NCBI RefSeq assembly: GCF_002797975.1
Contig: NZ_PGET01000001.1
Location: 1,984,001 to 2,048,000 of the forward strand
From: [Clostridium] celerecrescens 18A
GTDB lineage: Bacteria > Bacillota > Clostridia > Lachnospirales > Lachnospiraceae
Direction of reading: 5' to 3'
DNA: 64,000 nucleotides
The notes beneath the pieces are model-generated. The model made no database searches, was not told where the DNA came from, and saw nothing but the letters and a program-made list of their open reading frames with translations. The translations under genes were made by a program, and so were the position numbers. Shown in pieces: positions 1-64,000 of the stretch. Position 1 is the first letter of the stretch. Every line of letters starts with the position of its first letter.

Positions 1-858
1 GCGGCTTTCTCTTTTTCCAGGAAGAAAGCCCACCCATTCCAGCTCCATACGCTCCGCACCGTGTTCTCCGCTGTTTTTAATATGATCCCATACACCAAAT
101 ACAGCCTTTAACAGATCATCCCGAAGTTCTTCTCCACAGGAAATTACATCCCGTTCTCCGCCTCCCAGCTCGATCCACCAGTATCCCGAGGTGACATCAC
201 TGTGATCCCGCAGCCTAAGCTGTTCCTCGTTATAGGTATTGGCCCAGAAAGGCTTTATAAAGGGCACCTCATGGCCCATATCCCGTGCCTTGAACATGAG
301 GGAATTTCCCATGGTATAGGGATCTTCTTTTTCCGGAGCCAGGGATTCTCCATATTGGGAGCTGCTCTCCCTTCCGATCCGGTACTCTGCTCCTGCCTTA
401 GCTCCCAGAACACCGTCACCCGTAGCATCTAAAAACAGAGTACCGAAAATGTGGAAAGTCTTCTCCGTGGTCATCTGCAGGGCATATACTGCCTCGATCC
501 TGTCACCATCGCACAAGACCTCCGTCATATGAGTATTTAAATAAAGGGTCAGGTTTTCCTGATAATGAACCTTTTCCCATAGAACAGAATCAAAAATCGG
601 ATACACCATCTCCGGGTTTCTCCGCTTGTTTTCCAAAAGTATTTCTTCTAATATTCCGGTTTCACGGGCATTTGGAACCGACATGTGATGGTCTGCCCCA
701 CAGATATGCATCCGGATTTCGGAGCTGGCATTGCCGCCCAGAACAGGCCTGTCGTGAATCAAGGCTGTTTTCACACCTCTTCTGGCAGCAGCAATGGCGG
801 CGCAGATGCCGGACATACCACCTCCGACTACAACAAAGTCATAGTGATATGTGTTCAC
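1..858 (-). CDS. FAD-dependent oxidoreductase, 3' part beyond the window
   Basis: The first 286 codons of a flavoprotein that runs off the left edge. The N-terminus carries the dinucleotide-binding motif VVVGGGMSGICAAIAAARRG and then RPVLGGNASSE, typical of the FAD_oxidored (PF12831) family. The start is a GTG whose last two bases are the first two of the upstream gene's TGA stop (GTGA overlap), with a G-rich ribosome binding site inside that gene, so the two are probably translationally coupled. It is the last visible gene of the YesMN/ABC-transporter operon. Such flavoproteins commonly accompany sugar ABC operons in Lachnospiraceae and are thought to oxidise or reduce sugar derivatives. The substrate cannot be read from the sequence. 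It is a different subfamily from its neighbour and shows little resemblance outside the FAD fold. Confidence 0.85.
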   Translation of the reverse strand, partial: MNTYHYDFVVVGGGMSGICAAIAAARRGVKTALIHDRPVLGGNASSEIRMHICGADHHMSVPNARETGILEEILLENKRRNPEMVYPIFDSVLWEKVHYQENLTLYLNTHMTEVLCDGDRIEAVYALQMTTEKTFHIFGTLFLDATGDGVLGAKAGAEYRIGRESSSQYGESLAPEKEDPYTMGNSLMFKARDMGHEVPFIKPFWANTYNEEQLRLRDHSDVTSGYWWIELGGGERDVISCGEELRDDLLKAVFGVWDHIKNSGEHGAERMELEWVGFLPGKRESR

Positions 859-2138
859 GGATTCACCCCCAATTCCATAAGACGGCTTTGAATCTTTCTC
901 ACTTCAAGGTTTCTGGGCACTGTTTCAGAAGCGGCGCACATGGCTGCTGCAATTCCCACCGCCTGCCCCATATTGGCGCAGATTGGCATGACCCGGTAAT
1001 TAGAATGGGCCATATGGGTTCCTGAAATATTTCTTCCCGCAAGATACAGATTGTCAATTTCCAATGGTACGAAACAGCCGTAAGGGATGGTATACCCTTT
1101 TGTCTGAGGAAAATGCTTTTGACTGCCGGTTTCGTCCAGGCCATTACCGGTTAAATTGTGCACGTCAAAATTAAAGCAGGCCTTTGTCACTACCCAGTTA
1201 TCAAATACCCGGGCCTCCAGGATATCCTGCGAACGAATGGTCTCTACGCCCTTAAAATGCCTGGTTTCCCGGATACCCACCAGGGAGGCGGAGCTGATGA
1301 TATAACAGTTTTCAAAACCCGGTACATATCTTCTAAGAAAAGCAACTATTTTCTCCATCTGTTCTCTGCATACCAGGGTTGCCTTAGTCAGATCCTCGGC
1401 ACTTGTACCGTCCACTCCGGTGCAGTTGGTCATATTGCAGGTGACCACTCCAGGAAGCGTTGTTTTGTAAAGGAGTACATGACCCGCAGGTTCTGGTAGA
1501 TGCTGCTTCCCCAGCTCCTGTAAATCCCCGTCAGGAAGGTCAAAGCTTTCTTCAAAGCCACCGGGAAAAACACCTTTCTCCTCATCCACGCCTGCCACCT
1601 TAAACATGATCGTAGCCGGCTGCATGAGTCCGTCGCGTTCTCTGCCCTTTAAGTAGGGAGCCCCGGCCTTTGCCGCTATATCGCCATCTCCTGTAGAGTC
1701 TATGACGATCTTCGCAAGGACAGCCTCTCTGCCAGACTTGCTTTCCAGGATCACTCCCTTGATCACATTCCCCTCCATAACAACATCACTGGCAAAGGTA
1801 TACAGTCTGAGGCTTACCCCTGCCTCCGTAAGCATGCGGAGAAACACTGTCTTTAAGCGCTCAGGATTAATGATCTGACGGCCTTCCCCGGAAAACTCTG
1901 CCGAACGGCTCAGGATTTCCTCATAAAATCCCCCTTCTGTATTTCCCGTCCAGTGGCTCATAAGTCCTGCTGTGGCGATTCCTCCCACATCTCCGGCCTG
2001 CTCCACCAGCATAGTCACAGCGCCTTCTCTTGCCGCTGCAACCGCTGCTCCTATTCCTGCCGGTCCTGCCCCAAGCACCAGCACATCAACCTCACGTATT
2101 ACAGGTATCTCTCTTTTATTTTCCGTTACATATTTCAT
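855..2138 (-). CDS. FAD-dependent oxidoreductase (FAD_oxidored family)
   Basis: A complete 427-residue flavoprotein. Near the N-terminus, VLVLGAGPAGIGAAVAAAREG is the Rossmann FAD-binding loop, followed by GGIATAGLMSHW, and STGDGDIAAKAGAP in the middle is the usual second FAD contact. Near the C-terminus LYLAGRNISGTHMAHSNYR closes the FAD site, as in the PF12831 family. It starts 10 bases after the second permease gene and overlaps the next flavoprotein by 4 bases, so it belongs to the same operon. The context (sugar ABC importer, two-component sensor) suggests redox modification of an imported sugar or sugar acid. The exact reaction is unknown. Confidence 0.85.
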   Translation of the reverse strand: MKYVTENKREIPVIREVDVLVLGAGPAGIGAAVAAAREGAVTMLVEQAGDVGGIATAGLMSHWTGNTEGGFYEEILSRSAEFSGEGRQIINPERLKTVFLRMLTEAGVSLRLYTFASDVVMEGNVIKGVILESKSGREAVLAKIVIDSTGDGDIAAKAGAPYLKGRERDGLMQPATIMFKVAGVDEEKGVFPGGFEESFDLPDGDLQELGKQHLPEPAGHVLLYKTTLPGVVTCNMTNCTGVDGTSAEDLTKATLVCREQMEKIVAFLRRYVPGFENCYIISSASLVGIRETRHFKGVETIRSQDILEARVFDNWVVTKACFNFDVHNLTGNGLDETGSQKHFPQTKGYTIPYGCFVPLEIDNLYLAGRNISGTHMAHSNYRVMPICANMGQAVGIAAAMCAASETVPRNLEVRKIQSRLMELGVNP

Positions 2139-2148
2139 ATTCTCAACC

Positions 2149-3000
2149 TTATCCTTTCACTGCACCAGCCACCAGGCCCTTGACAAGAAACTTCTGCCCC
2201 AGTAAAAATACGAGAAAAGCCGGAATCAGGGCAGATGCCGCTGCTGCCATGACAAGATTATACTCCGTCACACTTTCTTCTATAAAATTCGTAAGGGCAA
2301 TAGGAATTGTATACAATCGCCAATCGCTCAAAAACACCAGTGGCTCCAGATAGCTGTTCCAGTTCCACAGGAACACTACCATTGCAAGAGATGCCATATT
2401 TGGTTTAGCAATAGGCACCATGATCTTTAGCCATATGAGAAACTCGTGGGCTCCATCTACCCTTGCCGACTCTCTCAGTTCATCCGGAATCTGCATAAAA
2501 TACTGGCGCATGAGAAATGTGCCTGTAATGGTAATAAGTCCCGGAAGAATCAGGGTTAAGTGGGTTCCAGTGAGCCCCATTTTATTGAACATGACAAACT
2601 TGGGGATCAGGGTCACCTGACTGGGGATCATCATGGTCGCCAGATAGATCAGGAAGAGGATATTTCGTCCTCTGAACTTTATTTTTGCAAAGGCATACCC
2701 TGCCAGTGTGCTGGTAAGCACTGATCCCGTCAGATTGATGACAGCGATCTTTATGGAGTTCCAGTATGCCAGGCCAAAATGGTAATCCCTGACAGCCAGG
2801 CCTCCCACATTCCACACTTTCTTGTAATTATCAGGATAAAAATATTTTGGTATCCATTCAATCGGCAGCTTCATGACATCCAGTGGAAGCTTCATTGATG
2901 CCGAAAGCATCCATAAAAACGGGGTGACCATGGAGACTGCCAGAGCCCCTATGACTACGGTAAACAGGATCCTAAGGATGATCCGCTGATGTTTCTTCAT
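2149..3000 (-). CDS. Carbohydrate ABC transporter permease (MalG-like)
   Basis: A 283-residue inner-membrane permease of the binding-protein-dependent sugar importer class. About six hydrophobic segments are visible. The EAA loop reads ELRESARVDGAHEFLIWLKI (about residues 184-203) and docks the ATPase. The C-terminus QKFLVKGLVAGAVKG is typical of MalG/UgpE-like subunits. It pairs with the upstream permease (3123-4019) and the binding protein (4099-5496). No ATPase gene is in the cluster, so a shared MsmK-type ATPase encoded elsewhere probably powers it. The start has AAAGGAGG at good spacing, placed just after a tandemly duplicated spacer. Confidence 0.92.
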   Translation of the reverse strand: MKKHQRIILRILFTVVIGALAVSMVTPFLWMLSASMKLPLDVMKLPIEWIPKYFYPDNYKKVWNVGGLAVRDYHFGLAYWNSIKIAVINLTGSVLTSTLAGYAFAKIKFRGRNILFLIYLATMMIPSQVTLIPKFVMFNKMGLTGTHLTLILPGLITITGTFLMRQYFMQIPDELRESARVDGAHEFLIWLKIMVPIAKPNMASLAMVVFLWNWNSYLEPLVFLSDWRLYTIPIALTNFIEESVTEYNLVMAAAASALIPAFLVFLLGQKFLVKGLVAGAVKG

Positions 3001-3013
3001 TCCAGGCGCCTCC

Positions 3014-3117
3014 TTTCATCTTTATTGCCCATTTCCTTTGGGCATACAGGTATACCCGCAGGGTGTTTCATCTTTATTGCCCATTTCCTTTGGGCATACA
3101 GGTATACCCGCAGGGTG
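3014..3117. repeat. Perfect tandem duplication, 52 bp x 2, in an intercistronic spacer
   Basis: Positions 3014-3065 are repeated exactly at 3066-3117, followed by three more matching bases. Each unit contains a small inverted repeat (GCCCA...TGGGC) and the palindrome GGTATACC. The duplication fills almost the whole gap between the two permease genes and leaves the downstream ribosome binding site intact. Exact identity implies a recent event. Confidence 0.95.
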
Positions 3118-3122
3118 TTTTC

Positions 3123-4019
3123 TTAATAGCTGACCCATTTTTTCTGCCCCGCCCATTGGAACATGGTTATGCCAAAGAGGATCAGGAACAATATCCACGA
3201 CATGGCGGAAGCATATCCCATCTTGTAGAAGGTAAAGGCCGAAGTATAAATATAGTAAACCAACACATTGGTGGCCGTTCCGGGGCCGCCCCTTGTCATG
3301 ATCTGAATAGGCGCAAACACCTGGAACGAGGTAATAAACGTAGTAATGATCAGAAAAAAGGTAGTGGGTGACAAAAACGGGATCGTAAGCTTAAAGAATT
3401 TCTGAATCTCTCCTGCTCCGTCAATATCCGCCGCCTCATAAACATCCTGAGGAAGTCCCTGAAGTGCCGATGTATAGATCATATTGGCATATCCCACTCC
3501 CGACCATACGGTCATGAGCATCAGCGCGGGCAAAGCCCATGTTGTATCTCCAAGCCACTGGGGAGGATTCTCCACTCCAAATAACTTCACCATCTGGGTA
3601 AATGGGCCCCAGGGGGAATACATCATCACCCAAACAATGGCAACCGCTACGATATTGGATATGTAGGGCATAAAAAGCGCCAGCCTCATGGGAAGTCTGG
3701 CAACGCAGTATTTATCAATGATGACCGCTAATACCAGTGCCAGAAAAACGGTCACCGGTACCACTCCAACCGCAAAAATGATGGTGTTGAACAGGGAACT
3801 GGTAAACCATCCATCCTGCCACATGTCAACAAAATTTTTAAGGCCGATAAAATCCCAGTTGCCGATCCCTTTGGTATAATCCCAGTTCGTAAAGCTGATG
3901 ATCAGGGAAAAGATCATGGGAAATAAGGTAAAAAGGCATACACCAATAATATTGGGCAGAATGAAAGCATAGCCGGTTAAATCCACCTTTAACTGTCTGC
4001 TAAGCCTGATTTTCTTCAT
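3123..4019 (-). CDS. Carbohydrate ABC transporter permease (MalF/UgpA-like)
   Basis: The first permease of the sugar importer, 298 residues from the chosen start. Six hydrophobic segments are visible. The EAA loop is DVYEAADIDGAGEIQKFFKL, the contact to the ATPase. The conserved end is FTFYKMGYASAMSWILFLI, typical of this family. The open frame extends 33 codons further upstream, but the ATG at 4017-4019 has GGAGG 11 bases before it and gives the usual MKK-type cytoplasmic start. It follows the binding-protein gene across a strong intercistronic stem-loop (4047-4091). Confidence 0.92.
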   Translation of the reverse strand: MKKIRLSRQLKVDLTGYAFILPNIIGVCLFTLFPMIFSLIISFTNWDYTKGIGNWDFIGLKNFVDMWQDGWFTSSLFNTIIFAVGVVPVTVFLALVLAVIIDKYCVARLPMRLALFMPYISNIVAVAIVWVMMYSPWGPFTQMVKLFGVENPPQWLGDTTWALPALMLMTVWSGVGYANMIYTSALQGLPQDVYEAADIDGAGEIQKFFKLTIPFLSPTTFFLIITTFITSFQVFAPIQIMTRGGPGTATNVLVYYIYTSAFTFYKMGYASAMSWILFLILFGITMFQWAGQKKWVSY

Positions 4020-4046
4020 GTTCAGTGGTTCCCTCCTTTCTTTTTT

Positions 4047-4091
4047 ATTTTCCCGGGGCTGCGTAATGGAAACAGCCTCCCCGGGAATTTT
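4047..4091 (-). promoter_or_regulatory. Intercistronic GC-rich stem-loop after binding-protein gene
   Basis: Arms built on TTCCCGGGG-CTG and CAG-CCTCCCCGGGAA form a long stem with a two-base bulge, between the binding-protein stop and the first permease. On the minus strand the stem is followed by an A-rich, not T-rich, run, so it is not an intrinsic terminator. A second short inverted repeat (CGGGAA/TTCCCG) overlaps its right flank. By analogy with malE-malF it probably stabilises the binding-protein part of the mRNA. Confidence 0.65.
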
Positions 4092-4098
4092 TTCCCGA

Positions 4099-5496
4099 TT
4101 ATTTCTGCAAAAGCTCATCAGCTCTGGCTTTGGCCTTATTCATGCCTTCTTCTGCCGTCTGCTTTCCGATAAAGATCCCTTCCAGTTCTTCCACCGCGAT
4201 TTTCTTTACTTCCGCAATATGGTTGGTGATAGAGGGAACCGCGTAATTGTCTGCCGGTGTTATGAGGATCTTCTGGGTGGTTTCCGCATCTAAATAATCC
4301 TCTGCTCCCATGACAAACGCCTCTGTTACCTCAAGGGCATTATAGGTGTTGGAAGCCGGTACACGTCCTCCTTCCACTACGGGAAGCATTCCCTCGGTAG
4401 CGTACCATTTTGCAAATTCCCATGCGGCGTCAATGTTCTGGGACTTTGGATTGATGCAAAGATGATCTCCATAGCCTCCCTGAGTGTAATTTCTCTGTCC
4501 TTTTTCCACCACAGGATAAGGGGCGAATGCAGTCTTAAAGTCATGAGGATAACTAGCCTGGTCCTTAACGCTTCTTACAATCCACGGCCCCACCGTCATG
4601 GCAGATTTTCCTGTCAGGAACATGCTTTCCTGAGACAGCTTCTGGGTCACAGAATCCGTATGAGTTGGAGATGTTTTATCCACATTCATCATGTTATTGA
4701 TCAGTTCAACGGATTTAAGCACCACAGGATCATCAAAGCTGGTTTCCTTGTCATTTTTATACATAGGATCTCCGCCGCTTGTCTGGGCTACCAGGTACGT
4801 GAAAAGATAGGTCAGATCCTGCTGGGAATTCCAAAACATGCCGTAAACCTTATCCTGACCTTCTCCATGAGTAAGCTTTTTGGAGATCTCACGGAATTCG
4901 TCAAACGTCCATTCCGTAGGAATCTCTATCCCAGCCGCTTCAAACATGTCTTCATTTAGAACGATTCCGTACTGATCCAGCTTTGTAGGAATGGAAAAAG
5001 GCTTTCCGTTTATGTAATACGCCTCCGCCAGAGACCCGAAATATTTTGTCATTTGGAAATCATCACGGGCAATCAGTTCTGAAAGATCCAGTGCCATGTT
5101 TCCTTCCGCACGCTTTGTCAGAACATCGGTGCTGTATGTCATATAAAGGTCCACACCATCTCCTGATAGAAGATTTGTTTCCAGTTTTAAATTTCCCGTA
5201 TCATCATTTACAAACCGTTCGTACTCTACCTGTATCCCTTTGTCCTTGTAGAGCTGGTTAAAATTATCACAAACAGCCTGAGGACCTGCTTCCGCAGGAA
5301 CACCTCCCCACATCCGCAAAACAACAGGTTCTCCATTTCCTGCTTTTGGCGTTTCTGCTTTTGATTCGTCCGTTTTTGCAGTTTCCTCAGACGCAGTTAC
5401 CTGTTCCGATTTCTGGCCGCTCTGACAGCCGGCCATCACTGACATTGCCATTAGAGATGCCATGCCGAGTGCCCCTAATTTTTTCCACTTTCTCAT
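4099..5496 (-). CDS. Extracellular sugar-binding lipoprotein
   Basis: A 465-residue binding protein of the ABC importer, anchored outside the membrane as a lipoprotein. It has a basic N-terminus, a hydrophobic stretch and the lipobox SVMAGC with the lipidated cysteine at about residue 23. A Ser/Glu/Thr-rich linker follows, and then the SBP_bac_1 fold (VVLRMWGG at its start, and AWEFAKWYATEG near the C-terminal third). An in-frame TTG lies five codons upstream. The ATG at 5494-5496 was chosen because GGAGG lies eight bases before it. It is the first transport gene after the two-component system. The 157-base gap may carry a separate promoter, but none was clear. The sugar is unknown. Confidence 0.93.
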   Translation of the reverse strand: MRKWKKLGALGMASLMAMSVMAGCQSGQKSEQVTASEETAKTDESKAETPKAGNGEPVVLRMWGGVPAEAGPQAVCDNFNQLYKDKGIQVEYERFVNDDTGNLKLETNLLSGDGVDLYMTYSTDVLTKRAEGNMALDLSELIARDDFQMTKYFGSLAEAYYINGKPFSIPTKLDQYGIVLNEDMFEAAGIEIPTEWTFDEFREISKKLTHGEGQDKVYGMFWNSQQDLTYLFTYLVAQTSGGDPMYKNDKETSFDDPVVLKSVELINNMMNVDKTSPTHTDSVTQKLSQESMFLTGKSAMTVGPWIVRSVKDQASYPHDFKTAFAPYPVVEKGQRNYTQGGYGDHLCINPKSQNIDAAWEFAKWYATEGMLPVVEGGRVPASNTYNALEVTEAFVMGAEDYLDAETTQKILITPADNYAVPSITNHIAEVKKIAVEELEGIFIGKQTAEEGMNKAKARADELLQK

Positions 5497-5653
5497 TATA
5501 CCTTCCTCCAATAGTTTTGATTTCTTTTATACTATAGCAAAAACAGCAGACAAGTGATATCCCTCTGCCTGCTGTCTTTCTTTCAATTCTTTCGATTTCC
5601 GGCTCCACTGGTTTCTTCCTTTACCAATACTTTAAAATCCTGCTATTTTTCTT

Positions 5654-7291
5654 TCAGATCCTACTATTTTCCTCCACTTTCTTTAACCAAGCCTGGCGAT
5701 ATTCCAAAGGAGACTGCCCCACGCTCTTTTTAAACTGGGTGCTGAAATAATTGGGATTAAAGATTCCAACCTCATCTGCAATCTCATTTACCTTTAAATC
5801 GCTGCTTTCCAGCAAGTATCTGGCATGCTCCATCCTCACCCGGTATACGTATTCCACAAAGCTAATCCCTTCTTCCTTTTTAAAAACATGGGAAAAATAA
5901 CTGCCGCTCATGTTCACCATAGCCGCAATTTCTGCAACCTGCAATTCTTCCTTCATATGGCTTCGGACAAAACTTTTTGCTTCGGCAACCTCTTTTCTCA
6001 ATATTCTGCCGCTGTTTGACTCATACTCCTTTTTATACTGTTCCAACAATTCCAATACGGATTGCCTGATTTTTTCAAGATATGTATAATCATTGATGGA
6101 AGCCTCCATGTTTATTCCGTTCTTATCCAGGAACAGATCTATATCAGCTTGGCTGCGGGCAAAGGAGGCCGCCAGGGTTCCATAGGCCTTTCTCAGAAGA
6201 TAACGGATTTCCTCAGGCTCACAACGGTTCTTTTCTTTCAGAAATTCAAATAATTCATTAAGAAACTTCCTCATCCCAAAAAAGTCGTGTTCCGCCGCCA
6301 GACGTTCTAAAACAGAGCTGTGAAATTCGGGCGGAAGAACCGCCTCTTCCTTAACATTCCTCTCGTGTGGATGAAGCTTTCCAGGTTCCGAAAAAAAGCG
6401 CATATTTAACGTGACCCGGTTCTGAGCAATGGCATCCTTTAACCCTTTGATCCCTGTACATTCCCTGCTCAATGCTCCGCTTACCTCCAGGCCGTAGTAC
6501 TGTCTGGCACAGTTGGAAAAGATGCCAAACTCCTTCTCCATCGCTGTAAAAAAGGCCTTATGATCCTGATTTCCCGCCAGGTTTACTGCCACAGCAAAAT
6601 CATATTCCCCATATTGGAACACTTCTGCACGGTGATGGCGGCTGAACAATTCGCTAAGGATATTTTCCATGGTAAATATAAGGAGCTCCAAATCCATAAA
6701 ATCCCCCTTTTTTCTTACCACTTTAAAATCATCGATGGTAATGGAGAGGATATGGAACGGATGGTCAAAATTTACAGAAAGAGGCAGCCTCATCAGTTCC
6801 TCTAAATATTTCTTCAAAAAGGTTTCAGAGTTTAAAATTCTTTTAAACAATCCTCTTTTTATGACTTCCAAATTCCGTTCCGCCAGTGCAGAGGTTTCCT
6901 GGACTGTGTCGGTCCCTTTCCCTACGGAGGTGGCTTCATCCATGATTTTCAGCAGCTCCTCCGGCTTCACCGTCAATTTAAAAACATAATCAAACGCCCC
7001 CATTTTCATGGCATTTCTTACATTGTCAAAATCATTATAACTGCTTAAGACAATAAACTGGATGTGAGGATATTTTTCCCTGCACTCAGAGATAAGCTCA
7101 AAGCCATCCACCGGGCTCATCTTTAAATCCGTAAGAACGATATCCGGCTGGTACTGTCTGATCTTTTGAAGTGCCTCTTCCCCATCCGATGCATCACAGA
7201 CAATCTGGTATCCGTAGTTTTCCCATTTAATCAATGACTGGATTCCCAGGCGCACCAAAACCTCATCATCTACAATCATCACCCTTTTCAT
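5654..7291 (-). CDS. YesN-type response regulator with AraC DNA-binding domain
   Basis: A 545-residue cytoplasmic regulator. The N-terminus is a receiver domain: acidic MIVDDE, phosphorylatable Asp in DIVLTDLKM (about residue 55), and KLTVKP with the conserved Lys near 105. A long linker follows, and at the C-terminus are two helix-turn-helix units of the AraC type, ending NPNYFSTQFKKSVGQSPLEYR. It overlaps the histidine kinase gene by 26 bases, so the two are coupled. It probably activates the sugar ABC operon directly downstream in response to an extracellular ligand. Confidence 0.94.
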   Translation of the reverse strand: MKRVMIVDDEVLVRLGIQSLIKWENYGYQIVCDASDGEEALQKIRQYQPDIVLTDLKMSPVDGFELISECREKYPHIQFIVLSSYNDFDNVRNAMKMGAFDYVFKLTVKPEELLKIMDEATSVGKGTDTVQETSALAERNLEVIKRGLFKRILNSETFLKKYLEELMRLPLSVNFDHPFHILSITIDDFKVVRKKGDFMDLELLIFTMENILSELFSRHHRAEVFQYGEYDFAVAVNLAGNQDHKAFFTAMEKEFGIFSNCARQYYGLEVSGALSRECTGIKGLKDAIAQNRVTLNMRFFSEPGKLHPHERNVKEEAVLPPEFHSSVLERLAAEHDFFGMRKFLNELFEFLKEKNRCEPEEIRYLLRKAYGTLAASFARSQADIDLFLDKNGINMEASINDYTYLEKIRQSVLELLEQYKKEYESNSGRILRKEVAEAKSFVRSHMKEELQVAEIAAMVNMSGSYFSHVFKKEEGISFVEYVYRVRMEHARYLLESSDLKVNEIADEVGIFNPNYFSTQFKKSVGQSPLEYRQAWLKKVEENSRI

Positions 7292-9089
7292 CCCCTGACT
7301 TCTCCTCTCTGATTACCGGAAGTGTGAACAATACCACCGTCCCTCTTGTTTTAAGACTTTCTATGGCCAGCCCATACTCATTGCCAAAGGTAATTCGGAT
7401 ATACTCATCCACATTCTTGATTCCGATGCCTGTCAGCTTGCTTTCCTTTATCCGACCTTCTCTGGAGGCCTCAAATTGCCTGATCACATTGGGGGAAATA
7501 CCCACTCCGTCATCCTCCACATATATGTTAAGGTTGTCCTCCTCTGCAGATCCGTAAATCCGGATCAGGATTTCCTCCCTTTCCTTGTCATATCCATGAA
7601 TGACAGCATTTTCTACAATGGGCTGAAGGATGAATTTAGCTGTTTTCAAATTCATGAGATCTTCTTCAAGATCCATTTCCAGCCTGCAATGATTTCCGTA
7701 ACGGCAGTTCTGGATATAAAGATAATTCCTGATGTTCTCCACTTCTTCCGCCACCGTTACCAGGCAGTTTTCCCTGCTCATGCTGTATTTTAATATATGG
7801 GCCAGAGCGTCGATTCCATCTACGATATTGTCCGCTCCTCTTATGATCGCCATCCAACGGATGGTTGACAGGGTATTGAATAGAAAATGAGGATTTAACT
7901 GTGCCCGCAAAGATTCATACCGGTATTTTTCCTTTATCTCGTGCTCATTTTTAAGTTCTTCAAACAAATGGCGGATGTTAATGGACATTTGCCGGAAGGA
8001 GCGGTTTAACTGTCCGATTTCATCGGACCGCTTCATGTCGATATTTTTTAAATCCATGTCCAGCGTATAAATTTCCATCTGACCGCTGAGTTTTACAATG
8101 GGCTTTACCAGCATCCTGATGGAAAGATACAGAATTAAGACCAGCGCGCATATGACGATCAGGATGATCAGATTCATCCTGTGCCCGATCATTTCCACCT
8201 GATTGGTCACTTCCTGATAATTGGTGAAATGAAAGACTTTCATCTGCTGATCGTTAAACACCCACGGCTTTGGTATGGTGTAATAGCTTATAAGAAAGTT
8301 CCCTCCTGCAGACTGATACCGCAGGTTCCCGCTTTTTTTCTTCTCCGTCTCCTGGAACAGATTTCTTATATCCTCTTCGTGAATGAGCCCCTGGGTGTCA
8401 TTTTGCAAAAGCACAGTTCCTTCTCCAACACAGACATAGGCCATGTCACCTGCATAGGCATATTCCATTAACAGGTCGCTGAACTTTTTCTGGTCAATGC
8501 TGATAATAAGTGTTCCTATGACATTACCCGTCGTATAATCATTGAGCAGGGATTTTGCCAGGGAAATATAGGTCTGGTCTTTCTGTTCACCAATGATGTA
8601 AGCCGGATTAAACATGGACCATACAATATGCCCATTGTTCTCCCTGCTCTTTTTCACCCAATCCTGATCCAGGAGAAACTGGTAATCCTGGTAATTCATG
8701 CTCCAGTTGGAGTAAATCCTGCTGTAATCATCAAACAGGAGGATCTTCATATCCTGAACGAAATCAAATCCGCTGGCGATGCTGAGCTTATGTATCATCT
8801 GGTCAAAGTACTTCGTGTTGTCATATTCAGACGTATTGGGATCTGTTATGCGCCTTTGCAGATCCTCGTCATATACAAAGACATTGGTCAAAGCGGCGAT
8901 GTTCTGTAAATTATCGCAGATATTCCGTTCTCCCCTTGATATGTTCTGAATAACTTTTTCACTCAGCTTTTCCTGGATAAAATGTTCCATGCTGACTCGT
9001 ACGTAAATACAAGTTCCTGCCAAAGGCATGACCACGCATAGCAGTAACAGCAGAAACATCCGAACAGATAATTTAGAAGGCTTTTTCAT
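7266..9089 (-). CDS. YesM-type sensor histidine kinase
   Basis: A 607-residue membrane sensor kinase. The order is an N-terminal membrane helix (VRMFLLLLLCVVMPLAGTCI), an extracellular Cache-like sensor of about 260 residues, a second helix (LIILIVICALVLILYLSIRM), a HAMP linker, the His_kinase motif QLNPHFLFNTLSTIRW (PF06580, with the phospho-acceptor His), and a HATPase domain with DDGVGI and GIGIKNV. An ATG eight codons upstream was rejected because the AGAGGAAAAGGG ribosome binding site sits right before the ATG at 9087-9089. First gene of the operon. Confidence 0.94.
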   Translation of the reverse strand: MKKPSKLSVRMFLLLLLCVVMPLAGTCIYVRVSMEHFIQEKLSEKVIQNISRGERNICDNLQNIAALTNVFVYDEDLQRRITDPNTSEYDNTKYFDQMIHKLSIASGFDFVQDMKILLFDDYSRIYSNWSMNYQDYQFLLDQDWVKKSRENNGHIVWSMFNPAYIIGEQKDQTYISLAKSLLNDYTTGNVIGTLIISIDQKKFSDLLMEYAYAGDMAYVCVGEGTVLLQNDTQGLIHEEDIRNLFQETEKKKSGNLRYQSAGGNFLISYYTIPKPWVFNDQQMKVFHFTNYQEVTNQVEMIGHRMNLIILIVICALVLILYLSIRMLVKPIVKLSGQMEIYTLDMDLKNIDMKRSDEIGQLNRSFRQMSINIRHLFEELKNEHEIKEKYRYESLRAQLNPHFLFNTLSTIRWMAIIRGADNIVDGIDALAHILKYSMSRENCLVTVAEEVENIRNYLYIQNCRYGNHCRLEMDLEEDLMNLKTAKFILQPIVENAVIHGYDKEREEILIRIYGSAEEDNLNIYVEDDGVGISPNVIRQFEASREGRIKESKLTGIGIKNVDEYIRITFGNEYGLAIESLKTRGTVVLFTLPVIREEKSGDEKGDDCR

Positions 9090-9170
9090 CCCTTTTCCTC
9101 TTTCCGGTATCATCTATATGCAGCTCCATATATCCTTGCGCGATGAATATCTGTAAATATGGTAATTTTT

Positions 9171-9198
9171 ATTATAGCAAATATTTTATTTTCTGCAA
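9171..9198 (-). promoter_or_regulatory. Sigma-A promoter for the YesMN/ABC operon
   Basis: On the minus strand TTGCAG (9193-9198), 16 bases, then TATAAT (9171-9176), about 80 bases before the histidine kinase start. A good match with near-ideal spacing in an AT-rich gap. Confidence 0.6.
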
Positions 9199-9219
9199 AG
9201 ATGGGCATTTTTTTTAATA

Positions 9220-9233
9220 TGTAAACGTTTCGT
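9220..9233. promoter_or_regulatory. Partial cre (CcpA) site
   Basis: TGTAAACGTTTCGT matches the cre consensus TGWNANCGNTNWCA except at its last two positions. It lies about 22 bases upstream of the -35 box. Carbon-catabolite control of a sugar operon is plausible, but the last two conserved bases are missing. Confidence 0.35.
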
Positions 9234-9367
9234 AAATCTTAATTGGTATTTTCGCTTTAAATCCAGCATTTTTTAATTGACTTCATTTCATATTTATATA
9301 TAAAAGCAATACAATCCACAACATCTTTTTAATAACTCATTATTCACAATCTGTTATTAACTCAAAA

Positions 9368-9397
9368 GGCTGTGTGCTAAATAATTAGCACACAGCC
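9368..9397 (-). terminator. Intrinsic terminator after cutC
   Basis: A perfect 13-bp stem GGCTGTGTGCTAA/TTAGCACACAGCC with a four-base loop. On the minus strand it is followed by TTTT. It ends the PTS/SIS/cutC operon. Confidence 0.85.
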
Positions 9398-9421
9398 CAG
9401 CTGGAATTTTTTTAAACTACA

Positions 9422-10177
9422 TTATTTATACTGAATACCTTTTAAAACTTGAACAGCCTGTTTTACTTTTTCCTCTGACGTCTGCCAAAGGGCATATTCA
9501 TCTCTTTCCGGAAGCCCCATGCTAGTTCCTTCTTTTCGATATGTCATCATGCTGTCCACCTTAATTTTTCCGGACATATGATAAGAGGTAATACCGGTAA
9601 GCGGAATTAATTTATCCATTACTTCAGCATTAATTCCTCCTGCTGCCAGGATTTCGATTCTTCCTGCACTTTTCTCATAAAGCTCCTTTAACAATTCTCT
9701 GCCAGCCCATGCTTTTCCACACTGACCGCCAGTTAAAATAGTATTCATTCCTAAAGAAACTGTCTGTTCCAACGTTTCCAATGGGTTTATGCAGGCATCA
9801 AATGCTCTGTGCAGTGCAGTGTCCATGTTTCCGGCTAATTTTACCAGTTCGGACATTCTTTCCTCATCCAGCCGTCCATCCGTTCTTAAGATTCCCATTA
9901 CCACACCATCGGCTCCCAATTCACGATACATCTGTACTTCTTCTTTTAATTGTTCAAATTCATAAGCATTATAGCAATAATCACCATATCTGGGACGTAG
10001 AAGGACACGGACTTTTATATACGTATATTTTTTTACAAGCTTAAACAGTGCCATTCCAGGAGTCACGCCGCCGATTACCAGATTGCTGCAAAGCTCAATC
10101 CTGTCAGCTCCTGCATTATCCGCATTTACCGCAGATTGCACACAATCTGCACATACTTCTAATACCGAATATTTCAT
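9422..10177 (-). CDS. cutC: CutC-family TIM-barrel protein
   Basis: A 251-residue CutC-family protein (PF03932). It has the N-terminal LEVCADCVQSAVNADNAGADRIELCSNL, with the family's ExC...S and AGADRIELC features, then the VLLRPRYGDYCY, LHRAFDAC and ILTGGQCGKA blocks, in family order and at usual length. CutC was named for copper homeostasis in E. coli, but its role is disputed and it may be an enzyme. Here it sits last in a sugar PTS operon with a SIS-domain protein, which argues for a role in sugar rather than copper metabolism. The start is the ATG with GAGGTGATT before it. A GTG two codons upstream overlaps that site and was rejected. Confidence 0.88.
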   Translation of the reverse strand: MKYSVLEVCADCVQSAVNADNAGADRIELCSNLVIGGVTPGMALFKLVKKYTYIKVRVLLRPRYGDYCYNAYEFEQLKEEVQMYRELGADGVVMGILRTDGRLDEERMSELVKLAGNMDTALHRAFDACINPLETLEQTVSLGMNTILTGGQCGKAWAGRELLKELYEKSAGRIEILAAGGINAEVMDKLIPLTGITSYHMSGKIKVDSMMTYRKEGTSMGLPERDEYALWQTSEEKVKQAVQVLKGIQYK

Positions 10178-10241
10178 AATCACCTCATACTCTCAGAATT
10201 AAAAAAACCGCCTGTCTTTTCAAACTAGTTGCTCTTTGTTT

Positions 10242-10946
10242 TTAAATATGCCAGATTCTGTCTGCATATTTCTGTTCAAGAGTATTATTAAACTCTCTGC
10301 CTCCGTCAATATTAGCACTCTTGTAAACCGGAGGCTCATATCCTTTTGCCATCATATCTTGTATCGCTTCATAAATCATTTGCTGCAGAAGAAGGCATGT
10401 GCTGAGTGAAGAGGTTCCGCAGACTTTGCAGTCCAGTCCTTCAACTTCCAGAGCAGCATCTCCAAATGTGGAATGGTTATCCAGAACCACATCTGCAAAC
10501 TCATATAAAAGCTTACCGGAAGAATGTCTGGAAGTTGAGCTTTTTGAAACCTCCAGCGCAGTTACTACTATCAGCTTGTTGCCTTTTTTCTTTATGTAAT
10601 CAGCCATTTCTATTGCAAACGGGTTTCTGCCGGAGTTAGAGATCAGTATGAAAATATCATTCTCTCCTATGTTCACCTGGCGCATTAAAAACGGTGCATT
10701 TCCTTCCACACTCTCATACATACCTTCCGCCTTGTCCCGGATAAGCTTGCTTGGAATTAAACCTCCGGCTCTTCCGCATACTTCAATTGCACCTGCATAG
10801 GAATGCCCGCTTCCAAATGCCTGCAGGATTCCTCCGTTTCTGATAGAATCAGAAACCAGTATGGCCGCCTCATGAATGTGCTCCTGTTCCGCTGCTTCCA
10901 GTTGTTCCATAATTTTTTTTGATTGGTTAAAAAACTCTAATCCCAT
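10242..10946 (-). CDS. SIS-domain sugar-phosphate protein (UPF0309-like)
   Basis: A 234-residue cytoplasmic protein with one SIS fold of the SIS_2 type. Seen in order: [22 protein letters not shown], where the Gly-Ser loop binds phosphosugar, [18 protein letters not shown] and [11 protein letters not shown]. It resembles the UPF0309 group and is more distant from MurQ etherases and GmhA isomerases. The open frame starts 46 codons earlier inside the PTS IID gene. The ATG at 10944-10946 has AGGAGA before it and fits the family's start. It follows the IID gene, so its substrate is probably the phosphosugar delivered by that PTS. Confidence 0.85.
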
Positions 10947-11034
10947 AATCTCTCTCCTTACTGTATCATTTAATGTTCCACCATTCCCTGACCGGAACAT
11001 TTCTGTCCTCTGCCGGAAATGGTATGTTGTCTGT

Positions 11035-11856
11035 TTATCCCAAAAATCCAATTGCTGCAAAAATGATGGATGCTGCCATAACAATTAAGATTGCCTTTGT
11101 AGAGGTCATCTTTTTCTTTCCAAGCAAAACATAGATTGCAGCTACAATCAGAACAGGAACAAGGCTTGGCATGATCTGATCTAAAATGTCCTGTCCCGCC
11201 AAAGTGACATCTCCCGATGTAAAGGTTGCTGTAACATTCGCGTTTACTACAGTCGGAATCAAAGCACCGACCACGGTAATGCCAAGCAGTGTTGCCGCAC
11301 TGGTCAATGCATCCAGCTTATCTTTTGCTGAGGCAATTAATTTTGTACCCTCTCTGTATCCAATTCCTACTGTGAAATAACGGAATGCCATGATCGCTAT
11401 ATTAACCAATATCCAGATAACGACACCTGTTACATTACCCTGCTGTCCCATATAAGCGGCTATAGAACCGCAAATCGTTGGTATCAGGACTCCAAATATG
11501 GTATCACCAACACCTGCAAAAGGCCCCATCAGACCTGTTTTAATACCATTTGCTGTTTCAACCCCATCTGTGCTGCTGTTTTTCCCCTCTGCCTCTGTTG
11601 CAATATCAATACCCAGTATAAATCCGCCCATATGAGGAGTCGTGTTGAAAAACTGCACATGATTTCTCATTGCTGCTTTTAACTCTTCTTCTTTTTTATA
11701 TAATTTACGTAAGACCGGGAGTATGGAATACAGATAGCCTATTGCCATCATTTTTTCATAATTCCATGTAATCTGTGATGCCAGAATCCATCGTTTGCTT
11801 ACACTGTTTATATCCTGGCTTGTAATCTTTTCCTGATTAGTCTTCATATTCTCCAT
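11035..11856 (-). CDS. PTS mannose/fructose/sorbose family IID component
   Basis: A 273-residue membrane subunit of a mannose-class phosphotransferase importer. The N-terminal cytoplasmic half has [21 protein letters not shown] and [18 protein letters not shown], both signatures of PF03613. The middle [20 protein letters not shown] is the conserved amphipathic block, and the C-terminus is a membrane helix after a Lys-rich turn. The start has AGGAGGG and lies inside the end of the IIC gene (20-base overlap), so the two channel subunits are made together. Confidence 0.95.
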
Positions 11857-12640
11857 CTAACAATCCCTCCTGAACAGCACCCTGATTTACTGCAACAACG
11901 TTCTGGTTTTTCGCTGCCTCCTGCTTAAATGCGATGATTGCCAGTGCCACTCCCATGATTGCCACTCCAACCATTGGCACTTTTAAATACGCCGCTGCAA
12001 TGAATCCAATGAGCAGATAAGCGATATAATTTTTAACAGGAAGATATCTTAAAAGGATTGCAATACCCACTGCTGGAAGCAGTCCTCCTGCAACTGACAA
12101 ACCGCTCATTAACCATTCCGGCATATGCTCTGTAATGGTATTAACAAGGTTCTGCCCGAAAATTAACATCAGGAAAACTGGAATCGCTCTGGAAAGCCCC
12201 CACGAAAAAGCTCCCAGCCACGTATTCCTTGCCATCCCCTTAAAGTCCATTCTTTCAATCGCTGCTTCAACTCTCTTGGAAAAGAACACATTAGAAAATC
12301 TTGCAAGGACATCCAGCTGTACCATCAAGAGTCCTACAGGCACCGCCAGTCCCATACCAAACTCCATTCCCTTTCCAGACGTGATTGCAAATACAGTCCC
12401 AATCATCGCACCAGTCACATAATCAGGTATGGATGCCCCTCCATATGTACCTACTCCAAGGATCATCAGCTGAAGAGTCGCCCCTACTGCCAGACCAGTT
12501 CCTATATCCCCCATAACAATACCGGTAATCGTCCCTATGATAACCGGCTGATTTGCAAATATAGATGTAGATAAGCCTTCACAAATAAAAAAGAAAGCTA
12601 AAAATGTCAATACTGTTATCTGCCACACTTGAATTCCCAT
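11837..12640 (-). CDS. PTS mannose/fructose/sorbose family IIC component
   Basis: A 267-residue membrane channel subunit (PF03609). The N-terminus has a long hydrophobic stretch, then GDIGTGLAVGATLQLMILGVGTYGG, with conserved Gly residues of the sugar-binding region. Several further hydrophobic helices follow. It lies between the IIAB fusion and IID in the usual order of mannose-class systems. The ribosome binding site is AAGGAGG. Confidence 0.95.
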   Translation of the reverse strand: MGIQVWQITVLTFLAFFFICEGLSTSIFANQPVIIGTITGIVMGDIGTGLAVGATLQLMILGVGTYGGASIPDYVTGAMIGTVFAITSGKGMEFGMGLAVPVGLLMVQLDVLARFSNVFFSKRVEAAIERMDFKGMARNTWLGAFSWGLSRAIPVFLMLIFGQNLVNTITEHMPEWLMSGLSVAGGLLPAVGIAILLRYLPVKNYIAYLLIGFIAAAYLKVPMVGVAIMGVALAIIAFKQEAAKNQNVVAVNQGAVQEGLLDGEYED

Positions 12641-12656
12641 TCCCTATGCCTCCTTT

Positions 12657-13550
12657 TTAATCTATAAAAGAAGTAAATTTCTTCTTCTCGTCATTCGGTA
12701 CCATCTGGGCATATACCTGCACACCGGATTTCTCTATATCCTGAATATCCTTAATTTCTTCCTTTGAGCAGTAAACGGATTTAAATATTTGTTTCCGTCC
12801 ATTTTTCACTCCCATGTTTCCGATGTTTACTTCTTTTACTTTGACTCCTGCTTCAAGCAGCTCACGGATTGTATTCGTCCTCTTTACAATGAGGAATACT
12901 CTCTGTCCCGTGTAAGCACCTTTGTTAAGCTTCCTCGCCGCTGAAGATACTGACAGGACACTTAGCCTGATACCTGAGGGAACTGCTGCCTGCAGAGCCT
13001 TTTTGCTTATCTCATCGCTCAAGATGTCGTTATCTACTATCATAATTCTTGTGACGCCAAGAGTACGAGTCCAGAAGGTTGCCACCTGACCGTGAATCAG
13101 ACGTTCATCCAGCCTGAAATTCACAATACCGTTATTTTCCACCGGCTCAGCAGATTCAACAACTTCCTTTGTTTGTTTTGCGGCATATACCCCTTCTCCG
13201 GTAATTATTTCTCTTGACTGTTCAATCGCACTCTCTAACGTATCACCTATATTCAATGCAATCATCATACCCAGGCATAGTCCTGATACCAGTGCGATCG
13301 TTGGATACTCATGTCTTATGGTAATTGCTGCATTATAAGGCGTTCCCCCCTTTATGTCAGAAATAATCGCCTGACACTGTTCCTCTCCTTTTTCCGCAAT
13401 AATCTTTCTGTAGGCCCTCTCAACCGATTCTTTCGTCATTTCCTCTGTAAATGTCACTACTGAAAACTGGGGTGCTGCTCCGGTAATCATTTCGCAGCTC
13501 TTTTTACAAGCCTCAGCATATTCCCCATGTGAAGCAATAATGTAATACAT
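12657..13550 (-). CDS. PTS mannose-family fused IIA-IIB component
   Basis: A 297-residue cytoplasmic phosphotransfer protein. The IIA domain is at the N-terminus: YIIASHGEYAE carries the phospho-accepting His at residue 8, and ISDIKGGTPYNAA is the IIA active-site loop. A linker of about 20 residues follows, and then the IIB domain with FRLDERLIHGQVATFW, where His of IHGQ carries the phosphate. Fusion of IIA to IIB is as in E. coli ManX. First gene of the PTS operon. The ATG with AGGAAGGG before it was chosen over a start eight codons upstream. Confidence 0.95.
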   Translation of the reverse strand: MYYIIASHGEYAEACKKSCEMITGAAPQFSVVTFTEEMTKESVERAYRKIIAEKGEEQCQAIISDIKGGTPYNAAITIRHEYPTIALVSGLCLGMMIALNIGDTLESAIEQSREIITGEGVYAAKQTKEVVESAEPVENNGIVNFRLDERLIHGQVATFWTRTLGVTRIMIVDNDILSDEISKKALQAAVPSGIRLSVLSVSSAARKLNKGAYTGQRVFLIVKRTNTIRELLEAGVKVKEVNIGNMGVKNGRKQIFKSVYCSKEEIKDIQDIEKSGVQVYAQMVPNDEKKKFTSFID

Positions 13551-13663
13551 ATCCCTTCCTCCTAACGTTTTCACAAACTTTTATTGACTATGTCACCCTC
13601 CCCATCATTTACGGTCTTTATTAACCGAACATCTCTTACTCCTTTCTGACTGAATTTTATAAT

Positions 13664-13679
13664 TTATTATGCATAATAA
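13664..13679. promoter_or_regulatory. 16-bp perfect palindrome upstream of the PTS operon
   Basis: TTATTATGCATAATAA is a perfect palindrome about 115 bases before the IIAB start, in the only gap between the PTS operon and its RpiR regulator. It is a candidate operator for that regulator, though AT-rich palindromes of this size also occur by chance. Confidence 0.4.
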
Positions 13680-13798
13680 CTTGAAACTTATTATAAATAA
13701 AAACTCTTTAAAAATCTTTGAATTTCGCTTTTTGGAAACTTTTTTAGCAACTTCCCCTTAATTGTACAAACTTAATTTAGTCATTTCTCACAAAAAAA

Positions 13799-13823
13799 GA
13801 CAGACTCTACATGAAAGTCTGTC
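13799..13823 (-). terminator. Intrinsic terminator after the RpiR regulator
   Basis: An 8-bp stem, GACAGACT/AGTCTGTC, followed on the minus strand by seven T. Confidence 0.85.
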
Positions 13824-13837
13824 CTTTCTCGATTTAA

Positions 13838-14653
13838 TTATTTTTCACTTTTCTCTTTCCTGATCTTTCTGTAGCTGTCCACAATCAGATTCACGACGAC
13901 ACGCTCAATCATCAGATGATTCTGCACAACCGTCGTTAAATGATATAAAACCGGATACGTGATACAAGGGTCATACGCCGCCTCTTTATTCGAAGTAATG
14001 AGCGCTATCTTGCCCTTCGTTTTTTTGATAAATAATTTGGATGAATTCAAAGCTTTCATCCCATCCCTATAAATATACTGGCCTGAATTGGAAAATATAA
14101 TAATCAGAGTATCCTCATCTGCCTGATTAATAAATTGTTCCTGCTTTATATCAAAGAGATTTGTTTTTATATATTTCCTCTCCTCAGCAAACATATACAT
14201 AAAATCCATAGCAACCGTTTCCGAATAAACGGCTCCGAATGCAGCAATTTTATCATATTCATAAATAGCCTCTGCCAGTTTTTGAATCTGCCCCATGTTA
14301 ATTCCTGACAGGAAATTTTTAATATCGCCAGAAAGAACATTCAAATATCGTTCAATTCCTTGTGCTTCAATAAACTCGTTCATCGATAATTTTTGTTCGT
14401 TTCCGGTATATTTGCTTCTTTTTTTCTCATTCCTCACATTATCCCTAAATTCTTTGTAATCTTCAAAGCCAAGGCGCTTTATGAATTTAGAAAGTGTTGA
14501 CTTGGAGATGTGGCATTTTGCCGCAACCTGGTCAATCGGTAAAAATTCAACCTCATATATCATATCCAGCAGACTTTTCGCGATATGTGCATCTGTAGAA
14601 CCATATTCACAATCATTTAGTAAATTTAACAAGCGATATGCAACAATATACAT
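13838..14653 (-). CDS. RpiR/MurR-family transcriptional regulator
   Basis: A 271-residue regulator. The N-terminal HTH_6 domain includes IDQVAAKCHISKSTLSKFIKRLGFEDYKEF, a typical helix-turn-helix. The C-terminal half is a SIS sugar-phosphate-binding domain (IAAFGAVYSETVAMDFMYMF and LIIIFSNSGQYIY). The family senses a phosphosugar and switches adjacent catabolic genes. It sits directly upstream of the mannose-type PTS operon on the same strand but ends in its own terminator, so it is a separate transcription unit. Ribosome binding site GGAGG. Confidence 0.9.
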   Translation of the reverse strand: MYIVAYRLLNLLNDCEYGSTDAHIAKSLLDMIYEVEFLPIDQVAAKCHISKSTLSKFIKRLGFEDYKEFRDNVRNEKKRSKYTGNEQKLSMNEFIEAQGIERYLNVLSGDIKNFLSGINMGQIQKLAEAIYEYDKIAAFGAVYSETVAMDFMYMFAEERKYIKTNLFDIKQEQFINQADEDTLIIIFSNSGQYIYRDGMKALNSSKLFIKKTKGKIALITSNKEAAYDPCITYPVLYHLTTVVQNHLMIERVVVNLIVDSYRKIRKEKSEK

Positions 14654-14845
14654 CCATTAACCTCCCGTATCTCGATATTTCTCAAAAATTTTTATAGTTC
14701 ATCGGGTTCCGCCATTTCAACGTTAGCCACAATGCAAGAAATGTCTATTTTTCTTTTATAATAAGTATATTGTATATTACAAATTTATCAACTTCTTTAT
14801 CTTCGGTATTCAAGTATTTAAATCTTCTCATAGTTCAAATAAAAA

Positions 14846-14873
14846 CAGACCTTCTCCATTGTGAGAAGATCTG
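14846..14873. terminator. Bidirectional terminator-like hairpin
   Basis: The stem CAGACCTTCTC/GAGAAGATCTG (one G-T pair) has T-runs on both sides (CTTTTTC on plus, TTTTTATTT on minus). It lies 220 bases beyond the frl operon's last stop and upstream of the RpiR gene, so it could end minus-strand read-through. Confidence 0.6.
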
Positions 14874-14960
14874 CTTTTTCAGACTTAACTTAATTTTTTT
14901 CACAGAAGCATATAAAGAATTAAAAGCACATAGGGCCTTGCCAATAATATTGAACTATCA

Positions 14961-15035
14961 TCATAATTCCTTTTCATAATTCAGCTGTCTGCATGCAGCG
15001 ATTATTTCATAACAATTGGTAGTTATCTCAATTCC
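14961..15035 (-). pseudogene. Relic of the 3' end of a Cfr/RlmN-type methyltransferase gene
   Basis: The minus-strand frame reads GIEITTNCYEIIAACRQLN and then YEKEL-stop, and has a stop codon just upstream. It matches the last residues of the Cfr-type gene at 51070 (GISVT...SEISAACGQLHYENE). At the DNA level 33 of 37 bases agree between 14971-15007 and 51077-51113. The AAC motif around the catalytic methylated cysteine is kept, although the following G is R. Only about 25 codons remain, with no start. The rest of the 14654-15090 gap shows no gene. Confidence 0.6.
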
Positions 15036-15090
15036 CTAAATCAATTCAGTTCGACAGCTTCACTTTATTACGTCTTTCCCATCATATGTT

Positions 15091-15933
15091 CTAGTCCAGA
15101 TTTTCCTTCAGCCATTCTACCGATTTTACTATAGATTCATGAGGATCATCCCAGTAAATGGAATCGTTGATTTCCAGATCCACAACACCTTTATAGTCAT
15201 ACGCCTGCAACGTCTGCAGATATTCCTTCAGGGGAAGATCCCCATCACCCAGAATATAATGGCACGTATCAGCAAAATGGATCAACTTGATCTTCTCAGT
15301 GCCTAAAACCTCAAAGTAGTCCTTCAACTCCTCTCCCGCCACAGCCATGGCTACCACGTCCACACATACGAAGAGTGCCGGGGAATTGACCTCGTCCAGA
15401 ACACGCTTGACATCCGCCAGATTCAGTACCAGATTGCTCTCATAAGGCTGGAGTTGTTCCAATACCAGCTCAATTCCCTTTCTCTCAGCAATTTCTGCTA
15501 TCTTTTTGAAAGTATCTACCATCCTAGCAAAGGATTCCTCTCTTGGTAGATCCAGAAGTCCACAGCCTGAATTCAGAAAAACCTTGTTGGTACCCATCAC
15601 CAAAGCATCGTCCATTGCCATAATGAAATAATCCAATGTGCGATTTCTCACCGCCTCATGGGGATCTGAAAAACTGTAGGGATAAGATAGGGTTTCCGGG
15701 GTGTAAACCGCCACGTTCAGACCCAGCTCTTCCATTTTATTCCGGATGGATCCCAATTTAGCTTTGGCATCTTCCGCAGTGGGATTGTCCAGCCTGCAGT
15801 AGTGAGGAATTCCGCCCCAAAGGTCCACGTGCTTCAGACCACATTTTTTCATAGAATTCAGATAGTATTCCAGGGAATAGTGGACATACTGAACGCTCAT
15901 TACCCCGATTTGATCCATGGTAATCTTCGACAT
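15091..15933 (-). CDS. Sugar-phosphate isomerase/epimerase, FrlC paralogue
   Basis: A 280-residue TIM-barrel enzyme of the AP_endonuc_2 family (PF01261). HVDLWGGIPHYC near the N-terminus corresponds to the LWGGRPH of the FrlC at 22221. The central LVLEQLQPYESNLV and the later KLIHFADTCHYILGDGDLPL provide the metal-binding Glu, His and Asp of the family. It is clearly related to FrlC but is a different gene of the same locus, perhaps acting on another ketoamine epimer. Last gene of the frl operon, 18 bases after frlB. Ribosome binding site GGGAGG. Confidence 0.85.
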   Translation of the reverse strand: MSKITMDQIGVMSVQYVHYSLEYYLNSMKKCGLKHVDLWGGIPHYCRLDNPTAEDAKAKLGSIRNKMEELGLNVAVYTPETLSYPYSFSDPHEAVRNRTLDYFIMAMDDALVMGTNKVFLNSGCGLLDLPREESFARMVDTFKKIAEIAERKGIELVLEQLQPYESNLVLNLADVKRVLDEVNSPALFVCVDVVAMAVAGEELKDYFEVLGTEKIKLIHFADTCHYILGDGDLPLKEYLQTLQAYDYKGVVDLEINDSIYWDDPHESIVKSVEWLKENLD

Positions 15934-15951
15934 TTTTGCCGCCTCCCGTCA

Positions 15952-16965
15952 TCAATATTCAAACTGGCGGTAGTAACGGCGGATCACCATAGGATGGCAG
16001 AACTCTTCCTCCATATGGGCATCCACACGGTTGTTAACCGCATGCATAACCAGATGTGAAACAGAACCTCTGAATTCCTGGCTGATTCCCTTTAGTTCAT
16101 AATCTTTCGTATCAATAACAGTGTAATTCTTGCAGACCTTGGGCAGGAATCCTTTCACGCGCTCTGCCAGGGGGCGCTGCTCGTCCTCTCCGATGAACAA
16201 AGTCACAGGAGTTTCCGCGTCTATAACCTCCAGCATACCATGGAAAAATTCGGCACTGGTAATGGATTTAGTTCGGATCCACAGCTGCTCCTCCCAGTAG
16301 CACATCGCATAGGAGTAAGTGGCTCCCCACTGATTACCGCCACCCACAAAATAGTGGGGCATATCCGGGCGAGCCTTAAAATACTCATATTTATCCCTGG
16401 CGAATCCAGCTGCCCACTGGTCTGCTTCCTTCTCAATCTCCACCAGGCCCCGGGCCAGATGGGCCTCCATCTCTGCGTTGTACCGGTCGTACTCAGGGAA
16501 GTCCCCGTTGTTGAACATCAGCCGGTTGGCAACCATATAAAACTTCAGCTGCTCATTCATAGGGTAGGAAATGCACCAGTCACATAGCTTCACCATGGGA
16601 GCAACTGGCTTGTCAATAAAACCAAACACCTTGGCACCGGCTTCCCGTGCCTTTTCAATGGCCCTTACCATCTCCTCGGTGCTTCCCGTTACAGATGAGA
16701 AGATCACGATGGAATCCTTGGTAAAACGCTTATTGCCAGTAGTGATGAACTCCGCGCCGTTCTCCACATATACCGGTATGGAGCTTCTGCCCCTCATATA
16801 GATCTCCGCCTGCATGCCGGAAGCCCAAGTTCCGCCTATACCGATGAAATAAATACCGTCAAAACCTCTCTGCTGGATCTCGTCCACAATTTTTTCAATC
16901 TCCGGCCGCAGTGCCAGAGCGCCATTTATACTGTCAATCTGCTTCTGTTCGTCAAACTTTAACAT
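15952..16965 (-). CDS. frlB: Fructoselysine 6-phosphate deglycase-like SIS protein (FrlB)
   Basis: A 337-residue cytoplasmic enzyme with two SIS folds. In order: FDGIYFIGIGGTWASGMQAE (first phosphate loop), IVIFSSVTGSTEEMVRAIEK, then the second domain with YFVGGGNQWGATYSYAMCYWEE and SITSAEFFHGMLEVI, where the Glu/His pair corresponds to the catalytic region of glucosamine-6-phosphate synthase-type isomerases. FrlB splits fructoselysine 6-phosphate into glucose 6-phosphate and lysine. Kinase, epimerase, GntR regulator and FrlA-like permease next to it support this. The amino-acid part of the substrate may differ from lysine. Confidence 0.88.
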   Translation of the reverse strand: MLKFDEQKQIDSINGALALRPEIEKIVDEIQQRGFDGIYFIGIGGTWASGMQAEIYMRGRSSIPVYVENGAEFITTGNKRFTKDSIVIFSSVTGSTEEMVRAIEKAREAGAKVFGFIDKPVAPMVKLCDWCISYPMNEQLKFYMVANRLMFNNGDFPEYDRYNAEMEAHLARGLVEIEKEADQWAAGFARDKYEYFKARPDMPHYFVGGGNQWGATYSYAMCYWEEQLWIRTKSITSAEFFHGMLEVIDAETPVTLFIGEDEQRPLAERVKGFLPKVCKNYTVIDTKDYELKGISQEFRGSVSHLVMHAVNNRVDAHMEEEFCHPMVIRRYYRQFEY

Positions 16966-16980
16966 ATTTGCTCCTTCCTT

Positions 16981-17709
16981 CTACTTATGGAAATGCACCT
17001 TAAAGTTGCACTTGTCTCCACGGGTATAAGATTTCGAATATTCTATCACACGGTCATCCTCATCATAGGTGGTGCAGGAGAACAGGAATACCGTCTGGTC
17101 TTTGTTGATATTAATCAGCCTGGCATCGGACTGAGTCAGCTGAACTAAATCCAGGGTCTGCCAAGCTCTAACAGGGTTAATCCCATAAAATTTATAGATT
17201 TCAAACATGCTGAACACACTTAAGTCGATCCCTTCCATCTTAGGTGCCAAATTATAAGGAATATAGATTTCCTGAATGGCTATGGGGTCTTCATCTGCAT
17301 AGTCCAGACGTTTGATATAGTACAGCATATCTTCCTCGTCGATTCCAAAGATTGCCGCGTATTTTTCTCCGGCCTTCCGCTGGCCTTTCAGCAGGATCTT
17401 GCGCTTATTCTGAACATGCTTTTCATCCATGGTCTGGGTAAAACCGCCCAACACCTCTAAGTCCCTCTCGATCTGGGCCACAACGTACACACCCTTGCCC
17501 TGGACACGTTTTAACAGTCCTTCATTCACCAGCGCATCAATGGCGCTGCGGACGGTCAGACGGTTGATTCCGTAGGTGCTTGCCAGAACATTTTCCGAGG
17601 GGATAGCCGTACCGGGAGCATACTCCCCGTCTTCGATTTTAGAACGTACCACTTCCCGAAGCTGAAGATAAATCGGTGAATTGTAAGCAATCTCTGCTGT
17701 TTTGGCCAA
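16981..17709 (-). CDS. frlR: GntR/UTRA transcriptional regulator (FrlR-like)
   Basis: A 242-residue regulator: N-terminal winged helix (IPSENVLASTYGINRLTVRS, then LLKRVQGKGVYV) and C-terminal UTRA ligand domain (ERDLEVLGGFTQTMDEKH, and later FLFSCTTYDEDDRVIEYSKS), the HutC/FrlR subclass. The start is TTG with GGAGG seven bases before it; no better start is nearby. It lies between the kinase and deglycase genes, inside the operon it probably controls through binding of a phosphorylated ketoamine. Confidence 0.88.
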   Translation of the reverse strand: MAKTAEIAYNSPIYLQLREVVRSKIEDGEYAPGTAIPSENVLASTYGINRLTVRSAIDALVNEGLLKRVQGKGVYVVAQIERDLEVLGGFTQTMDEKHVQNKRKILLKGQRKAGEKYAAIFGIDEEDMLYYIKRLDYADEDPIAIQEIYIPYNLAPKMEGIDLSVFSMFEIYKFYGINPVRAWQTLDLVQLTQSDARLININKDQTVFLFSCTTYDEDDRVIEYSKSYTRGDKCNFKVHFHK

Positions 17710-17768
17710 CTTTTTTCCTCCTTGTTATAAGCACTTGGCGGTCGTTTTTTAACCACATATATGCGATA

Positions 17769-18554
17769 TTACCAGGCGCCGTTGTACTCCAATGTCACAC
17801 TGGAGTTAGCAGCGCCCATTTTCATGCACTCTTTCACATTTTTGCCTTCCAGAATCCCCTTCAGGAATCCTGCAATAAAGCTATCCCCGGCTCCCATGGT
17901 ATCCACCACGTTGCAGGGTATAATACCAAATATTGTAAACCCAGTTCCGTCATAGGCAATGCTGCCTTTTTCGCCCATTGTGGCAATCACCATACCAGGA
18001 CCTTTTTCCTTAAGCTCCTTCATGGTCTCCCGAAGTTCCCAGGTATCTCCGTCGTCCGTGGCAAAAAACAAGTAATCCACAGACGGAATCGCAGCGATAG
18101 CCGCCGGATCACCCGGCCTTGTGGCTGCATCGAACGCAATTCTGATTCCACGCTTCTTCAACTGAACCAAATCGTTGTGGATATTCCCCCATAGTCCAGT
18201 CACGATCATATCATGCTCACAGATAAAATCCTTTTCTTCATCTGTCAGCTTGAAGCCGGCCAGCACACCCTCATCGTAATCTCCGAAAATGCGCTCTCCG
18301 TCCACCAGGTCCACATGGGTGATGGCCGTGTTCCCCTCCATGAAACGGATATGGGATACATCCACGCCTTTTTCTGCGATCTTCTCCTTCATCAGCGCGC
18401 CGTACTTATCCGTACCCACCACGCCGGTATAGGAAGCCTGGCCTCCCAGCCGCACAAAATACACAGCCACGTTTACAGGATTGCCGCCCGGGTAAGCATT
18501 CCCGGTATTATCATAAACATCCATACAGTTATCGCCAACTGCAGCCAGTTTCAT
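17769..18554 (-). CDS. frlD: Fructoselysine 6-kinase-like PfkB kinase (FrlD)
   Basis: A 261-residue PfkB-family sugar kinase. The N-terminus AAVGDNCMDVYDNTGNAYPG closely resembles E. coli FrlD, GGNPVNVAV follows, and the catalytic DTMGAGDSFIAGFLKG (general base Asp) and the end LEYNGAW match FrlD's ending. It phosphorylates the 6-hydroxyl of the imported Amadori compound and supplies FrlB. A second kinase of the same type lies at 23568-24362. Ribosome binding site GGAGG. Confidence 0.9.
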   Translation of the reverse strand: MKLAAVGDNCMDVYDNTGNAYPGGNPVNVAVYFVRLGGQASYTGVVGTDKYGALMKEKIAEKGVDVSHIRFMEGNTAITHVDLVDGERIFGDYDEGVLAGFKLTDEEKDFICEHDMIVTGLWGNIHNDLVQLKKRGIRIAFDAATRPGDPAAIAAIPSVDYLFFATDDGDTWELRETMKELKEKGPGMVIATMGEKGSIAYDGTGFTIFGIIPCNVVDTMGAGDSFIAGFLKGILEGKNVKECMKMGAANSSVTLEYNGAW

Positions 18555-18584
18555 ATTTTATTCCTCCATTTGCCGGAAAGAAAC

Positions 18585-19307
18585 TCACCTTCTCGTAAGC
18601 TCGCTTGCGAAGCAAACGTATTCTGAGCGTGTGATTTCCTTAAAATATTCAAACACCACGCCCTGCTGGTCCATCGTCACACCTGACTGATAAATCACAG
18701 GAGCACCTTCTTCGATTTCCAGATAACCCGCTTCTTCCTCATCGCAATAGGCGATGCTCAGTTTCTCCATACCGCTGGAAACCTCCACACCATACTGTTC
18801 CTTCAGCACAGCATAGAGAGAAACCTTATTTAAATCGATCAGTTCCAGACCTGCAAAACGTTGGGCATCCAGATAGATGGTAGTGATCAGCACGGGTATC
18901 CCGTCCAGATAACGCAGGCGCACAAGCCGTATCAGCTTGTGCCCCAGCGGCAGTTTCATTTTGCGCCCAATATCCTTCGTAGTTTCACAGAAATCCACGA
19001 GCAGCACCTTTGTATCGACCCTCCGTCCTGCAATCTGCGCTGTCTGATAAAAACCGTAGACATCCTGCAGGTTACGGACCAGTTTTTCCCTGGCCACATA
19101 GGTTCCAGAACCATTCTTATTATATATTTTGCCTTCCAAAATCAGCTGCTTAATCGCACTTCTGAGGGTGGACCGGTTAAAATCCCACATCTCACACATG
19201 CTCCGCTCGGAAGGAAGCTTCTCATCCGGTTTTAAGTTGTTTTTAATTATATAATTTTCAATTTTTTCCATTGCCTCATCCCGGGGCTTCTGGCGATCTA
19301 AACTCAT
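18585..19307 (-). CDS. Second GntR/UTRA transcriptional regulator
   Basis: A 240-residue regulator of the same class as the one at 16981, but clearly diverged. Winged helix: KLPSERSMCEMWDFNRSTLR and YNKNGSGTYVAREKL. UTRA domain: NLQDVYGFYQTAQIAGRRVD, then GHKLIRLVRLRYLDGIPVLI and GVVFEYFKEITRSEYVCF. The ATG at 19305-19307 was chosen because AAAGGA lies at proper spacing. An ATG three codons upstream has its site directly abutting it. Two UTRA regulators in one locus suggest two inducers. Confidence 0.87.
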   Translation of the reverse strand: MSLDRQKPRDEAMEKIENYIIKNNLKPDEKLPSERSMCEMWDFNRSTLRSAIKQLILEGKIYNKNGSGTYVAREKLVRNLQDVYGFYQTAQIAGRRVDTKVLLVDFCETTKDIGRKMKLPLGHKLIRLVRLRYLDGIPVLITTIYLDAQRFAGLELIDLNKVSLYAVLKEQYGVEVSSGMEKLSIAYCDEEEAGYLEIEEGAPVIYQSGVTMDQQGVVFEYFKEITRSEYVCFASELTRR

Positions 19308-19412
19308 GACAGACATTCCTTTTTTTCATTTTTAATTACAAATCTTGTTACACTATCTTTAATCTTAGAACATCTGCCTCAAAGTGTCAATCTCTCTAAT
19401 TGGAGAAAACCG

Positions 19413-20834
<1,422 letters not shown>

Positions 20835-20835
20835 T

Positions 20836-20853
20836 CACGTCCACATGGACGTG
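20836..20853. other. Short hairpin upstream of the frlA-like gene
   Basis: CACGTCCA-CA-TGGACGTG, an 8-bp stem in the gap between the YjbQ-family gene and the permease gene. No T-run follows, so it is not a terminator. Confidence 0.5.
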
Positions 20854-20872
20854 CAGCTGTTGCTAGAAACTA

Positions 20873-21301
20873 TTAATCCCCCATCACCTGAATGAGTATG
20901 GTTCTCTGGGCCGGTCCGTCAAATTCGCAGAAGTAAACATCCTGAGCCCCACCTTTTTGAATGCAGCCCTTGCTTACAATCAGATGACAGTGGTTCCCTG
21001 TGAGAAGTGATTTCAGGTGACCCGTGGGATTGCCTGCCGTAGAACCATACTCACGCAGCATCCTGGCGTGAGAGTATGGCCAGTCCTCTGGGGCCATCCT
21101 GGCCAGGAACTCCGATATATCACTTTCCAGGCATTCCAGTGACTCATTCACCGTAATTCCGGTAGTTGTGTGTCTGCTGATTACGTTGACAATTCCATTT
21201 TGAATTCCACTTTCCTTCACGGCTTGCTCGATTTCACCGGTGATCCGGATCATCTGGTTGTATTCCGTTGTCAGGAGTGTCATTGAACTTGTATTTACCA
21301 C
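20873..21301 (-). CDS. YjbQ family protein (UPF0047)
   Basis: A 142-residue small cytoplasmic protein of the YjbQ/UPF0047 family (PF01894). SRHTTTGITVNESLE, then GNPTGHLKSLLTGNHCHL and QDVYFCEFDGPAQRTI are the family's conserved His and Asn/Glu blocks. Members show weak thiamine-phosphate synthase activity in vitro, but their real role is unclear. The start is GTG with GGAGGG six bases before it. It sits between the amidohydrolase and the ketoamine permease in the frl operon, an unusual context. Confidence 0.85.
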   Translation of the reverse strand: MVNTSSMTLLTTEYNQMIRITGEIEQAVKESGIQNGIVNVISRHTTTGITVNESLECLESDISEFLARMAPEDWPYSHARMLREYGSTAGNPTGHLKSLLTGNHCHLIVSKGCIQKGGAQDVYFCEFDGPAQRTILIQVMGD

Positions 21302-21313
21302 TGGTATCCCTCC

Positions 21314-22198
21314 TTACTTTTCCCCGGAACCATCGGGAGTGAAAGTATCTTCTAATCCGCCCAGGAATTCTATTGCATTACCACCTTTTATCAGTTCCAG
21401 GGTACTCTCTCTAAAGCCCAGACGCGAAATGGCATCCGCCATACGGATCTGCTCAAAACGCGGATTGTTGCTTCCGAACATTACCTGGTGACGGAGACTG
21501 CGGTCAATCCATGTGACGGGGATGTCATGGTTAAATATCCTCTTGAAAAATTCCAAAGCATTATCAAAATACAACATCCCTGTATCCGCATAAACATTGG
21601 GATATTTCAGCATCAGCATGGCGGTCTCCTGCACCCAGGGCCAGCCGAAGTGGGCCAGGCAGATCTTCAGGCCTGGTCTGGCGGCTGCCAGTTCTTCAAA
21701 CTCAATTGGCCTTGAATATTTTGCCAGAGTATTCGGCTCCCAGGACATTCCGCTGTGAAAAATTATAGGCCTGTGATACTTCTCACACATGTCGTAAATC
21801 GGATCCAGCCTCTCATCCGACGGATAAAAATGCTGCCTGGATGGATGAAGCTTCAATCCCTTGAGTTTCAAATCACCAAATGCCTGCTCCATCTTATCTG
21901 CAGCCCCCTCGGCCAGGGGATCCACTCCTGCGAAACCAATAAAGCGGTTTGGATCCATATCCACCAGCCTTTTGATCTCCTCATTTGTTACCAGCGGACT
22001 GCCGTGCTCTGTGGAGTAGTCCTCTGGAAGAAGGCACAGGCGGTCCAGCCCTGCACAGCGCATCTGGTTGAATATATGCTGCAATGGTGCGGTACCGTTT
22101 AAGTGGATGTCCAGAGCGTCGTGCCTTAACGCCTCCCTCCTGGCGTCCTCATTGATAGGCTCATAAAACGCCGGATGTACATGAATGTCAATAAACAT
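21314..22198 (-). CDS. Amidohydrolase_2-family metal-dependent hydrolase
   Basis: A 294-residue TIM-barrel hydrolase (PF04909 type). DIHVHPAF at the N-terminus is the HxH metal motif, LKLKGLKLHPSRQHF has the conserved Lys region, and PIIFHSGMSWEP and CLAHFGWPWV hold the two further His. At the strand-8 position, where the family normally has Asp (FGTDxP), the sequence reads MFGSNNPRFE, so the usual catalytic Asp appears to be Asn. It lies in the frl operon between frlC and the YjbQ gene and may act on an N-acyl, lactam or carboxyl group of a ketoamine derivative. Confidence 0.82.
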   Translation of the reverse strand: MFIDIHVHPAFYEPINEDARREALRHDALDIHLNGTAPLQHIFNQMRCAGLDRLCLLPEDYSTEHGSPLVTNEEIKRLVDMDPNRFIGFAGVDPLAEGAADKMEQAFGDLKLKGLKLHPSRQHFYPSDERLDPIYDMCEKYHRPIIFHSGMSWEPNTLAKYSRPIEFEELAAARPGLKICLAHFGWPWVQETAMLMLKYPNVYADTGMLYFDNALEFFKRIFNHDIPVTWIDRSLRHQVMFGSNNPRFEQIRMADAISRLGFRESTLELIKGGNAIEFLGGLEDTFTPDGSGEK

Positions 22199-22220
22199 AA
22201 TAAGTCTTCCTTCCTGTCTG

Positions 22221-23051
22221 TCAGAAGCCAGCTTCTCCCATATAGGCCCGGACGTTATCGATGGATCTCCTGGAATACAGCCTGGGCTCGTTGATATATC
22301 CTGTTACCAGCTCCAATGTGGCGGTTTTATCATATCCGGCATCCTTTAGCTCTTTAAACAGCTCAGGAAGCGGAATGGAGCCCTCGCCGGGAACAATGTG
22401 ACTATCAGTCCCCTGAACTCCGTCAATAATATGCATGTGATACATTTTTTCCCCCAGCTTGTCAATGTATGCCATGATGCTTTCATGCTGGACAAAAGGC
22501 GGCACCACATCGCACATTCCCACAATATAGGGGGAATCGATGCGTTTGAACAGCTCGATCAGGTCATTGGCGCTCTTAAACGCATTGGTCTCATAGGGTG
22601 TGAGTGTCTCTACCACCAGCTTTACGCCGACCTTCTCAGCGTGGCCGGTCAACTCTCTTAAGGTGTCCACCATGCGGGACCAGATCTCCTCATAGGTTGC
22701 CAGATATCCGGAATGGGCAGGGGACACCAGCATATAATCAGAACCCATTTCTTTCGCCATATCCAGACACAGCTTCAAATAATCCACCGCATCTCTCCTC
22801 TGCCGCTCGCTTCCAATCATGAAGTTGTAAGGATACGCATTGTGCTCTGGTGTGAATCCCATCACCGGCATCTGATATTTATCGATTAACCGCTTTACGT
22901 CTAAAATCTCTCCCGCCTTCAGATCTGGTGCAAAGGCGTGAGGTCTCCCGCCCCACAGCTCAATGAAATCATAGCCGAAACGCTTTGCATCCTGAAAGCA
23001 GTGTTCCAGCGGATTGCGCTGGTAGCCAGAAGTAAACATTCCAAGTTTCAT
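22221..23051 (-). CDS. frlC: Fructoselysine 3-epimerase-like protein (FrlC)
   Basis: A 276-residue TIM-barrel epimerase. The beginning MKLGMFTSGYQRNPLE and the block ELWGGRPHAFAPDLKAGEI match E. coli FrlC very closely. LVVETLTPYETNAF and MYHMHIIDGVQGTDSHIVPG give the metal-binding Glu, His and Asp. FrlC interconverts fructoselysine and psicoselysine so that epimers enter the kinase/deglycase route. Ribosome binding site GGGGG. The gap to the following relic resembles the gap after the first kinase gene. Confidence 0.92.
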   Translation of the reverse strand: MKLGMFTSGYQRNPLEHCFQDAKRFGYDFIELWGGRPHAFAPDLKAGEILDVKRLIDKYQMPVMGFTPEHNAYPYNFMIGSERQRRDAVDYLKLCLDMAKEMGSDYMLVSPAHSGYLATYEEIWSRMVDTLRELTGHAEKVGVKLVVETLTPYETNAFKSANDLIELFKRIDSPYIVGMCDVVPPFVQHESIMAYIDKLGEKMYHMHIIDGVQGTDSHIVPGEGSIPLPELFKELKDAGYDKTATLELVTGYINEPRLYSRRSIDNVRAYMGEAGF

Positions 23052-23136
23052 ATTTAATTACCCCCTTTGTTATGGCACGCGACGGTTGTATGTAGACCGC
23101 TTATGTGCGATACATGCCGACTTACTCAGTCTGGTA

Positions 23137-23571
23137 CTACACAAGCTTAGTAAGTAAACATTGTTCGTGTTCTTTTATGATTACTGCAATTGCTTCTCCC
23201 AATGCCCGGTGTCCTTTAAAACTCAGATGGATTCCATCTTCTCCCACATCTCTGGTGGCAGATCCGCCGTCCAGGTACAGACACCCATGCGAATGGTACA
23301 GATCCCGGTAAATCAGCGCCAGCTCCCCGCTCTTTTTCCAGGATTCCTGATCAAACATAGGATCAGTATCAGGATGAATGGGAACTTGGGCCACCAGTAT
23401 GATTTCAGTTTCAGATCCTCTGGTATCCAGAATGGGCCTGGCCCTGATCAGAATCTCTTCCATATCGTATCCTATTTTGGACATTCTCCTCATATCTGGT
23501 ACCCGTCTTTGGCATGTAGCCCCATGTATTGGAATCGCCATAACAGAGAATCCGTTTTCACATCTTCTCAT
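23137..23571 (-). pseudogene. 5'-truncated SGNH/GDSL hydrolase remnant
   Basis: An open frame of 144 codons whose second half looks like the end of an SGNH esterase: IILVAQVPIHPDTDP, then LYLDGGSATRDVGEDGIHLS and FKGHRALGEAI, with the catalytic Asp and His (DGIHLS). The N-terminal half with the catalytic Ser (GDS motif) and oxyanion Asn blocks is absent and is replaced by about 30 unrelated residues. Its ATG overlaps the kinase stop as ATGA, so it may still be translated. Inferred relic after an internal deletion; a real short protein cannot be excluded. Confidence 0.6.
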
Positions 23572-24362
23572 TCCTCCCAAGGATTGAAGGTACTGACCAC
23601 TTTGGCAGCTATCTTCGCACCGGTGTCCAGACATGTTTCAATGTCCGAACCATTCAGAATTTCATAGAGGAATCCAGCGATAAAGCTGTCACCTGCTCCC
23701 ACAGTATTCACCACCCATGCAGGATAAATGCCTCCTTCATAAAACCGGTTGCCGTCATAGGCCAGGCTCCCCTTATCACCAAAGGTGGCCACCGCAACCT
23801 TCATGCCTCTCTCCACCTTATCCTTCAGGTAGGATTCAATAAAAGCATCCCGTTCCTTGTGGTAGGAATAAAATCCATAGTCTACATATGGCAGTGTTTT
23901 CTCAACCAGTTCGTGGTCGAGTCTGTCTGCATAGTCAAAGCTGATCTGCGCACCGGAAAGCTGGCGGATCTTCGGCAAGGCATCCTCCGCCTTTCCCCAC
24001 AATGCGGTATGCACCAGGTCATGGGCGGCAGCAAAGCGGACATCCTCATCGTCAAACTCAATATGTTCCAGCACCCCCTCCACATAATCACCGTGTACCC
24101 GGTCCAGCCCGTCCATATCCATGTAAGTGATGGCAGTCGGCCCGTCTCCCACTTTGAAACGGCTCAAATCCAGCCCTTCCCTGGCCAGTGTCTCCACCAT
24201 CCATTTTCCGTTTTCATCGGAACCGGTGGTACTGATAATGGATACAGGAATTCCCAGCTTCTGAATATTGACACCAGTGTCGACTACATTGCCGGTGGGA
24301 TATTTCCTCCCAATCCGGTCATACACGTCAATGCAGTTATCTCCCATTGCAGCAACCTTCAT
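23568..24362 (-). CDS. Second FrlD-type PfkB sugar kinase
   Basis: A 264-residue PfkB-family kinase related to the one at 17769. AAMGDNCIDVYDRIGRKYPT at the N-terminus and VHTALWGKAEDALPKIRQL resemble E. coli FrlD (which has AIWGHAEDAFPQL), and the catalytic NTVGAGDSFIAGFLYE is intact. The GGN signature reads TGNVVDTGVN. First gene of the frl operon, behind a consensus promoter. The ATG with GGAGG before it was chosen over a start six codons upstream. Confidence 0.88.
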   Translation of the reverse strand: MKVAAMGDNCIDVYDRIGRKYPTGNVVDTGVNIQKLGIPVSIISTTGSDENGKWMVETLAREGLDLSRFKVGDGPTAITYMDMDGLDRVHGDYVEGVLEHIEFDDEDVRFAAAHDLVHTALWGKAEDALPKIRQLSGAQISFDYADRLDHELVEKTLPYVDYGFYSYHKERDAFIESYLKDKVERGMKVAVATFGDKGSLAYDGNRFYEGGIYPAWVVNTVGAGDSFIAGFLYEILNGSDIETCLDTGAKIAAKVVSTFNPWEE

Positions 24363-24403
24363 TTTTCCTCTCCTCCGCATTTTTATTATACATGTTTTAT
24401 CTT

Positions 24404-24447
24404 TTTTATACCACTTGCAGTATATCAGATCAATACATTAGTGTCAA
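24404..24447 (-). promoter_or_regulatory. Consensus promoter of the frl operon with operator-like repeat
   Basis: On the minus strand TTGACA (24442-24447), 17 bases, TATACT (24419-24424), the best sigma-A promoter in the window. Overlapping and just after the -10 box is the interrupted inverted repeat TATAC-8 nt-GTATA, a plausible binding site for one of the GntR/UTRA regulators. Confidence 0.7.
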
Positions 24448-25009
24448 TTTATTATTTTTCACATATTTTTCCCAATATAATAGTGCATATTACACATATA
24501 ATATATAACTTTTGACTTTTAATTTTTGTTTCACTTCCAATCATATATACGTTCAATTAATCTTTATACCAAATTTCATCGTTCTACATCTGCTGTTGTG
24601 TACAGCCTGGTGTGCGATGGATTATCTGCTTCCAGTCATATCTTTTAATTAGTCTTCACGCATAGGTCTTCCGTCATTCAAAGTACATAAACCCGTATCC
24701 AGCCTGCTTAAAATTTGTAGACTCCGCCTTCCTGTAATAAATAAAGATTCGTTCTATTGTGTGTCAGACTTGTCCTCCTGTCATTATCCAGAAATTTTAT
24801 TCTGTTCAAAACACATGTGTTGATCTTCTAGAATAAATACATATGTAATCACTATTAAGATACCGTTTATAACGTAACGAACGAAAAACCGAGCATCAAC
24901 CCTATACCGTATTTTCGCCCACTTATCATTTATTTTTATGCAATATGTACATTTTAATGTTAATTTTTATACTTTTATTACAAATTTTATTACAAGTCAC
25001 ATTTTTGAT
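24448..25009. other. AT-rich intergenic region, no gene seen
   Basis: Divergent control region between the frl operon and the amidohydrolase gene. No open frame with coding character, hairpin or repeat of note was found. ATGAAATTT cores occur near 24570 (inverted) and at 25053, possible regulator half-sites. Confidence 0.5.
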
Positions 25010-25037
25010 TGAATCCATTTTTTTACTGTGATATGAT
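25010..25037 (+). promoter_or_regulatory. Promoter of the plus-strand amidohydrolase gene
   Basis: TTGAAT (25010-25015), 16 bases, TATGAT (25032-25037), with TG one base before the -10 (extended -10). About 70 bases upstream of the start. Confidence 0.6.
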
Positions 25038-25105
25038 AGCATAATAATTGGTATGAAATTTCAAACAACTTATCTGAATCATTATTTTTTCAAAGGAGGC
25101 TGATT

Positions 25106-26650
25106 ATGCAGAAAGCTAACATTCTATTACGATCCAACGCTGTTTTCTCAGGCCTTGCTTCCGCTCCGGAAGCAGGTTTCGTTGCCATATCAGGCAATCA
25201 TATCATGGCCGTAGGTCCCTCAGACGGGGCGGAGTACGCCGAGCCGGACACCCAGGTGCTGAATTTGGGAGACAGGCTCATTTGTCCGGGCTTTACGGAT
25301 GTACACTGCTTCTTCAGTGGATATCTGCTGACCATCGCAGGAGCCGATTTAAGTACATGCCAAGACGCTGGTCAGGCGATAGCAGCAGCTAAGGATTATC
25401 AGAAATCACTGGCCCCGGGCGCTACAGTTCTGGCAAGAGGTGTGCAGACAGGCTTCACGGAGCTAAGCTGTGACCGACTGGATCAGGAATTCGGAGACGT
25501 GCCTGTTATCCTCTTTATGGAGGGGGGAGAAAGCTGCTATATGAACAGCGCCGCCCATAGGGATTACCGTTTCACTCCGGACACCTGCTGGTCAGAAAGC
25601 TACTGGCGCCTTCTGAAGTATATTCTGGGGCAGAGGGACTTTTCCGTTCCGGAATTCAGGAAATATCTGTCCATGATGAATTCAAGGGGAATTACTTCTA
25701 TAAAAGAAATGGGCTTTGATGATTTCTACGGTTTTACAAAAGAACTTAAGAAATTAGAACAAGAGAATACCCTTACCGCTAGAGTTCATTTCATGAGTCA
25801 ACCTGTTGGCTTCCCCATGAATCTGGAATACGGAAGGGAGATGCGGGATTCCTTCTCCGGCAGTTTCGTACACTTCTCAGGTTATAACCAGATGACCGAC
25901 GGATCCATCAGCCAGCTGGAAGGTGAAATGAAATCGCCTTACCTCTGTTCAGATACCTGCTGTACCAAGGATATCGACTGGGAAGGTTTAAGAAGGGATA
26001 CCCTATCAGCCGACAGAGAGAACTTCCGCTTTTCTCTCCATGCCCAGGGTGACGGAGCAATCTGCAGGACCATAGATATTTTTGACCAGTGCCAAAGGGA
26101 ACCGGGCGGTAAGATAAAAAACCGTCATGCAATAACAGACCTGGAATGCTCGGATCCTACTGATCTGGAGCGTATGGGAGTTCTCGGCATAGTGGCAGAG
26201 GTCTATCCACAGATCATGTCCATTGCAAACCGGGACAGTAAACTGGCAATGATTCAAAAGAATATCGGCCAGGAACGCGGCAAGAACTACTGGAATCGCC
26301 GGAAAATGGTTGATAGTGGCGTGATGATCTCCTGCGGTACGGACCTACCGCTGCTCTACGACGATATTCCGGAGTCCATCTATCACACGGTAGGCGCCCT
26401 GTTTCCTGAAGGAGGTGCACCCTTCAACAAGGAGAACACCCTGACTACAGCTGAGCTATTGAAGGCCTGGACCTACGGTGGCCAGTACAACCTGGGCTGT
26501 GAAAACCAACTAGGAACCCTTAAAGCCGGCAATCTGGCAGATATCGCAGTTCTGGACGGAAATGTATTTGAGACCTCCATGGACCATGTGCGTGACATCA
26601 AAGTGTGTCTGACACTTGTGGATGGCAATATTGTCTATTGTACAATCTAA
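25106..26650 (+). CDS. YtcJ-like amidohydrolase (Amidohydro_3 family)
   Basis: A 514-residue predicted cytoplasmic hydrolase. It starts with a small beta-sandwich part, then LICPGFTDVHCFFSGY where the family normally has HxH; here the second His is Phe. Later blocks are FSLHAQGDGAICRTIDIFD, KNRHAITDLEC and SCGTDLPLLYDD (His, His and catalytic Asp), and LGTLKAGNLADIAVLDGNVF closes the sandwich. The family deacylates N-substituted amino acids or amides. It is transcribed away from the frl operon from a shared control region, so it may process an acylated form of the Amadori substrate. Ribosome binding site AAAGGAGG. Confidence 0.85.
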   Translation: MQKANILLRSNAVFSGLASAPEAGFVAISGNHIMAVGPSDGAEYAEPDTQVLNLGDRLICPGFTDVHCFFSGYLLTIAGADLSTCQDAGQAIAAAKDYQKSLAPGATVLARGVQTGFTELSCDRLDQEFGDVPVILFMEGGESCYMNSAAHRDYRFTPDTCWSESYWRLLKYILGQRDFSVPEFRKYLSMMNSRGITSIKEMGFDDFYGFTKELKKLEQENTLTARVHFMSQPVGFPMNLEYGREMRDSFSGSFVHFSGYNQMTDGSISQLEGEMKSPYLCSDTCCTKDIDWEGLRRDTLSADRENFRFSLHAQGDGAICRTIDIFDQCQREPGGKIKNRHAITDLECSDPTDLERMGVLGIVAEVYPQIMSIANRDSKLAMIQKNIGQERGKNYWNRRKMVDSGVMISCGTDLPLLYDDIPESIYHTVGALFPEGGAPFNKENTLTTAELLKAWTYGGQYNLGCENQLGTLKAGNLADIAVLDGNVFETSMDHVRDIKVCLTLVDGNIVYCTI

Positions 26651-26675
26651 GGAAACCAATGAATTAAATCACGAC

Positions 26676-26714
26676 AAAAGCGGAAGAAAACCAATCCGGT
26701 TTTCTTCCGCTTTT
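26676..26714. terminator. Intrinsic terminator after the amidohydrolase
   Basis: A perfect 17-bp stem AAAAGCGGAAGAAAACC / GGTTTTCTTCCGCTTTT with a 5-base loop, then a T-rich run on the plus strand. It can also work in the minus direction for the metY relic. Confidence 0.92.
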
Positions 26715-26731
26715 ATTTTAATGCTTTTTTA

Positions 26732-27160
26732 TTATTCGTATAAAGAATCCAATGCCTGCCTCAAATCTGAGATAAGATCCTCCGCATCTTCAATGCCAAC
26801 GGATAAACGAAGGGTATCATCAAAAACTCCTGCTTTTTCCCTTTGCTCCTTCGACTGGCCAAAATGTGGGGAGGTTGCAGAATGTACGATCAAGGACTTT
26901 GCATCTCCTACGTTTACCATGTAATCGAAGATGCGGACCCGCTCCAACACCTTCTTGGCTGCCTCAAGACCCCCTTTAAGGCGGATGGACAGTATCGCGC
27001 CAGGGCCTTTGGGAAAATACTTTTTCGCCAGGTTATAGTATGGACTGCTCTCTAGTCCTGGATAGGATACCTGCAGAATCTGCGGATGGCTTTCCAGGAA
27101 CTGCGCCACCTTATGGGCATTTTCCACATGGCGTTCCATGCGAAGGGACAAGGTTTCCAT
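26732..27160 (-). pseudogene. 5'-truncated O-acetylhomoserine sulfhydrylase (metY) remnant
   Basis: The last 140 or so residues of a Cys/Met-metabolism PLP enzyme: ETLSLRMERHVENAHKVAQF, YPGLESSPYYNLAKKYFPKG, NVGDAKSLIVHSATSPHFG and LRLSVGIEDAEDLISDL. These are the C-terminal domain of MetY. The PLP-lysine domain is missing, and the roughly 49 codons in front of the homology are unrelated. No ribosome binding site is visible. Inferred remnant after deletion or island insertion. Confidence 0.8.
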
Positions 27161-27380
27161 CACTCCGCATCTCTGCATGCTCATAACCTCATAGCTGCAG
27201 GTTTCGCAGCTTGTCAGGCTGGACTTACGCCACTTATGCCGTGATTTACAATTGAAGAATGACCTGCAAAAAAAGTCAGAGAATTGGAAAATGGGGTATC
27301 GCAAAATTGGGGAATAGTTGGATATTGATTAAGAAATTGATGTGAATGACAAGCGAATTTTACGTATCTTCAGAATAAAA

Positions 27381-27408
27381 AGGGTCAATCCCACTATGAA
27401 CTGACCCT
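27381..27408 (-). terminator. Intrinsic terminator after the EcsC-family gene
   Basis: The stem AGGGTCA/TGACCCT is followed on the minus strand by TTTTTATT. Confidence 0.7.
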
Positions 27409-27415
27409 AAAAGTT

Positions 27416-28240
27416 TTAATTATTCAGTGTCCCGCTTGATGGCAGCACACGTTTTTGTTTATTCAAGTAATATCTCTTTTTATACTTCACACCGGCAAAT
27501 TTGCTGATCTTACGAATGATGTTATAATTTACAAAGCCACCCACTGCTCCTACCAATGGGATCCCCTGTATAAATTTTGCGACTAACAGCGACTCCGATA
27601 GTATTCCTGCTGTAGTTTTTATAAGTTCTTCCAAGTCAATTTCCGAAGCCATCTTATCATCGATGTCTACGCCTAATTTTTCAAGCTTTTGATAGAATTC
27701 TTTCTGCTGCTCCTGTTTCGACATTGCAGTGCAGATCAAAAGCAGGATATAAGCTTTTTCTTCCTCTGATTCATAATGATATCCATAACTTAAAGCAATT
27801 TCATAAACAGATTTCATGACCAAGGATAAAAAAAGCGGAATATCTGGCAAGCCGATTCCTAATGCCCCCAAAACTCCTCCTTCAAGTACAGAAATGGAAG
27901 AATTAAACATCTGGGACTGCTTGGAATACCGGTCAAGACGTTTCAGATATTTTCTTTTGGTCACTTTGTCAATGGCATAATTATTTAAATCATATTCCAA
28001 CTGTATCTTATCTTTATCATAAGTTTTCTCGATATAAATATATCCTTTATCAAAAACCAGCCGGAAACCTTTATAAAATGCCGTTTCCAGGGCGGTTTTC
28101 AGTTTGCCGGGAATATAACTTTGGATTTTATCAGCAACAGGCTCTATGGAAGCTTTTAATAATGGATTTTCCTTTTTGTTAAGCAATTTATTTTCTTCTT
28201 TTTTTATCTGCTTCACCTGTTTATCGAATTGCCGTCTCAT
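27416..28240 (-). CDS. EcsC-family protein
   Basis: A 274-residue EcsC-domain protein (PF12787). A Lys/Glu-rich coiled start is followed by DRYSKQSQMFNSSISVLEGG and VLGALGIGLPDIPLFLSLVM, the typical EcsC hydrophobic block, and GIPLVGAVGGFVNYNIIRKI near the C-terminus is a second one. The family's function is unknown; the name comes from the ecs operon of Bacillus. It is a single gene with its own terminator. Ribosome binding site GGGAGG. Confidence 0.85.
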   Translation of the reverse strand: MRRQFDKQVKQIKKEENKLLNKKENPLLKASIEPVADKIQSYIPGKLKTALETAFYKGFRLVFDKGYIYIEKTYDKDKIQLEYDLNNYAIDKVTKRKYLKRLDRYSKQSQMFNSSISVLEGGVLGALGIGLPDIPLFLSLVMKSVYEIALSYGYHYESEEEKAYILLLICTAMSKQEQQKEFYQKLEKLGVDIDDKMASEIDLEELIKTTAGILSESLLVAKFIQGIPLVGAVGGFVNYNIIRKISKFAGVKYKKRYYLNKQKRVLPSSGTLNN

Positions 28241-28307
28241 ATATGTCAGCCTCCCCTTTCAGTGAGTCCTTTGTTTTAGTTTGCTTATCCAACATTGATA
28301 ATACAAA

Positions 28308-28345
28308 AGAGCTATGTTACCATTTTTTCGGTGGTTCATAGCTCT
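28308..28345 (-). terminator. Terminator of the glycerol/dihydroxyacetone operon
   Basis: The stem AGAGCTATG/CATAGCTCT has inner pairing and is followed by TTTTGT on the minus strand, 14 bases after the dhaM stop. Confidence 0.8.
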
Positions 28346-28358
28346 CTAATTGCCATAT

Positions 28359-28739
28359 TTAAAACTTCCTGGTCCCTCCAACTTTCGCAAGATCTCCCTT
28401 AATCGTTTCAAAATCCATTCCGGAAGCCGCATCTATGGAGGCTACAACCGCGCCCTCCACTAATGGGCAATCTACCATTTCCACCTTTTTTTCCTCCAGC
28501 ATTTCGATTACCATCTCAGTGGTCATGACGGCACTGCCCATATCCATGAGCACCAACACTCCATCGTCGCTATAAACAGATTCAATCGCAGCCTGGATTT
28601 TCTCAAAGCTGGTGCCAAAGCTTCCGTCTTCAAGCCCGCCGGCCGGGGCAATCCGCGCATTGGATGCCATGATTTTTGTCAGTTCCACAACACTTTTTGC
28701 CAGCGAATCACTATGAGATACGATAACTAATCCAACCAT
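28359..28739 (-). CDS. dhaM: Dihydroxyacetone kinase phosphotransfer subunit DhaM
   Basis: A 126-residue IIA-mannose-like protein. LVIVSHSDSLAKSVVEL carries the phospho-His (residue 9), and GVLVLMDMGSAVMTTEM is the conserved second block. It passes phosphate from the PTS protein HPr to DhaL-bound ADP, so the kinase uses phosphoenolpyruvate, not ATP. It is a short DhaM (IIA domain only), the usual form in Firmicutes. Last gene of the operon. Confidence 0.93.
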   Translation of the reverse strand: MVGLVIVSHSDSLAKSVVELTKIMASNARIAPAGGLEDGSFGTSFEKIQAAIESVYSDDGVLVLMDMGSAVMTTEMVIEMLEEKKVEMVDCPLVEGAVVASIDAASGMDFETIKGDLAKVGGTRKF

Positions 28740-28756
28740 CAATGATACACCTCCCT

Positions 28757-29383
28757 TCAGCTTGCTACTTTAGAAATCACTTCCAGCATAAAAGAATACG
28801 ATGTAGCTCCCGGATCCTGATGCCCCAGGCCCCGTTCACCCACATAACTGGCCCGGCCCTTGGTGGCAATCAGATCCTTTGTATGCTCCGCTCCGGACCA
28901 TGCTGCCTTGACTCCTGCATTAAGGACTTCCCCTGCCGTTTTCCCTTCCTGTGCAGCTTGATCCATGGCCTGATAGGACGGTACCATAGCATCCAGCATG
29001 GTCGCCTCCTCCACTACTGCCTTACCACGCTGTTCTACCGCTTCGATGGCAGTCTTTATGACCGTCAGAAAATCGGTGATGTCCACACCTTCCTTTCCAG
29101 CCATGGCCTGTCCAGCCTTCATGAAAGCAGATCCATATAACGGACCAGAGGCCCCGCCGACAGTAGAAACAAGCGTCATACCTACCGTCTTTAATATGGT
29201 CCCGATATCCTTGCCTTCCAAACCGGTTAGCTTTTCATTTACTGCAGCAAAACCACGGGCCAGGTTAATACCGTGATCACTGTCTCCAATCGGCTGGTCC
29301 AGTTCCGTAAGATAATCCTTTTGTTCTTCCATTTTTAAACTGATTGCTTTAATGATCTCTAATACCTTTTTACTGTCTGCCAT
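28757..29383 (-). CDS. dhaL: Dihydroxyacetone kinase ADP-binding subunit DhaL
   Basis: A 208-residue all-helical subunit (PF02734). QPIGDSDHGINLARGFAAV has the Asp residues that bind Mg-ADP, and LVSTVGGASGPLYGSAFMKA and VGERGLGHQDPGATSYSFML complete the nucleotide site. The ATG at 29381-29383 with AGAAAGGTGG was chosen over one 16 codons upstream. It transfers phosphate from DhaM to dihydroxyacetone held by DhaK. Confidence 0.94.
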   Translation of the reverse strand: MADSKKVLEIIKAISLKMEEQKDYLTELDQPIGDSDHGINLARGFAAVNEKLTGLEGKDIGTILKTVGMTLVSTVGGASGPLYGSAFMKAGQAMAGKEGVDITDFLTVIKTAIEAVEQRGKAVVEEATMLDAMVPSYQAMDQAAQEGKTAGEVLNAGVKAAWSGAEHTKDLIATKGRASYVGERGLGHQDPGATSYSFMLEVISKVAS

Positions 29384-29420
29384 GGCAATCCACCTTTCTG
29401 ATCCATATTTACATTGATAA

Positions 29421-29443
29421 AGTCCCCGCAAAAAGCGGGGACT
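29421..29443. promoter_or_regulatory. Intercistronic hairpin between dhaK and dhaL
   Basis: A 9-bp perfect GC-rich stem AGTCCCCGC/GCGGGGACT with a 5-base loop, followed on the minus strand by TTATC only. It probably tunes mRNA stability or partly terminates, lowering dhaL/dhaM relative to dhaK. Confidence 0.65.
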
Positions 29444-29466
29444 GAAAAAATATTAAAAATATCCCT

Positions 29467-30453
29467 TTATTTCCAGGCAGGCGTATCCGCGACCGCATCC
29501 AGAAGCTGCTTCATTTCATCATCCAAGCGAAGAAGGGAGATTGAAAAGCCCTGCATCTCGATGGAGGTCATATATTCTCCGACAAAGGTTTTATGTATCC
29601 GTATACCTTTTTCTGCCAGAACATCAGAAACCCGATTGTTAATGATATAAAGCTCCATCAGCGGTGTTCCGCCAGCACCATTAATCATAACTGCTACTTC
29701 GCTTCCTGCATAATCGATATCTTCAAGAATCTGACTCAGCAGCATATCAACGATCTCATCCGCTTTCTTAACCGGCTCTCTATGCGTTCCCGGTTCTCCG
29801 TGGATACCGATTCCAATTTCCATCTCATCATCGGAAAGGGTAAATCCCGGTTTCCCCGCTGCCGGTACCGTACAAGGTTCAATCGCTGCTCCCATCGTTC
29901 TTACATTATCAATTACTTTTTGCGCAGTTGCCTGCACTTGATCAAGATCTGCACCAGTCTCGGCCATAGCACCTGCTATTTTATGCACAAAGACTGTCCC
30001 TGCCACTCCTCTGCGGCCGATCGTATAAAGACTGTCCTTTACTGCCACATCATCATTCGTGACAACATGCTTCACGGTGATGCCTTCCATCTCCGCCATC
30101 TCTGCAGCCATCTCAAAGTTCATAACATCACCGGTATAGTTCTTAACGATCATAAGCACACCAGCATCCGTAGCCACCGCTTTAATGCCCTCATAGATCT
30201 GATCCGGAGTCGGGGATGTAAAGACCGGACCCGCAACTGCGGCATCCAGCATTCCTGTTCCGACAAAACCGCCATGAGCTGGTTCATGCCCGCTTCCGCC
30301 GCCGCTGATCAAAGCCACTTTACCCTCTTTCTTCTCGGCCCGCACAACAACATTACCACAATCCAGCTTTTTCAAATGCCGGGGATAAGCCTTCACCATC
30401 CCTAAAATCATCTGTTCTTCCACCAAAACTGTATCGTTAATAAATTTTTTCAT
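29467..30453 (-). CDS. dhaK: Dihydroxyacetone kinase substrate-binding subunit DhaK
   Basis: A 328-residue subunit (PF02733). LISGGGSGHEPAHGGFVGTG is the substrate loop, IVKNYTGDVMNFEMAAEMA follows, and GIGIHGEPGTHREPVKKA carries the His that binds dihydroxyacetone covalently. GDSLYT-type loops are replaced by DVAVKDSLYTIGRRGVAG, as in other DhaK. It makes dihydroxyacetone phosphate for glycolysis. No glycerol dehydrogenase gene is present in the window to supply dihydroxyacetone. Confidence 0.95.
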   Translation of the reverse strand: MKKFINDTVLVEEQMILGMVKAYPRHLKKLDCGNVVVRAEKKEGKVALISGGGSGHEPAHGGFVGTGMLDAAVAGPVFTSPTPDQIYEGIKAVATDAGVLMIVKNYTGDVMNFEMAAEMAEMEGITVKHVVTNDDVAVKDSLYTIGRRGVAGTVFVHKIAGAMAETGADLDQVQATAQKVIDNVRTMGAAIEPCTVPAAGKPGFTLSDDEMEIGIGIHGEPGTHREPVKKADEIVDMLLSQILEDIDYAGSEVAVMINGAGGTPLMELYIINNRVSDVLAEKGIRIHKTFVGEYMTSIEMQGFSISLLRLDDEMKQLLDAVADTPAWK

Positions 30454-30488
30454 TGAGAACCCCCTTGTCCATTCATTATTTTATGAAT

Positions 30489-30692
30489 TTATTCATCTTC
30501 ACCCAAACAATTCATATCATTTAAGCCGCAAGTTGTATCCTCTTCTTCATCCTCTAAGCAGTTCATATCATTGATGCCGCAGGTTGTATCGTCTTCTTCT
30601 CCAAGACAATTCATGTCATTCAAGCCGCAGGTTGTATCTTCATCTTCGGTTAATCCGTTCATATTGTTGATATCCATTTTCTTAATCTTCAT
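30489..30692 (-). CDS. 67-residue acidic peptide with three Cys-containing tandem repeats
   Basis: A small protein I do not recognise. After a short basic start (MKIKKMDINN) come three near-identical units of about 16 residues with the core DTTCG(L/I)NDMNCL, separated by acidic EED/EDEEE linkers. The first segment, INNMNGLTEDE, looks like a degenerate fourth unit without Cys. Each unit has two Cys six residues apart, six Cys in all. No signal peptide or membrane segment. The ribosome binding site AAGGAGG is strong and the gene fills the gap between two operon members, so it is surely translated. It could be a metal- or redox-active peptide or a multi-core modified-peptide precursor, but no maturation enzyme lies nearby. 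Confidence 0.85.
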   Translation of the reverse strand: MKIKKMDINNMNGLTEDEDTTCGLNDMNCLGEEDDTTCGINDMNCLEDEEEDTTCGLNDMNCLGEDE

Positions 30693-30751
30693 AGAAAGTC
30701 CTCCTTCGACTAATCATTCACAGCAACACAGAGCTTCAAAAAGACCCAATG

Positions 30752-31111
30752 TCATCTACACTCTTTTGTTGCTACGATATCTACTCCTGTTCCTGCCACA
30801 TCAGGCAGGATCACGTCACCAATCCGGACAGGCGCTTTCACCGTGATACCTTTGAGTGCTTTTACACATTCAAAGATTTTATCTTTGGGTATATCCTCTT
30901 TGGTTTTTACCGATACCATGTCGGATTTTCCGCCCTCCACCTTCACAGTGGATGTAACGATCCTTGTGGGATTGGTAACTTCCTTTCGGCCATATACCTC
31001 ACCTCGCTTACAGGTATTTCCTGTAATGTTCACGATTTCCCCGCCTTCCAGTTCCACGGTCAGAGGACAGCCCATAGGACAGCTGATACAGATAAGTTCT
31101 CTTTTTTCCAT
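30752..31111 (-). CDS. DUF1667 redox-type protein
   Basis: A 119-residue DUF1667 protein (PF07892). ICISCPMGCPLTVELEGGEI carries a CxxCxxxC-like cysteine set (ISCPMGC), and ITGNTCKRGEVYGRKEVTNP has a further Cys. These probably bind an iron-sulfur centre. The family is nearly always beside GlpA/GlpB-like flavoproteins in anaerobes, where it appears to be a third subunit of anaerobic glycerol 3-phosphate dehydrogenase. It begins two bases after the flavoprotein stop. Confidence 0.9.
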   Translation of the reverse strand: MEKRELICISCPMGCPLTVELEGGEIVNITGNTCKRGEVYGRKEVTNPTRIVTSTVKVEGGKSDMVSVKTKEDIPKDKIFECVKALKGITVKAPVRIGDVILPDVAGTGVDIVATKECR

Positions 31112-31113
31112 AC

Positions 31114-32379
31114 CTATGCCTCCTCTATCCTTATTGTAATCCTGTCAACATCCGGATGCAACAGTAACTTTTCTTTTTCCAGCCTTATTTCTTCCATTTC
31201 TCCTGGTGCCATCACCATCCGTTTCCGATGCAGCACCCTCTCGTTATTAAAGTATACACCGATATAGCAGTTTTTATAAACATTTCCGACCCGGAACCGG
31301 ACAATTTGAGTTGCCTCCATACGTTCTGGGTTAATCGTGCTTGGAACCGTATAACGAACCCCATCAGTTCCCTCAAGGCTGATTTCCCGGCCGCCCGTTT
31401 TTTGCGTCCCGTTTTTCACATATATTGCAGCATTCTTTCCGGCAGCAGCAGCTTCTTCCGAAACGAAATCCACCAAGTCATGCACATGAAGCACGTTTCC
31501 GCAGGCAAAGACTCCTTCCACATTTGTTTCCAGACTTTCATTTACAATCGGGCCTGATGTAACCGGATTCAAAACCACTCCCATGGCACCGGAGAGTTCA
31601 TTTTCCGGTATCAGTCCGACCGATAATAGCAAGGTGTCACAGGAATATTCCTCTTCTGTTCCGGCAATTGGTTTCCCCCTGTCATCCACTGCTGCCAGAG
31701 TAATTCCCTCCAACCGCTCCTTGCCTCTGATCTCAACTACCGTATGCTTCAATTTAAGCGGAATTCCATAATCATCCAGGCACTGGACAATATTCCTTTT
31801 AAGCCCTCCGGAATATGGCATGATTTCAGCCACCACCTTAACCCTGGCCCCTTCCAGAGTCAGTCGTCTGGCCATAATCAATCCGATATCTCCGGATCCA
31901 AGGATCACTACCTCACGCCCGGGCATGTAGCCTTCCATATTTACAAGACGCTGTGCTGTACCGGCCGAAAAAATACCGGCCGGCCGATATCCAGGTATAT
32001 TGAGAGCTCCCCTGGAGCGTTCTCTGCATCCCATTGCCAGGATGATCGCCTTGGCCTGGATATCAAACAGTCCTTCCTCCCTGTTCATAGCCGTAACTAC
32101 CTTGTCAGGGCTGATTTCCATAACCATTGTATTTAGAACAAATTCAATCTTATGTTTTTCCACTTGTTCCGTGAAACGAGCCGCGTATTCCGGCCCTGTC
32201 AATTCTTCCTTAAATGTATGCAGTCCAAAACCGTTATGAATGCACTGATTTAATATTCCCCCGAGCTCCTTATCCCTTTCCAGGATTAATATACTTTCAG
32301 AGCCGTTATCCCGGGCCGCAATCGCCGCAGCAAGGCCAGCAGGACCGCCGCCAATTATCACAATATCATATTCTTTCAT
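31114..32379 (-). CDS. NAD(P)/FAD-dependent oxidoreductase, GlpB-like partner
   Basis: A 421-residue pyridine nucleotide-disulfide-type flavoprotein (Pyr_redox_2). DIVIIGGGPAGLAAAIAARD binds FAD, MPGREVVILGSGDIGLIMAR binds the second nucleotide, and NVEGVFACGNVLHVHDLVDF is the C-terminal FAD contact. It is encoded between a DAO-type dehydrogenase and a DUF1667 protein and so probably passes electrons from glycerol 3-phosphate to a cytoplasmic acceptor. In this arrangement it takes the place of membrane-linked GlpC. Confidence 0.9.
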   Translation of the reverse strand: MKEYDIVIIGGGPAGLAAAIAARDNGSESILILERDKELGGILNQCIHNGFGLHTFKEELTGPEYAARFTEQVEKHKIEFVLNTMVMEISPDKVVTAMNREEGLFDIQAKAIILAMGCRERSRGALNIPGYRPAGIFSAGTAQRLVNMEGYMPGREVVILGSGDIGLIMARRLTLEGARVKVVAEIMPYSGGLKRNIVQCLDDYGIPLKLKHTVVEIRGKERLEGITLAAVDDRGKPIAGTEEEYSCDTLLLSVGLIPENELSGAMGVVLNPVTSGPIVNESLETNVEGVFACGNVLHVHDLVDFVSEEAAAAGKNAAIYVKNGTQKTGGREISLEGTDGVRYTVPSTINPERMEATQIVRFRVGNVYKNCYIGVYFNNERVLHRKRMVMAPGEMEEIRLEKEKLLLHPDVDRITIRIEEA

Positions 32380-32397
32380 CCAAAGCGCGCCCCCTTT

Positions 32398-33834
32398 TTA
32401 TATTCTGTCCTTGTTATATCCGACTAACAGCTGTGAATTCCCGCCGGATTTTGTTATTTCTGTCATGGGAATGCCCAGTTCCCGGTGCAGAATCTCCATT
32501 GTTTTAGGCGTGCAAAAACCTGCCTGACAGCGCCCTGCCCCTGCCCTGGTCCGGCGTTTGATACCATCTAAGGTTCGGGCTCCCAAAGGCCGGTGAATGG
32601 CGTCTAAAATCTCCCCTTCCGTCACCATCTCGCAGCGGCAGATAATATTTCCATATGCCGGTTCTTTCTCAATAAGAGCTGCTTTCTCCTCTTTTGACAG
32701 CGTATCCAGATCAATATTTCCTTTGCGGGTTCCGTTAAAATCAGGATTAATATCCAGGTCCAGCTTTTCCCGTAAGATTTCTGCTGTCATTTTGCCGATC
32801 GCCGGACTGCTGGTAAGCCCCGGTGATTCAATGCCTGCACAGTCCACAAAACCCGGTGCATCTTCCAGCTCCCGGATAATAAATTCATGATGGTCTTCAT
32901 GGGCCCTTAAGCCCGCAAAAGAGGTGATCACTTGTCTAAATGGCAGATTCTTCACGTTAAGACAGGCCTTTGAAAGTTCGTCAAGGCCCTCCCTGGTAGT
33001 CGCCGTGCCTTCCTTATCCTCTATATCAACAGCGGTTGGGCCGACGATTAGATTTCCATGTACCGTAGGAGTTACCAGTACCCCCTTGCCATATTTACTC
33101 GGCAGCGCAAAAATTGTCCGTTTCACATGCTTTCCTGCGTTTTTGTCCAATAGAAAGTAATCACCGCGCCGGGGAGTGATATGGATCTTTGATTCACTGA
33201 CCATATTATGAAAGCGGTCTGCATAAACACCGGCCGCGTTCACCACATACCGGGTCTCATACTCGCCCTTGCTTGTTACCAGCTTCCAGCCACCCTCGAT
33301 CTGCTTGATACTCTCTACCTCGGTATCAAATTTAAAGTCAATGCCATTGGTATAAGCATTTTCTGCCAATGCAATATTCAAATGAAAGGGACATACAATC
33401 CCCGCTGTAGGAGCAGATAAAACTGCAATCACCTCATCTGCCAGGTTTGGCTCCATTTCCCTGATTCTTGCCTGGTCTGTAATGATTTCCAGATCCTTTA
33501 CACCATTTTTAACACCCCGGTCATAAAGGGCCTGCAGATTCGGCAGCGATGCTTCATCCAGGCATACAACCATAGACCCGCACTGTTCAAAAGGAATATC
33601 AAGCTCCTTAGAAAGCTCTGGCATCATTTGATTTCCTTCAACATTCAGCTTAGCCATCAGGGATCCTTCTGCCGCATCATAGCCCGCATGGATGATGGCA
33701 CTGTTGGCCTTGGTGGTGCCGCAGCACACATCCTCTTCTTTTTCCAGAACACAGGCATTCACCTTGTACCGGGAAAGTTCACGTGCGACGGCACTGCCAG
33801 ATACACCCGCTCCAATAATAATTACGTCATACAT
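32398..33834 (-). CDS. GlpA-like glycerol 3-phosphate dehydrogenase
   Basis: A 478-residue flavoprotein. The DAO domain starts with DVIIIGAGVSGSAVARELSR and contains KANSAIIHAGYDA and VVNAAGVYADRFHNM. The C-terminal Fer2_BFD domain has ICRCEMVTEGEILDAIHRP and GAGRCQAGFCTPKTMEIL, four Cys for a [2Fe-2S] cluster. This is the layout of anaerobic GlpA, oxidising glycerol 3-phosphate to dihydroxyacetone phosphate. It follows glpK and glpF, which supply the substrate. Confidence 0.9.
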   Translation of the reverse strand: MYDVIIIGAGVSGSAVARELSRYKVNACVLEKEEDVCCGTTKANSAIIHAGYDAAEGSLMAKLNVEGNQMMPELSKELDIPFEQCGSMVVCLDEASLPNLQALYDRGVKNGVKDLEIITDQARIREMEPNLADEVIAVLSAPTAGIVCPFHLNIALAENAYTNGIDFKFDTEVESIKQIEGGWKLVTSKGEYETRYVVNAAGVYADRFHNMVSESKIHITPRRGDYFLLDKNAGKHVKRTIFALPSKYGKGVLVTPTVHGNLIVGPTAVDIEDKEGTATTREGLDELSKACLNVKNLPFRQVITSFAGLRAHEDHHEFIIRELEDAPGFVDCAGIESPGLTSSPAIGKMTAEILREKLDLDINPDFNGTRKGNIDLDTLSKEEKAALIEKEPAYGNIICRCEMVTEGEILDAIHRPLGARTLDGIKRRTRAGAGRCQAGFCTPKTMEILHRELGIPMTEITKSGGNSQLLVGYNKDRI

Positions 33835-33867
33835 ACTTTTGTGTCCTCCCTTTCATATATTACCAGA

Positions 33868-33910
33868 AGCGGCACAAATAAGACGTGTTTCCACGCCTAT
33901 TTGCGCCGCT
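33868..33910. promoter_or_regulatory. Long intercistronic stem-loop between glpF and the glpA-like gene
   Basis: AGCGGCRCAAATA pairs with TATTTGYGCCGCT, with further pairs toward a small loop (ACGTG/CACG). No T-run on the minus strand, so a processing or stability element rather than a terminator. Confidence 0.6.
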
Positions 33911-33972
33911 CCATTCTCCCGCAATCCATATATGATATTATCGATCAGGATGGTTATATGATTATCTCAAAA

Positions 33973-34686
33973 TTATGCCCAGGGAATTGCCTGATACAGC
34001 AGTACCGCAGCAATCGCACCAATGACAGGACCGACAATAACAACTGGTGCATAACCCCAATTAGAATCGCCTTTGTCCTTAATCGGAAGAACACTGTGGG
34101 CAATACGCGGACCAAGGTCACGAGCCGGATTAATCGCATATCCGGTCAGTCCGCCAAGAGACATACCAACAGAAACGATAATACCAAATACCAGGAGCTT
34201 ATCCAGACCGGTAGCTATGCCGCTGACCTGTGAAATACCCTTAATACTGAATACTAATACGAACGTACCGATCGCTTCACTTAAAATATTTCGTCCCATA
34301 TTGGGAATAGATGGTCCTGTTGAAAATACACCAAGCTTGGTAGCCGCAGATTCTGTTGCATCAAATTGATCCTTGAACAGAAGATAAACAAGAACCGCCC
34401 CGCAAAATGCACCAGCAAACTGAGCTACTATGTAACCGGGAACCAGCCCCCAGGCCATGCTTCCATCCACAGCTAAGGCAATTGTTAATGCAGGATTAAA
34501 ATGGGCACCGGAAGCTGCGCCGAAGATAAAGGCCGGAATTAAAACAGCAAGACCCCATGCAAAGGTAATTTGAATTGAACCAGCACCTTTCATACCAGAC
34601 TTGTTTAATGTTACGTTTGCTACAACGCCATCGCCTAAAAGAATCAGAATCATGGTCCCGATAAATTCTGCTATATATGGCAACAT
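33973..34686 (-). CDS. glpF: Glycerol facilitator (aquaglyceroporin) GlpF
   Basis: A 237-residue MIP-family channel with six hydrophobic helices. The two NPA boxes are GAHFNPALTIALAVDG and YAINPARDLGPR. The Asp after the second NPAR marks a glycerol rather than water channel. The ATG at 34684-34686 starting MLPYIAEFIGT was chosen over one ten codons upstream, with GGGGGA before it. Confidence 0.95.
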   Translation of the reverse strand: MLPYIAEFIGTMILILLGDGVVANVTLNKSGMKGAGSIQITFAWGLAVLIPAFIFGAASGAHFNPALTIALAVDGSMAWGLVPGYIVAQFAGAFCGAVLVYLLFKDQFDATESAATKLGVFSTGPSIPNMGRNILSEAIGTFVLVFSIKGISQVSGIATGLDKLLVFGIIVSVGMSLGGLTGYAINPARDLGPRIAHSVLPIKDKGDSNWGYAPVVIVGPVIGAIAAVLLYQAIPWA

Positions 34687-34736
34687 AATGTATCCCCCTT
34701 GTTCATTTTTGCACATTAATAGTTACAAAAATCGTT

Positions 34737-36305
<1,569 letters not shown>

Positions 36306-36316
36306 TCAGTTCCTTC

Positions 36317-36886
36317 TTACATTTTCCATACCATCGGATTGGTTGTGGATACGGATATCGCACCTGCGGTGAGAGCCTCCATCACATCCTCTTTGTCCGA
36401 TATCAGACCTCCGGCTATCACCGGCACCTTGACCAGACTGCATACCCTCTTAATCACCTTTGGCATCAGACCGGGCAATATTTCGATAATATCCGGCCTG
36501 GCTACATTCATCAGCCTATCTATATTTTCAAAAGCCATAGAATCCAGGACAAATATTCTTAATGTTGTGAATAATGATAATTCTTTTGCCCGCTTAATCA
36601 GTGCCGGCTTTGTTGAGATAATGCCGTCCGCTTTCGTATTATTCTTAATGAAATCAACTGCAATTTCTCTTCCGCTTAAACCTGTAATCAGGTCAATATG
36701 TACCATAGCTACTTTATCCGCATCTTTGATCTGCTTAACAATCGAACTTAAATTGCAGATATCACCGAACAGGATAAACACCACCCGGATCTCCTCCATG
36801 CTACAGCAGTCGGCAAGACCTTTCATATCCTTTACCGCCGCGATAACCGGATTGCTCTCAAACAAGTCGTAATATTTCTGGTCCAT
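36317..36886 (-). CDS. glpP: Glycerol 3-phosphate-responsive antiterminator GlpP
   Basis: A 189-residue GlpP-family RNA-binding regulator (PF04309). FILFGDICNLSSIVKQIKDA, VHIDLITGLSGREIAVDFIK, IISTKPALIKRAKEL and PVIAGGLISDKEDVMEAL are the conserved blocks of this TIM-barrel-like fold. With bound glycerol 3-phosphate it lets RNA polymerase read through a leader terminator. Such a terminator lies 85 bases upstream of its own start. The ATG with GGAG was chosen over one 30 codons upstream that would start within the terminator region. Confidence 0.93.
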   Translation of the reverse strand: MDQKYYDLFESNPVIAAVKDMKGLADCCSMEEIRVVFILFGDICNLSSIVKQIKDADKVAMVHIDLITGLSGREIAVDFIKNNTKADGIISTKPALIKRAKELSLFTTLRIFVLDSMAFENIDRLMNVARPDIIEILPGLMPKVIKRVCSLVKVPVIAGGLISDKEDVMEALTAGAISVSTTNPMVWKM

Positions 36887-36970
36887 TGGAGCTCCTCTCT
36901 TTTTTGCATCGATATCCTTTTTGACATCTGGCCGCAAAAGCCTGCCAGTAATCATCCAAAACGGAAAAAA

Positions 36971-37013
36971 GAGCATAGTTTAGAATCAACATTTCTGTTG
37001 TTCTGCTATGCTC
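36971..37013 (-). terminator. Leader terminator of the glp/dha operon (antitermination target)
   Basis: The perfect 8-bp stem GAGCATAG/CTATGCTC, with an A/T-rich inner region, is followed on the minus strand by six T. It lies between the promoter (37047-37075) and the first gene, glpP, so it would stop transcription unless antiterminated. GlpP is the obvious candidate by analogy with Bacillus glpFK/glpD leaders. Confidence 0.8.
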
Positions 37014-37046
37014 TCATCATCTCCGCATGATTATTACCTTGAACTC

Positions 37047-37075
37047 AATATAGCACATTGTATATACTCTTTCAA
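37047..37075 (-). promoter_or_regulatory. Promoter of the glycerol operon
   Basis: On the minus strand TTGAAA (37070-37075), 17 bases, TATATT (37047-37052). The transcript would start about 30 bases before the leader terminator. Confidence 0.65.
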
Positions 37076-37180
37076 TAGTTCAAATTTTTTTCTGTAGAAT
37101 CAAACAGTTTATCGGCATCTTAAACTACATTTTTGTGCAATTTGTATATTATTTTAATTTTTTTATTTTATTTTTAGTTA

Positions 37181-37837
37181 TTATTTTAACAATGTGACAA
37201 TTTCCTCTATCGCCTTGTTCCCCATATGGATTTCTTTATCATTGAATATGATCATCGGCACACGCTCAATATTATACTTGGCGACCAAATCCGTATAAAG
37301 TGCCGCATCGATCATTTCCGCCTCGATATCAGGATTCAAAATTGCAATCTGCTGACAAGCCGCCACTACCCCGGGACAATGATGGCATGACAAGGATACA
37401 CATATCTTTATATTGGTTTTTGTCTTGAGCTTTAAAATCTTTTTTCGCAGGCCGCCCGATATCTTCTGCCCCGGACCTGCAAGATTATATATAGCCAAAA
37501 TAAAAGAATTGATTTCTTTCCCGCCCGGAATTCCGTGAAAAGCACAGCGGCCATAGCTTCCCGCCTTATAAAGACCGGTAACCGGCAGAAAAGCCGTATC
37601 CAGCTCCGGAACCTGATCCCCCTCCTCCGGGGAGTACAGCTCCAGGCACAGCTTTTCACTGAGAGAGACAATCGTTTTCAGAAATGAAGCCATCTGCAAA
37701 TCTTTTTCCCTTGAAATATCCACCACTGCTTTGATTGTCACCGGGTCTTTCATTTTTTTCAATATATCAGACAGCTGCACGTTCAGCTCCTGATCAATCA
37801 AATTACTTTCTGCTGATATTGTTGTAATATCAAGCAT
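37181..37837 (-). CDS. Stand-alone AhpF N-terminal-like tandem thioredoxin-fold protein
   Basis: A 218-residue protein with two thioredoxin-like halves. The second holds the redox pair in VSLSCHHCPGVVAACQQIAI (CxxC), followed by YNIERVPMIIFND with the cis-Pro. This is the layout of the N-terminal domain of AhpF, here without the fused FAD/NAD module. It probably passes electrons from a thioredoxin reductase-like flavoprotein to a peroxiredoxin. The ATG with GAGGAGG at eight bases was chosen over a GTG three codons upstream that overlaps the binding site. Confidence 0.82.
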   Translation of the reverse strand: MLDITTISAESNLIDQELNVQLSDILKKMKDPVTIKAVVDISREKDLQMASFLKTIVSLSEKLCLELYSPEEGDQVPELDTAFLPVTGLYKAGSYGRCAFHGIPGGKEINSFILAIYNLAGPGQKISGGLRKKILKLKTKTNIKICVSLSCHHCPGVVAACQQIAILNPDIEAEMIDAALYTDLVAKYNIERVPMIIFNDKEIHMGNKAIEEIVTLLK

Positions 37838-37987
37838 AACAGGCACCTCCTCTGTTGTTGTTTCTATACCTCATCAAATGAGATACAATCATGAATATTC
37901 TTTTATAAGCTTATTTTAGCGAAAAAAATGCTGACTATCAATAGTAATTTTTTTAATTTGTCTCACAACAAATATTATTGAAGAAAA

Positions 37988-38020
37988 AAGACGCCTCATT
38001 TTCTACAAAATGAGCGTCTT
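37988..38020 (-). terminator. Intrinsic terminator of the PTS-peptidase operon
   Basis: AAGACGC and inner TCATTTT pair with AAAATGA and GCGTCTT (one bulge), followed by TTTTTTC on the minus strand, eight bases after the aminotransferase stop. Confidence 0.88.
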
Positions 38021-38027
38021 TCTATCA

Positions 38028-39209
38028 TTATATCAGCGAAAGCTTCTCCATAGCCCTTTTCATCCTCTCTAAGCCTTCCATCAGCTTTCCCCGGGGACAC
38101 CCCAGATTCATCCGGAGGTAATTCTCATCCCCATAAACCTTTCCCGGCATGATTCCGACCTTTCCCTCATGGACAAGCGCATTCTGTATGGCACCGCTGT
38201 CTGCACCCACTCTGCTCATATCAATCCAGGCCAGATAAGTGGCTTCCGGCATGCGGAATCTCACTCCGGTATCCGCCAGTTCCTTTTCCACAAAGATGGA
38301 CAATTCCTTCATATTTCCCCTGATATAGGTGCACAGCTGGTCTGCGTAATCCATACATTCCCCGTAGCCTGTCATCATGGCATGCATCCCCATAAGGCTG
38401 ACGGAGTTGAGAAAATCCCTGTTTCGCATCCGGGAAATAAACGGATCACGGATTCCTTTATCGGGAAGGACACAGTAAGAGCCTATAAGGCCGGGCGTGT
38501 TAAAAGTCTTGCTGGCGGAGCTGACCAGATACAGCTGGTCATATTGATTCCCATATTTAAGAATCGGACAATGCTTCCGGTCTGTCAAAATCACATCCGA
38601 GTGTATCTCATCCGAAATGATTGTAACCTGATGCTTTCTGCACAATTCCACCATCCGGTCCATTTCATCCGTAGTCCAGACCCGGCCCGTAGGATTGTGA
38701 GGGGAGCAAAGCAGGAAAATCCGGCACTCCTTAACCAGGTTCTCGAACCGGATAAAATCGATTTCATACCTGCCGTTTTCCGGTATAAGCCGCAGAGGGA
38801 CCATTTCCCGGTTATTGTCTTTAATTACGTGATAAAAGGCATCATACATGGGTTCAAACACCAGTACCCTGTCATGCTCACGGCTCAGCAGGCGAAAAAG
38901 CACTGCAATGGAATACAGAACCGATGGGCTGTAGACCACCCAATCCGGGCTGACCAAAACCTTGTGTCGGTCAGCAAAGTATCCTGCCACAGCACCTTTA
39001 AATTCTTCATGGTTCCACCGGCTGTAGCCATAGATTCCATGTTCCACCACTTCCAAAAGCTTTTTCCTGATTGGCCAGGGCACCATGAAATCCGTATCAG
39101 AAATGGAAAAGGGAAGCAAATCCTCCTCTCCGAACCGGTCTTTTATATAATCCCACTGGGTACAATATGTTCCCCGTCTGTCAATTATTTGATCAAAATT
39201 ATACTTCAT
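38028..39209 (-). CDS. PatB/MalY-family PLP-dependent C-S lyase or aminotransferase
   Basis: A 393-residue fold-type I PLP enzyme. LPFSISDTDFMVPWPIRKKL is the N-terminal signature of the MalY/PatB group, LLCSPHNPTGRVWTTDEM binds the cofactor, ISDEIHSDVIL holds the cofactor Asp, and SSASKTFNTPGLIGSY contains the PLP-binding Lys. Members cleave cystathionine or other Cys-S conjugates. Last gene of an operon with two aminopeptidases, suggesting it acts on an amino acid released from an imported peptide. The start follows GAGGCGGAAG inside the end of the M42 gene. Confidence 0.9.
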   Translation of the reverse strand: MKYNFDQIIDRRGTYCTQWDYIKDRFGEEDLLPFSISDTDFMVPWPIRKKLLEVVEHGIYGYSRWNHEEFKGAVAGYFADRHKVLVSPDWVVYSPSVLYSIAVLFRLLSREHDRVLVFEPMYDAFYHVIKDNNREMVPLRLIPENGRYEIDFIRFENLVKECRIFLLCSPHNPTGRVWTTDEMDRMVELCRKHQVTIISDEIHSDVILTDRKHCPILKYGNQYDQLYLVSSASKTFNTPGLIGSYCVLPDKGIRDPFISRMRNRDFLNSVSLMGMHAMMTGYGECMDYADQLCTYIRGNMKELSIFVEKELADTGVRFRMPEATYLAWIDMSRVGADSGAIQNALVHEGKVGIMPGKVYGDENYLRMNLGCPRGKLMEGLERMKRAMEKLSLI

Positions 39210-40254
39210 ATACTTCCGCCTCAAATCCGATCTGCCTGCAGACCTCTTTATCCAGCTTTATCAGCAGGCACTCCAGCAAATCCACCATCTGCTCCATATC
39301 CCGGTAACATGCAATGGAATAGGGAGAATGTCCATAGCGCGTCGGAATTCCCAGCACCACGGCAGGATGTCCCGTTCCGTCCTGATGAAGCACACCGCCA
39401 TCCGTTCCTCCGTTTAAGAACATATCGTCCTGCACATGGATATCAAGCTCCTTTGCACAACGGCGTACCAGCTCCACCATGGCGCGGTTGCTTACAACGG
39501 TTTTGTCATAGTGAACGATCATAGGCCCCTTTCCAATCTGCCGGTTATTGGTGTGGTCACGCACGAACTCATTTCCGCTGCAGGCTGCATCCAATACAAT
39601 GCAGATATCCGGAAGCACAACTCTTGCCGCTGTTTTTGCGCCTCTCGTCCCCACTTCCTCGGAACTGGTAAATGCATAGCTGATACGGTTCGGATGAACG
39701 TTCCCATCCATCCGTTTCATTAACTCTCCCATCACCCAGCAGCCCGCCCTGTCATCAAGGGCCCTGGCGGCAAAACGGCCATTTTCGTATTCCCTGTAAA
39801 CGGAAGAGAAAGTTACCATATCTCCAGGCTGCACTCCAAGGTCCATGACCTCCTCTAAACCGTCCTGCCCCATATCCACATAAAGGCCTGTTGCCTCTTT
39901 TTTACCTTCGTCATATACTGCGTTTAATATCCCTTTATACTCCCTGCCGCCGGCAGTTGTGACTGTTACTTCCTGCATGAAGCTGGAAAAGGTCCGTACA
40001 TTTCCAACGGGCAGCACCATCACCATCCCCTGGCTGGAAATGGACCGCACCAGAAATCCCACCTCATCCATATGGGCGGCTAAAAGGATCGACGGCCCTT
40101 CTCCCCCCTGGGTGAAAATGATGCTGCCAAGACCGTCATAAGCCAATTCCTGGGCATAGGGCGTGCAATTTTTACGCAGTACATCCCTAACCCGGCGTTC
40201 ATTGGAGGCCACCGCCTTGGCCTCACATAATTCTTTTAAAAATTCTTTATCCAT
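39199..40254 (-). CDS. M42-family metallo-aminopeptidase (FrvX/YpdE-like)
   Basis: A 351-residue di-metal aminopeptidase (PF05343). ILLAAHMDEVGFLVRSISSQ has the first metal His and Asp, ARALDDRAGCWVMGELM the bridging Asp, FTSSEEVGTRGAKTAARV the catalytic Glu pair, CIVLDAACSGN the Asp ligand, and GGTDGGVLHQDGTG the last His. Such enzymes form large tetrahedral assemblies trimming short peptides. Its operon partners are an M24 peptidase and a fructose-type PTS. The ATG with AAGGAG was chosen. Confidence 0.93.
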   Translation of the reverse strand: MDKEFLKELCEAKAVASNERRVRDVLRKNCTPYAQELAYDGLGSIIFTQGGEGPSILLAAHMDEVGFLVRSISSQGMVMVLPVGNVRTFSSFMQEVTVTTAGGREYKGILNAVYDEGKKEATGLYVDMGQDGLEEVMDLGVQPGDMVTFSSVYREYENGRFAARALDDRAGCWVMGELMKRMDGNVHPNRISYAFTSSEEVGTRGAKTAARVVLPDICIVLDAACSGNEFVRDHTNNRQIGKGPMIVHYDKTVVSNRAMVELVRRCAKELDIHVQDDMFLNGGTDGGVLHQDGTGHPAVVLGIPTRYGHSPYSIACYRDMEQMVDLLECLLIKLDKEVCRQIGFEAEVYEV

Positions 40255-40267
40255 ATAAAAAGACTCC

Positions 40268-41353
40268 TTATCCCACAACAGTCAGTTCCCTGGGCGAGGA
40301 TGTGAGCAGACGGCAGCCTTCTTCCGTAACAAGAACATCATCCTCAATGCGTACACCACACTGTCCTTCCAGATAGATTCCAGGTTCCACAGTCATGACC
40401 ATACCGGGCACCAGAACCCTTTCGTCTCCAGGTGCGAAATCAGGCAGCTCGTGGCAGGCAATCCCCAGACCGTGTCCAAGATTGTGAGAAAATGCCGGGC
40501 CATATCCTGCTTTCTCAATCACGTCTCTGGCAGCCCGGTCGATATCACTGCATTTTTTTACCGGACCAATGGCACGGATAGCCGTCTCCTGGGCTTTTTT
40601 CACGGTCTCATATACCCGTCGCATGTTAAGATCAACCCGCTGCACCGCAATTGTCCGGGTGATATCAGAACAGTATTCTCCCACCCGGACGCCGAAATCC
40701 ATGGTAACAAAATCTCCGGCTTCAATGACCTTATGACCTGCCTTGGCGTGGGGCATAGCGCCATTTATTCCACTGGCAACAATCACATCAAAGGACTCTT
40801 TCTGCGCCCCCAGTTCTTTCATATAATAAATCAGGCGGTTCTCCACCTGTTTTTCCGTCATTCCGGCTTTGATCTGACCGAGGATATAGGAATAACCCCG
40901 GTCAGCAATCTCACAGGCCCTGCTAATACAGAAAATTTCATCTTCCGTCTTCACCATGCGAATGGAATCCGGCGACACGGGCACAAGCTCTGACATCAGT
41001 CCCGCTTTCAGTTTCTGGTACTGTGCAAAAGAGACGGCCTCCGCCTCAAAGCCCAGTTTTTTGACAGACTCTTCCTTCGAAATCCGGTTTATGTACTCCA
41101 TATACCCACAGTTTTTGTCCGCCAGCAAAACCCTGGCATTCATTTCCTTAAGGGCTCCGGCCATCCGCTCCTTTTGCTGTACATAATACCGTCCATCCAC
41201 AATGGAATAACAGCCCTTTTGGGTAAGCAGCACATAACCGCTGCCGCTGTATAGCCCTGCCGTGTAACATTTATTTTCTCTGGATACCAGCAGCAGTCCA
41301 TCCAGACCGTTTCGTTCCATAAACTGCCATACACTTTTCAGATGGAGTTCCAT
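40268..41353 (-). CDS. M24-family Xaa-Pro aminopeptidase (YpdF-like)
   Basis: A 361-residue creatinase/aminopeptidase P-type enzyme. The N-terminal domain has LDGLLLVSRENKCYTAGLYS. The catalytic M24 domain has VTMDFGVRVGEYCSDITRTI (two Asp metal ligands), FSHNLGHGLGIACHELPDFA (His) and MVMTVEPGIYLEGQCGVRIE (two Glu). It removes N-terminal residues before Pro. Directly after the PTS IIC gene and before the M42 gene, the same pairing as E. coli ypdF-ypdE. Confidence 0.93.
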   Translation of the reverse strand: MELHLKSVWQFMERNGLDGLLLVSRENKCYTAGLYSGSGYVLLTQKGCYSIVDGRYYVQQKERMAGALKEMNARVLLADKNCGYMEYINRISKEESVKKLGFEAEAVSFAQYQKLKAGLMSELVPVSPDSIRMVKTEDEIFCISRACEIADRGYSYILGQIKAGMTEKQVENRLIYYMKELGAQKESFDVIVASGINGAMPHAKAGHKVIEAGDFVTMDFGVRVGEYCSDITRTIAVQRVDLNMRRVYETVKKAQETAIRAIGPVKKCSDIDRAARDVIEKAGYGPAFSHNLGHGLGIACHELPDFAPGDERVLVPGMVMTVEPGIYLEGQCGVRIEDDVLVTEEGCRLLTSSPRELTVVG

Positions 41354-41372
41354 TCTGCCATCTCCTGTTCTA

Positions 41373-42635
41373 TCAGTCGTTGGAATCTACCGTCAGCCTG
41401 CCTTTTAGTATCATATTGTTGCGGATAAATATGACCAGCAAAGCCGTCACTACAGCTCCGACCACGATTCCCGCGATATAGGCCGGAATGTTCTGGCACA
41501 AAGGCCATGCCCATACAGCGGACTCCGGGAACCACTGCACCGCACCGAATATAGTGGCAGAAAGGGAACCGCATATAGCACCGATCATGTAAGAGGGAAT
41601 GATTACCTTAGGCATTTCCAGTGCAAATGGAATGGCTCCCTCAGAGATTCCCATCAGTGCCAGAAACATGGCAGTCTTCCCCTGAGGGTAGAACTGCTTA
41701 TCAAACACATGGCGCTTTACTACCAGACGATCAATCAAGGTCGCTAGCCCCAATCCAAAGGAAGGAACGACTATGGCAACTACACGGGCAGTAATTGGCA
41801 GTACCTTATCGGTTGTAAATCCAAGTGCAACAAACCCGGCTGCTTTGTTGATAGGGCCGCCTAGATCAATGGCCGTAGCAGCAGACAGAGCAATGGTATA
41901 CCCATAAGACCCTGCCTTTCCGGCTGCCGACAGTCCCGACTTGATCAGGCTATTCAACATTCCCCCAAGAGGCGTTACCACCAGATGCATGCCCAGCATG
42001 ACAAACACGGCCGCCAGCATGGGAATCAGGAATGTGGATTTGAATGCCAGCATATTGTGGCTCACTTTAATCTTCTGGTTCAAAAACTTTACAAAATACC
42101 CGGCTGCAATGGCTATGATCAGCGCTCCTAAAAATGTAGAAGCTACGGGCGAGGCAGCCGTCCAGGTTCCATCCACAAGGCTCACAACTGCAGTTGGCTT
42201 TGTGGCCATTAAGCCGCCGATAAAACCGGCCGGAAATGCCAGCTTGCCGCCGATGGAATTCGCCATAAAAGCCGCAAACATAGGAATCGCAAATCCGAAC
42301 AGCGTTCCGCCAAAGTTCGCACATAATTCGGAAAATTTCAAAAGAAATAAGTTAAATCCAACATAATCTCCACTGTTCATGGCATCCAGAATACCTATGG
42401 ACGGGTCCACGCTCAGGATTACATATGGAATAAGCTGTGAAAATGCAAGAATCAATCCGCCCATGATCAGGAATGGAATCATGTTGCTGATACCGGTCAT
42501 TACGTGACGTGACAATGTATCCCAAATCCCCTTTTTCTCCTGAAACTCCGGTTTCTGCTGTACAGACTTATTGGAGCTGCCTGCATTTTTGTTTTCTGCC
42601 TGCCCTGTCAATGCACTCCTCTTTGTAATTGCCAT
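41373..42635 (-). CDS. PTS fructose-family IIC component
   Basis: A 420-residue membrane channel of the fructose/mannitol PTS class. An N-terminal polar segment of about 35 residues is followed by WDTLSRHVMTGISNMIPFLI, the usual start of the IIC domain, then eight or so hydrophobic segments. FPAGFIGGLMATK and MGISEGAIPFALEMPKVIIP (conserved GISEGAIPF) belong to the sugar site. No fused IIB or IIA domain; these are separate genes upstream. Confidence 0.93.
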   Translation of the reverse strand: MAITKRSALTGQAENKNAGSSNKSVQQKPEFQEKKGIWDTLSRHVMTGISNMIPFLIMGGLILAFSQLIPYVILSVDPSIGILDAMNSGDYVGFNLFLLKFSELCANFGGTLFGFAIPMFAAFMANSIGGKLAFPAGFIGGLMATKPTAVVSLVDGTWTAASPVASTFLGALIIAIAAGYFVKFLNQKIKVSHNMLAFKSTFLIPMLAAVFVMLGMHLVVTPLGGMLNSLIKSGLSAAGKAGSYGYTIALSAATAIDLGGPINKAAGFVALGFTTDKVLPITARVVAIVVPSFGLGLATLIDRLVVKRHVFDKQFYPQGKTAMFLALMGISEGAIPFALEMPKVIIPSYMIGAICGSLSATIFGAVQWFPESAVWAWPLCQNIPAYIAGIVVGAVVTALLVIFIRNNMILKGRLTVDSND

Positions 42636-42664
42636 CTTCTTTTATCCCCCTTATCTCTCGTTTT

Positions 42665-42982
42665 TCACTCTTCCATGCTTTCAATTTCCTGAATAATCCC
42701 CTTGGCATTCTTAATCGCATCCTGAAGGCCGATTTCGTAAATATCATAGGCGTCAAAGCGCTCATTGTTCTGGGGTGCGATGGCAACGGCATGAATAATA
42801 ATATCTGCCTCAGCGATTTCTGCCGGGGTCAGCTCATTTTGAATTCCATCCGCCCCCTGGGTCTCCACCTTTACGTCGTATCCCAGTTCCTTTGCCGCAT
42901 CCTCTAAGGCCTGAGCCGCCATAAAGGTATGGGCCAGCCCCATGGTACATGCGCATAATGCTACTAATTTTTTCTTTGCCAT
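42665..42982 (-). CDS. PTS fructose-family IIB component
   Basis: A 105-residue phosphotransfer subunit (PF02302). KKLVALCACTMGLAHTFMAA contains the active-site Cys followed by the GLAHT loop. The usual Pro after Cys is replaced. GYDVKVETQGADGIQNELTP and EADIIIHAVAI complete the fold. It passes phosphate from IIA to the incoming sugar. Confidence 0.93.
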   Translation of the reverse strand: MAKKKLVALCACTMGLAHTFMAAQALEDAAKELGYDVKVETQGADGIQNELTPAEIAEADIIIHAVAIAPQNNERFDAYDIYEIGLQDAIKNAKGIIQEIESMEE

Positions 42983-43061
42983 TATTTTTCCTCTTTCTCA
43001 TTATTTTTTATATTTATCATCCGGGCGTCCCCAGAAGAATCAACTTCTCAAATGAAATTCA

Positions 43062-43526
43062 TCAGTTTATAGACACCGCCTGATGAATGACCTCGTAAAT
43101 CTCCCCGGCGGAATCAGACTCCATAAGCCTGTTCCGGAATTCCTGTTTCATCAGCATTCTCGAAAGGGATGCCAGAATCTGAATGTGCTCATTTCCGTAA
43201 TTCTCCTTTGGAACAATTAAAGCAATCATAATATGAACCGGCTTGCCGTCAAAGGATTCCCACTCCAGTTCATTGTTCGATTTCACCACAATGATTCCCG
43301 TCTGAACTACGGATTCACAACGGGTATGAGGAATTGCAAACCCGTCCTCCATGCCGGTAGGACCCTGAGACTCCCGTTCCAAAAATCCCTTATAAGTTCC
43401 TTCCACATCCCGGCACAGCCCTAAGCTTACCGCCTTTTCTGCGATGGAACGAAGCGCTTCCTCCTTACTCCCAAATTCCATCCCGGTAAAAATATAATCT
43501 TTTTTGATCACTTCCTTCGTCATCAT
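43062..43526 (-). CDS. PTS fructose-family IIA component
   Basis: A 154-residue PTS_EIIA_2 domain. REsqGPTGMEDGFAIPHTRC has the phospho-His in IPHT, and KPVHIMIALIVPKENYGNEH is the second conserved block. The start ATG shares one base with the stop codon of the upstream regulator gene (TGATG), implying translational coupling, and GAGAGGTG serves as ribosome binding site. Confidence 0.92.
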   Translation of the reverse strand: MMTKEVIKKDYIFTGMEFGSKEEALRSIAEKAVSLGLCRDVEGTYKGFLERESQGPTGMEDGFAIPHTRCESVVQTGIIVVKSNNELEWESFDGKPVHIMIALIVPKENYGNEHIQILASLSRMLMKQEFRNRLMESDSAGEIYEVIHQAVSIN

Positions 43527-45409
43527 CACACCTCTCTCCCGCACATAATATTTTGAAATGTATAAAAATCATCCGCCTGTATGAGGCGGCGCACCAGTTC
43601 CTCTGAGTGGACCACTTTATACAGCGTTCTGAAAATCCGGGCATACTGGTTTCCAGACTGGTTAAAACAGGCTAAAAATACCATCTGAACCATCTCGCTC
43701 CCCCATTGAACGGGATTATCCAAAATCCCTATAGCAATACAGGAAGAGAATTCTCCCTGCATCAGCACATGAGGCACGGCCACCAGATTTCCAACCTCTG
43801 TGGAACTGATCCTTTCACGCTTTTCTATGGCGTTTATCATCTGGCTTCCAATTCCTTTGTTTCGTTCCAGCATAGCACCCAGCTTTTTAATGGCCTGGAA
43901 CCGGTTCTCCGCACTGATATATCCAAAGCAGTCCGGGTCAAAATACCTCATTAACTCCTTTTCAATGCATATCTTCTGCCAGATCTGCTCCTGAATACCG
44001 GAAATTGCTTTCTCGCCCAGAAGATCATGGGAAACGATTACAGGAACATTTCCCTCATACTCATCCATAGGAACCGCTGAAATAATCACATCCGGCTCCC
44101 GGTCCAAAGCCAGCTTTAAATATCGGACCGGATACACGCTGCAGATAAATATATTCTGAACTTCGCTCTGAATTTTCTCCAGAATCATCTGAGACGTGCC
44201 GATTCCGTAATTGCATAGGATCACCGCCTTAATCCGCTCTCCGGACTGGGGTTCATAAACACCTAAATAAACGGTCAGATAACCGATCTCATCCTCATTG
44301 ATGGAAACGCCGAACCGCTCCTCAAAGCGCTGTGCCATCAGGATGGCATAATTCATTTCCAGAGGATAGCTGTTTTTGATCTGTCCGATAATGGGATTGG
44401 GCGAGTAGTTTCCGGCTCTGGCCCTCTGCATCAGGGCCTTCAAGTGCATGCTTAAAACATTCATCACTTTCTCATCCTGATTATAGGAAATCCCTGTAAG
44501 CTGAGAAATCTCCGCTAAAAAGTCATTGACGAACCGGCGCATTTCCTCACAGCCAGCGGTATCCGCAAGGTTTAAGTTATATCCCATAAAACCGGAACAC
44601 ACCATGACATAAAAGCACTCCTCCTCTGCAACTGCAATATGGAATTCCTTACCCAGTGCCTCCATAATAGAGCGTATCATCTGATAGTTATGGCCGGAAA
44701 TGGAGGCTCCAAGCTTCATTCCGGTGACTTGACGCCCTTTTCTGTTCCGTGAAAGGGCGATGATGATTCTTGCAATCAGATTGTTTAAATCCATATCTGC
44801 CACTATCATTCCGTATTCCTGAATGTATCCGAACACCAATTCATCCGTCCGTTCAAGCTCTTCCTCAGAAATGTTATAAATTCCTGTATTCACAAGCTTT
44901 GCATTACAGTAATCCAGGCCAATGTCCCCCAAAAGAGTGCGGATATCTGTTTCTTCCCCCGTAATGGAGAGGCCATAATAAGGCTTACCGGCAAGGGTCA
45001 GCCTGTATCTGCCTAAAAAATCCTTCACATCTGCGGTCATTTTATTTAAGGTGGACGAGCTTAAAAACATGATATCGCTGAGTTTCTCAATGGTGATCTC
45101 ATCCCGGTCGATGATTTCTAGAATCATCTCATGAATCCGTTTATCTCCATCTTTCTGGCGGTATTCTTTCTGGGTAAGAAGAGGCTTTAATGCCGCCTTG
45201 TTTCCCTCCAAAGCATACCCCTGTCCCCTTTTACGGGAAATGGACACATCAAACGTTTTCAGTTCCTCACTTAGAACCGAGAGATACCGCATTACCGTTC
45301 TGGAAGAGATTCCAAGCCGTTTCGCCAACTCTTCCCCATCCATGGCATTATCCTGATGCATCAGGCAATTCAAAAGCTGTATCTGCTTTTGTGTCAAATC
45401 CTGTATCAT
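43526..45409 (-). CDS. PRD-domain transcriptional regulator with IIB and IIA modules (MtlR/LicR-like)
   Basis: A 627-residue regulator. N-terminal helix-turn-helix: DGEELAKRLGISSRTVMRYL. A second HTH-like stretch (ITIEKLSDIMFLSSSTLNKM) follows. Two PRD domains fill about residues 170-395, with conserved His in MNVLSMHLKALMQR. Then a IIB-like part (VILCNYGIGTSQMILEKIQS, Cys present) and a C-terminal IIA domain (LVAVPHVLMQGEFSSCIAIG, His in VPH). It should activate its own operon when the substrate is absent from or flowing through the PTS, by phosphorylation of PRD and IIB residues. First gene of the PTS-peptidase operon. Confidence 0.92.
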   Translation of the reverse strand: MIQDLTQKQIQLLNCLMHQDNAMDGEELAKRLGISSRTVMRYLSVLSEELKTFDVSISRKRGQGYALEGNKAALKPLLTQKEYRQKDGDKRIHEMILEIIDRDEITIEKLSDIMFLSSSTLNKMTADVKDFLGRYRLTLAGKPYYGLSITGEETDIRTLLGDIGLDYCNAKLVNTGIYNISEEELERTDELVFGYIQEYGMIVADMDLNNLIARIIIALSRNRKGRQVTGMKLGASISGHNYQMIRSIMEALGKEFHIAVAEEECFYVMVCSGFMGYNLNLADTAGCEEMRRFVNDFLAEISQLTGISYNQDEKVMNVLSMHLKALMQRARAGNYSPNPIIGQIKNSYPLEMNYAILMAQRFEERFGVSINEDEIGYLTVYLGVYEPQSGERIKAVILCNYGIGTSQMILEKIQSEVQNIFICSVYPVRYLKLALDREPDVIISAVPMDEYEGNVPVIVSHDLLGEKAISGIQEQIWQKICIEKELMRYFDPDCFGYISAENRFQAIKKLGAMLERNKGIGSQMINAIEKRERISSTEVGNLVAVPHVLMQGEFSSCIAIGILDNPVQWGSEMVQMVFLACFNQSGNQYARIFRTLYKVVHSEELVRRLIQADDFYTFQNIMCGREV

Positions 45410-45506
45410 ACAATCACTTTCCTTCTGGTTTTATTATGCTCCTAAGCAGTATAACTTTCCATTCATTCCTTGTCATCAGAAAATGACAGGAGGTGGAAAG
45501 AAAAAA

Positions 45507-45528
45507 GAGGAGCCAAAGCAGACTCCTC
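45507..45528 (-). terminator. Terminator-like hairpin in the regulator leader
   Basis: The stem GAGGAG/CTCCTC is followed on the minus strand by six T, about 100 bases before the PRD regulator start. Short stem, so weak evidence. It may be a leader attenuator or the end of an unseen transcript. Confidence 0.4.
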
Positions 45529-45670
45529 CAGATTGTCCCATATTTGAATAATAGACCTAGTGACCCTAAGGTTTTTTATCAATCAATTCCCCTTTCTTTT
45601 TAATAACACGTATCTTAAATTTATTTATGCATATATTATAAAGATGAGTAAAGTCATAAAGAGGCCACGA

Positions 45671-46264
45671 ATGCACATATGTAATTTAGGTACAATCAGG
45701 CAAGTTGGACGAATGCTACAAATCCATAATGCAGTGGTTGATGAGGTTTTTCTTATTAATAATAATACCGGATATCTTGACATTCTCTACGCCAATTATG
45801 AACAAAATGAGGCCATATCGGAATCCTTAAGACTTAATGTAACCATTAGCACTGTCATACTAAATTCATACGGCTATCATATATTCTTATCCGACATCGA
45901 AGAAGGCATGTTGGTAGATTCCTTATTTTCACCAATTAATGTAGGACTCACTCCGCCACAGGTAGATGCAGATTTAATTGTTGCAAGAACATACGATCAG
46001 CCGCCACTGAGCTTTGTTATAGATCGAATCGCAAAAGTAGATATCGATAACTCTTTTCTCTATACTGGCGATCCTAATAATACAGATAATCAAATAAAAT
46101 TTAATATCAGCAATATAACTACAATTCGAGATAAAGACAGCAACCCTGTTCCTCTTCGTTCGCTTCATCCTGGTTTATTAGTGGACGTGATCGTGGCTCA
46201 TACCAATTTTCAAAATACGATTATTCCAAATGAAGCCGATGCTCTTCATGTCCAAGTATTATAA
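45671..46264 (+). CDS. Hypothetical protein with two similar beta-rich repeats
   Basis: I do not recognise this 197-residue protein. It has no signal peptide or membrane helix. Two stretches resemble each other: DIEEGMLVDSLFSPINVGLT followed by PPQVDADLIVAR, and SLHPGLLVDVIVAHTNFQNT followed by IIPNEADALHVQVL. The shared pattern is (E/P)G-(M/L)-LVD, then a loop, P and a DAD/ADA turn with valines, suggesting two copies of a small barrel-like domain. The ATG at 45671 has AAAGAGG six bases upstream. In-frame starts at 45644 or earlier lack a binding site. Single gene with its own terminator, opposite in direction to its neighbours. Confidence 0.75.
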   Translation: MHICNLGTIRQVGRMLQIHNAVVDEVFLINNNTGYLDILYANYEQNEAISESLRLNVTISTVILNSYGYHIFLSDIEEGMLVDSLFSPINVGLTPPQVDADLIVARTYDQPPLSFVIDRIAKVDIDNSFLYTGDPNNTDNQIKFNISNITTIRDKDSNPVPLRSLHPGLLVDVIVAHTNFQNTIIPNEADALHVQVL

Positions 46265-46278
46265 ATATTACTTAATGC

Positions 46279-46304
46279 CCAGCAGGATTCAGCCAGCCTG
46301 CTGG
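46279..46304 (+). terminator. Intrinsic terminator
   Basis: An 8-bp stem CCAGCAGG/CCTGCTGG followed by five T, 15 bases after the stop of the plus-strand hypothetical gene. Confidence 0.9.
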
Positions 46305-46442
46305 TTTTTGTTTTATCCTTAATCACCTTTTTCTACTTTCACAAACTCTTCACAGTTTCATCAAACTCCCGTCACATTTTACAGGTATATTCATAAATGT
46401 AAAGAGGCCAATAACCCTTTAAAATAAAACTTTTTTTCATAC

Positions 46443-46473
46443 AGCCGGCAGGATTCCCCCGATCTTGCCGGCT
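46443..46473. repeat. GC-rich inverted repeat in a gap
   Basis: AGCCGGCA/TGCCGGCT arms of 8 bp with partly paired interior. No T-run on either side, so not a clear terminator. The rest of 46305-46540 shows nothing. Confidence 0.6.
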
Positions 46474-46540
46474 CCTCCCTTTTATCAGACAAAACATATC
46501 TGCTCCTTGAAAACCCACATTGGAAATGCTGCTATTTAAT

Positions 46541-46816
46541 TTATTCCTGACCTTTCGCAGGTTCCTGAAGCAGTTCCTTTATCTGCGGTATGGTTTTGCC
46601 GTTCTGATGCATTTCCCTTATTTCCTCTATACGGGTGATTGCTTCTTCACGTTTGAATCTCCTGGTCAGATTCGTTTCTGCCTGTTCAAAAGGCAGCATC
46701 CCCTCTTCTGTATAGAACTTTAGGGTGCTGTATCTGGTATTGGTCAGTCGTACCAATTCTCCGATTGATACATATTCTGATTCCATTATTTTTTCAATTG
46801 TTCGTTGCCTTGACAT
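46541..46816 (-). CDS. Small MerR-like DNA-binding protein
   Basis: A 91-residue protein. YVSIGELVRLTNTRYSTLKF then YTEEGMLPFEQAE is a MerR-type winged helix, followed by RRFKREEAITRIEEIREM and a short helical tail. It lacks the long dimerisation helix and ligand domain of full MerR regulators. A strong AAGGAGC site overlaps the stop of the upstream relic (46827-46997), so it was once the second gene of a pair. Confidence 0.75.
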   Translation of the reverse strand: MSRQRTIEKIMESEYVSIGELVRLTNTRYSTLKFYTEEGMLPFEQAETNLTRRFKREEAITRIEEIREMHQNGKTIPQIKELLQEPAKGQE

Positions 46817-46826
46817 AACAAGCTCC

Positions 46827-46997
46827 TTACAGATTGTAACGACGTAATCTTACTCCATGGATTGGCATTCTGCCGCTGATTGCTTCAGGGATTAGTTCAT
46901 ATTTAATATTATCAATTTTTACAACCGGAACTGCACCTTCCCGAAGCACCTCATATACATGTCCCTGTGAAAATACCCGATCTAATACATTCTTCAA
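46827..46997 (-). pseudogene. 3' relic of an unidentified gene upstream of the MerR-like gene
   Basis: A minus-strand frame with coding character but no start: LKNVLDRVFSQGHVYEVLRE, then VPVVKIDNIKYELIPEAISG and RMPIHGVRLRRYNL-stop. A stop codon precedes it in frame, and it overlaps the end of the BNR gene in another frame. Its stop abuts the MerR-like gene's ribosome binding site. I do not recognise the family. It is probably the truncated tail of a former operon partner. Confidence 0.5.
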
Positions 46998-48528
46998 TCA
47001 CATCTGTGCGTTTGGAAAATATTCTTCCGTATCGATAAAGATCGTTGTTCTCCATTACAAATTCCCAGCTGATTCCTCCATCTTCTGATTGGTAAAGTAC
47101 CTCTTGTCCCCCATCAGCCCCCTGTCCTATTACCATTTTCAGAATCCCATCTTCTTCATATGGCATTTGGGGGAAATCAAACGGGGAATCCTGGTTCAGA
47201 TTTTCTTCCATAACGGAATACGGAAGCTGTACTGGCTCCGTTGTTTTTCCACCATCATCTGTCCGGTATAGCTCTGCCTCATCGCCGCCATTATGTGAAA
47301 GACAGAAAAATCCCAGCTTTTCGTCAATAAAGGCAATGCCTGCGGCCACCCCAGTCTGACCTAAAAACGGGTCTAGATTCACAACCTTCCAGTTTATTCC
47401 TCCATCATCACTGCACTCCAGGGTGTAATAACGGCTGCCAAGAGCGGCATCTGCTACATTCAGACGGAACCGGTCACCATTTTCAAATTGAAATTCTTCA
47501 TCTGGATTAATTGCGGCAGGCTTATCTTCAGACATTGCTTCGCTGCCAGATTGCTCCTCCTCCTTTGATGCTGCCAGATAGCGTTTTGGCGTGATTTCAT
47601 TTTCTTTGCCAGGAACAAACACAGAAACTGTATACCCGCGAATATTGGATCCGGTCTCAGCGCTCGCCTGATTGCCCTCATTTAAATCCAGACAAATGAT
47701 TCCTGTCGAATCATTTCCCCAATCCCTCACTCCGTAATAAATGAGGCCGTATTCCTGTTCCCCCCACGGCTGCACAGCTTCTTCCAGATTCACTTGTTTT
47801 AGAATATCAAGCATCGGCTGCAATTTCTTACGGTCTTTATCCTGCTCTGATACTGATCCATCCAAATACACAGTCGCACGTTTTGACTTGCTCCCATCAT
47901 AACTGATCAGATAGGTCTTTAATTTACCTTTATCATCTATTCCATACAAATAGGTCTCCAACGAAGTTATGGTTCCATCTGGTTTGAAATGAAGATTAAA
48001 ACTGGTAGCGACATAAAGCTCTTCCGGCATTTGAAGCGTTTGCTTCAAATCCTCTATCATTTTATCTACTCCACCAGAAAACACATGATCATGAGCAATC
48101 TCTACCGTCCTTTTATGGGTTCTTTCATATAAAAACCATGATAATTTTCCATTAAAATTACTGGCGCTAAGTACAATTTTCTCACCATAAAACAATGTAG
48201 TTCCAATATAAAATATCAGAAGCACCGACATATAACTTCTATATAACCATCTGCCTTTATTATTCTTTCGTAATACGGCTTCTTTCAGAATATCAGTTTG
48301 TTCTTCTGCCCTTCTCCCTTTTTTCACTGATGCTATCATCGCTATTAAGAGCATTACACAGAAAAATACCAAACAGCCTGCTAATATCGGTATATTCCTT
48401 CGCTTTCCTCCAAACTGGCACAATCGGTATAAGCGTTGCAAAAACACAAGATATACCGCTGCTGTCAGAGGATTTACCATTAAAAGCCAAAATGTTTTCC
48501 AACTCATTCTTCCTTTATTCTCTTGCAT
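46951..48528 (-). CDS. Membrane protein with BNR-type repeats
   Basis: A 525-residue protein, second of a two-gene unit. Three hydrophobic helices lie in the first 130 residues (NPLTAAVYLVFLQRL, IPILAGCLVFFCVMLLIAMI, YMSVLLIFYIGTTLFYG). The rest is predicted outside. In the C-terminal half three Asp-box repeats are clear: SDDGGINWKVV, RTDDGGKTTEP and SEDGGISWEFV, as in beta-propeller sialidase-like proteins. The last 12 residues (about 46951-46990) share DNA with an older relic in another frame, so the C-terminus may be an accidental fusion or truncation. Function unknown. Ribosome binding site GGAGG nine bases before the start. Confidence 0.75.
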   Translation of the reverse strand: MQENKGRMSWKTFWLLMVNPLTAAVYLVFLQRLYRLCQFGGKRRNIPILAGCLVFFCVMLLIAMIASVKKGRRAEEQTDILKEAVLRKNNKGRWLYRSYMSVLLIFYIGTTLFYGEKIVLSASNFNGKLSWFLYERTHKRTVEIAHDHVFSGGVDKMIEDLKQTLQMPEELYVATSFNLHFKPDGTITSLETYLYGIDDKGKLKTYLISYDGSKSKRATVYLDGSVSEQDKDRKKLQPMLDILKQVNLEEAVQPWGEQEYGLIYYGVRDWGNDSTGIICLDLNEGNQASAETGSNIRGYTVSVFVPGKENEITPKRYLAASKEEEQSGSEAMSEDKPAAINPDEEFQFENGDRFRLNVADAALGSRYYTLECSDDGGINWKVVNLDPFLGQTGVAAGIAFIDEKLGFFCLSHNGGDEAELYRTDDGGKTTEPVQLPYSVMEENLNQDSPFDFPQMPYEEDGILKMVIGQGADGGQEVLYQSEDGGISWEFVMENNDLYRYGRIFSKRTDVIEECIRSGIFTGTCI

Positions 48529-48548
48529 GGGTTACAGCCTCCAAATTC

Positions 48549-50816
48549 CTACTCCATACGTTTCTGCTGTTCATGAATCAAACGGACATTGAAACGCTCT
48601 GTTTCATTCAGCACATCTTCCTTAAAATCATTTGGATCAATCGTTCCTTCATACCAGCTGCATTGATTAAAATACCTCTGCAATTCTTCATCAGCAAACC
48701 GCCTGCCATGCCTTGCATAAATCTCGTTTCTTGCAATCCGCAGCTGACTGGCTGAAAGGTTCCATAAATCGGGCTCCTGCAACAGGCTATCGCTGCTGTT
48801 AGGAAATACAAATTCTGATCCGTCATATTTTGCTGTATCAGACTGAATCCGGAAAGTATCCCTGATTTGACTGATTTCACCATGCATTTTATTGTATTCC
48901 TCCATTATGGCATTGTCATCCATATAAAATGTCACATCCGTGGGCAGTGACATTACATATACATAGGGACCATCATACCCCCATATTTCATAATCAGGCA
49001 GATTAACATAGCTGCAGTCCGGGTACGCCTGAATATAGAATAGTACTCCATCCCCCATCAAATCAAAGGATTTTTTCTGATGGTAGCTGCATCCTCCTTT
49101 AAACTCATTTCTGACTGCCAGGCGATTCCATTCTTTTGGCAAATCCAGTTCAAAGCCTGGCGCCTGAGAGTCAGAAGCCGGAAAAGCCGGCTCCTGCTCC
49201 GTTTCAGACATCTCTGTTTCCATAGACTCAGCTTCTGCCTTCTCTGTGGCATTTGTTTGCGGTAGGAATTCTTCGGCTTTCGTCTCTTCATATACTATCG
49301 TTTTATTTGATCCCCAATGATGTGACCCCATTAGCATAAGGATTCCAAACAGTACCGTGTAAATACCAAGTACTCCGGTTAAAACAATCCGGCACACTAG
49401 GCCGGCCTTATCTTTGAGAAAGCCTGGAGATTCCGCATAGGTACAAGCTCCATATCCCATTGCCTCCCTGACTGCTTTATTTTCAGGGCTGTATGAAAGC
49501 AGATTCCCGCAGATATTTTTCGCCTTATCCATTTCACCTGCTTGTTTATAAACATTCATCTGAATGGGCATAAGCGGTATGCGATGATATGCATCTGGAA
49601 AACGGTCACAATATACATTCACATAGGCTTCCACCTGTCCAAATTTCTGATCCATATAAGCCTTCCTGATTTCAGACAACAGAAGCATTGCCTCTCCAAT
49701 TCTTTTTAATTTGGGATAATTATTAACAAGCTGCTTCTGGTATAAATATTCTGCTTCGGCATCTCCTTGCCATCCCAGCCCTATGTAGCATACGAAGCAT
49801 AGATTGCTGTGAACCAGCTGCATCAATTTCTTTTCATGAACGCCCTTCCAGTCATTATCTGCCAGCTTCAGTGCCTGCTCAAATCTTCCAGCCCTGGCAA
49901 ATCCGACGGCAGCATTATGTATCTGTTTCTTATAGTAAGACGGATACCGATAGGAACCATAGGCTGCCTCCATTAAAAAAGCTGCCGCCGCTGTAAGGGG
50001 CCGGTTCTCTTTTGTAAGTACCTCCATATGCTTTTTTGCCCAATAAACTCTCAAAGTAACGCCTAAACTCAAAATCACCAGGCTTAATATAAAAACAGTT
50101 CCTATGTAGTCTAATGAATTCAGAAAGACCCACTCGTATAAATATTCCTGGAAAATGTAAAAACCTGATCCGCAGGCAAATAATAATATCAGGCATCGGT
50201 TCCAGTATCGTCTTCTGTCATGGATTAAAAACCACCGCTTCCCTGCCTCAAATGCTGCCTGATTCACTGGGTCATCCTTAAATTCCAGTAATCTTTCTTT
50301 TGCATAGCTTCTCTTTTTACGATTATTTTTTAAAAGTTGAAAAACACCCAGTACCCCAAATATGATAACGGCAAACAGGTAGAGGTACCCCCGAATATTT
50401 GCCATCTCTCCCTGACTATAGTGAATCGAAGACAACCCCACAGAACTTAACAGTTCCCATTGCCAATTATCTGTATTGTCAAGGCTAAACATAAAAAGAT
50501 GGATTGGCGTGCTGTCTGAAGTTTTTCCCCTGATACTTCCCTCTATTATCAGTCTCGTCTGCTGCTCTTCCAACCTGCCTGTATAACTGACCGAAACATG
50601 AACGCCTTTTTCCGCAGCAAAAATATCAACACCCTCGCCATTTGCCCCTACATTGATTACAAAGCTCTGCTTTGCCGGCATAATTTCCATATCTAAATAA
50701 TGCAGCCGCTTTCCTTCAATCAAAGAAATCCACAATACAAAGCAGCCGATCAAGATGCCTAACCCATAATACAGGTAACGCATATTGCTTAACTTTACTA
50801 CGCCTTTTTTATTCAT
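48549..50816 (-). CDS. Large membrane protein with C-terminal YARHG domain
   Basis: A 755-residue protein. Hydrophobic helices are near residues 12-32, about 145-165, two at about 215-270, and one at about 490-510 (IVLTGVLGIYTVLFGILMLM). The part between 290 and 470 is helical and TPR-like (FEQALKLADNDW, AEAEYLYQKQLV, AKNICGNLLSYSPENKA). After the last helix comes a Glu/Thr-rich linker and then a folded part that ends in the YARHG domain: ASQLRIARNEIYARHGRRFA and FNQCSWYEGTIDP. YARHG domains are extracellular in Clostridia and of unknown role. The ATG with GGGGAGG was chosen over one seven codons upstream. Followed 20 bases later by the BNR protein gene. Confidence 0.82.
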   Translation of the reverse strand: MNKKGVVKLSNMRYLYYGLGILIGCFVLWISLIEGKRLHYLDMEIMPAKQSFVINVGANGEGVDIFAAEKGVHVSVSYTGRLEEQQTRLIIEGSIRGKTSDSTPIHLFMFSLDNTDNWQWELLSSVGLSSIHYSQGEMANIRGYLYLFAVIIFGVLGVFQLLKNNRKKRSYAKERLLEFKDDPVNQAAFEAGKRWFLIHDRRRYWNRCLILLFACGSGFYIFQEYLYEWVFLNSLDYIGTVFILSLVILSLGVTLRVYWAKKHMEVLTKENRPLTAAAAFLMEAAYGSYRYPSYYKKQIHNAAVGFARAGRFEQALKLADNDWKGVHEKKLMQLVHSNLCFVCYIGLGWQGDAEAEYLYQKQLVNNYPKLKRIGEAMLLLSEIRKAYMDQKFGQVEAYVNVYCDRFPDAYHRIPLMPIQMNVYKQAGEMDKAKNICGNLLSYSPENKAVREAMGYGACTYAESPGFLKDKAGLVCRIVLTGVLGIYTVLFGILMLMGSHHWGSNKTIVYEETKAEEFLPQTNATEKAEAESMETEMSETEQEPAFPASDSQAPGFELDLPKEWNRLAVRNEFKGGCSYHQKKSFDLMGDGVLFYIQAYPDCSYVNLPDYEIWGYDGPYVYVMSLPTDVTFYMDDNAIMEEYNKMHGEISQIRDTFRIQSDTAKYDGSEFVFPNSSDSLLQEPDLWNLSASQLRIARNEIYARHGRRFADEELQRYFNQCSWYEGTIDPNDFKEDVLNETERFNVRLIHEQQKRME

Positions 50817-50969
50817 TCTTCCTCCCCGCAAAAACATATAGAATCACTTAATAATAGCATAAAAATGAATGAAAAGAATAACGAAATCATAAATATTTCC
50901 AAACGAATTATTTTAACAGTCATCAGATAACCGATAGATTGATTCCTGGATCCCCGCGACATACAAAAA

Positions 50970-51001
50970 ACAAGGTACAGAATATTATTCCTGTACCTTG
51001 T
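50970..51001 (-). terminator. Terminator of the resistance operon
   Basis: An 11-bp stem ACAAGGTACAG/CTGTACCTTGT followed by TTTTT on the minus strand, 69 bases after the cfr-type stop. Confidence 0.9.
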
Positions 51002-51069
51002 TTTCTGCTATTGGCTCATGAACAAAACATAAGTGTAGGTGCTTGGTATAAAATTTAAGACTGGCATCA

Positions 51070-52101
51070 TCATTCATTTTCATAATGCAGCTGTCCGCAT
51101 GCAGCGCTAATTTCAGAACCAAATTGCGTTCTGATCGTCACGCTTATACCGGCCCTCTTCAGGGTACCGCCAAATTGCCTGATAGCACTTGAAGATTGAA
51201 ATTTAAAAGTTGTCTTATCCGTAGAATTATAAGGGATTAGATCAATGTGATATAAATGCCCCCATGAACCTCGGCTTTTCAATAAACTTACAACTGCTTC
51301 TGCATGATCTTTGGTATCATTAATTCCTTCAAGCATAATATAAGCAATAAACACTCGCCGGCCCGTATGAATGATATGTTCATCTAATGTTTTCATTACT
51401 TCATTCAATGGAAATCGTCTATTGATAGGCATTAAATCGTTTCGTTGCTTATCAAATGGTGAATGAAGGGAAAATGTCAGATTCACTTGTGGAAATTCTC
51501 TGGTCAATCTTTGAATTCCCGGTATAATGCCAATTGTTGAAACAGTAATTCTTCGCTGCCCTAATCCAAATAAACTCTGATCCGTTAAAATTTTTACTGC
51601 TTCAAATAACTCCGGATTTGCAAAAGCCTCACCCATTCCCATAAACGAAACACTATTGAGCTTATGGGAATTAAATAGGAAGTAAAGTAATTGGTCTGTT
51701 ATTTCATCAGCAGTAAGATTACGTTTAAAACCAGCACTTCCCGTTGCACAAAAGCGACAGCCAAAACCACAGCCGCATTGGGTAGATATACAAAACGATT
51801 CCCACCCCTGCTTATATTTTAATCCAACTGCTTCTATTTTTTCTCCATCAGTTAATTCGAACAGCAATTTTTCAACTTGTTTGGAATCTTGTATAAAAAC
51901 AGGTTTTACACTTGATACACGATTCCCAAATTCATTTACTAACGCCATCCTTAACTCTTTTGGCAGTATCTGCATATGATCAAAATTATCTATTCTTTGA
52001 TGAAAAATTGCATTTGTAATCTGTTTGTACCTATACTCAGGTAATCTCAAATCTGATACTATTTGTTTCATTATTTTATATTTTGTTTTTGTCTGTTTCA
52101 C
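51070..52101 (-). CDS. cfr: Cfr-type 23S rRNA (adenine-C8) methyltransferase
   Basis: A 343-residue radical SAM methyltransferase. KQGWESFCISTQCGCGFGCR followed by FCATGSAGFKRNLT contains the CxxxCxxC cluster motif in the Cfr form (GWESFCIS; housekeeping RlmN differs here). SFMGMGEAFANPE binds SAM, and SEISAACGQLHYENE has the methyl-carrying Cys. By eye it resembles staphylococcal Cfr through its whole length but is clearly a divergent variant. Cfr methylates A2503 and blocks phenicols, lincosamides, oxazolidinones, pleuromutilins and streptogramin A. The start is GTG with GAGGAGG eight bases before it. Second gene of the operon, behind its own leader peptide. Confidence 0.88.
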   Translation of the reverse strand: MKQTKTKYKIMKQIVSDLRLPEYRYKQITNAIFHQRIDNFDHMQILPKELRMALVNEFGNRVSSVKPVFIQDSKQVEKLLFELTDGEKIEAVGLKYKQGWESFCISTQCGCGFGCRFCATGSAGFKRNLTADEITDQLLYFLFNSHKLNSVSFMGMGEAFANPELFEAVKILTDQSLFGLGQRRITVSTIGIIPGIQRLTREFPQVNLTFSLHSPFDKQRNDLMPINRRFPLNEVMKTLDEHIIHTGRRVFIAYIMLEGINDTKDHAEAVVSLLKSRGSWGHLYHIDLIPYNSTDKTTFKFQSSSAIRQFGGTLKRAGISVTIRTQFGSEISAACGQLHYENE

Positions 52102-52134
52102 GCAGGCTTCCTCCTCACTATTAATCGTTAGGAA

Positions 52135-52207
52135 GCAAAGCCAGTATGATTAGCGACTTATATTACTCCATGCAAGCGTCGCCCAAATCATCCGGCTTTG
52201 CATGGAG
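52135..52207 (-). promoter_or_regulatory. Competing RNA stems controlling the cfr-type gene
   Basis: Plus-strand positions of the arms: 52198-52207 pairs with 52166-52175 (CTCCATGCAA, 10 bp perfect). Alternatively, 52194-52201 pairs with 52135-52142 (GCAAAGCC/GGCTTTGC, 8 bp) while 52178-52182 pairs with 52153-52157 (GCGAC/GTCGC) inside it. The two arrangements exclude each other and overlap the leader reading frame, as in translation- or transcription-attenuated resistance genes. Confidence 0.75.
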
Positions 52208-52243
52208 CCTATTGTGTGTTGCTATTCTTAACTCTTTAAACAT
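52163..52243 (-). CDS. 26-codon leader peptide of the cfr-type gene
   Basis: A short open frame ATG-26 codons-TAA, with AAAGGAAAT before its ATG, 18 bases after the Lsa-type stop and 61 bases before the Cfr start. Residues 9-10 are TH, 14 is H, 18 is D, 21 is G, and it ends ME. It aligns without gaps with the leader at 53806-53886, with the same length and the same residues at these positions. The pairing arms for the downstream stems lie within it, so ribosome stalling in it would refold the RNA. CAT of His14 pairs with ATG of Met25, so part of the conservation reflects RNA structure. Confidence 0.72.
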   Translation of the reverse strand: MFKELRIATHNRLHAKPDDLGDACME

Positions 52244-52261
52244 ATTAATTTCCTTTTCCAT

Positions 52262-53740
52262 TTACAATTTAATTGTTTTTGTTGCTACATTTTCACAAAA
52301 CGTTCTGTCATGCTCGACAAACAAAATTGTCAGCTCATGTTCTATTAATAATTTCTCAATCTGCATACGGGAAATGACATCAATAAAGTTCAATGGTTCA
52401 TCCCATATATATAAATGCGCCCGTTCACAGAGACTTTTGGCAAGCAATACCTTTTTCTTCTGTCCTCCGCTAAAATCCTCGATATTCTTTTCAAACTGTT
52501 CTCTTGAAAAATCAAGTTTTCTAAGCATGGATTTAAATAAACTCTCATCTATACAGTTTTTATCTGCATACTCAGATAGATCACCATATAAATCCGAGGT
52601 ATCTTGTGAGACATAGGAAATGATTAGCTTGTTGTTCTTACTTACAACTCCACTATGGGGGATGTCATCTCCATAAATCAATTTTAATATACTTGATTTT
52701 CCACTGCCGTTTTTTCCCTGAACAGCAATCTTTTCACCTTGCTCAATGGTGAAACTTATTCCTTCACAGACAATTTTATCGTCATATTTAATAGCAACAT
52801 CTGTAAGCTCTACAAGCTTTTTATCATGGAACGTGGACGGTGTTAACTTTAAGCTTTCATTTGATTCAATATTTTTAAGAAGCTTTGACTTTTCTTCTAT
52901 CATATTTTGTTGTCTGGCTTCTATATTTTTAGCACGCTTCATCATTTTTGCAGCTTTATGTCCAACATATCCTTTATCTAATTTGCTACCGGAATTAGTG
53001 GTTCCATGCTTACTGCTTTCAACACTGTCTGACCAGGTAGATGTTCGTTTTGCCGAGCTGGAAAGTCTGTTAATATCCCTTTTTAATTTTTCATTTTCTG
53101 CCAGTTCAAAATTATCTTGTAATTCCTTATTTCTCCACCATGAAGAAAAATTTCCCTTTTGTATTTCAATATTTGTTTTATTAATAGACAAGATATGGTC
53201 TATACAATTGTCCAAAAAAGACCTGTCATGGGAAATCAGAATAAATCCTTTCTTTTTTTTCAAATAATCACTCAGTTTTTGCCTGGCTTCAGCATCCAAA
53301 TGGTTGGTCGGCTCATCGATCAGCAAAAAGGATTTCTCCTTCAAAAACATGGCAGCCAACAATGCTTTGGTCTGCTCTCCTTTCGATAGTGTATAATACT
53401 GCCTGTATAAAGCGTCATAGTCCATATCTAACAATGATAATTCTTTAACTATCTCCCAATCCTCTGAGTTTGGACTGATCTCCCTTATGATATCTATGGT
53501 GAAATTATCTTGCTCCTGAACTTCATAAGGAAAATATTCAAACGTCACATTCGCTGAAATGCTTCCGCTATATTCGTATTTACCCAGCAAAAGATTTAGA
53601 AAAGTAGTCTTCCCTCTGCCATTTCTTCCGGTAAAGCCTAATTTCCAATCGGTATCAATCTGAAAGCTGACATTTTCAAAAATATTATCATAACTACCTT
53701 CATAAGCAAAGGTCAGGTTTGCTACATTTATTAAAGACAT
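52262..53740 (-). CDS. lsa: Lsa-type ABC-F ribosome protection ATPase
   Basis: A 492-residue soluble protein with two ATPase domains and no membrane part. First domain: GFTGRNGRGKTTFLNLLL (Walker A), TLSKGEQTKALLAAMFL (signature), FLLIDEPTNHLDAEARQK (Walker B). A charged linker of about 80 residues (EARQQNMIEEKSKLLKNIES at its end) would reach into the peptidyl-transferase region. Second domain: AVQGKNGSGKSSILKL, FSGGQKKKVLLAKSL, YIWDEPLNFIDVISRMQI. The layout follows Enterococcus Lsa(A). Such proteins dislodge lincosamides, streptogramin A and pleuromutilins. Ribosome binding site GAGGAGG. First gene of the operon with the Cfr-type gene. Confidence 0.87.
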   Translation of the reverse strand: MSLINVANLTFAYEGSYDNIFENVSFQIDTDWKLGFTGRNGRGKTTFLNLLLGKYEYSGSISANVTFEYFPYEVQEQDNFTIDIIREISPNSEDWEIVKELSLLDMDYDALYRQYYTLSKGEQTKALLAAMFLKEKSFLLIDEPTNHLDAEARQKLSDYLKKKKGFILISHDRSFLDNCIDHILSINKTNIEIQKGNFSSWWRNKELQDNFELAENEKLKRDINRLSSSAKRTSTWSDSVESSKHGTTNSGSKLDKGYVGHKAAKMMKRAKNIEARQQNMIEEKSKLLKNIESNESLKLTPSTFHDKKLVELTDVAIKYDDKIVCEGISFTIEQGEKIAVQGKNGSGKSSILKLIYGDDIPHSGVVSKNNKLIISYVSQDTSDLYGDLSEYADKNCIDESLFKSMLRKLDFSREQFEKNIEDFSGGQKKKVLLAKSLCERAHLYIWDEPLNFIDVISRMQIEKLLIEHELTILFVEHDRTFCENVATKTIKL

Positions 53741-53779
53741 AATTTTGTCCTCCTCTGAATTTTAAAATATAAATGACAA

Positions 53780-53848
53780 AGTCGGAACAATCGGCGACCT
53801 TATTATTACTCCATATAAATGCCGCCTGCAGTATCCGACTCTATATGG
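53780..53848 (-). promoter_or_regulatory. Competing RNA stems controlling the Lsa-type gene
   Basis: Plus-strand arms: 53842-53848 with 53811-53817 (CCATATA/TATATGG, 7 bp). Alternatively, 53834-53840 with 53780-53786 (AGTCGGA/TCCGACT, 7 bp) enclosing 53821-53826 with 53793-53798 (GGCGGC/GTCGCC, one G-U). Same order and same relation to the leader codons as in the cfr-type leader. Confidence 0.72.
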
Positions 53849-53886
53849 ATAGAAACATGTGTTAGTAAAGTATCTTTATTCATCAT
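53806..53886 (-). CDS. 26-codon leader peptide of the Lsa-type gene
   Basis: ATG-ATG start with AAGGAGG before it, 26 codons and a TAA stop, 65 bases before the Lsa start. Residues 9-10 TH, 14 H, 18 D, 21 G and the last two ME are shared with the cfr leader at identical positions. Also read on the minus strand, the bases after the stop (TAATAATAAGGTCGCC against TAATATAAGTCGC) are alike. Inferred to be a drug-sensing stall peptide. Confidence 0.75.
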   Translation of the reverse strand: MMNKDTLLTHVSIHIESDTAGGIYME

Positions 53887-53921
53887 AATATCCTCCTTAT
53901 CTGATTATATAAAAAAAATAA

Positions 53922-53952
53922 GAGCTGCAAGAATTAATTATTCTTACAGCTC
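53922..53952 (-). terminator. Strong leader terminator upstream of the Lsa leader peptide
   Basis: A 13-bp stem GAGCTGTAAGAAT/ATTCTTGCAGCTC (one U-G) with a 5-base loop, followed by TTATTTTTTTT on the minus strand. It sits between a likely extended -10 promoter and the leader-peptide ribosome binding site, so it should block the operon unless relieved. A mini open frame of six codons (53934-53954, MSCKNN) starts right at the 5' arm, without a clear ribosome binding site; its translation would open the stem. Confidence 0.75.
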
Positions 53953-53976
53953 ATAAATATACGCAGTTAAGCTAAA

Positions 53977-53985
53977 ATTATAGCA
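53977..53985 (-). promoter_or_regulatory. Extended -10 promoter element of the resistance operon
   Basis: TGC-TATAAT on the minus strand (TATAAT at 53977-53982). No convincing -35 box at 17 bases. The transcript would start about 15 bases before the leader terminator. From here to 54257 nothing else is seen. Confidence 0.5.
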
Positions 53986-54257
53986 CAACACAAGTGTATA
54001 AATTAAGAGAAAAAAGAATATCTTTCTTGCATGAGTACAACAAAACAAACAGGACAGCCCTGTTTCGCTTTGTATTAAGTGTACTGGAAAAATTAGCAAG
54101 AAAAATTAATCATTTTTTCACCTCGAATTATTTTTTACTATTGTACTATTATTTGCTTGAAATGTCAATAATGAGTGACTCAAGAAAATCTATTTCTTAT
54201 ATGCTGACATCAAATTCATACCCCTACAGTATAACCAGTGGCTTTTATTGGCAAGAT

Positions 54258-54626
54258 TTACGACGTTCGATTCGTTATTTCGTTCTCTATAAAATCTTTC
54301 GAAACATTCATTGCATTTATGATAGGGGTGAATCGCCTGTACTGAATTGTTTCTTTGTCATATTTAATTTGGGCCTTCTCAGTTTTGCTTATGATCGATT
54401 GAACAGGCGGTAATGCTTTTATTAAATCTGTTTTCGTATACATCCCTATATTACTATCTTTTTCTATTAAAGCTTTTGAAATATACAACGCCTTAATTCT
54501 ATTCTTTAAAAGAGAATGCTGTGATGTACCCTCAGCAAATTTTAATTGCATTTTTTCACAATTATTTATGGTAGTACATATGAGCTGTAATGCAGCATCC
54601 AACTCTTTTTGCAAATAATTTTCCAT
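54258..54626 (-). CDS. Hypothetical helical protein of two internal repeats
   Basis: A 122-residue, probably all-helical cytoplasmic protein I do not recognise. The two halves are alike: CTTINNCEKMQLKFAEGTSQ, then LLKNRIKALYISKALIEKD, and QSIISKTEKAQIKYDKETIQ, then FTPIINAMNVSKDFIENE. The shared pattern is I..(C/T)EK-Q-K(F/Y)-x-E-T-Q, then I.A..(I/V)SK..IE. Good ribosome binding site AGGAG. It lies between the P-type ATPase and the resistance operon, with no obvious link to either. Confidence 0.7.
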   Translation of the reverse strand: MENYLQKELDAALQLICTTINNCEKMQLKFAEGTSQHSLLKNRIKALYISKALIEKDSNIGMYTKTDLIKALPPVQSIISKTEKAQIKYDKETIQYRRFTPIINAMNVSKDFIENEITNRTS

Positions 54627-54662
54627 GTATTTCTCCTAGTAAGATTAGCGTAAGGCTGGAAT

Positions 54663-56975
54663 TTAGCCGAGGTCATCATGTTTCTCAATATTTTGCTTTA
54701 TACCGATCAGAAGTGCCAAAAATAGCAAGAGCCCTACAAATACTTCTCCTATATAAGATAACATCGCCCTGGTCATGGCAGAAATTTCAAACAACTGCGG
54801 CAATATCCACAGCGCACCAAATGCCCCAAACACCATTGTAACACAAATAAATATACGCAGCTTTGTAAATGGAATACAACTTTTAATAACTGACAGCATA
54901 GATACCAGAATCAAAAGCATGTACATAATCGTCTGCCTCTGCTGTGTATCAAATGGTAAGGTAAGGCTGATAAAAATGATTCCAGCTGTAATTGTCAGTG
55001 CAAACGGTGCAGCATTTGCCAATGCTGTCCTTAAGAAAGAGCTGCGAACCCTCTTTGTATTCGATTCAAAAATCGTCAGAAACGATGGATATGCTTCGAT
55101 AAAGGCATCAATCAGCGTAATTTGAATTGGAATAAACGGAAAAGGCATGTTGAACAGCAGGAAGAAAAGGGACAGTAGCAAAGAATAGATCGTCTTAATA
55201 AAGAATATCCCTGCTGTTCTGGTCACATGATTAATCACTTTTCTTCCTTCCAACACCACCTGCGGCAGATTCGCAAAATCTGAGTCTAACAAAACGATCT
55301 GTGAAATCTGACGGCTGGCATCACTGCCTTCGGCTATGGCGATAGAACAATCTGCTTCTCTAAGGGCCAAAAGATCATTCACACCATCACCAGTCATCGC
55401 CACCTGATGTCCTGCGCGCTTCATAGCCATCACAAGCAACTGCTTTTGTTTCGGTGTCACCCGGGCGAATACTGTATATTTCATGCATATGCTGTCATAA
55501 TCCGTAATCTCTCCAAAGGAGGACAGATCGACTGCATTTTCCCATTCCTCTAATCCTGCTTTCTTCGCGATGATAGACACTGTTTTAATATGATCACCGG
55601 AAATAACTTTTACTTCAACACCTTCTTTACGAAAATACTCCAGCGTTTTTGCAGTGCCTTTTCGAATGTTATCTTCTAAAATAACGGCGCACAGCGGTTC
55701 AATCTCATCCGGCAGTTCTCTTTCATTTTGCCATTCGCCATTGTAATAGCCTATTACAACAGCACGGCAGCCCTTTTCTATCTGGTGTTCTACATCCGAA
55801 GGCAAAACATTCATAATCCTCTCAGCCGCACCAATGAATACTGTTCCGGCAGTGTGAAAGCTGACCGCCCCCCATTTCCGAAGGGAGGAAAAAGGAACTT
55901 TATATGTCTGCTGGTACACGGAATTTGTTCCAAAATGCTCTTGAAGAGCCTGAAAGGTAGCGTTATTATCATTGCTCGCAGCAAGATAAGACTGAATCAG
56001 CGGTGACAGTTTTTTATTCGTTGAATCAGATAACGGAAGCACTTCCTTAACCTTCATCTTACCGTCTGTGATGGTTCCCGTTTTATCAAGGCACAGAACA
56101 TCCACATGAGCCAGTGTCTCCAGGGAATAGATATTCTGGACCAGAATCTTCATGTTTGCCAGACGGATAACGCCGTTTGCAAGCGAAACGGCAATCAGGA
56201 GCACCAATCCTTTGGGCAGCATCCCCAAAAGTGCCGCCGAAGAAGATACGACAGCATCCGAGACCAATACTTGCCTGAGCATGATTGCTTCAAGGAACAA
56301 CAGAATCCCCAACGGTACAATGAGAAAGCTTGTAAAGCGGGTCACCTGTTTCATGGAACCGAGCAATTCAGACGACACTCTCTTGGCTTTTTTGGTTTCT
56401 TCCATAAGCTTTACGGCATAATTTTCACTGCCTACGTGCGTTGTTTTTGCATAGCATTTTCCTGTGACGACAAAGCTTCCGGAAAAAAGCTCGCTGCCCT
56501 CTGTCTTTAATATGGCATCACTCTCGCCGGTTAACAGCGATTCATTAACTTCTGCCATACCGCCAAGTACAATCCCGTCATTGCAGATTTGATGTCCGCT
56601 TTCCAGTACCATTACATCATCTATAACAATGTCCTCGGTTTCAACGACAATCTCTCTGCCATCTCTTACCAATTTTGCCTTTGGCCGGTTCAAGATCGAC
56701 AGCTCGTCTATCAGTTTTTTTGCTTTCAGTTCCTGTGCAATCCCGATCACAATATTGATTATAATAATGACAATAAAAATCATATTGGAATAAGCACCGA
56801 CAGCGAAAAGCAATGCCGCAATTATAAAATTGAGCAAATTAAATAATGTAAAAATGTTTTCTTTAAATACCTGCGCTTTGGTTTTTGTAATGGAACCTGG
56901 TGGTTTTCCCATATCTCCCCGTTCTTTGCGATCCATTACTTCCTGCGTAGATAGACCTTGTATTGGTGCCTCCAT
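54663..56975 (-). CDS. Cation-translocating P-type ATPase (CtpE-like)
   Basis: A 770-residue membrane pump. In order: two N-terminal helices, the actuator domain with EVNESLLTGESDAIL (TGES), two helices with MLPKGLVLLIAVSLA (Pro in the ion-binding helix), the phosphorylation site VDVLCLDKTGTITDGKMK (Asp), the nucleotide domain, then MTGDGVNDLLALREADCSIA (hinge), and about six C-terminal helices. No metal-binding CxxC domain at the N-terminus and no CPC in the membrane, so not a heavy-metal pump. The layout fits CtpE-like or calcium/magnesium-type pumps; the ion is uncertain. The ATG preceded by TGGAGG was chosen over one four codons upstream. Confidence 0.85.
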   Translation of the reverse strand: MEAPIQGLSTQEVMDRKERGDMGKPPGSITKTKAQVFKENIFTLFNLLNFIIAALLFAVGAYSNMIFIVIIIINIVIGIAQELKAKKLIDELSILNRPKAKLVRDGREIVVETEDIVIDDVMVLESGHQICNDGIVLGGMAEVNESLLTGESDAILKTEGSELFSGSFVVTGKCYAKTTHVGSENYAVKLMEETKKAKRVSSELLGSMKQVTRFTSFLIVPLGILLFLEAIMLRQVLVSDAVVSSSAALLGMLPKGLVLLIAVSLANGVIRLANMKILVQNIYSLETLAHVDVLCLDKTGTITDGKMKVKEVLPLSDSTNKKLSPLIQSYLAASNDNNATFQALQEHFGTNSVYQQTYKVPFSSLRKWGAVSFHTAGTVFIGAAERIMNVLPSDVEHQIEKGCRAVVIGYYNGEWQNERELPDEIEPLCAVILEDNIRKGTAKTLEYFRKEGVEVKVISGDHIKTVSIIAKKAGLEEWENAVDLSSFGEITDYDSICMKYTVFARVTPKQKQLLVMAMKRAGHQVAMTGDGVNDLLALREADCSIAIAEGSDASRQISQIVLLDSDFANLPQVVLEGRKVINHVTRTAGIFFIKTIYSLLLSLFFLLFNMPFPFIPIQITLIDAFIEAYPSFLTIFESNTKRVRSSFLRTALANAAPFALTITAGIIFISLTLPFDTQQRQTIMYMLLILVSMLSVIKSCIPFTKLRIFICVTMVFGAFGALWILPQLFEISAMTRAMLSYIGEVFVGLLLFLALLIGIKQNIEKHDDLG

Positions 56976-57208
56976 TTTTTCCTCCATTTATATCCAGTCT
57001 TAATTTCCGTTTATTAACCATTTCATCGAAAGCGAACCATTTTTGACCATCGGATGGACAAGCTGAAATAAAGCCCTTTTATCTTCACTTGCTTTGCCAG
57101 TTCAGATAAGTTATATTATTCAAACATAAAGTCCAGTTAAATTGAAGTTAAACTCTTCATAAACTATAAAACAGTTTCCCTGTTTCAGCAAAATCACTTT
57201 TTTATGCA

Positions 57209-57859
57209 ATGGAAGATCTGGCTGGGATCAGCAGGATACTGGACAAAAACTCCATAGCGTTATCCGTGGATTCCTCTGGTAAAACTATCTATCAGTACGG
57301 GAGTGCAACCGAAGCAGATGGAATCCTGCTTGATCTAATGCTTCCCGGTATTGACGGTTTTACCGTCTGCCGCAAGCTGCGGGAGACACTGGACATTCCT
57401 ATCCTGATGTTCACGGCACGTTAGGAGGATATTGATAAGATACGCGGACTTGGACTTGGCGCGGATGATTATATTGAGAAGCCTTTTTCTCCCAGTGTGC
57501 TGGTGGCACGGGTTAAGGCGCATTTGGCACGATATGCCAGATTGAAGAAAACGGATAGGACCGAACCGATACCGATTACGTTCGGCAATATCCGCATAAG
57601 TACCGATACTCGCAGGGTCTATGTGAATGACATTGAAATCGAACTGAAAAACAAGGAATATGAGTTTTACTGTTTATGGCACTCAACGATGATGTGGTCT
57701 TCAACCGGGAAACGCTTTACGAGCGTATCTGGGGTATGGAGGCTATGGGAGATAATGCCTCTGTCGCCGTCCACATCAACCGGCTGAGGGACAAAATAGA
57801 GGAAGATCCAGGCGTATATCCAGACGGTGCGGGGTGCGGGTTATCGGCTTAAGGCGTAA
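57209..57859 (+). pseudogene. Broken OmpR-family response regulator gene
   Basis: Receiver domain blocks are readable ([20 protein letters not shown] with the phospho-Asp, then IPILMFTAR), followed by an in-frame TAG at 57422-57424, where related proteins have Gln. Past it, [20 protein letters not shown] and the winged-helix start [20 protein letters not shown] continue in frame. A frameshift near 57665 moves the reading to [20 protein letters not shown] and [19 protein letters not shown], and a second near 57815 restores IQTVRGAGYRLKA-stop. The N-terminal acidic pocket is also degenerate. No kinase gene follows. Confidence 0.88.
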
Positions 57860-57931
57860 ATTTCACAAACAGGCACCTCTGGCACATTTCCGTGCCAAGG
57901 GCAGCCCATTTTTGAAATCTATCATTTATGT

Positions 57932-58080
57932 TTATGCATATCCGCCCATCAGCTCCCGGATCTCTCCCATCGGGTACTGGAACCGGCTTCGTTTCTGAAT
58001 CAGGTCAGGGAACGGGTTAGTCGGCAGCAAAAACTTACCCACTCCAAGAATACTGAACAAAGATAGGCAGTACAAGTTTT
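57932..58080 (-). pseudogene. Unidentified 3' gene relic
   Basis: A short minus-strand frame with coding-like composition and no start: LYCLSLFSILGVGKFLLPTN, then PFPDLIQKRSRFQYPMGEIR and ELMGGYA-stop. Family not recognised. It lies in the gap between the broken response regulator and the P450 gene; the rest of that gap shows nothing. Confidence 0.35.
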
Positions 58081-58180
58081 CCCATAAGAATAAAAGAGCT
58101 TTAAATACGATCCGGCTTAAGATAATGACTGATCAGTTCCCTTGTCTTCAATCCGCTTAATCTGCGTTACAATGTGTCTG

Positions 58181-59440
58181 TTACAATTTCTTTCTAATAT
58201 TTTTTATGATAAATCCGCTTTCAGGCAAAGTGGGAATTCTTGAAAGGCTGTAGGTTAAGTCTTGTTCTGGAACTTCAAAGTCAATTTTATTAACAAGAAA
58301 GTTTAAACCTGCTTTCATTATCTCAATCGTAATACCTTCACCAGGACAGCGATGCCCCTTTCCTGGATCGCCGCCGCCTTGCGGGATAAAGCTAAATGTC
58401 CGGTCTTTTTGTTCCTTAAAGCGCTCCGGCAGAAATTCATCAGGATTACTCCATATTTTAGAATTATGATTCATCCCATAAACATCAAGTAATACAAGTA
58501 CCCCTTTTTTAAACTCATACTGATTCCAGACAAAGTCCTTGTGTACCCTTGCTCCTAAAAATGGGGTAAACGGATAGAATCTACGAACTTCCTGCACAAA
58601 CATTTCAAAATAATTGTTATCACCACGAGTCAGTTCTTCATGACACTCAGGATGTTCATACATTGCTAATGCTGTAAAAGTAATGTATGTTGAAATAGCG
58701 ACAATAGGTCTTATTACGTTTATAAGCTCTTTTGCAGCCATCTGTAACTCCATTTGGCTGCCATCAGGCTCTCTGTGAAAAGCCATTAAATGAAGTGCGG
58801 AATCATCTTTTACTATCAGCTTCTCTTGTCTTACATCGTCTATGATTCCTCTTATCCATTCCTCGGTTCTATTTCGTGCCGCCTTTCCTTTCCAGTATCT
58901 TGGCCCAACTCCGCCCAGTCCATCAACCATAGCACAAAAATCATCTGCCCTGCTTTCTACATCAGATTCCGGCAATGGAACTCCAGTCCAGAAACATGCT
59001 ATCTTGCATATAACATTTTTAACTTCGTGAAATAGTACAACTTTTTCCATATCCGCCCATTTATGAACGGAAGCTTCCATTTCTTTCTCAAAAAGCTCCG
59101 CAAGTTCCTTTTGATGATTTTCAGTCATTAACGACATGAAAAATAATTTTCGCTGAGTATGTGCTTTATTATCCATCCCCTGAATGGCATTAACTCCAAA
59201 CAGTGTTTTTTGTATTCTCTTTGGCATTGCACCTTTTCGTTGAAATAACTCTTCATTATAAAAAATTTTACATGCTTCTTCTCCACTAATGCAAATAGCT
59301 TTTTCTCCCATGATATGGGTCTCGAAAATATTGCATTTATAAAGATCCATTCTATTTTTTATAAAAAGATATCCTTCTTCCAATAATTTAAGAGTGTGAT
59401 CTAAGCCTTTATCCTGTACAATTCGCTCTTTAACTTCCAT
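58181..59440 (-). CDS. CYP152-family fatty acid peroxygenase (cytochrome P450)
   Basis: A 419-residue heme enzyme, resembling Bacillus CypC/P450-BSbeta through its whole length. KGLDHTLKLLEEGYLFIKNR, FQRKGAMPKRIQKTLFGVNA and QGMDNKAHTQRKLFFMSLMT match the N-terminal third. INVIRPIVAISTYITF carries the Arg-Pro that binds the fatty acid carboxylate in place of the usual acid-Thr pair. EMFVQEVRRFYPFTPFLGAR is the ExxR region, and FIPQGGGDPGKGHRCPGEGI has the heme-ligand Cys. It uses hydrogen peroxide, without a reductase partner, to hydroxylate or decarboxylate fatty acids. Single gene, no partner nearby. Confidence 0.9.
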   Translation of the reverse strand: MEVKERIVQDKGLDHTLKLLEEGYLFIKNRMDLYKCNIFETHIMGEKAICISGEEACKIFYNEELFQRKGAMPKRIQKTLFGVNAIQGMDNKAHTQRKLFFMSLMTENHQKELAELFEKEMEASVHKWADMEKVVLFHEVKNVICKIACFWTGVPLPESDVESRADDFCAMVDGLGGVGPRYWKGKAARNRTEEWIRGIIDDVRQEKLIVKDDSALHLMAFHREPDGSQMELQMAAKELINVIRPIVAISTYITFTALAMYEHPECHEELTRGDNNYFEMFVQEVRRFYPFTPFLGARVHKDFVWNQYEFKKGVLVLLDVYGMNHNSKIWSNPDEFLPERFKEQKDRTFSFIPQGGGDPGKGHRCPGEGITIEIMKAGLNFLVNKIDFEVPEQDLTYSLSRIPTLPESGFIIKNIRKKL

Positions 59441-59692
59441 TCCTTCTCTACCTTCTGTTTCTATTATAATTTTTTAACATTGTAAATACTTTTGGTTTAT
59501 TATCGCTTTATTACCGATAAATATTCATAGAGAACAGGCCTTAATGCACTGTTTCTTTGCATTGAAAGCAAATGGTTACTGCAAAGAATTCTCAGTTTAA
59601 AAAAAAATAATATTTAAACATCATATCAGCTTTCATCTAAACCTCATCATGCTAAAGGCTCTGTGGCAGCTGGGAGCAATGAAATATTTAAA

Positions 59693-59739
59693 GGGCGGCT
59701 ATTATTTAACAACAAAGTGTTGTTAAATGGCAGCCGCCC
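59693..59739 (-). terminator. Terminator after the GNAT gene
   Basis: GGGCGGCT/AGCCGCCC with an inner AACAACA/TGTTGTT stem. The minus-strand T-run is modest (TTTAAATATTT). 59441-59692 is AT-rich and empty. Confidence 0.7.
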
Positions 59740-59779
59740 ACTATAGGATTTCTTCTGTCCGAGAACTATTTTCCTCCAA

Positions 59780-60190
59780 TTATATTTTTTTCACCATGCC
59801 AACAGACTTTGGAGCCGAATACACAAATCCAAATTTTTTATATAGTTCATCCGCCGGTATATCAGCAATCAGGCTAACATAAGAATTTTTCGGAATGTTA
59901 TTCTCCAGGTATGTATTTATTTCTGACATAATCCGTTTACCTAGTCCTTTTCCCTGGTATGAGGGGGCAACAGCAATGTCCACGATATGATAAAAGCATC
60001 CTTTATCCCCTATAATTCTTCCCATGCCAATTAGTTTATCAGAGTCCCTTAAAGTAACAATATAGATAGAATTTTTAAATCCCACTTCTGAAGCCGCTTC
60101 ATCTTTTGGACTCAATCCAGAAATTATTCGTAAATTATTATATTCCTGTGCATTTGGAATTTCATTTGAAACGGATATATCCATTTTCAT
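59780..60190 (-). CDS. GNAT-family N-acetyltransferase
   Basis: A 136-residue acetyltransferase. IYIVTLRDSDKLIGMGRIIG, FYHIVDIAVAPSYQGKGLGK (Q/RxxGxG/A acetyl-CoA loop) and the tail DELYKKFGFVYSAPKSVGMV are the usual GNAT motifs. The open frame extends 82 codons upstream into the VOC gene. The ATG with AAAGGAAAT is the start that fits the family. Substrate unknown. Confidence 0.85.
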   Translation of the reverse strand: MKMDISVSNEIPNAQEYNNLRIISGLSPKDEAASEVGFKNSIYIVTLRDSDKLIGMGRIIGDKGCFYHIVDIAVAPSYQGKGLGKRIMSEINTYLENNIPKNSYVSLIADIPADELYKKFGFVYSAPKSVGMVKKI

Positions 60191-60335
60191 ATTTCCTTTC
60201 CCTCTTATATATTGAAAACAACTTCCTATTCTATCCCTCAAAATATAACCGATATTAAAAGGTACGTTAATTGTGGAATAAATATTTAGGTAATCTCGCA
60301 TCCGGATGAGAAAGTGAACCCGCATTATGCTTGTT

Positions 60336-60767
60336 CTATTCAGGCTTTTTATACATGCTCGAATCCCAAGGGGCGTTTGCGTCATAATCTTCGGGCGGAT
60401 GATGCTGCGGGGCTGTGATATACCACCAAACACCAAATTTATCTATTACTTCGGCAGCGCATGGGCTCCATGGTAATGGCCCGATGGGTGTTTTTATTAT
60501 TCCGCCCTCGCTAAGGAGTGCATACGCTTTTTTCACTTCTGTTTCATCACCAAATGTAGCACCCAACTGTACCCTTTGGTCCTTGATGTCATTGTTTTCC
60601 GCTTCGACAACAGAAAGAATTTCTTCGCCGTTTTTATAGAGTTCTGAATGAAAATATGTTCCATCAGGGTTTTTGACATGATACCCTAACTCCAACCCGA
60701 ATACTTCCTTATATAGTTCTACTGCCTCCACGCTGTTTTTGACATACAGTCCATGTCCTATTTTCAT
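60336..60767 (-). CDS. VOC-family (glyoxalase/PhnB-like) protein
   Basis: A 143-residue protein with two beta-alpha-beta-beta-beta units. MKIGHGLYVKNSVEAVELYK and VFGLELGYHVKNPDGTYFHS form the first half, and DETEVKKAYALLSEGGIIKT, then GPLPWSPCAAEVIDKFGVWW the second, as in PhnB-type VOC proteins. The start has AAAGGAGG. It may be co-transcribed with the GNAT gene 145 bases downstream. Confidence 0.85.
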   Translation of the reverse strand: MKIGHGLYVKNSVEAVELYKEVFGLELGYHVKNPDGTYFHSELYKNGEEILSVVEAENNDIKDQRVQLGATFGDETEVKKAYALLSEGGIIKTPIGPLPWSPCAAEVIDKFGVWWYITAPQHHPPEDYDANAPWDSSMYKKPE

Positions 60768-60943
60768 ATTGATACCTCCTTTCAAGAGATATGATTTTTC
60801 ACGTCTGCCTTTTGCTTTGCAACAACACCTCATTAGAACCATGTTAACAACATTCATAGAGGACATAAACCACTGAATCCCAGGCTAAATGCTCCGTCAT
60901 GAATCAAAAACCGTGCAAGATTCTCCTGCTATTGGTAATTATA

Positions 60944-61051
60944 CTACTTTTCTGCTCTATTTTTAAGTCTTAAATTAACAAAATAAAAGATCCCCGTTAA
61001 AAATGGGAATATAGCCATCAAAGCAAACATTGTCACATATCCTGCCGCATT
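60944..61051 (-). pseudogene. C-terminal relic of an MFS transporter gene
   Basis: 35 residues on the minus strand, NAAGYVTMFALMAIFPFLTG, then IFYFVNLRLKNRAEK-stop, the last membrane helix and basic tail of a major facilitator transporter, with a stop codon immediately in front. The rest of the gene is gone. Confidence 0.6.
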
Positions 61052-61104
61052 TTATTTCGAAAATATAACCAGGCTTTATCGGATGAAAGCGTCAGATTCA
61101 CAAA

Positions 61105-61145
61105 AAAGGTACTCCAACCGTTTGTAAAACGTTTGAAGTACCTTT
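61105..61145 (-). terminator. Intrinsic terminator after the VanW-family gene
   Basis: AAAGGTACT/AGTACCTTT with inner AAACGT/ACGTTT-like pairing, followed by six T on the minus strand, 10 bases after the stop. Confidence 0.88.
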
Positions 61146-61154
61146 TTCCATATC

Positions 61155-62672
61155 TTATTCTGCTGCCGGAACCACCGGTATGTCCATCTCCGTACCAGTA
61201 GTCTCCGAACCTCCAGCCCCAGGTCCGATCTCCGAATTCTCTTGCACTTCCGTGGTCTGCGGCTGTGTCTCCGTAGACGTCTGGGACTCGGTTTCCGCTG
61301 GAGGCACTGTGGTATTCCGATTAATGACTGCAGGTTTCCCTTTATAAGTACTATTATGAAGCGGCTCTTCCTTTATCACCGTATCTCCCTTTTTATACAC
61401 CCGGTAGCTTTTGTAAACGCCGCCGATGGCGCCCTTATCGACTACCTTTTCCGTTCCATAGGGCAATGCAGGATTTTCCTCGTATACAGGCTCCAACGGC
61501 TCTAAATCACGAACCTTCTCGGATCGGATTGACACTTTCACCCCAGCCTCCAGGATTGGAAGTCCCACCAGGGAGAGCTTTAAGCTTTTCCCGTCCAGCG
61601 CAGCCCGGATCGCCATGGTATGACCGCTGGTATTTACAAATTTTAAATCCGGACCTGCGTAGCCGTCAAAGCTGACCATGGCATCCTGTCCCTTTTCCAC
61701 ATAGGACGGTGCAAAGCTGTGGGCATTGCGCTCCGTGGTTTTAAAACCGACTTCAATGATGGCATGATACAGGGTGGTGGATACCTGGCACACGCCTCCG
61801 CCCGGTTCTTCAATCAGGACTCCGTTCCGGTATGCACCGGCGGGCTGATATCCTTTTTCCTTTGTACGGTTCCCGGTAGTATTGTTAAAGGAAAATTCTT
61901 CTCCCGGCTTAAGTATTAGTCCATTGAGGGAATCTACTGCCAGACGGATGTTTTGATTTCTGTTTTTATTATCCGTCGTCATCGTTGTAAAGGTTCCGAC
62001 GACCTTATACTGCTCTTTTGCCTGGCTCTGAGTCCTTTCAGGGGATGTTTCCGTAAAACCTGCCATGATTTCAGCTTGGTAATTCTCTGATTTTGCTGCG
62101 TCCATCAGCTGCTCCACCAGCTTCTCCTGATCCAGAACGCGACCGTTCTGTTCTTTTGTATACACGAAAGCCCCGCTTGTCTTGTTAAAAGATTCCAGCT
62201 CGGAGTTAACAGCGCTTTTATTCCAACGATCAGCAAGCGAAGCCGCTTGACTGATAAATGGCTCTCTTAAGGCTTCATAATCAATTTCATACTGCTGCTT
62301 TTGATCCGGGGACGTTCCCTCCAATTGCTTTATAATCGCCTGAAGCTGTGGTTCTAAAAGATTGTCCAATAAAACCGAATCCTTCCCGTCACTGACAATC
62401 AGCTCCCACTGATAACGTTCTTTCAGGGTTTCTTCTGCCTCCATTACTGTAAGACCGGTCAAGTCTGTCTGTCCCACCCGGGCTGCGGAAAGGATTTTAT
62501 CCGTCAGGCCCGGGGTAGTTCCCTTTTCTGACTCTTCCACTGACCGCGGGCCGTTGGAACCGGCCCTGGAATACAGATAACCTCCGGCTGACAGAGCTGC
62601 CAGAAGCAGCACACCCACTGCTATATTTCTGTTTCTTTTTATTTTTCTTCTTCTTTCCCTGTACTTACCCAT
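61155..62672 (-). CDS. VanW-family extracellular protein with G5 domain
   Basis: A 505-residue protein anchored by an N-terminal helix (IAVGVLLLAALSAGGYLYSR). In order: a PG_binding_4-like domain (LTGLTVMEAEETLKERYQWE; FVYTKEQNGRVLDQEKLVEQ), the VanW domain with NGLILKPGEEFSFNNTTGNR and GGGVCQVSTTLYHAIIEVGF, a G5-like segment (VEKVVDKGAIGG-type: EKVVDKGAIGGVYKSYRVYK), and a Thr/Glu/Pro-rich tail. VanW proteins are common in Clostridia without any link to vancomycin; they probably act in the cell wall. Ribosome binding site GGAGAGCGG is rather far from the ATG. Confidence 0.9.
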   Translation of the reverse strand: MGKYRERRRKIKRNRNIAVGVLLLAALSAGGYLYSRAGSNGPRSVEESEKGTTPGLTDKILSAARVGQTDLTGLTVMEAEETLKERYQWELIVSDGKDSVLLDNLLEPQLQAIIKQLEGTSPDQKQQYEIDYEALREPFISQAASLADRWNKSAVNSELESFNKTSGAFVYTKEQNGRVLDQEKLVEQLMDAAKSENYQAEIMAGFTETSPERTQSQAKEQYKVVGTFTTMTTDNKNRNQNIRLAVDSLNGLILKPGEEFSFNNTTGNRTKEKGYQPAGAYRNGVLIEEPGGGVCQVSTTLYHAIIEVGFKTTERNAHSFAPSYVEKGQDAMVSFDGYAGPDLKFVNTSGHTMAIRAALDGKSLKLSLVGLPILEAGVKVSIRSEKVRDLEPLEPVYEENPALPYGTEKVVDKGAIGGVYKSYRVYKKGDTVIKEEPLHNSTYKGKPAVINRNTTVPPAETESQTSTETQPQTTEVQENSEIGPGAGGSETTGTEMDIPVVPAAE

Positions 62673-62676
62673 GGAT

Positions 62677-62830
62677 TCAATTCCGCTCTCCTTTCATCGT
62701 CTGCTCAATGATGCTTTTCATAATATCCTCGGAAAGCTGTCCGCTTGCATAGCCAAATGCAATTCCAATCCGCGCCTAAAACCATCAGGGCATCGTCCCC
62801 ACACTCTTATCTATGGAATACCCTAATGCG
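62677..62830 (-). pseudogene. Frameshifted 3' gene relic before the VanW gene
   Basis: The minus strand reads SIDKSVG, then after a frame change DDALMVLGA, then after another ARIGIAFGYASGQLSEDIMK and SIIEQTMKGERN-stop, ending five bases before the VanW start. At least two frame breaks. Family not identified. Confidence 0.4.
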
Positions 62831-62874
62831 GCATCTATTTTAATGCAAAGTTATTTGATTCTGTACTTTAATCA

Positions 62875-62895
62875 GTTACAGTTTGTGACTGTAAC
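62875..62895. promoter_or_regulatory. Operator-like perfect inverted repeat at the VanW promoter
   Basis: GTTACAGT-TTGTG-ACTGTAAC, 8-bp perfect arms with a 5-base spacer. It begins at the -10 box, so a bound protein would block RNA polymerase. Confidence 0.6.
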
Positions 62896-62922
62896 TATAT
62901 CATTTACACTTCCTTGTGTCAA
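62894..62922 (-). promoter_or_regulatory. Sigma-A promoter upstream of the VanW gene
   Basis: On the minus strand TTGACA (62917-62922), 17 bases, TATAGT (62894-62899). It now drives the relic and the VanW gene. Confidence 0.7.
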
Positions 62923-62984
62923 GGGTTCTGGGAAGATTTCATAACAAAATTTGTCTTCTTATAAGAGCACAGTATCTGGTCATG

Positions 62985-63435
62985 CAGAACTAATTTGGAA
63001 CGTGCCCTCGGCATTAATTATTTTCGGTGGAACCATCGGAGCCACTATAATGGCTTTTCCTCCTCAAAGGCTTAAAACCATAGGAACCGTAATTAAAAAG
63101 GCCTTTTCTAAATCACATTTTGATGTAAAAAGGATATTGCTTCTTTAGTCAGAAGCGCCGAAATATCCCGGAAGGATGGGCTTCTTGTTCTTGATAATCA
63201 TATTGATGATTTAACTGATGATGCATTCTTGAAGATGGGAATTCAACATATCATTGATGGTGCGGATGAAGATCAGTTGAGAAATTTATTGGAAGGTTCT
63301 ACTTATTTCATGAAACAGCGGCATCAAAAGGGCGCAGCAATGCTGGATATGATAGCAGCTACGGCTCCTGCACTGGGGCTTTGCTTTTCCATGATGAAAC
63401 AGGCGGGTGGACTTCTTTATAAAGGGAACCAATGA
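62985..63435 (+). pseudogene. motA: Internal fragment of a flagellar motor gene (motA)
   Basis: LIWNVPSALIIFGGTIGATI, then AFPPQRLKTIGTVIKKAFSK is the early part of MotA. A one-base loss in the A-run near 63128 breaks the frame; the next frame continues DIASLVRSAEISRKDGLLVL, DDLTDDAFLKMGIQHIIDGA and QHQKGAAM-like RHQKGAAMLDMIAATAPALG, then degenerates to a stop at 63435. The first membrane helix and the whole C-terminal half are missing, and no motB follows. Confidence 0.85.
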
Positions 63436-63482
63436 TTAAGCGCTGGTTTGTAGCATTTTCAAAACGCCGCGTAGAATGAAAG

Positions 63483-63530
63483 GAAAGCCATTTCCTAACT
63501 TCCTAAAAACAGGAACTGGAAATGGCTTTC
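63483..63530. terminator. Bidirectional terminator
   Basis: A 13-bp perfect stem GAAAGCCATTTCC/GGAAATGGCTTTC with an AGGAA/TTCCT inner stem. It ends the right-edge binding-protein gene on the minus strand, 18 bases after its stop. Confidence 0.85.
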
Positions 63531-63547
63531 TTTTCTTAAAATATGTT

Positions 63548-64000
63548 TTATTTATACAGACATGGCGCTACTTCTGCTGTGTCCATATTGGAGGCGTCGT
63601 ACCATAGACAGCCTGTGTCTATATCGTTAACCGGTTGCCCGGTTGCCGCCTTTGCTGCCAGCATAACCGCCTGATATCCGATTTGTACCGGATTCTGGGT
63701 AATGGAGCCTGCCAGGATCCCGTTCTTTACGGCGTCAAGCTGAATGGAGCCGGAATCAAAGCCTACACCGATCACTTTATCCGATCCCAGCTTCTGAAGG
63801 CTTTCATTGGCAGTTACCAAATTCTTTGCAGTAAACTCATTTGAAGCATAAATGGCAATGAGATCGTTCTTATTTAACAACGTGCTGGCCACAATAACGC
63901 AGGATGCGTCATCCACGGTTGCCGGAATTCCCACATCAATAATCACCTTTGCCCCATCAGCCTTTACGTTGTACTTGTCATGTCCTTCCACCGCACAGTT
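63548..64000 (-). CDS. Periplasmic-binding-type sugar-binding protein, C-terminal part
   Basis: About 150 residues of the C-terminal lobe of a Peripla_BP_4 (RbsB-like) protein, entering from the right edge; the frame is open to base 64000. IYASNEFTAKNLVTANESLQ, KVIGVGFDSGSIQLDAVKNG and ITQNPVQIGYQAVMLAAKAA are the typical strands and hinge helices (GFDSG, QNP..G). It is an ABC sugar importer's binding protein or a related sensor. The start, signal peptide and partners are outside the window. Confidence 0.88.
   Translation of the reverse strand, partial: NCAVEGHDKYNVKADGAKVIIDVGIPATVDDASCVIVASTLLNKNDLIAIYASNEFTAKNLVTANESLQKLGSDKVIGVGFDSGSIQLDAVKNGILAGSITQNPVQIGYQAVMLAAKAATGQPVNDIDTGCLWYDASNMDTAEVAPCLYK

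What the first reader, a model, noticed from the sequence alone, without database searches (positions are those of the whole stretch)
52135..53954. Two homologous 26-codon leader peptides with matching alternative RNA folds precede lsa-type and cfr-type genes in one operon
Seen directly: both leaders are exactly 26 codons, share Met1, Thr9, His10, His14, Asp18, Gly21, Met25 and Glu26 in a gap-free alignment, and have the same arm order (hairpin inside the leader, or a nested pair with sequence after the leader stop). His14 CAT pairs with Met25 ATG in both, so RNA pairing explains part of the identity. Known: inducible erm, cfr and ABC-F genes often use stalling leader peptides. Inference: one attenuator module was duplicated or recruited twice, so that two ribosome-protection genes acting on the same drug classes are each controlled by stalling, even within one transcript.
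Basis: partly seen in the sequence, partly recalled or inferred. Interest (0 to 1): 0.85.

Follow-up and report, generated by a model that had tools for sequence, protein, structure and literature searches.

The report
Shared ribosome-sensing RNA switch family
Two antibiotic-resistance genes in one bacterium each carry a copy of the same apparently undescribed kind of RNA switch, probably thrown when a ribosome pauses on a tiny leader peptide, and the switch recurs in front of other drug-related genes in many relatives.

Summary
Confirmed and enlarged. Both 26-codon leaders exist and are homologous. Relatives share more, e.g. MRNKDTIITHDNLHIKPDTAGDIYME and MFNENIKVTHNRLHAKPDVLGDACME. A model from lsa leaders alone finds the window's cfr leader at E 3e-8. 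Two mutually exclusive helices covary.

The pair belongs to a wider family with no Rfam match and not met in the papers searched. It occurs in 48 of 225 genomes of an order containing Clostridium and 13 of 246 of a Paenibacillus order (both counts include some training genomes), before lsa, cfr, Mef-like MFS and CD3324-family genes. Plasmid lsa(B) has it. The same RNA arm is read in different frames by different conserved leaders.

Proposed mechanism: the arm over codons 12-14 is an anti-Shine-Dalgarno; a ribosome paused on the conserved Thr9-His10 covers it and opens the next start site. Folding supports this for cfr, MFS and CD3324 targets, NOT for the window's own lsa leader. Drug dependence is untested. 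A separate VmlR-like uORF/terminator precedes the operon.

The parts
54140..54168 (-). Likely operon promoter TTGACA-17-TACAAT
   Evidence: 11 of 12 consensus matches; pattern only
54093..54113 (-). Six-codon uORF MINFSC*, tier 1
   Evidence: Sequence; MINFSC or MIKFSC in 7 of the 10 loci L033-L042, absent in L039, frame altered in L040 and L041
53912..53952 (-). Intrinsic terminator of tier 1 (13-pair stem plus T-rich tail); its 3' half (TTCTTGC) could pair instead with GCAAGAA further upstream
   Evidence: the alternative pairing is read from the sequence
53806..53886 (-). Leader 1 ORF (26 codons) before lsa; Thr9-His10 at 53862-53857
53809..53850 (-). Helix I of leader 1 (arms 53850-53841 and 53818-53809; outermost pair missing)
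53776..53844 (-). Helix II of leader 1 (53844-53835 with 53785-53776; 53826-53821 with 53798-53793)
53749..53753 (-). Shine-Dalgarno GGAGG of lsa
52262..53740 (-). lsa-type ABC-F gene, 492 aa
   Evidence: NCBIfam ABCF_Lsa_all 761.3 bits, cut-off 750
52163..52243 (-). Leader 2 ORF (26 codons; 32 from an upstream in-frame ATG) before cfr; Thr9-His10 at 52219-52214
52204..52210 (-). Anti-Shine-Dalgarno arm AGGCTCC (codon 12 to first base of codon 14) of leader 2
52166..52207 (-). Helix I of leader 2 (52207-52198 with 52175-52166)
52135..52201 (-). Helix II of leader 2 (52201-52192 with 52144-52135; 52183-52178 with 52157-52152)
52110..52114 (-). Shine-Dalgarno GGAGG of cfr, closed in the lowest-energy fold
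51070..52101 (-). cfr-type gene, 343 aa, GTG start
   Evidence: NCBIfam rSAM_Cfr 609.7 bits, cut-off 550; CfrAB 588.7, cut-off 530

Best explanation
Both leaders are members of one family of ribosome-sensing translation attenuators. A short leader ORF runs into an RNA arm (CTCC-AT, codons 12-14) that can pair either with the end of the leader (helix I) or with the Shine-Dalgarno of the next gene, keeping that gene closed. When a ribosome pauses with the conserved Thr9-His10 at its P site (inferred: when a drug acting at the peptidyl-transferase centre is bound), it covers that arm, codons 15-22 pair with downstream RNA (helix II), and the Shine-Dalgarno is released. Shown here by computation: homology of the two leaders, both alternative helices with covariation, peptide-level conservation of Thr9-His10, recurrence before drug-related genes, and the coincidence of the conserved dipeptide with the ribosome position that best opens the start site (cfr, CD3324 and MFS targets). 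Inferred: translation of the leader, the pause, its trigger, and induction. For the window's lsa leader the opening step is not predicted; lsa is probably controlled mainly by the tier-1 uORF/terminator, with leader 1 secondary or decaying.
For: Homology without circularity: R3, built from 10 lsa leaders only, finds the window cfr leader (E 3.1e-8), L043 (2.5e-8) and L080 (3.3e-8) in 136,508 bases. Covariation on A4 (23 sequences, aligned without a model): helix I 97.8% of cells paired, score 0.300 against 0.181 shuffled; helix II 98.6%, 0.333 against 0.241. On A6 (58 distinct rows, some the same loci as in A4): helix II 95.0% paired, double changes in 13 of 16 pairs, 0.534 against 0.270; helix I 96.9%, 0.269 against 0.160. 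Column 22 of A4 is A in all 11 lsa and G in all 12 cfr leaders; its helix II partner changes with it in all 23, its helix I partner in 22 (L080 has G-U), as expected of exclusive helices. Peptide: Thr9 in 70 of 77 distinct elements through all four Thr codons, His10 in 74 of 77 through both codons. Opening energy of the start site, free / P site 12 nt before the arm / P site 6 nt inside it: Cfr (13) 11.2 / 7.6 / 12.7; CD3324 (17) 9.0 / 7.7 / 11.4; MFS (11) 8.6 / 5.2 / 10.1; drop of 1 kcal or more at -12 in 11 of 13, 12 of 17 and 9 of 11. Mean anti-SD duplex energy is strongest at the arm in all four target classes (3-nt steps).
Against: For lsa targets as a class the effect is weak (46 elements: 7.0 to 6.5 kcal/mol; 12 drop and 8 rise by 1 or more). 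Compared with the helix-I state 16 of 45 open and 8 of 45 close by 1 kcal or more; the window's lsa leader does not respond (6.5 to 6.3), and L011 goes the wrong way (3.1 to 5.75). Two of 17 CD3324 elements rise. Forcing helix I costs 4.0 (cfr) and 6.0 (lsa) kcal/mol in the window, so helix I is not the equilibrium off-state. Not every covariation measure beats shuffles: on A4 further pair types do not (202/500 and 500/500) and double-change pairs of helix II only weakly (68/500); on A6 further pair types of helix I do not (320/500). The anti-SD pairing in cfr leaders has one double-change pair, in 2 of 12 sequences, near shuffled level. The lsa-only model R3 does not significantly find plasmid lsa(B) (E 0.19) or the MFS leaders tried (0.098, 0.78); these rest on R1/R2. 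Some members lack Thr-His (L171) or are truncated (L173). No expression, ribosome-profiling or drug data exist here.
Confidence: 0.66

Rival explanations
1. The RNA is the whole regulator: a structured element (bound by a protein, small molecule or plain ribosome traffic) in which the leader peptide sequence does not matter.
For: The RNA core is kept while the peptide over it changes frame: L-H-A-K in lsa/cfr/CD3324 leaders, A-P-C-K in MFS leaders.
Against: Thr9-His10 is kept through synonymous codons in most of 77 elements, it lies outside helices I and II, and it sits where a ribosome opens the start site best. MFS-type leaders have their own conserved C-I-V at the same distance (Ile at -11 in 14 of 16, 12 of the 14 with an MFS target).
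Confidence: 0.12
2. Helix II or a related hairpin is a transcription terminator and the leaders are transcription attenuators.
For: Helix II is followed by U-rich RNA in many members; a true uORF/terminator unit lies just upstream.
Against: No long U run follows helix II in the window; Shine-Dalgarno accessibility responds to ribosome position for cfr, MFS and CD3324 targets. The terminator scan lists no site at helix II on the coding strand, but it allows loops of 3-8 bases only and so could not have seen helix II as a whole.
Confidence: 0.1
3. The leaders sense charging of tRNA-Thr or tRNA-His (starvation) rather than a drug.
For: Thr-His is the most conserved dipeptide.
Against: No runs of Thr or His codons at the site; the main targets are ABC-F, Cfr and efflux genes rather than amino-acid genes; MFS-type leaders use Cys-Ile-Val instead.
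Confidence: 0.05
4. The likeness of the two leaders is chance plus base-pairing constraint, without common origin or function.
For: Two leaders alone share only 8 of 26 residues, several inside paired arms.
Against: The lsa-only model finds cfr leaders; relatives share far more residues; family-wide covariation.
Confidence: 0.02

Closest known systems
Erm-type translation attenuators (ErmCL/ermC, ErmBL/ermB)
   Same: Leader ORF whose drug-stalled ribosome alters mRNA folding and exposes the target Shine-Dalgarno (passages of PMC10219788, and PMC8116656); ErmBL stalls at the tenth codon (start of abstract of PMC8274638). That ErmCL stalls near codon 9 is recalled.
   Different: Peptide and RNA sequences look unrelated (judged by eye, no comparison run); here the 5' arm itself is the anti-Shine-Dalgarno; targets are Lsa, Cfr, MFS and CD3324; stalling not shown.
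uORF attenuators of ABC-F genes: VmlR (MIN), CplR (MR[I/M]), LsaA (MAGN)
   Same: Antibiotic-responsive leaders of ABC-F genes (passages of PMC9226507 and PMC10201436). The window's upstream MINFSC uORF with terminator resembles this kind.
   Different: Those uORFs have 3-4 codons. VmlR combines transcription and translation attenuation; CplR induction needs uORF stalling but not premature termination (same passages). The 26-codon leaders are a further layer between such a unit and lsa, and again between lsa and cfr.
mef/msr leader attenuation in streptococci
   Same: Leader-controlled macrolide efflux (PMC4335068 and PMC10314930; listing and abstract starts seen).
   Different: Transcription attenuation according to the abstract start of PMC4335068; its leader was not compared with M[KR]xCIVxAPCKV in any call.
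Plasmid lsa(B) and lsa(E)
   Same: lsa(B) has leader MVLELDVTHELLRISRYNLSNIYGVI and matches model R2 (E 6e-7); lsa(E) has a degenerate match (E 9e-6).
   Different: The plasmid cfr, cfr(C) and cfr(D) loci examined, one record each, have no match. R3 finds lsa(E) (5e-6) but not lsa(B) (0.19).

Membership tests
Erm-type translation attenuator | Short leader ORF with its own ribosome-binding site, directly upstream of the target gene | tested here: met
   By sequence; translation itself not shown
Erm-type translation attenuator | Mutually exclusive RNA helices involving the leader ORF | tested here: met
   Both covary and share columns 22-25
Erm-type translation attenuator | Target start site closed, opened by a ribosome at a defined leader codon (cfr copy) | tested here: met
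   In silico only: 12.6 to 6.4 kcal/mol
Erm-type translation attenuator | Same, for the window's lsa copy | tested here: not met
   6.2 to 6.35 kcal/mol
Erm-type translation attenuator | Drug-dependent ribosome stalling and induction | not testable with these tools
   Needs toeprinting or a reporter
VmlR/CplR-type uORF attenuator (upstream unit only) | Very short uORF plus intrinsic terminator with an alternative pairing | tested here: met
   MINFSC uORF, terminator, GCAAGAA/TTCTTGC alternative; function not tested
Known Rfam family | Match at gathering score | tested here: not met
   No match reached a gathering score in window 50800-54700, L047, L117, L118 or eight further loci; weak sub-threshold matches do not overlap an element
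Lsa family ABC-F | NCBIfam cut-off | tested here: met
   761.3 against 750 bits
Cfr family methyltransferase | NCBIfam cut-off | tested here: met
   609.7 against 550 bits; 58.1% identity to one plasmid Cfr(C)

The most novel reading that the evidence does not exclude
A portable RNA actuator with exchangeable peptide sensors. One conserved RNA switch core (anti-Shine-Dalgarno arm plus helix II) has been attached to rRNA-methylase, ribosome-protection, efflux and small regulator genes across Clostridia and Paenibacillus-type Bacilli. It is coupled to at least two unrelated stalling peptides (V/I/L-T-H in one reading frame, C-I-V in another) placed so that the stalled ribosome lands at the same spot on the RNA, and it has travelled on plasmids with lsa(B).
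Probability: 0.5. Interest if true: 0.86.

Novelty: new variant of a known kind. Interest (0 to 1): 0.74.

Why it matters
Ribosome-stalling leaders are usually treated as one-off arrangements of single genes. This is a recurring, alignable family that predicts inducibility of lsa, cfr and Mef-like genes, including the mobile lsa(B), from sequence alone. It also separates the RNA actuator from the peptide sensor, because the same arm is read in different frames by different conserved peptides. That makes the question of which nascent-chain motifs sense which drugs testable by comparing natural sensor swaps on one actuator. The double copy in one operon gives a natural setting to ask how two serial attenuators plus an upstream terminator share one transcript.

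Tried and rejected
A viral-contig scan found no cfr relative. Plasmid blastn with each leader gave no match, although the covariance model later found lsa(B) and lsa(E). The first leader listing did not flip loci whose gene is on the minus strand, so misses in it are not evidence of absence. Mean Shine-Dalgarno pairing was followed by opening energy: one search had already shown the same trend (89 elements; at -12, 26 rise and 4 fall by more than 0.15; lsa flat at 0.32). A recent tandem duplication inside the operon is disfavoured. A paper found by reference was not held.

Caveats on counts. Genome-search E-values are per genome, so about 4 chance hits are expected at the cut-off (5 of its 6 genomes are at 2.2e-10 or better) and about 1. 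Some genomes counted as hits supplied training sequences: G000, G757 and G705; at least G560, G705, G757, G883 and G903; at least G983, G1069 and G1161 (recognised by contig and coordinates). G598 (E 0.0019) is borderline on its own but precedes an MFS gene, like the other MFS members. In one search the 113 rows include 8 antisense shadows of true elements, one false hit inside cfr (L175:1637, so 14 Cfr rows are real), L047 wrongly put in 'other' (its CD3324 start is named), lsa(E) merged with the identical L171, and automatic leader choices that are wrong for several rows (for example L080, L099, L148, L157). The counts keep truncated and false rows. A5 and A6 were aligned to a model carrying helix II, which leans their helix II counts towards it; A4 was not, though MAFFT misplaced one stretch of L011 in it. 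The positions scanned were -21, -15, -12, -9, -3, 6, 15 and 24 only.
Full report
WHAT IS THERE. On the minus strand of the window lie, in order: a promoter-like site (54168-54140); a six-codon uORF MINFSC*; a strong intrinsic terminator; leader 1 (53886-53806); an lsa-type ABC-F gene (53740-52262); leader 2 (52243-52163); and a cfr-type gene (52101-51070). Both proteins pass NCBIfam cut-offs. The window is part of a 5.27-Mb single-contig genome. The closest named Cfr proteins include Lacrimispora entries at 97, 94 and 93%, so the source is probably Lacrimispora or near it. Of 397 genomes drawn from its family only this one has such a cfr (E 1e-90 or better), while 172 of 397 have an Lsa relative (E 1e-100 or better), so the pair looks acquired. 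A paper on Lacrimispora sanguinis links clindamycin resistance to a cfr gene in a 3,378-bp chromosomal unit (PMC12578346, passages seen). It calls the gene cfr(C); the window's Cfr is 58.1% identical to one plasmid Cfr(C). The term 'leader' has 0 occurrences in that main text.

The 8 identities, the equal length and the two helices are as described. With Met1 fixed, eight or more identities arise in 45 of 200,000 shuffles of leader 2. Relatives make it far stronger. In Lacrimispora, Clostridium, Terrisporobacter, Metaclostridioides and Tissierella the same operon carries both leaders, for example MRNKDTIITHDNLHIKPDTAGDIYME and MFYKNTKVTHNRLRAKSDILGDACME in Tissierella simiarum. Of the 10 loci L033-L042 all have both leaders and 9 have a full-length lsa; Clostridium sp. 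OS1-26 (L034) keeps both leaders around an lsa reduced to 90 codons. Cfr genes with no lsa directly upstream in L043 and L080 also have the leader. A covariance model made from 10 lsa leaders only finds the window's cfr leader at E 3.1e-8.

THE RNA. Helix I joins codons 13-16 to codons 23-26; helix II joins codons 15-22 to RNA after the stop. They share columns 22-25 of alignment A4 and so exclude each other. Both covary by score and by cells paired (0 of 500 shuffles), though not by every measure (23 sequences). Column 22 is A in the 11 lsa and G in the 12 cfr leaders, and its partners in both helices change with it (L080 uses G-U in helix I). This also accounts for residues 15 and 24 differing as a pair (Ile/Tyr against Ala/Cys). 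On A6, with 58 distinct rows of which some are the same loci, helix II has double changes in 13 of 16 pairs and a covariation score of 0.534 against 0.270 shuffled; helix I scores 0.269 against 0.160. No Rfam 15 family matched at its gathering score.

THE FAMILY. Model R1 finds the element in 6 of 391 genomes sampled across the class (E 0.01). Model R2 finds it in 48 of 225 genomes of an order that includes Clostridium (E 0.005) and 13 of 246 genomes of the order of a Paenibacillus (E 0.001). Some of these genomes supplied training sequences (listed under Tried and rejected). By BLAST the next gene is Lsa in 51, CD3324-family in 18, Cfr in 15 and an MFS exporter in 14 of 113 rows (faulty rows are listed under Tried and rejected). 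Two representatives tie the small gene to CD3324 (NF040785) and Mor (PF08765); two MFS representatives resemble Mef proteins but stay below their curated cut-offs. In 15 of 67 Bacillales-type cfr loci the element lies downstream of cfr: before a CD3324 gene in 11, before lsa in 3, and in L065 with neither. The plasmid-borne lsa(B) of Staphylococcus aureus pGMI17-006 has a 26-codon leader of this family, MVLELDVTHELLRISRYNLSNIYGVI (R2 E 6e-7), and plasmid lsa(E) a degenerate one (E 9e-6); the plasmid cfr, cfr(C) and cfr(D) loci tried show none. The lsa-only model R3 does not reach lsa(B) or the two MFS leaders tried at significance (E 0.19, 0.098, 0.78).

PEPTIDE AND RNA ARE SEPARATELY SELECTED. 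Thr9 is kept in 70 of 77 distinct lsa, cfr and CD3324 elements with ACA 44, ACG 13, ACC 9 and ACT 4; His10 in 74 of 77 with CAT 66 and CAC 8; residue 8 is Leu, Val or Ile in 72 of 77. These codons lie outside both helices. Conversely, MFS-type leaders read the same arm in another frame: CTC-CAT-GCA-AAG (Leu-His-Ala-Lys) becomes GCT-CCA-TGC-AAA (Ala-Pro-Cys-Lys) in M[KR]xCIVxAPCKV, with Ile 11 nt before the arm in 14 of 16, 12 of the 14 with an MFS target; L161 and L162 use the Leu-His frame instead. L168, L170 and L172 may use the third frame. The RNA core is therefore kept for its own sake, and different peptides sit in front of it.

HOW IT PROBABLY WORKS. The helix I 5' arm is complementary to the target's Shine-Dalgarno. 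Mean duplex energies are strongest at the arm in each class: Cfr -10.3 (13), MFS -9.4 (11), CD3324 -7.3 (17), Lsa -6.5 (46) kcal/mol; window cfr -11.3, window lsa -4.6. In the lowest-energy fold of the window's cfr leader AGGCUCC holds the Shine-Dalgarno region. That pairing occurs in 94% of cells of 12 sequences, with one compensated pair in 2 of them, weak evidence by covariation. I masked the footprint of a ribosome (15 nt each side) at chosen positions and computed the energy needed to open the start site. The minimum lies at the P site 12 nt before the arm, that is about Thr9 (or Cys-Ile in MFS-type leaders): Cfr 11.2 to 7.6, CD3324 9.0 to 7.7, MFS 8.6 to 5.2. With the ribosome 6 nt inside the arm the site is tighter than free: 12.7, 11.4 and 10.1. 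Against the helix-I state the stalled state opens the site by at least 1 kcal/mol in 13 of 13 Cfr, 14 of 17 CD3324 and 11 of 11 MFS elements. So a conserved peptide motif and a computed RNA optimum coincide.

WHAT SPEAKS AGAINST A SIMPLE STORY. Lsa elements respond weakly (7.0 to 6.5; against the helix-I state 16 of 45 open and 8 of 45 close) and the window's lsa leader not at all. Its arm reads ATCC, as in L033; the other 8 aligned lsa leaders have CTCC or CTTC. Lsa has a separate first tier: the MINFSC uORF with terminator, which folds far better than shuffles (z -6.2) and resembles the VmlR uORF(MIN) attenuator (PMC9226507, passages). Leader 1 may add little here, or act through mRNA stability or coupling. 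Lsa responses differ: L087 14.1 to 5.3 and plasmid lsa(B) 7.8 to 2.8 open, L011 3.1 to 5.75 closes. Drug dependence is inference from the targets and from the known kind.

ORIGIN. In a tree of 95 elements 49 of 50 lsa elements form one supported clade, while the cfr, MFS and CD3324 elements lie outside it (106 columns, many forks open, unrooted). The two leaders of this operon are thus most likely two old lineages of the module brought together, not a fresh copy of one another.

KNOWN OR NOT. Nothing like these leaders appeared in the searches of the held open-access library or in the passages seen of PMC10201436, PMC9226507, PMC12421871, PMC10219788, PMC12578346 and PMC8116656; PMC11047308 holds none of the terms asked. 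PMC10201436 gives MAGN for the LsaA uORF and notes that cfr often lies next to lsa. Only listings or passages were read, and subscription papers are not held, so prior description elsewhere cannot be excluded. I class it as a new variant of a known kind: an Erm-like attenuator in logic, a new family in sequence and structure.

Noticed in passing
L044-L112 (upstream of cfr): Bacillales-type cfr genes carry a different, strongly conserved leader of mostly 34-39 codons, e.g. MFEVVNVHVNRSLSVGTVHDQTKRMPEHYPSIDRCT*; 58 of 67 loci have an ID[RK]CT* ending in the 300 bases before cfr.
   Followed up: partly
L034:3920-4500: Clostridium sp. OS1-26 keeps both leaders and cfr but only a 90-codon remnant of lsa between them.
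   Followed up: no
L039:2440-2713: In Clostridium mobile the uORF/terminator unit is missing and a repeated sequence lies just upstream of leader 1 instead.
   Followed up: no
L004, L017, L020, L022, L024, L026, L027, L030, L031, L032: Many lsa genes of the window's family have a 6-7 codon uORF of the type M..xSC (MINISC, MKTTSC, MRTASC and the like; L020 and L032 deviate) and a GCAAGAAAGT/ACTTTCTTGC-type terminator unit without the 26-codon leader in the 330 bases shown: a tier-1 attenuator class of its own (by eye).
   Followed up: partly
L201:408-737 and L203:1168-1497: Plasmid cfr and cfr(D) share another upstream ORF start, M[LI]TVF[RK]xLFGxNxKIGNRLA, read from the sequences.
   Followed up: no
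G000:C1:1648848-1650344: The window's genome has a second Lsa-type gene (58% identity); R1 and R2 list only the two window elements in this genome at the cut-offs used.
   Followed up: partly
L168, L172, L174, L160: Weaker matches of the element before a kinase-like protein (weak CotS/homoserine-kinase similarity), a 323-aa and a 405-aa protein without NCBIfam match, and a 261-aa esterase-looking protein (my impression); possible further targets or chance.
   Followed up: no
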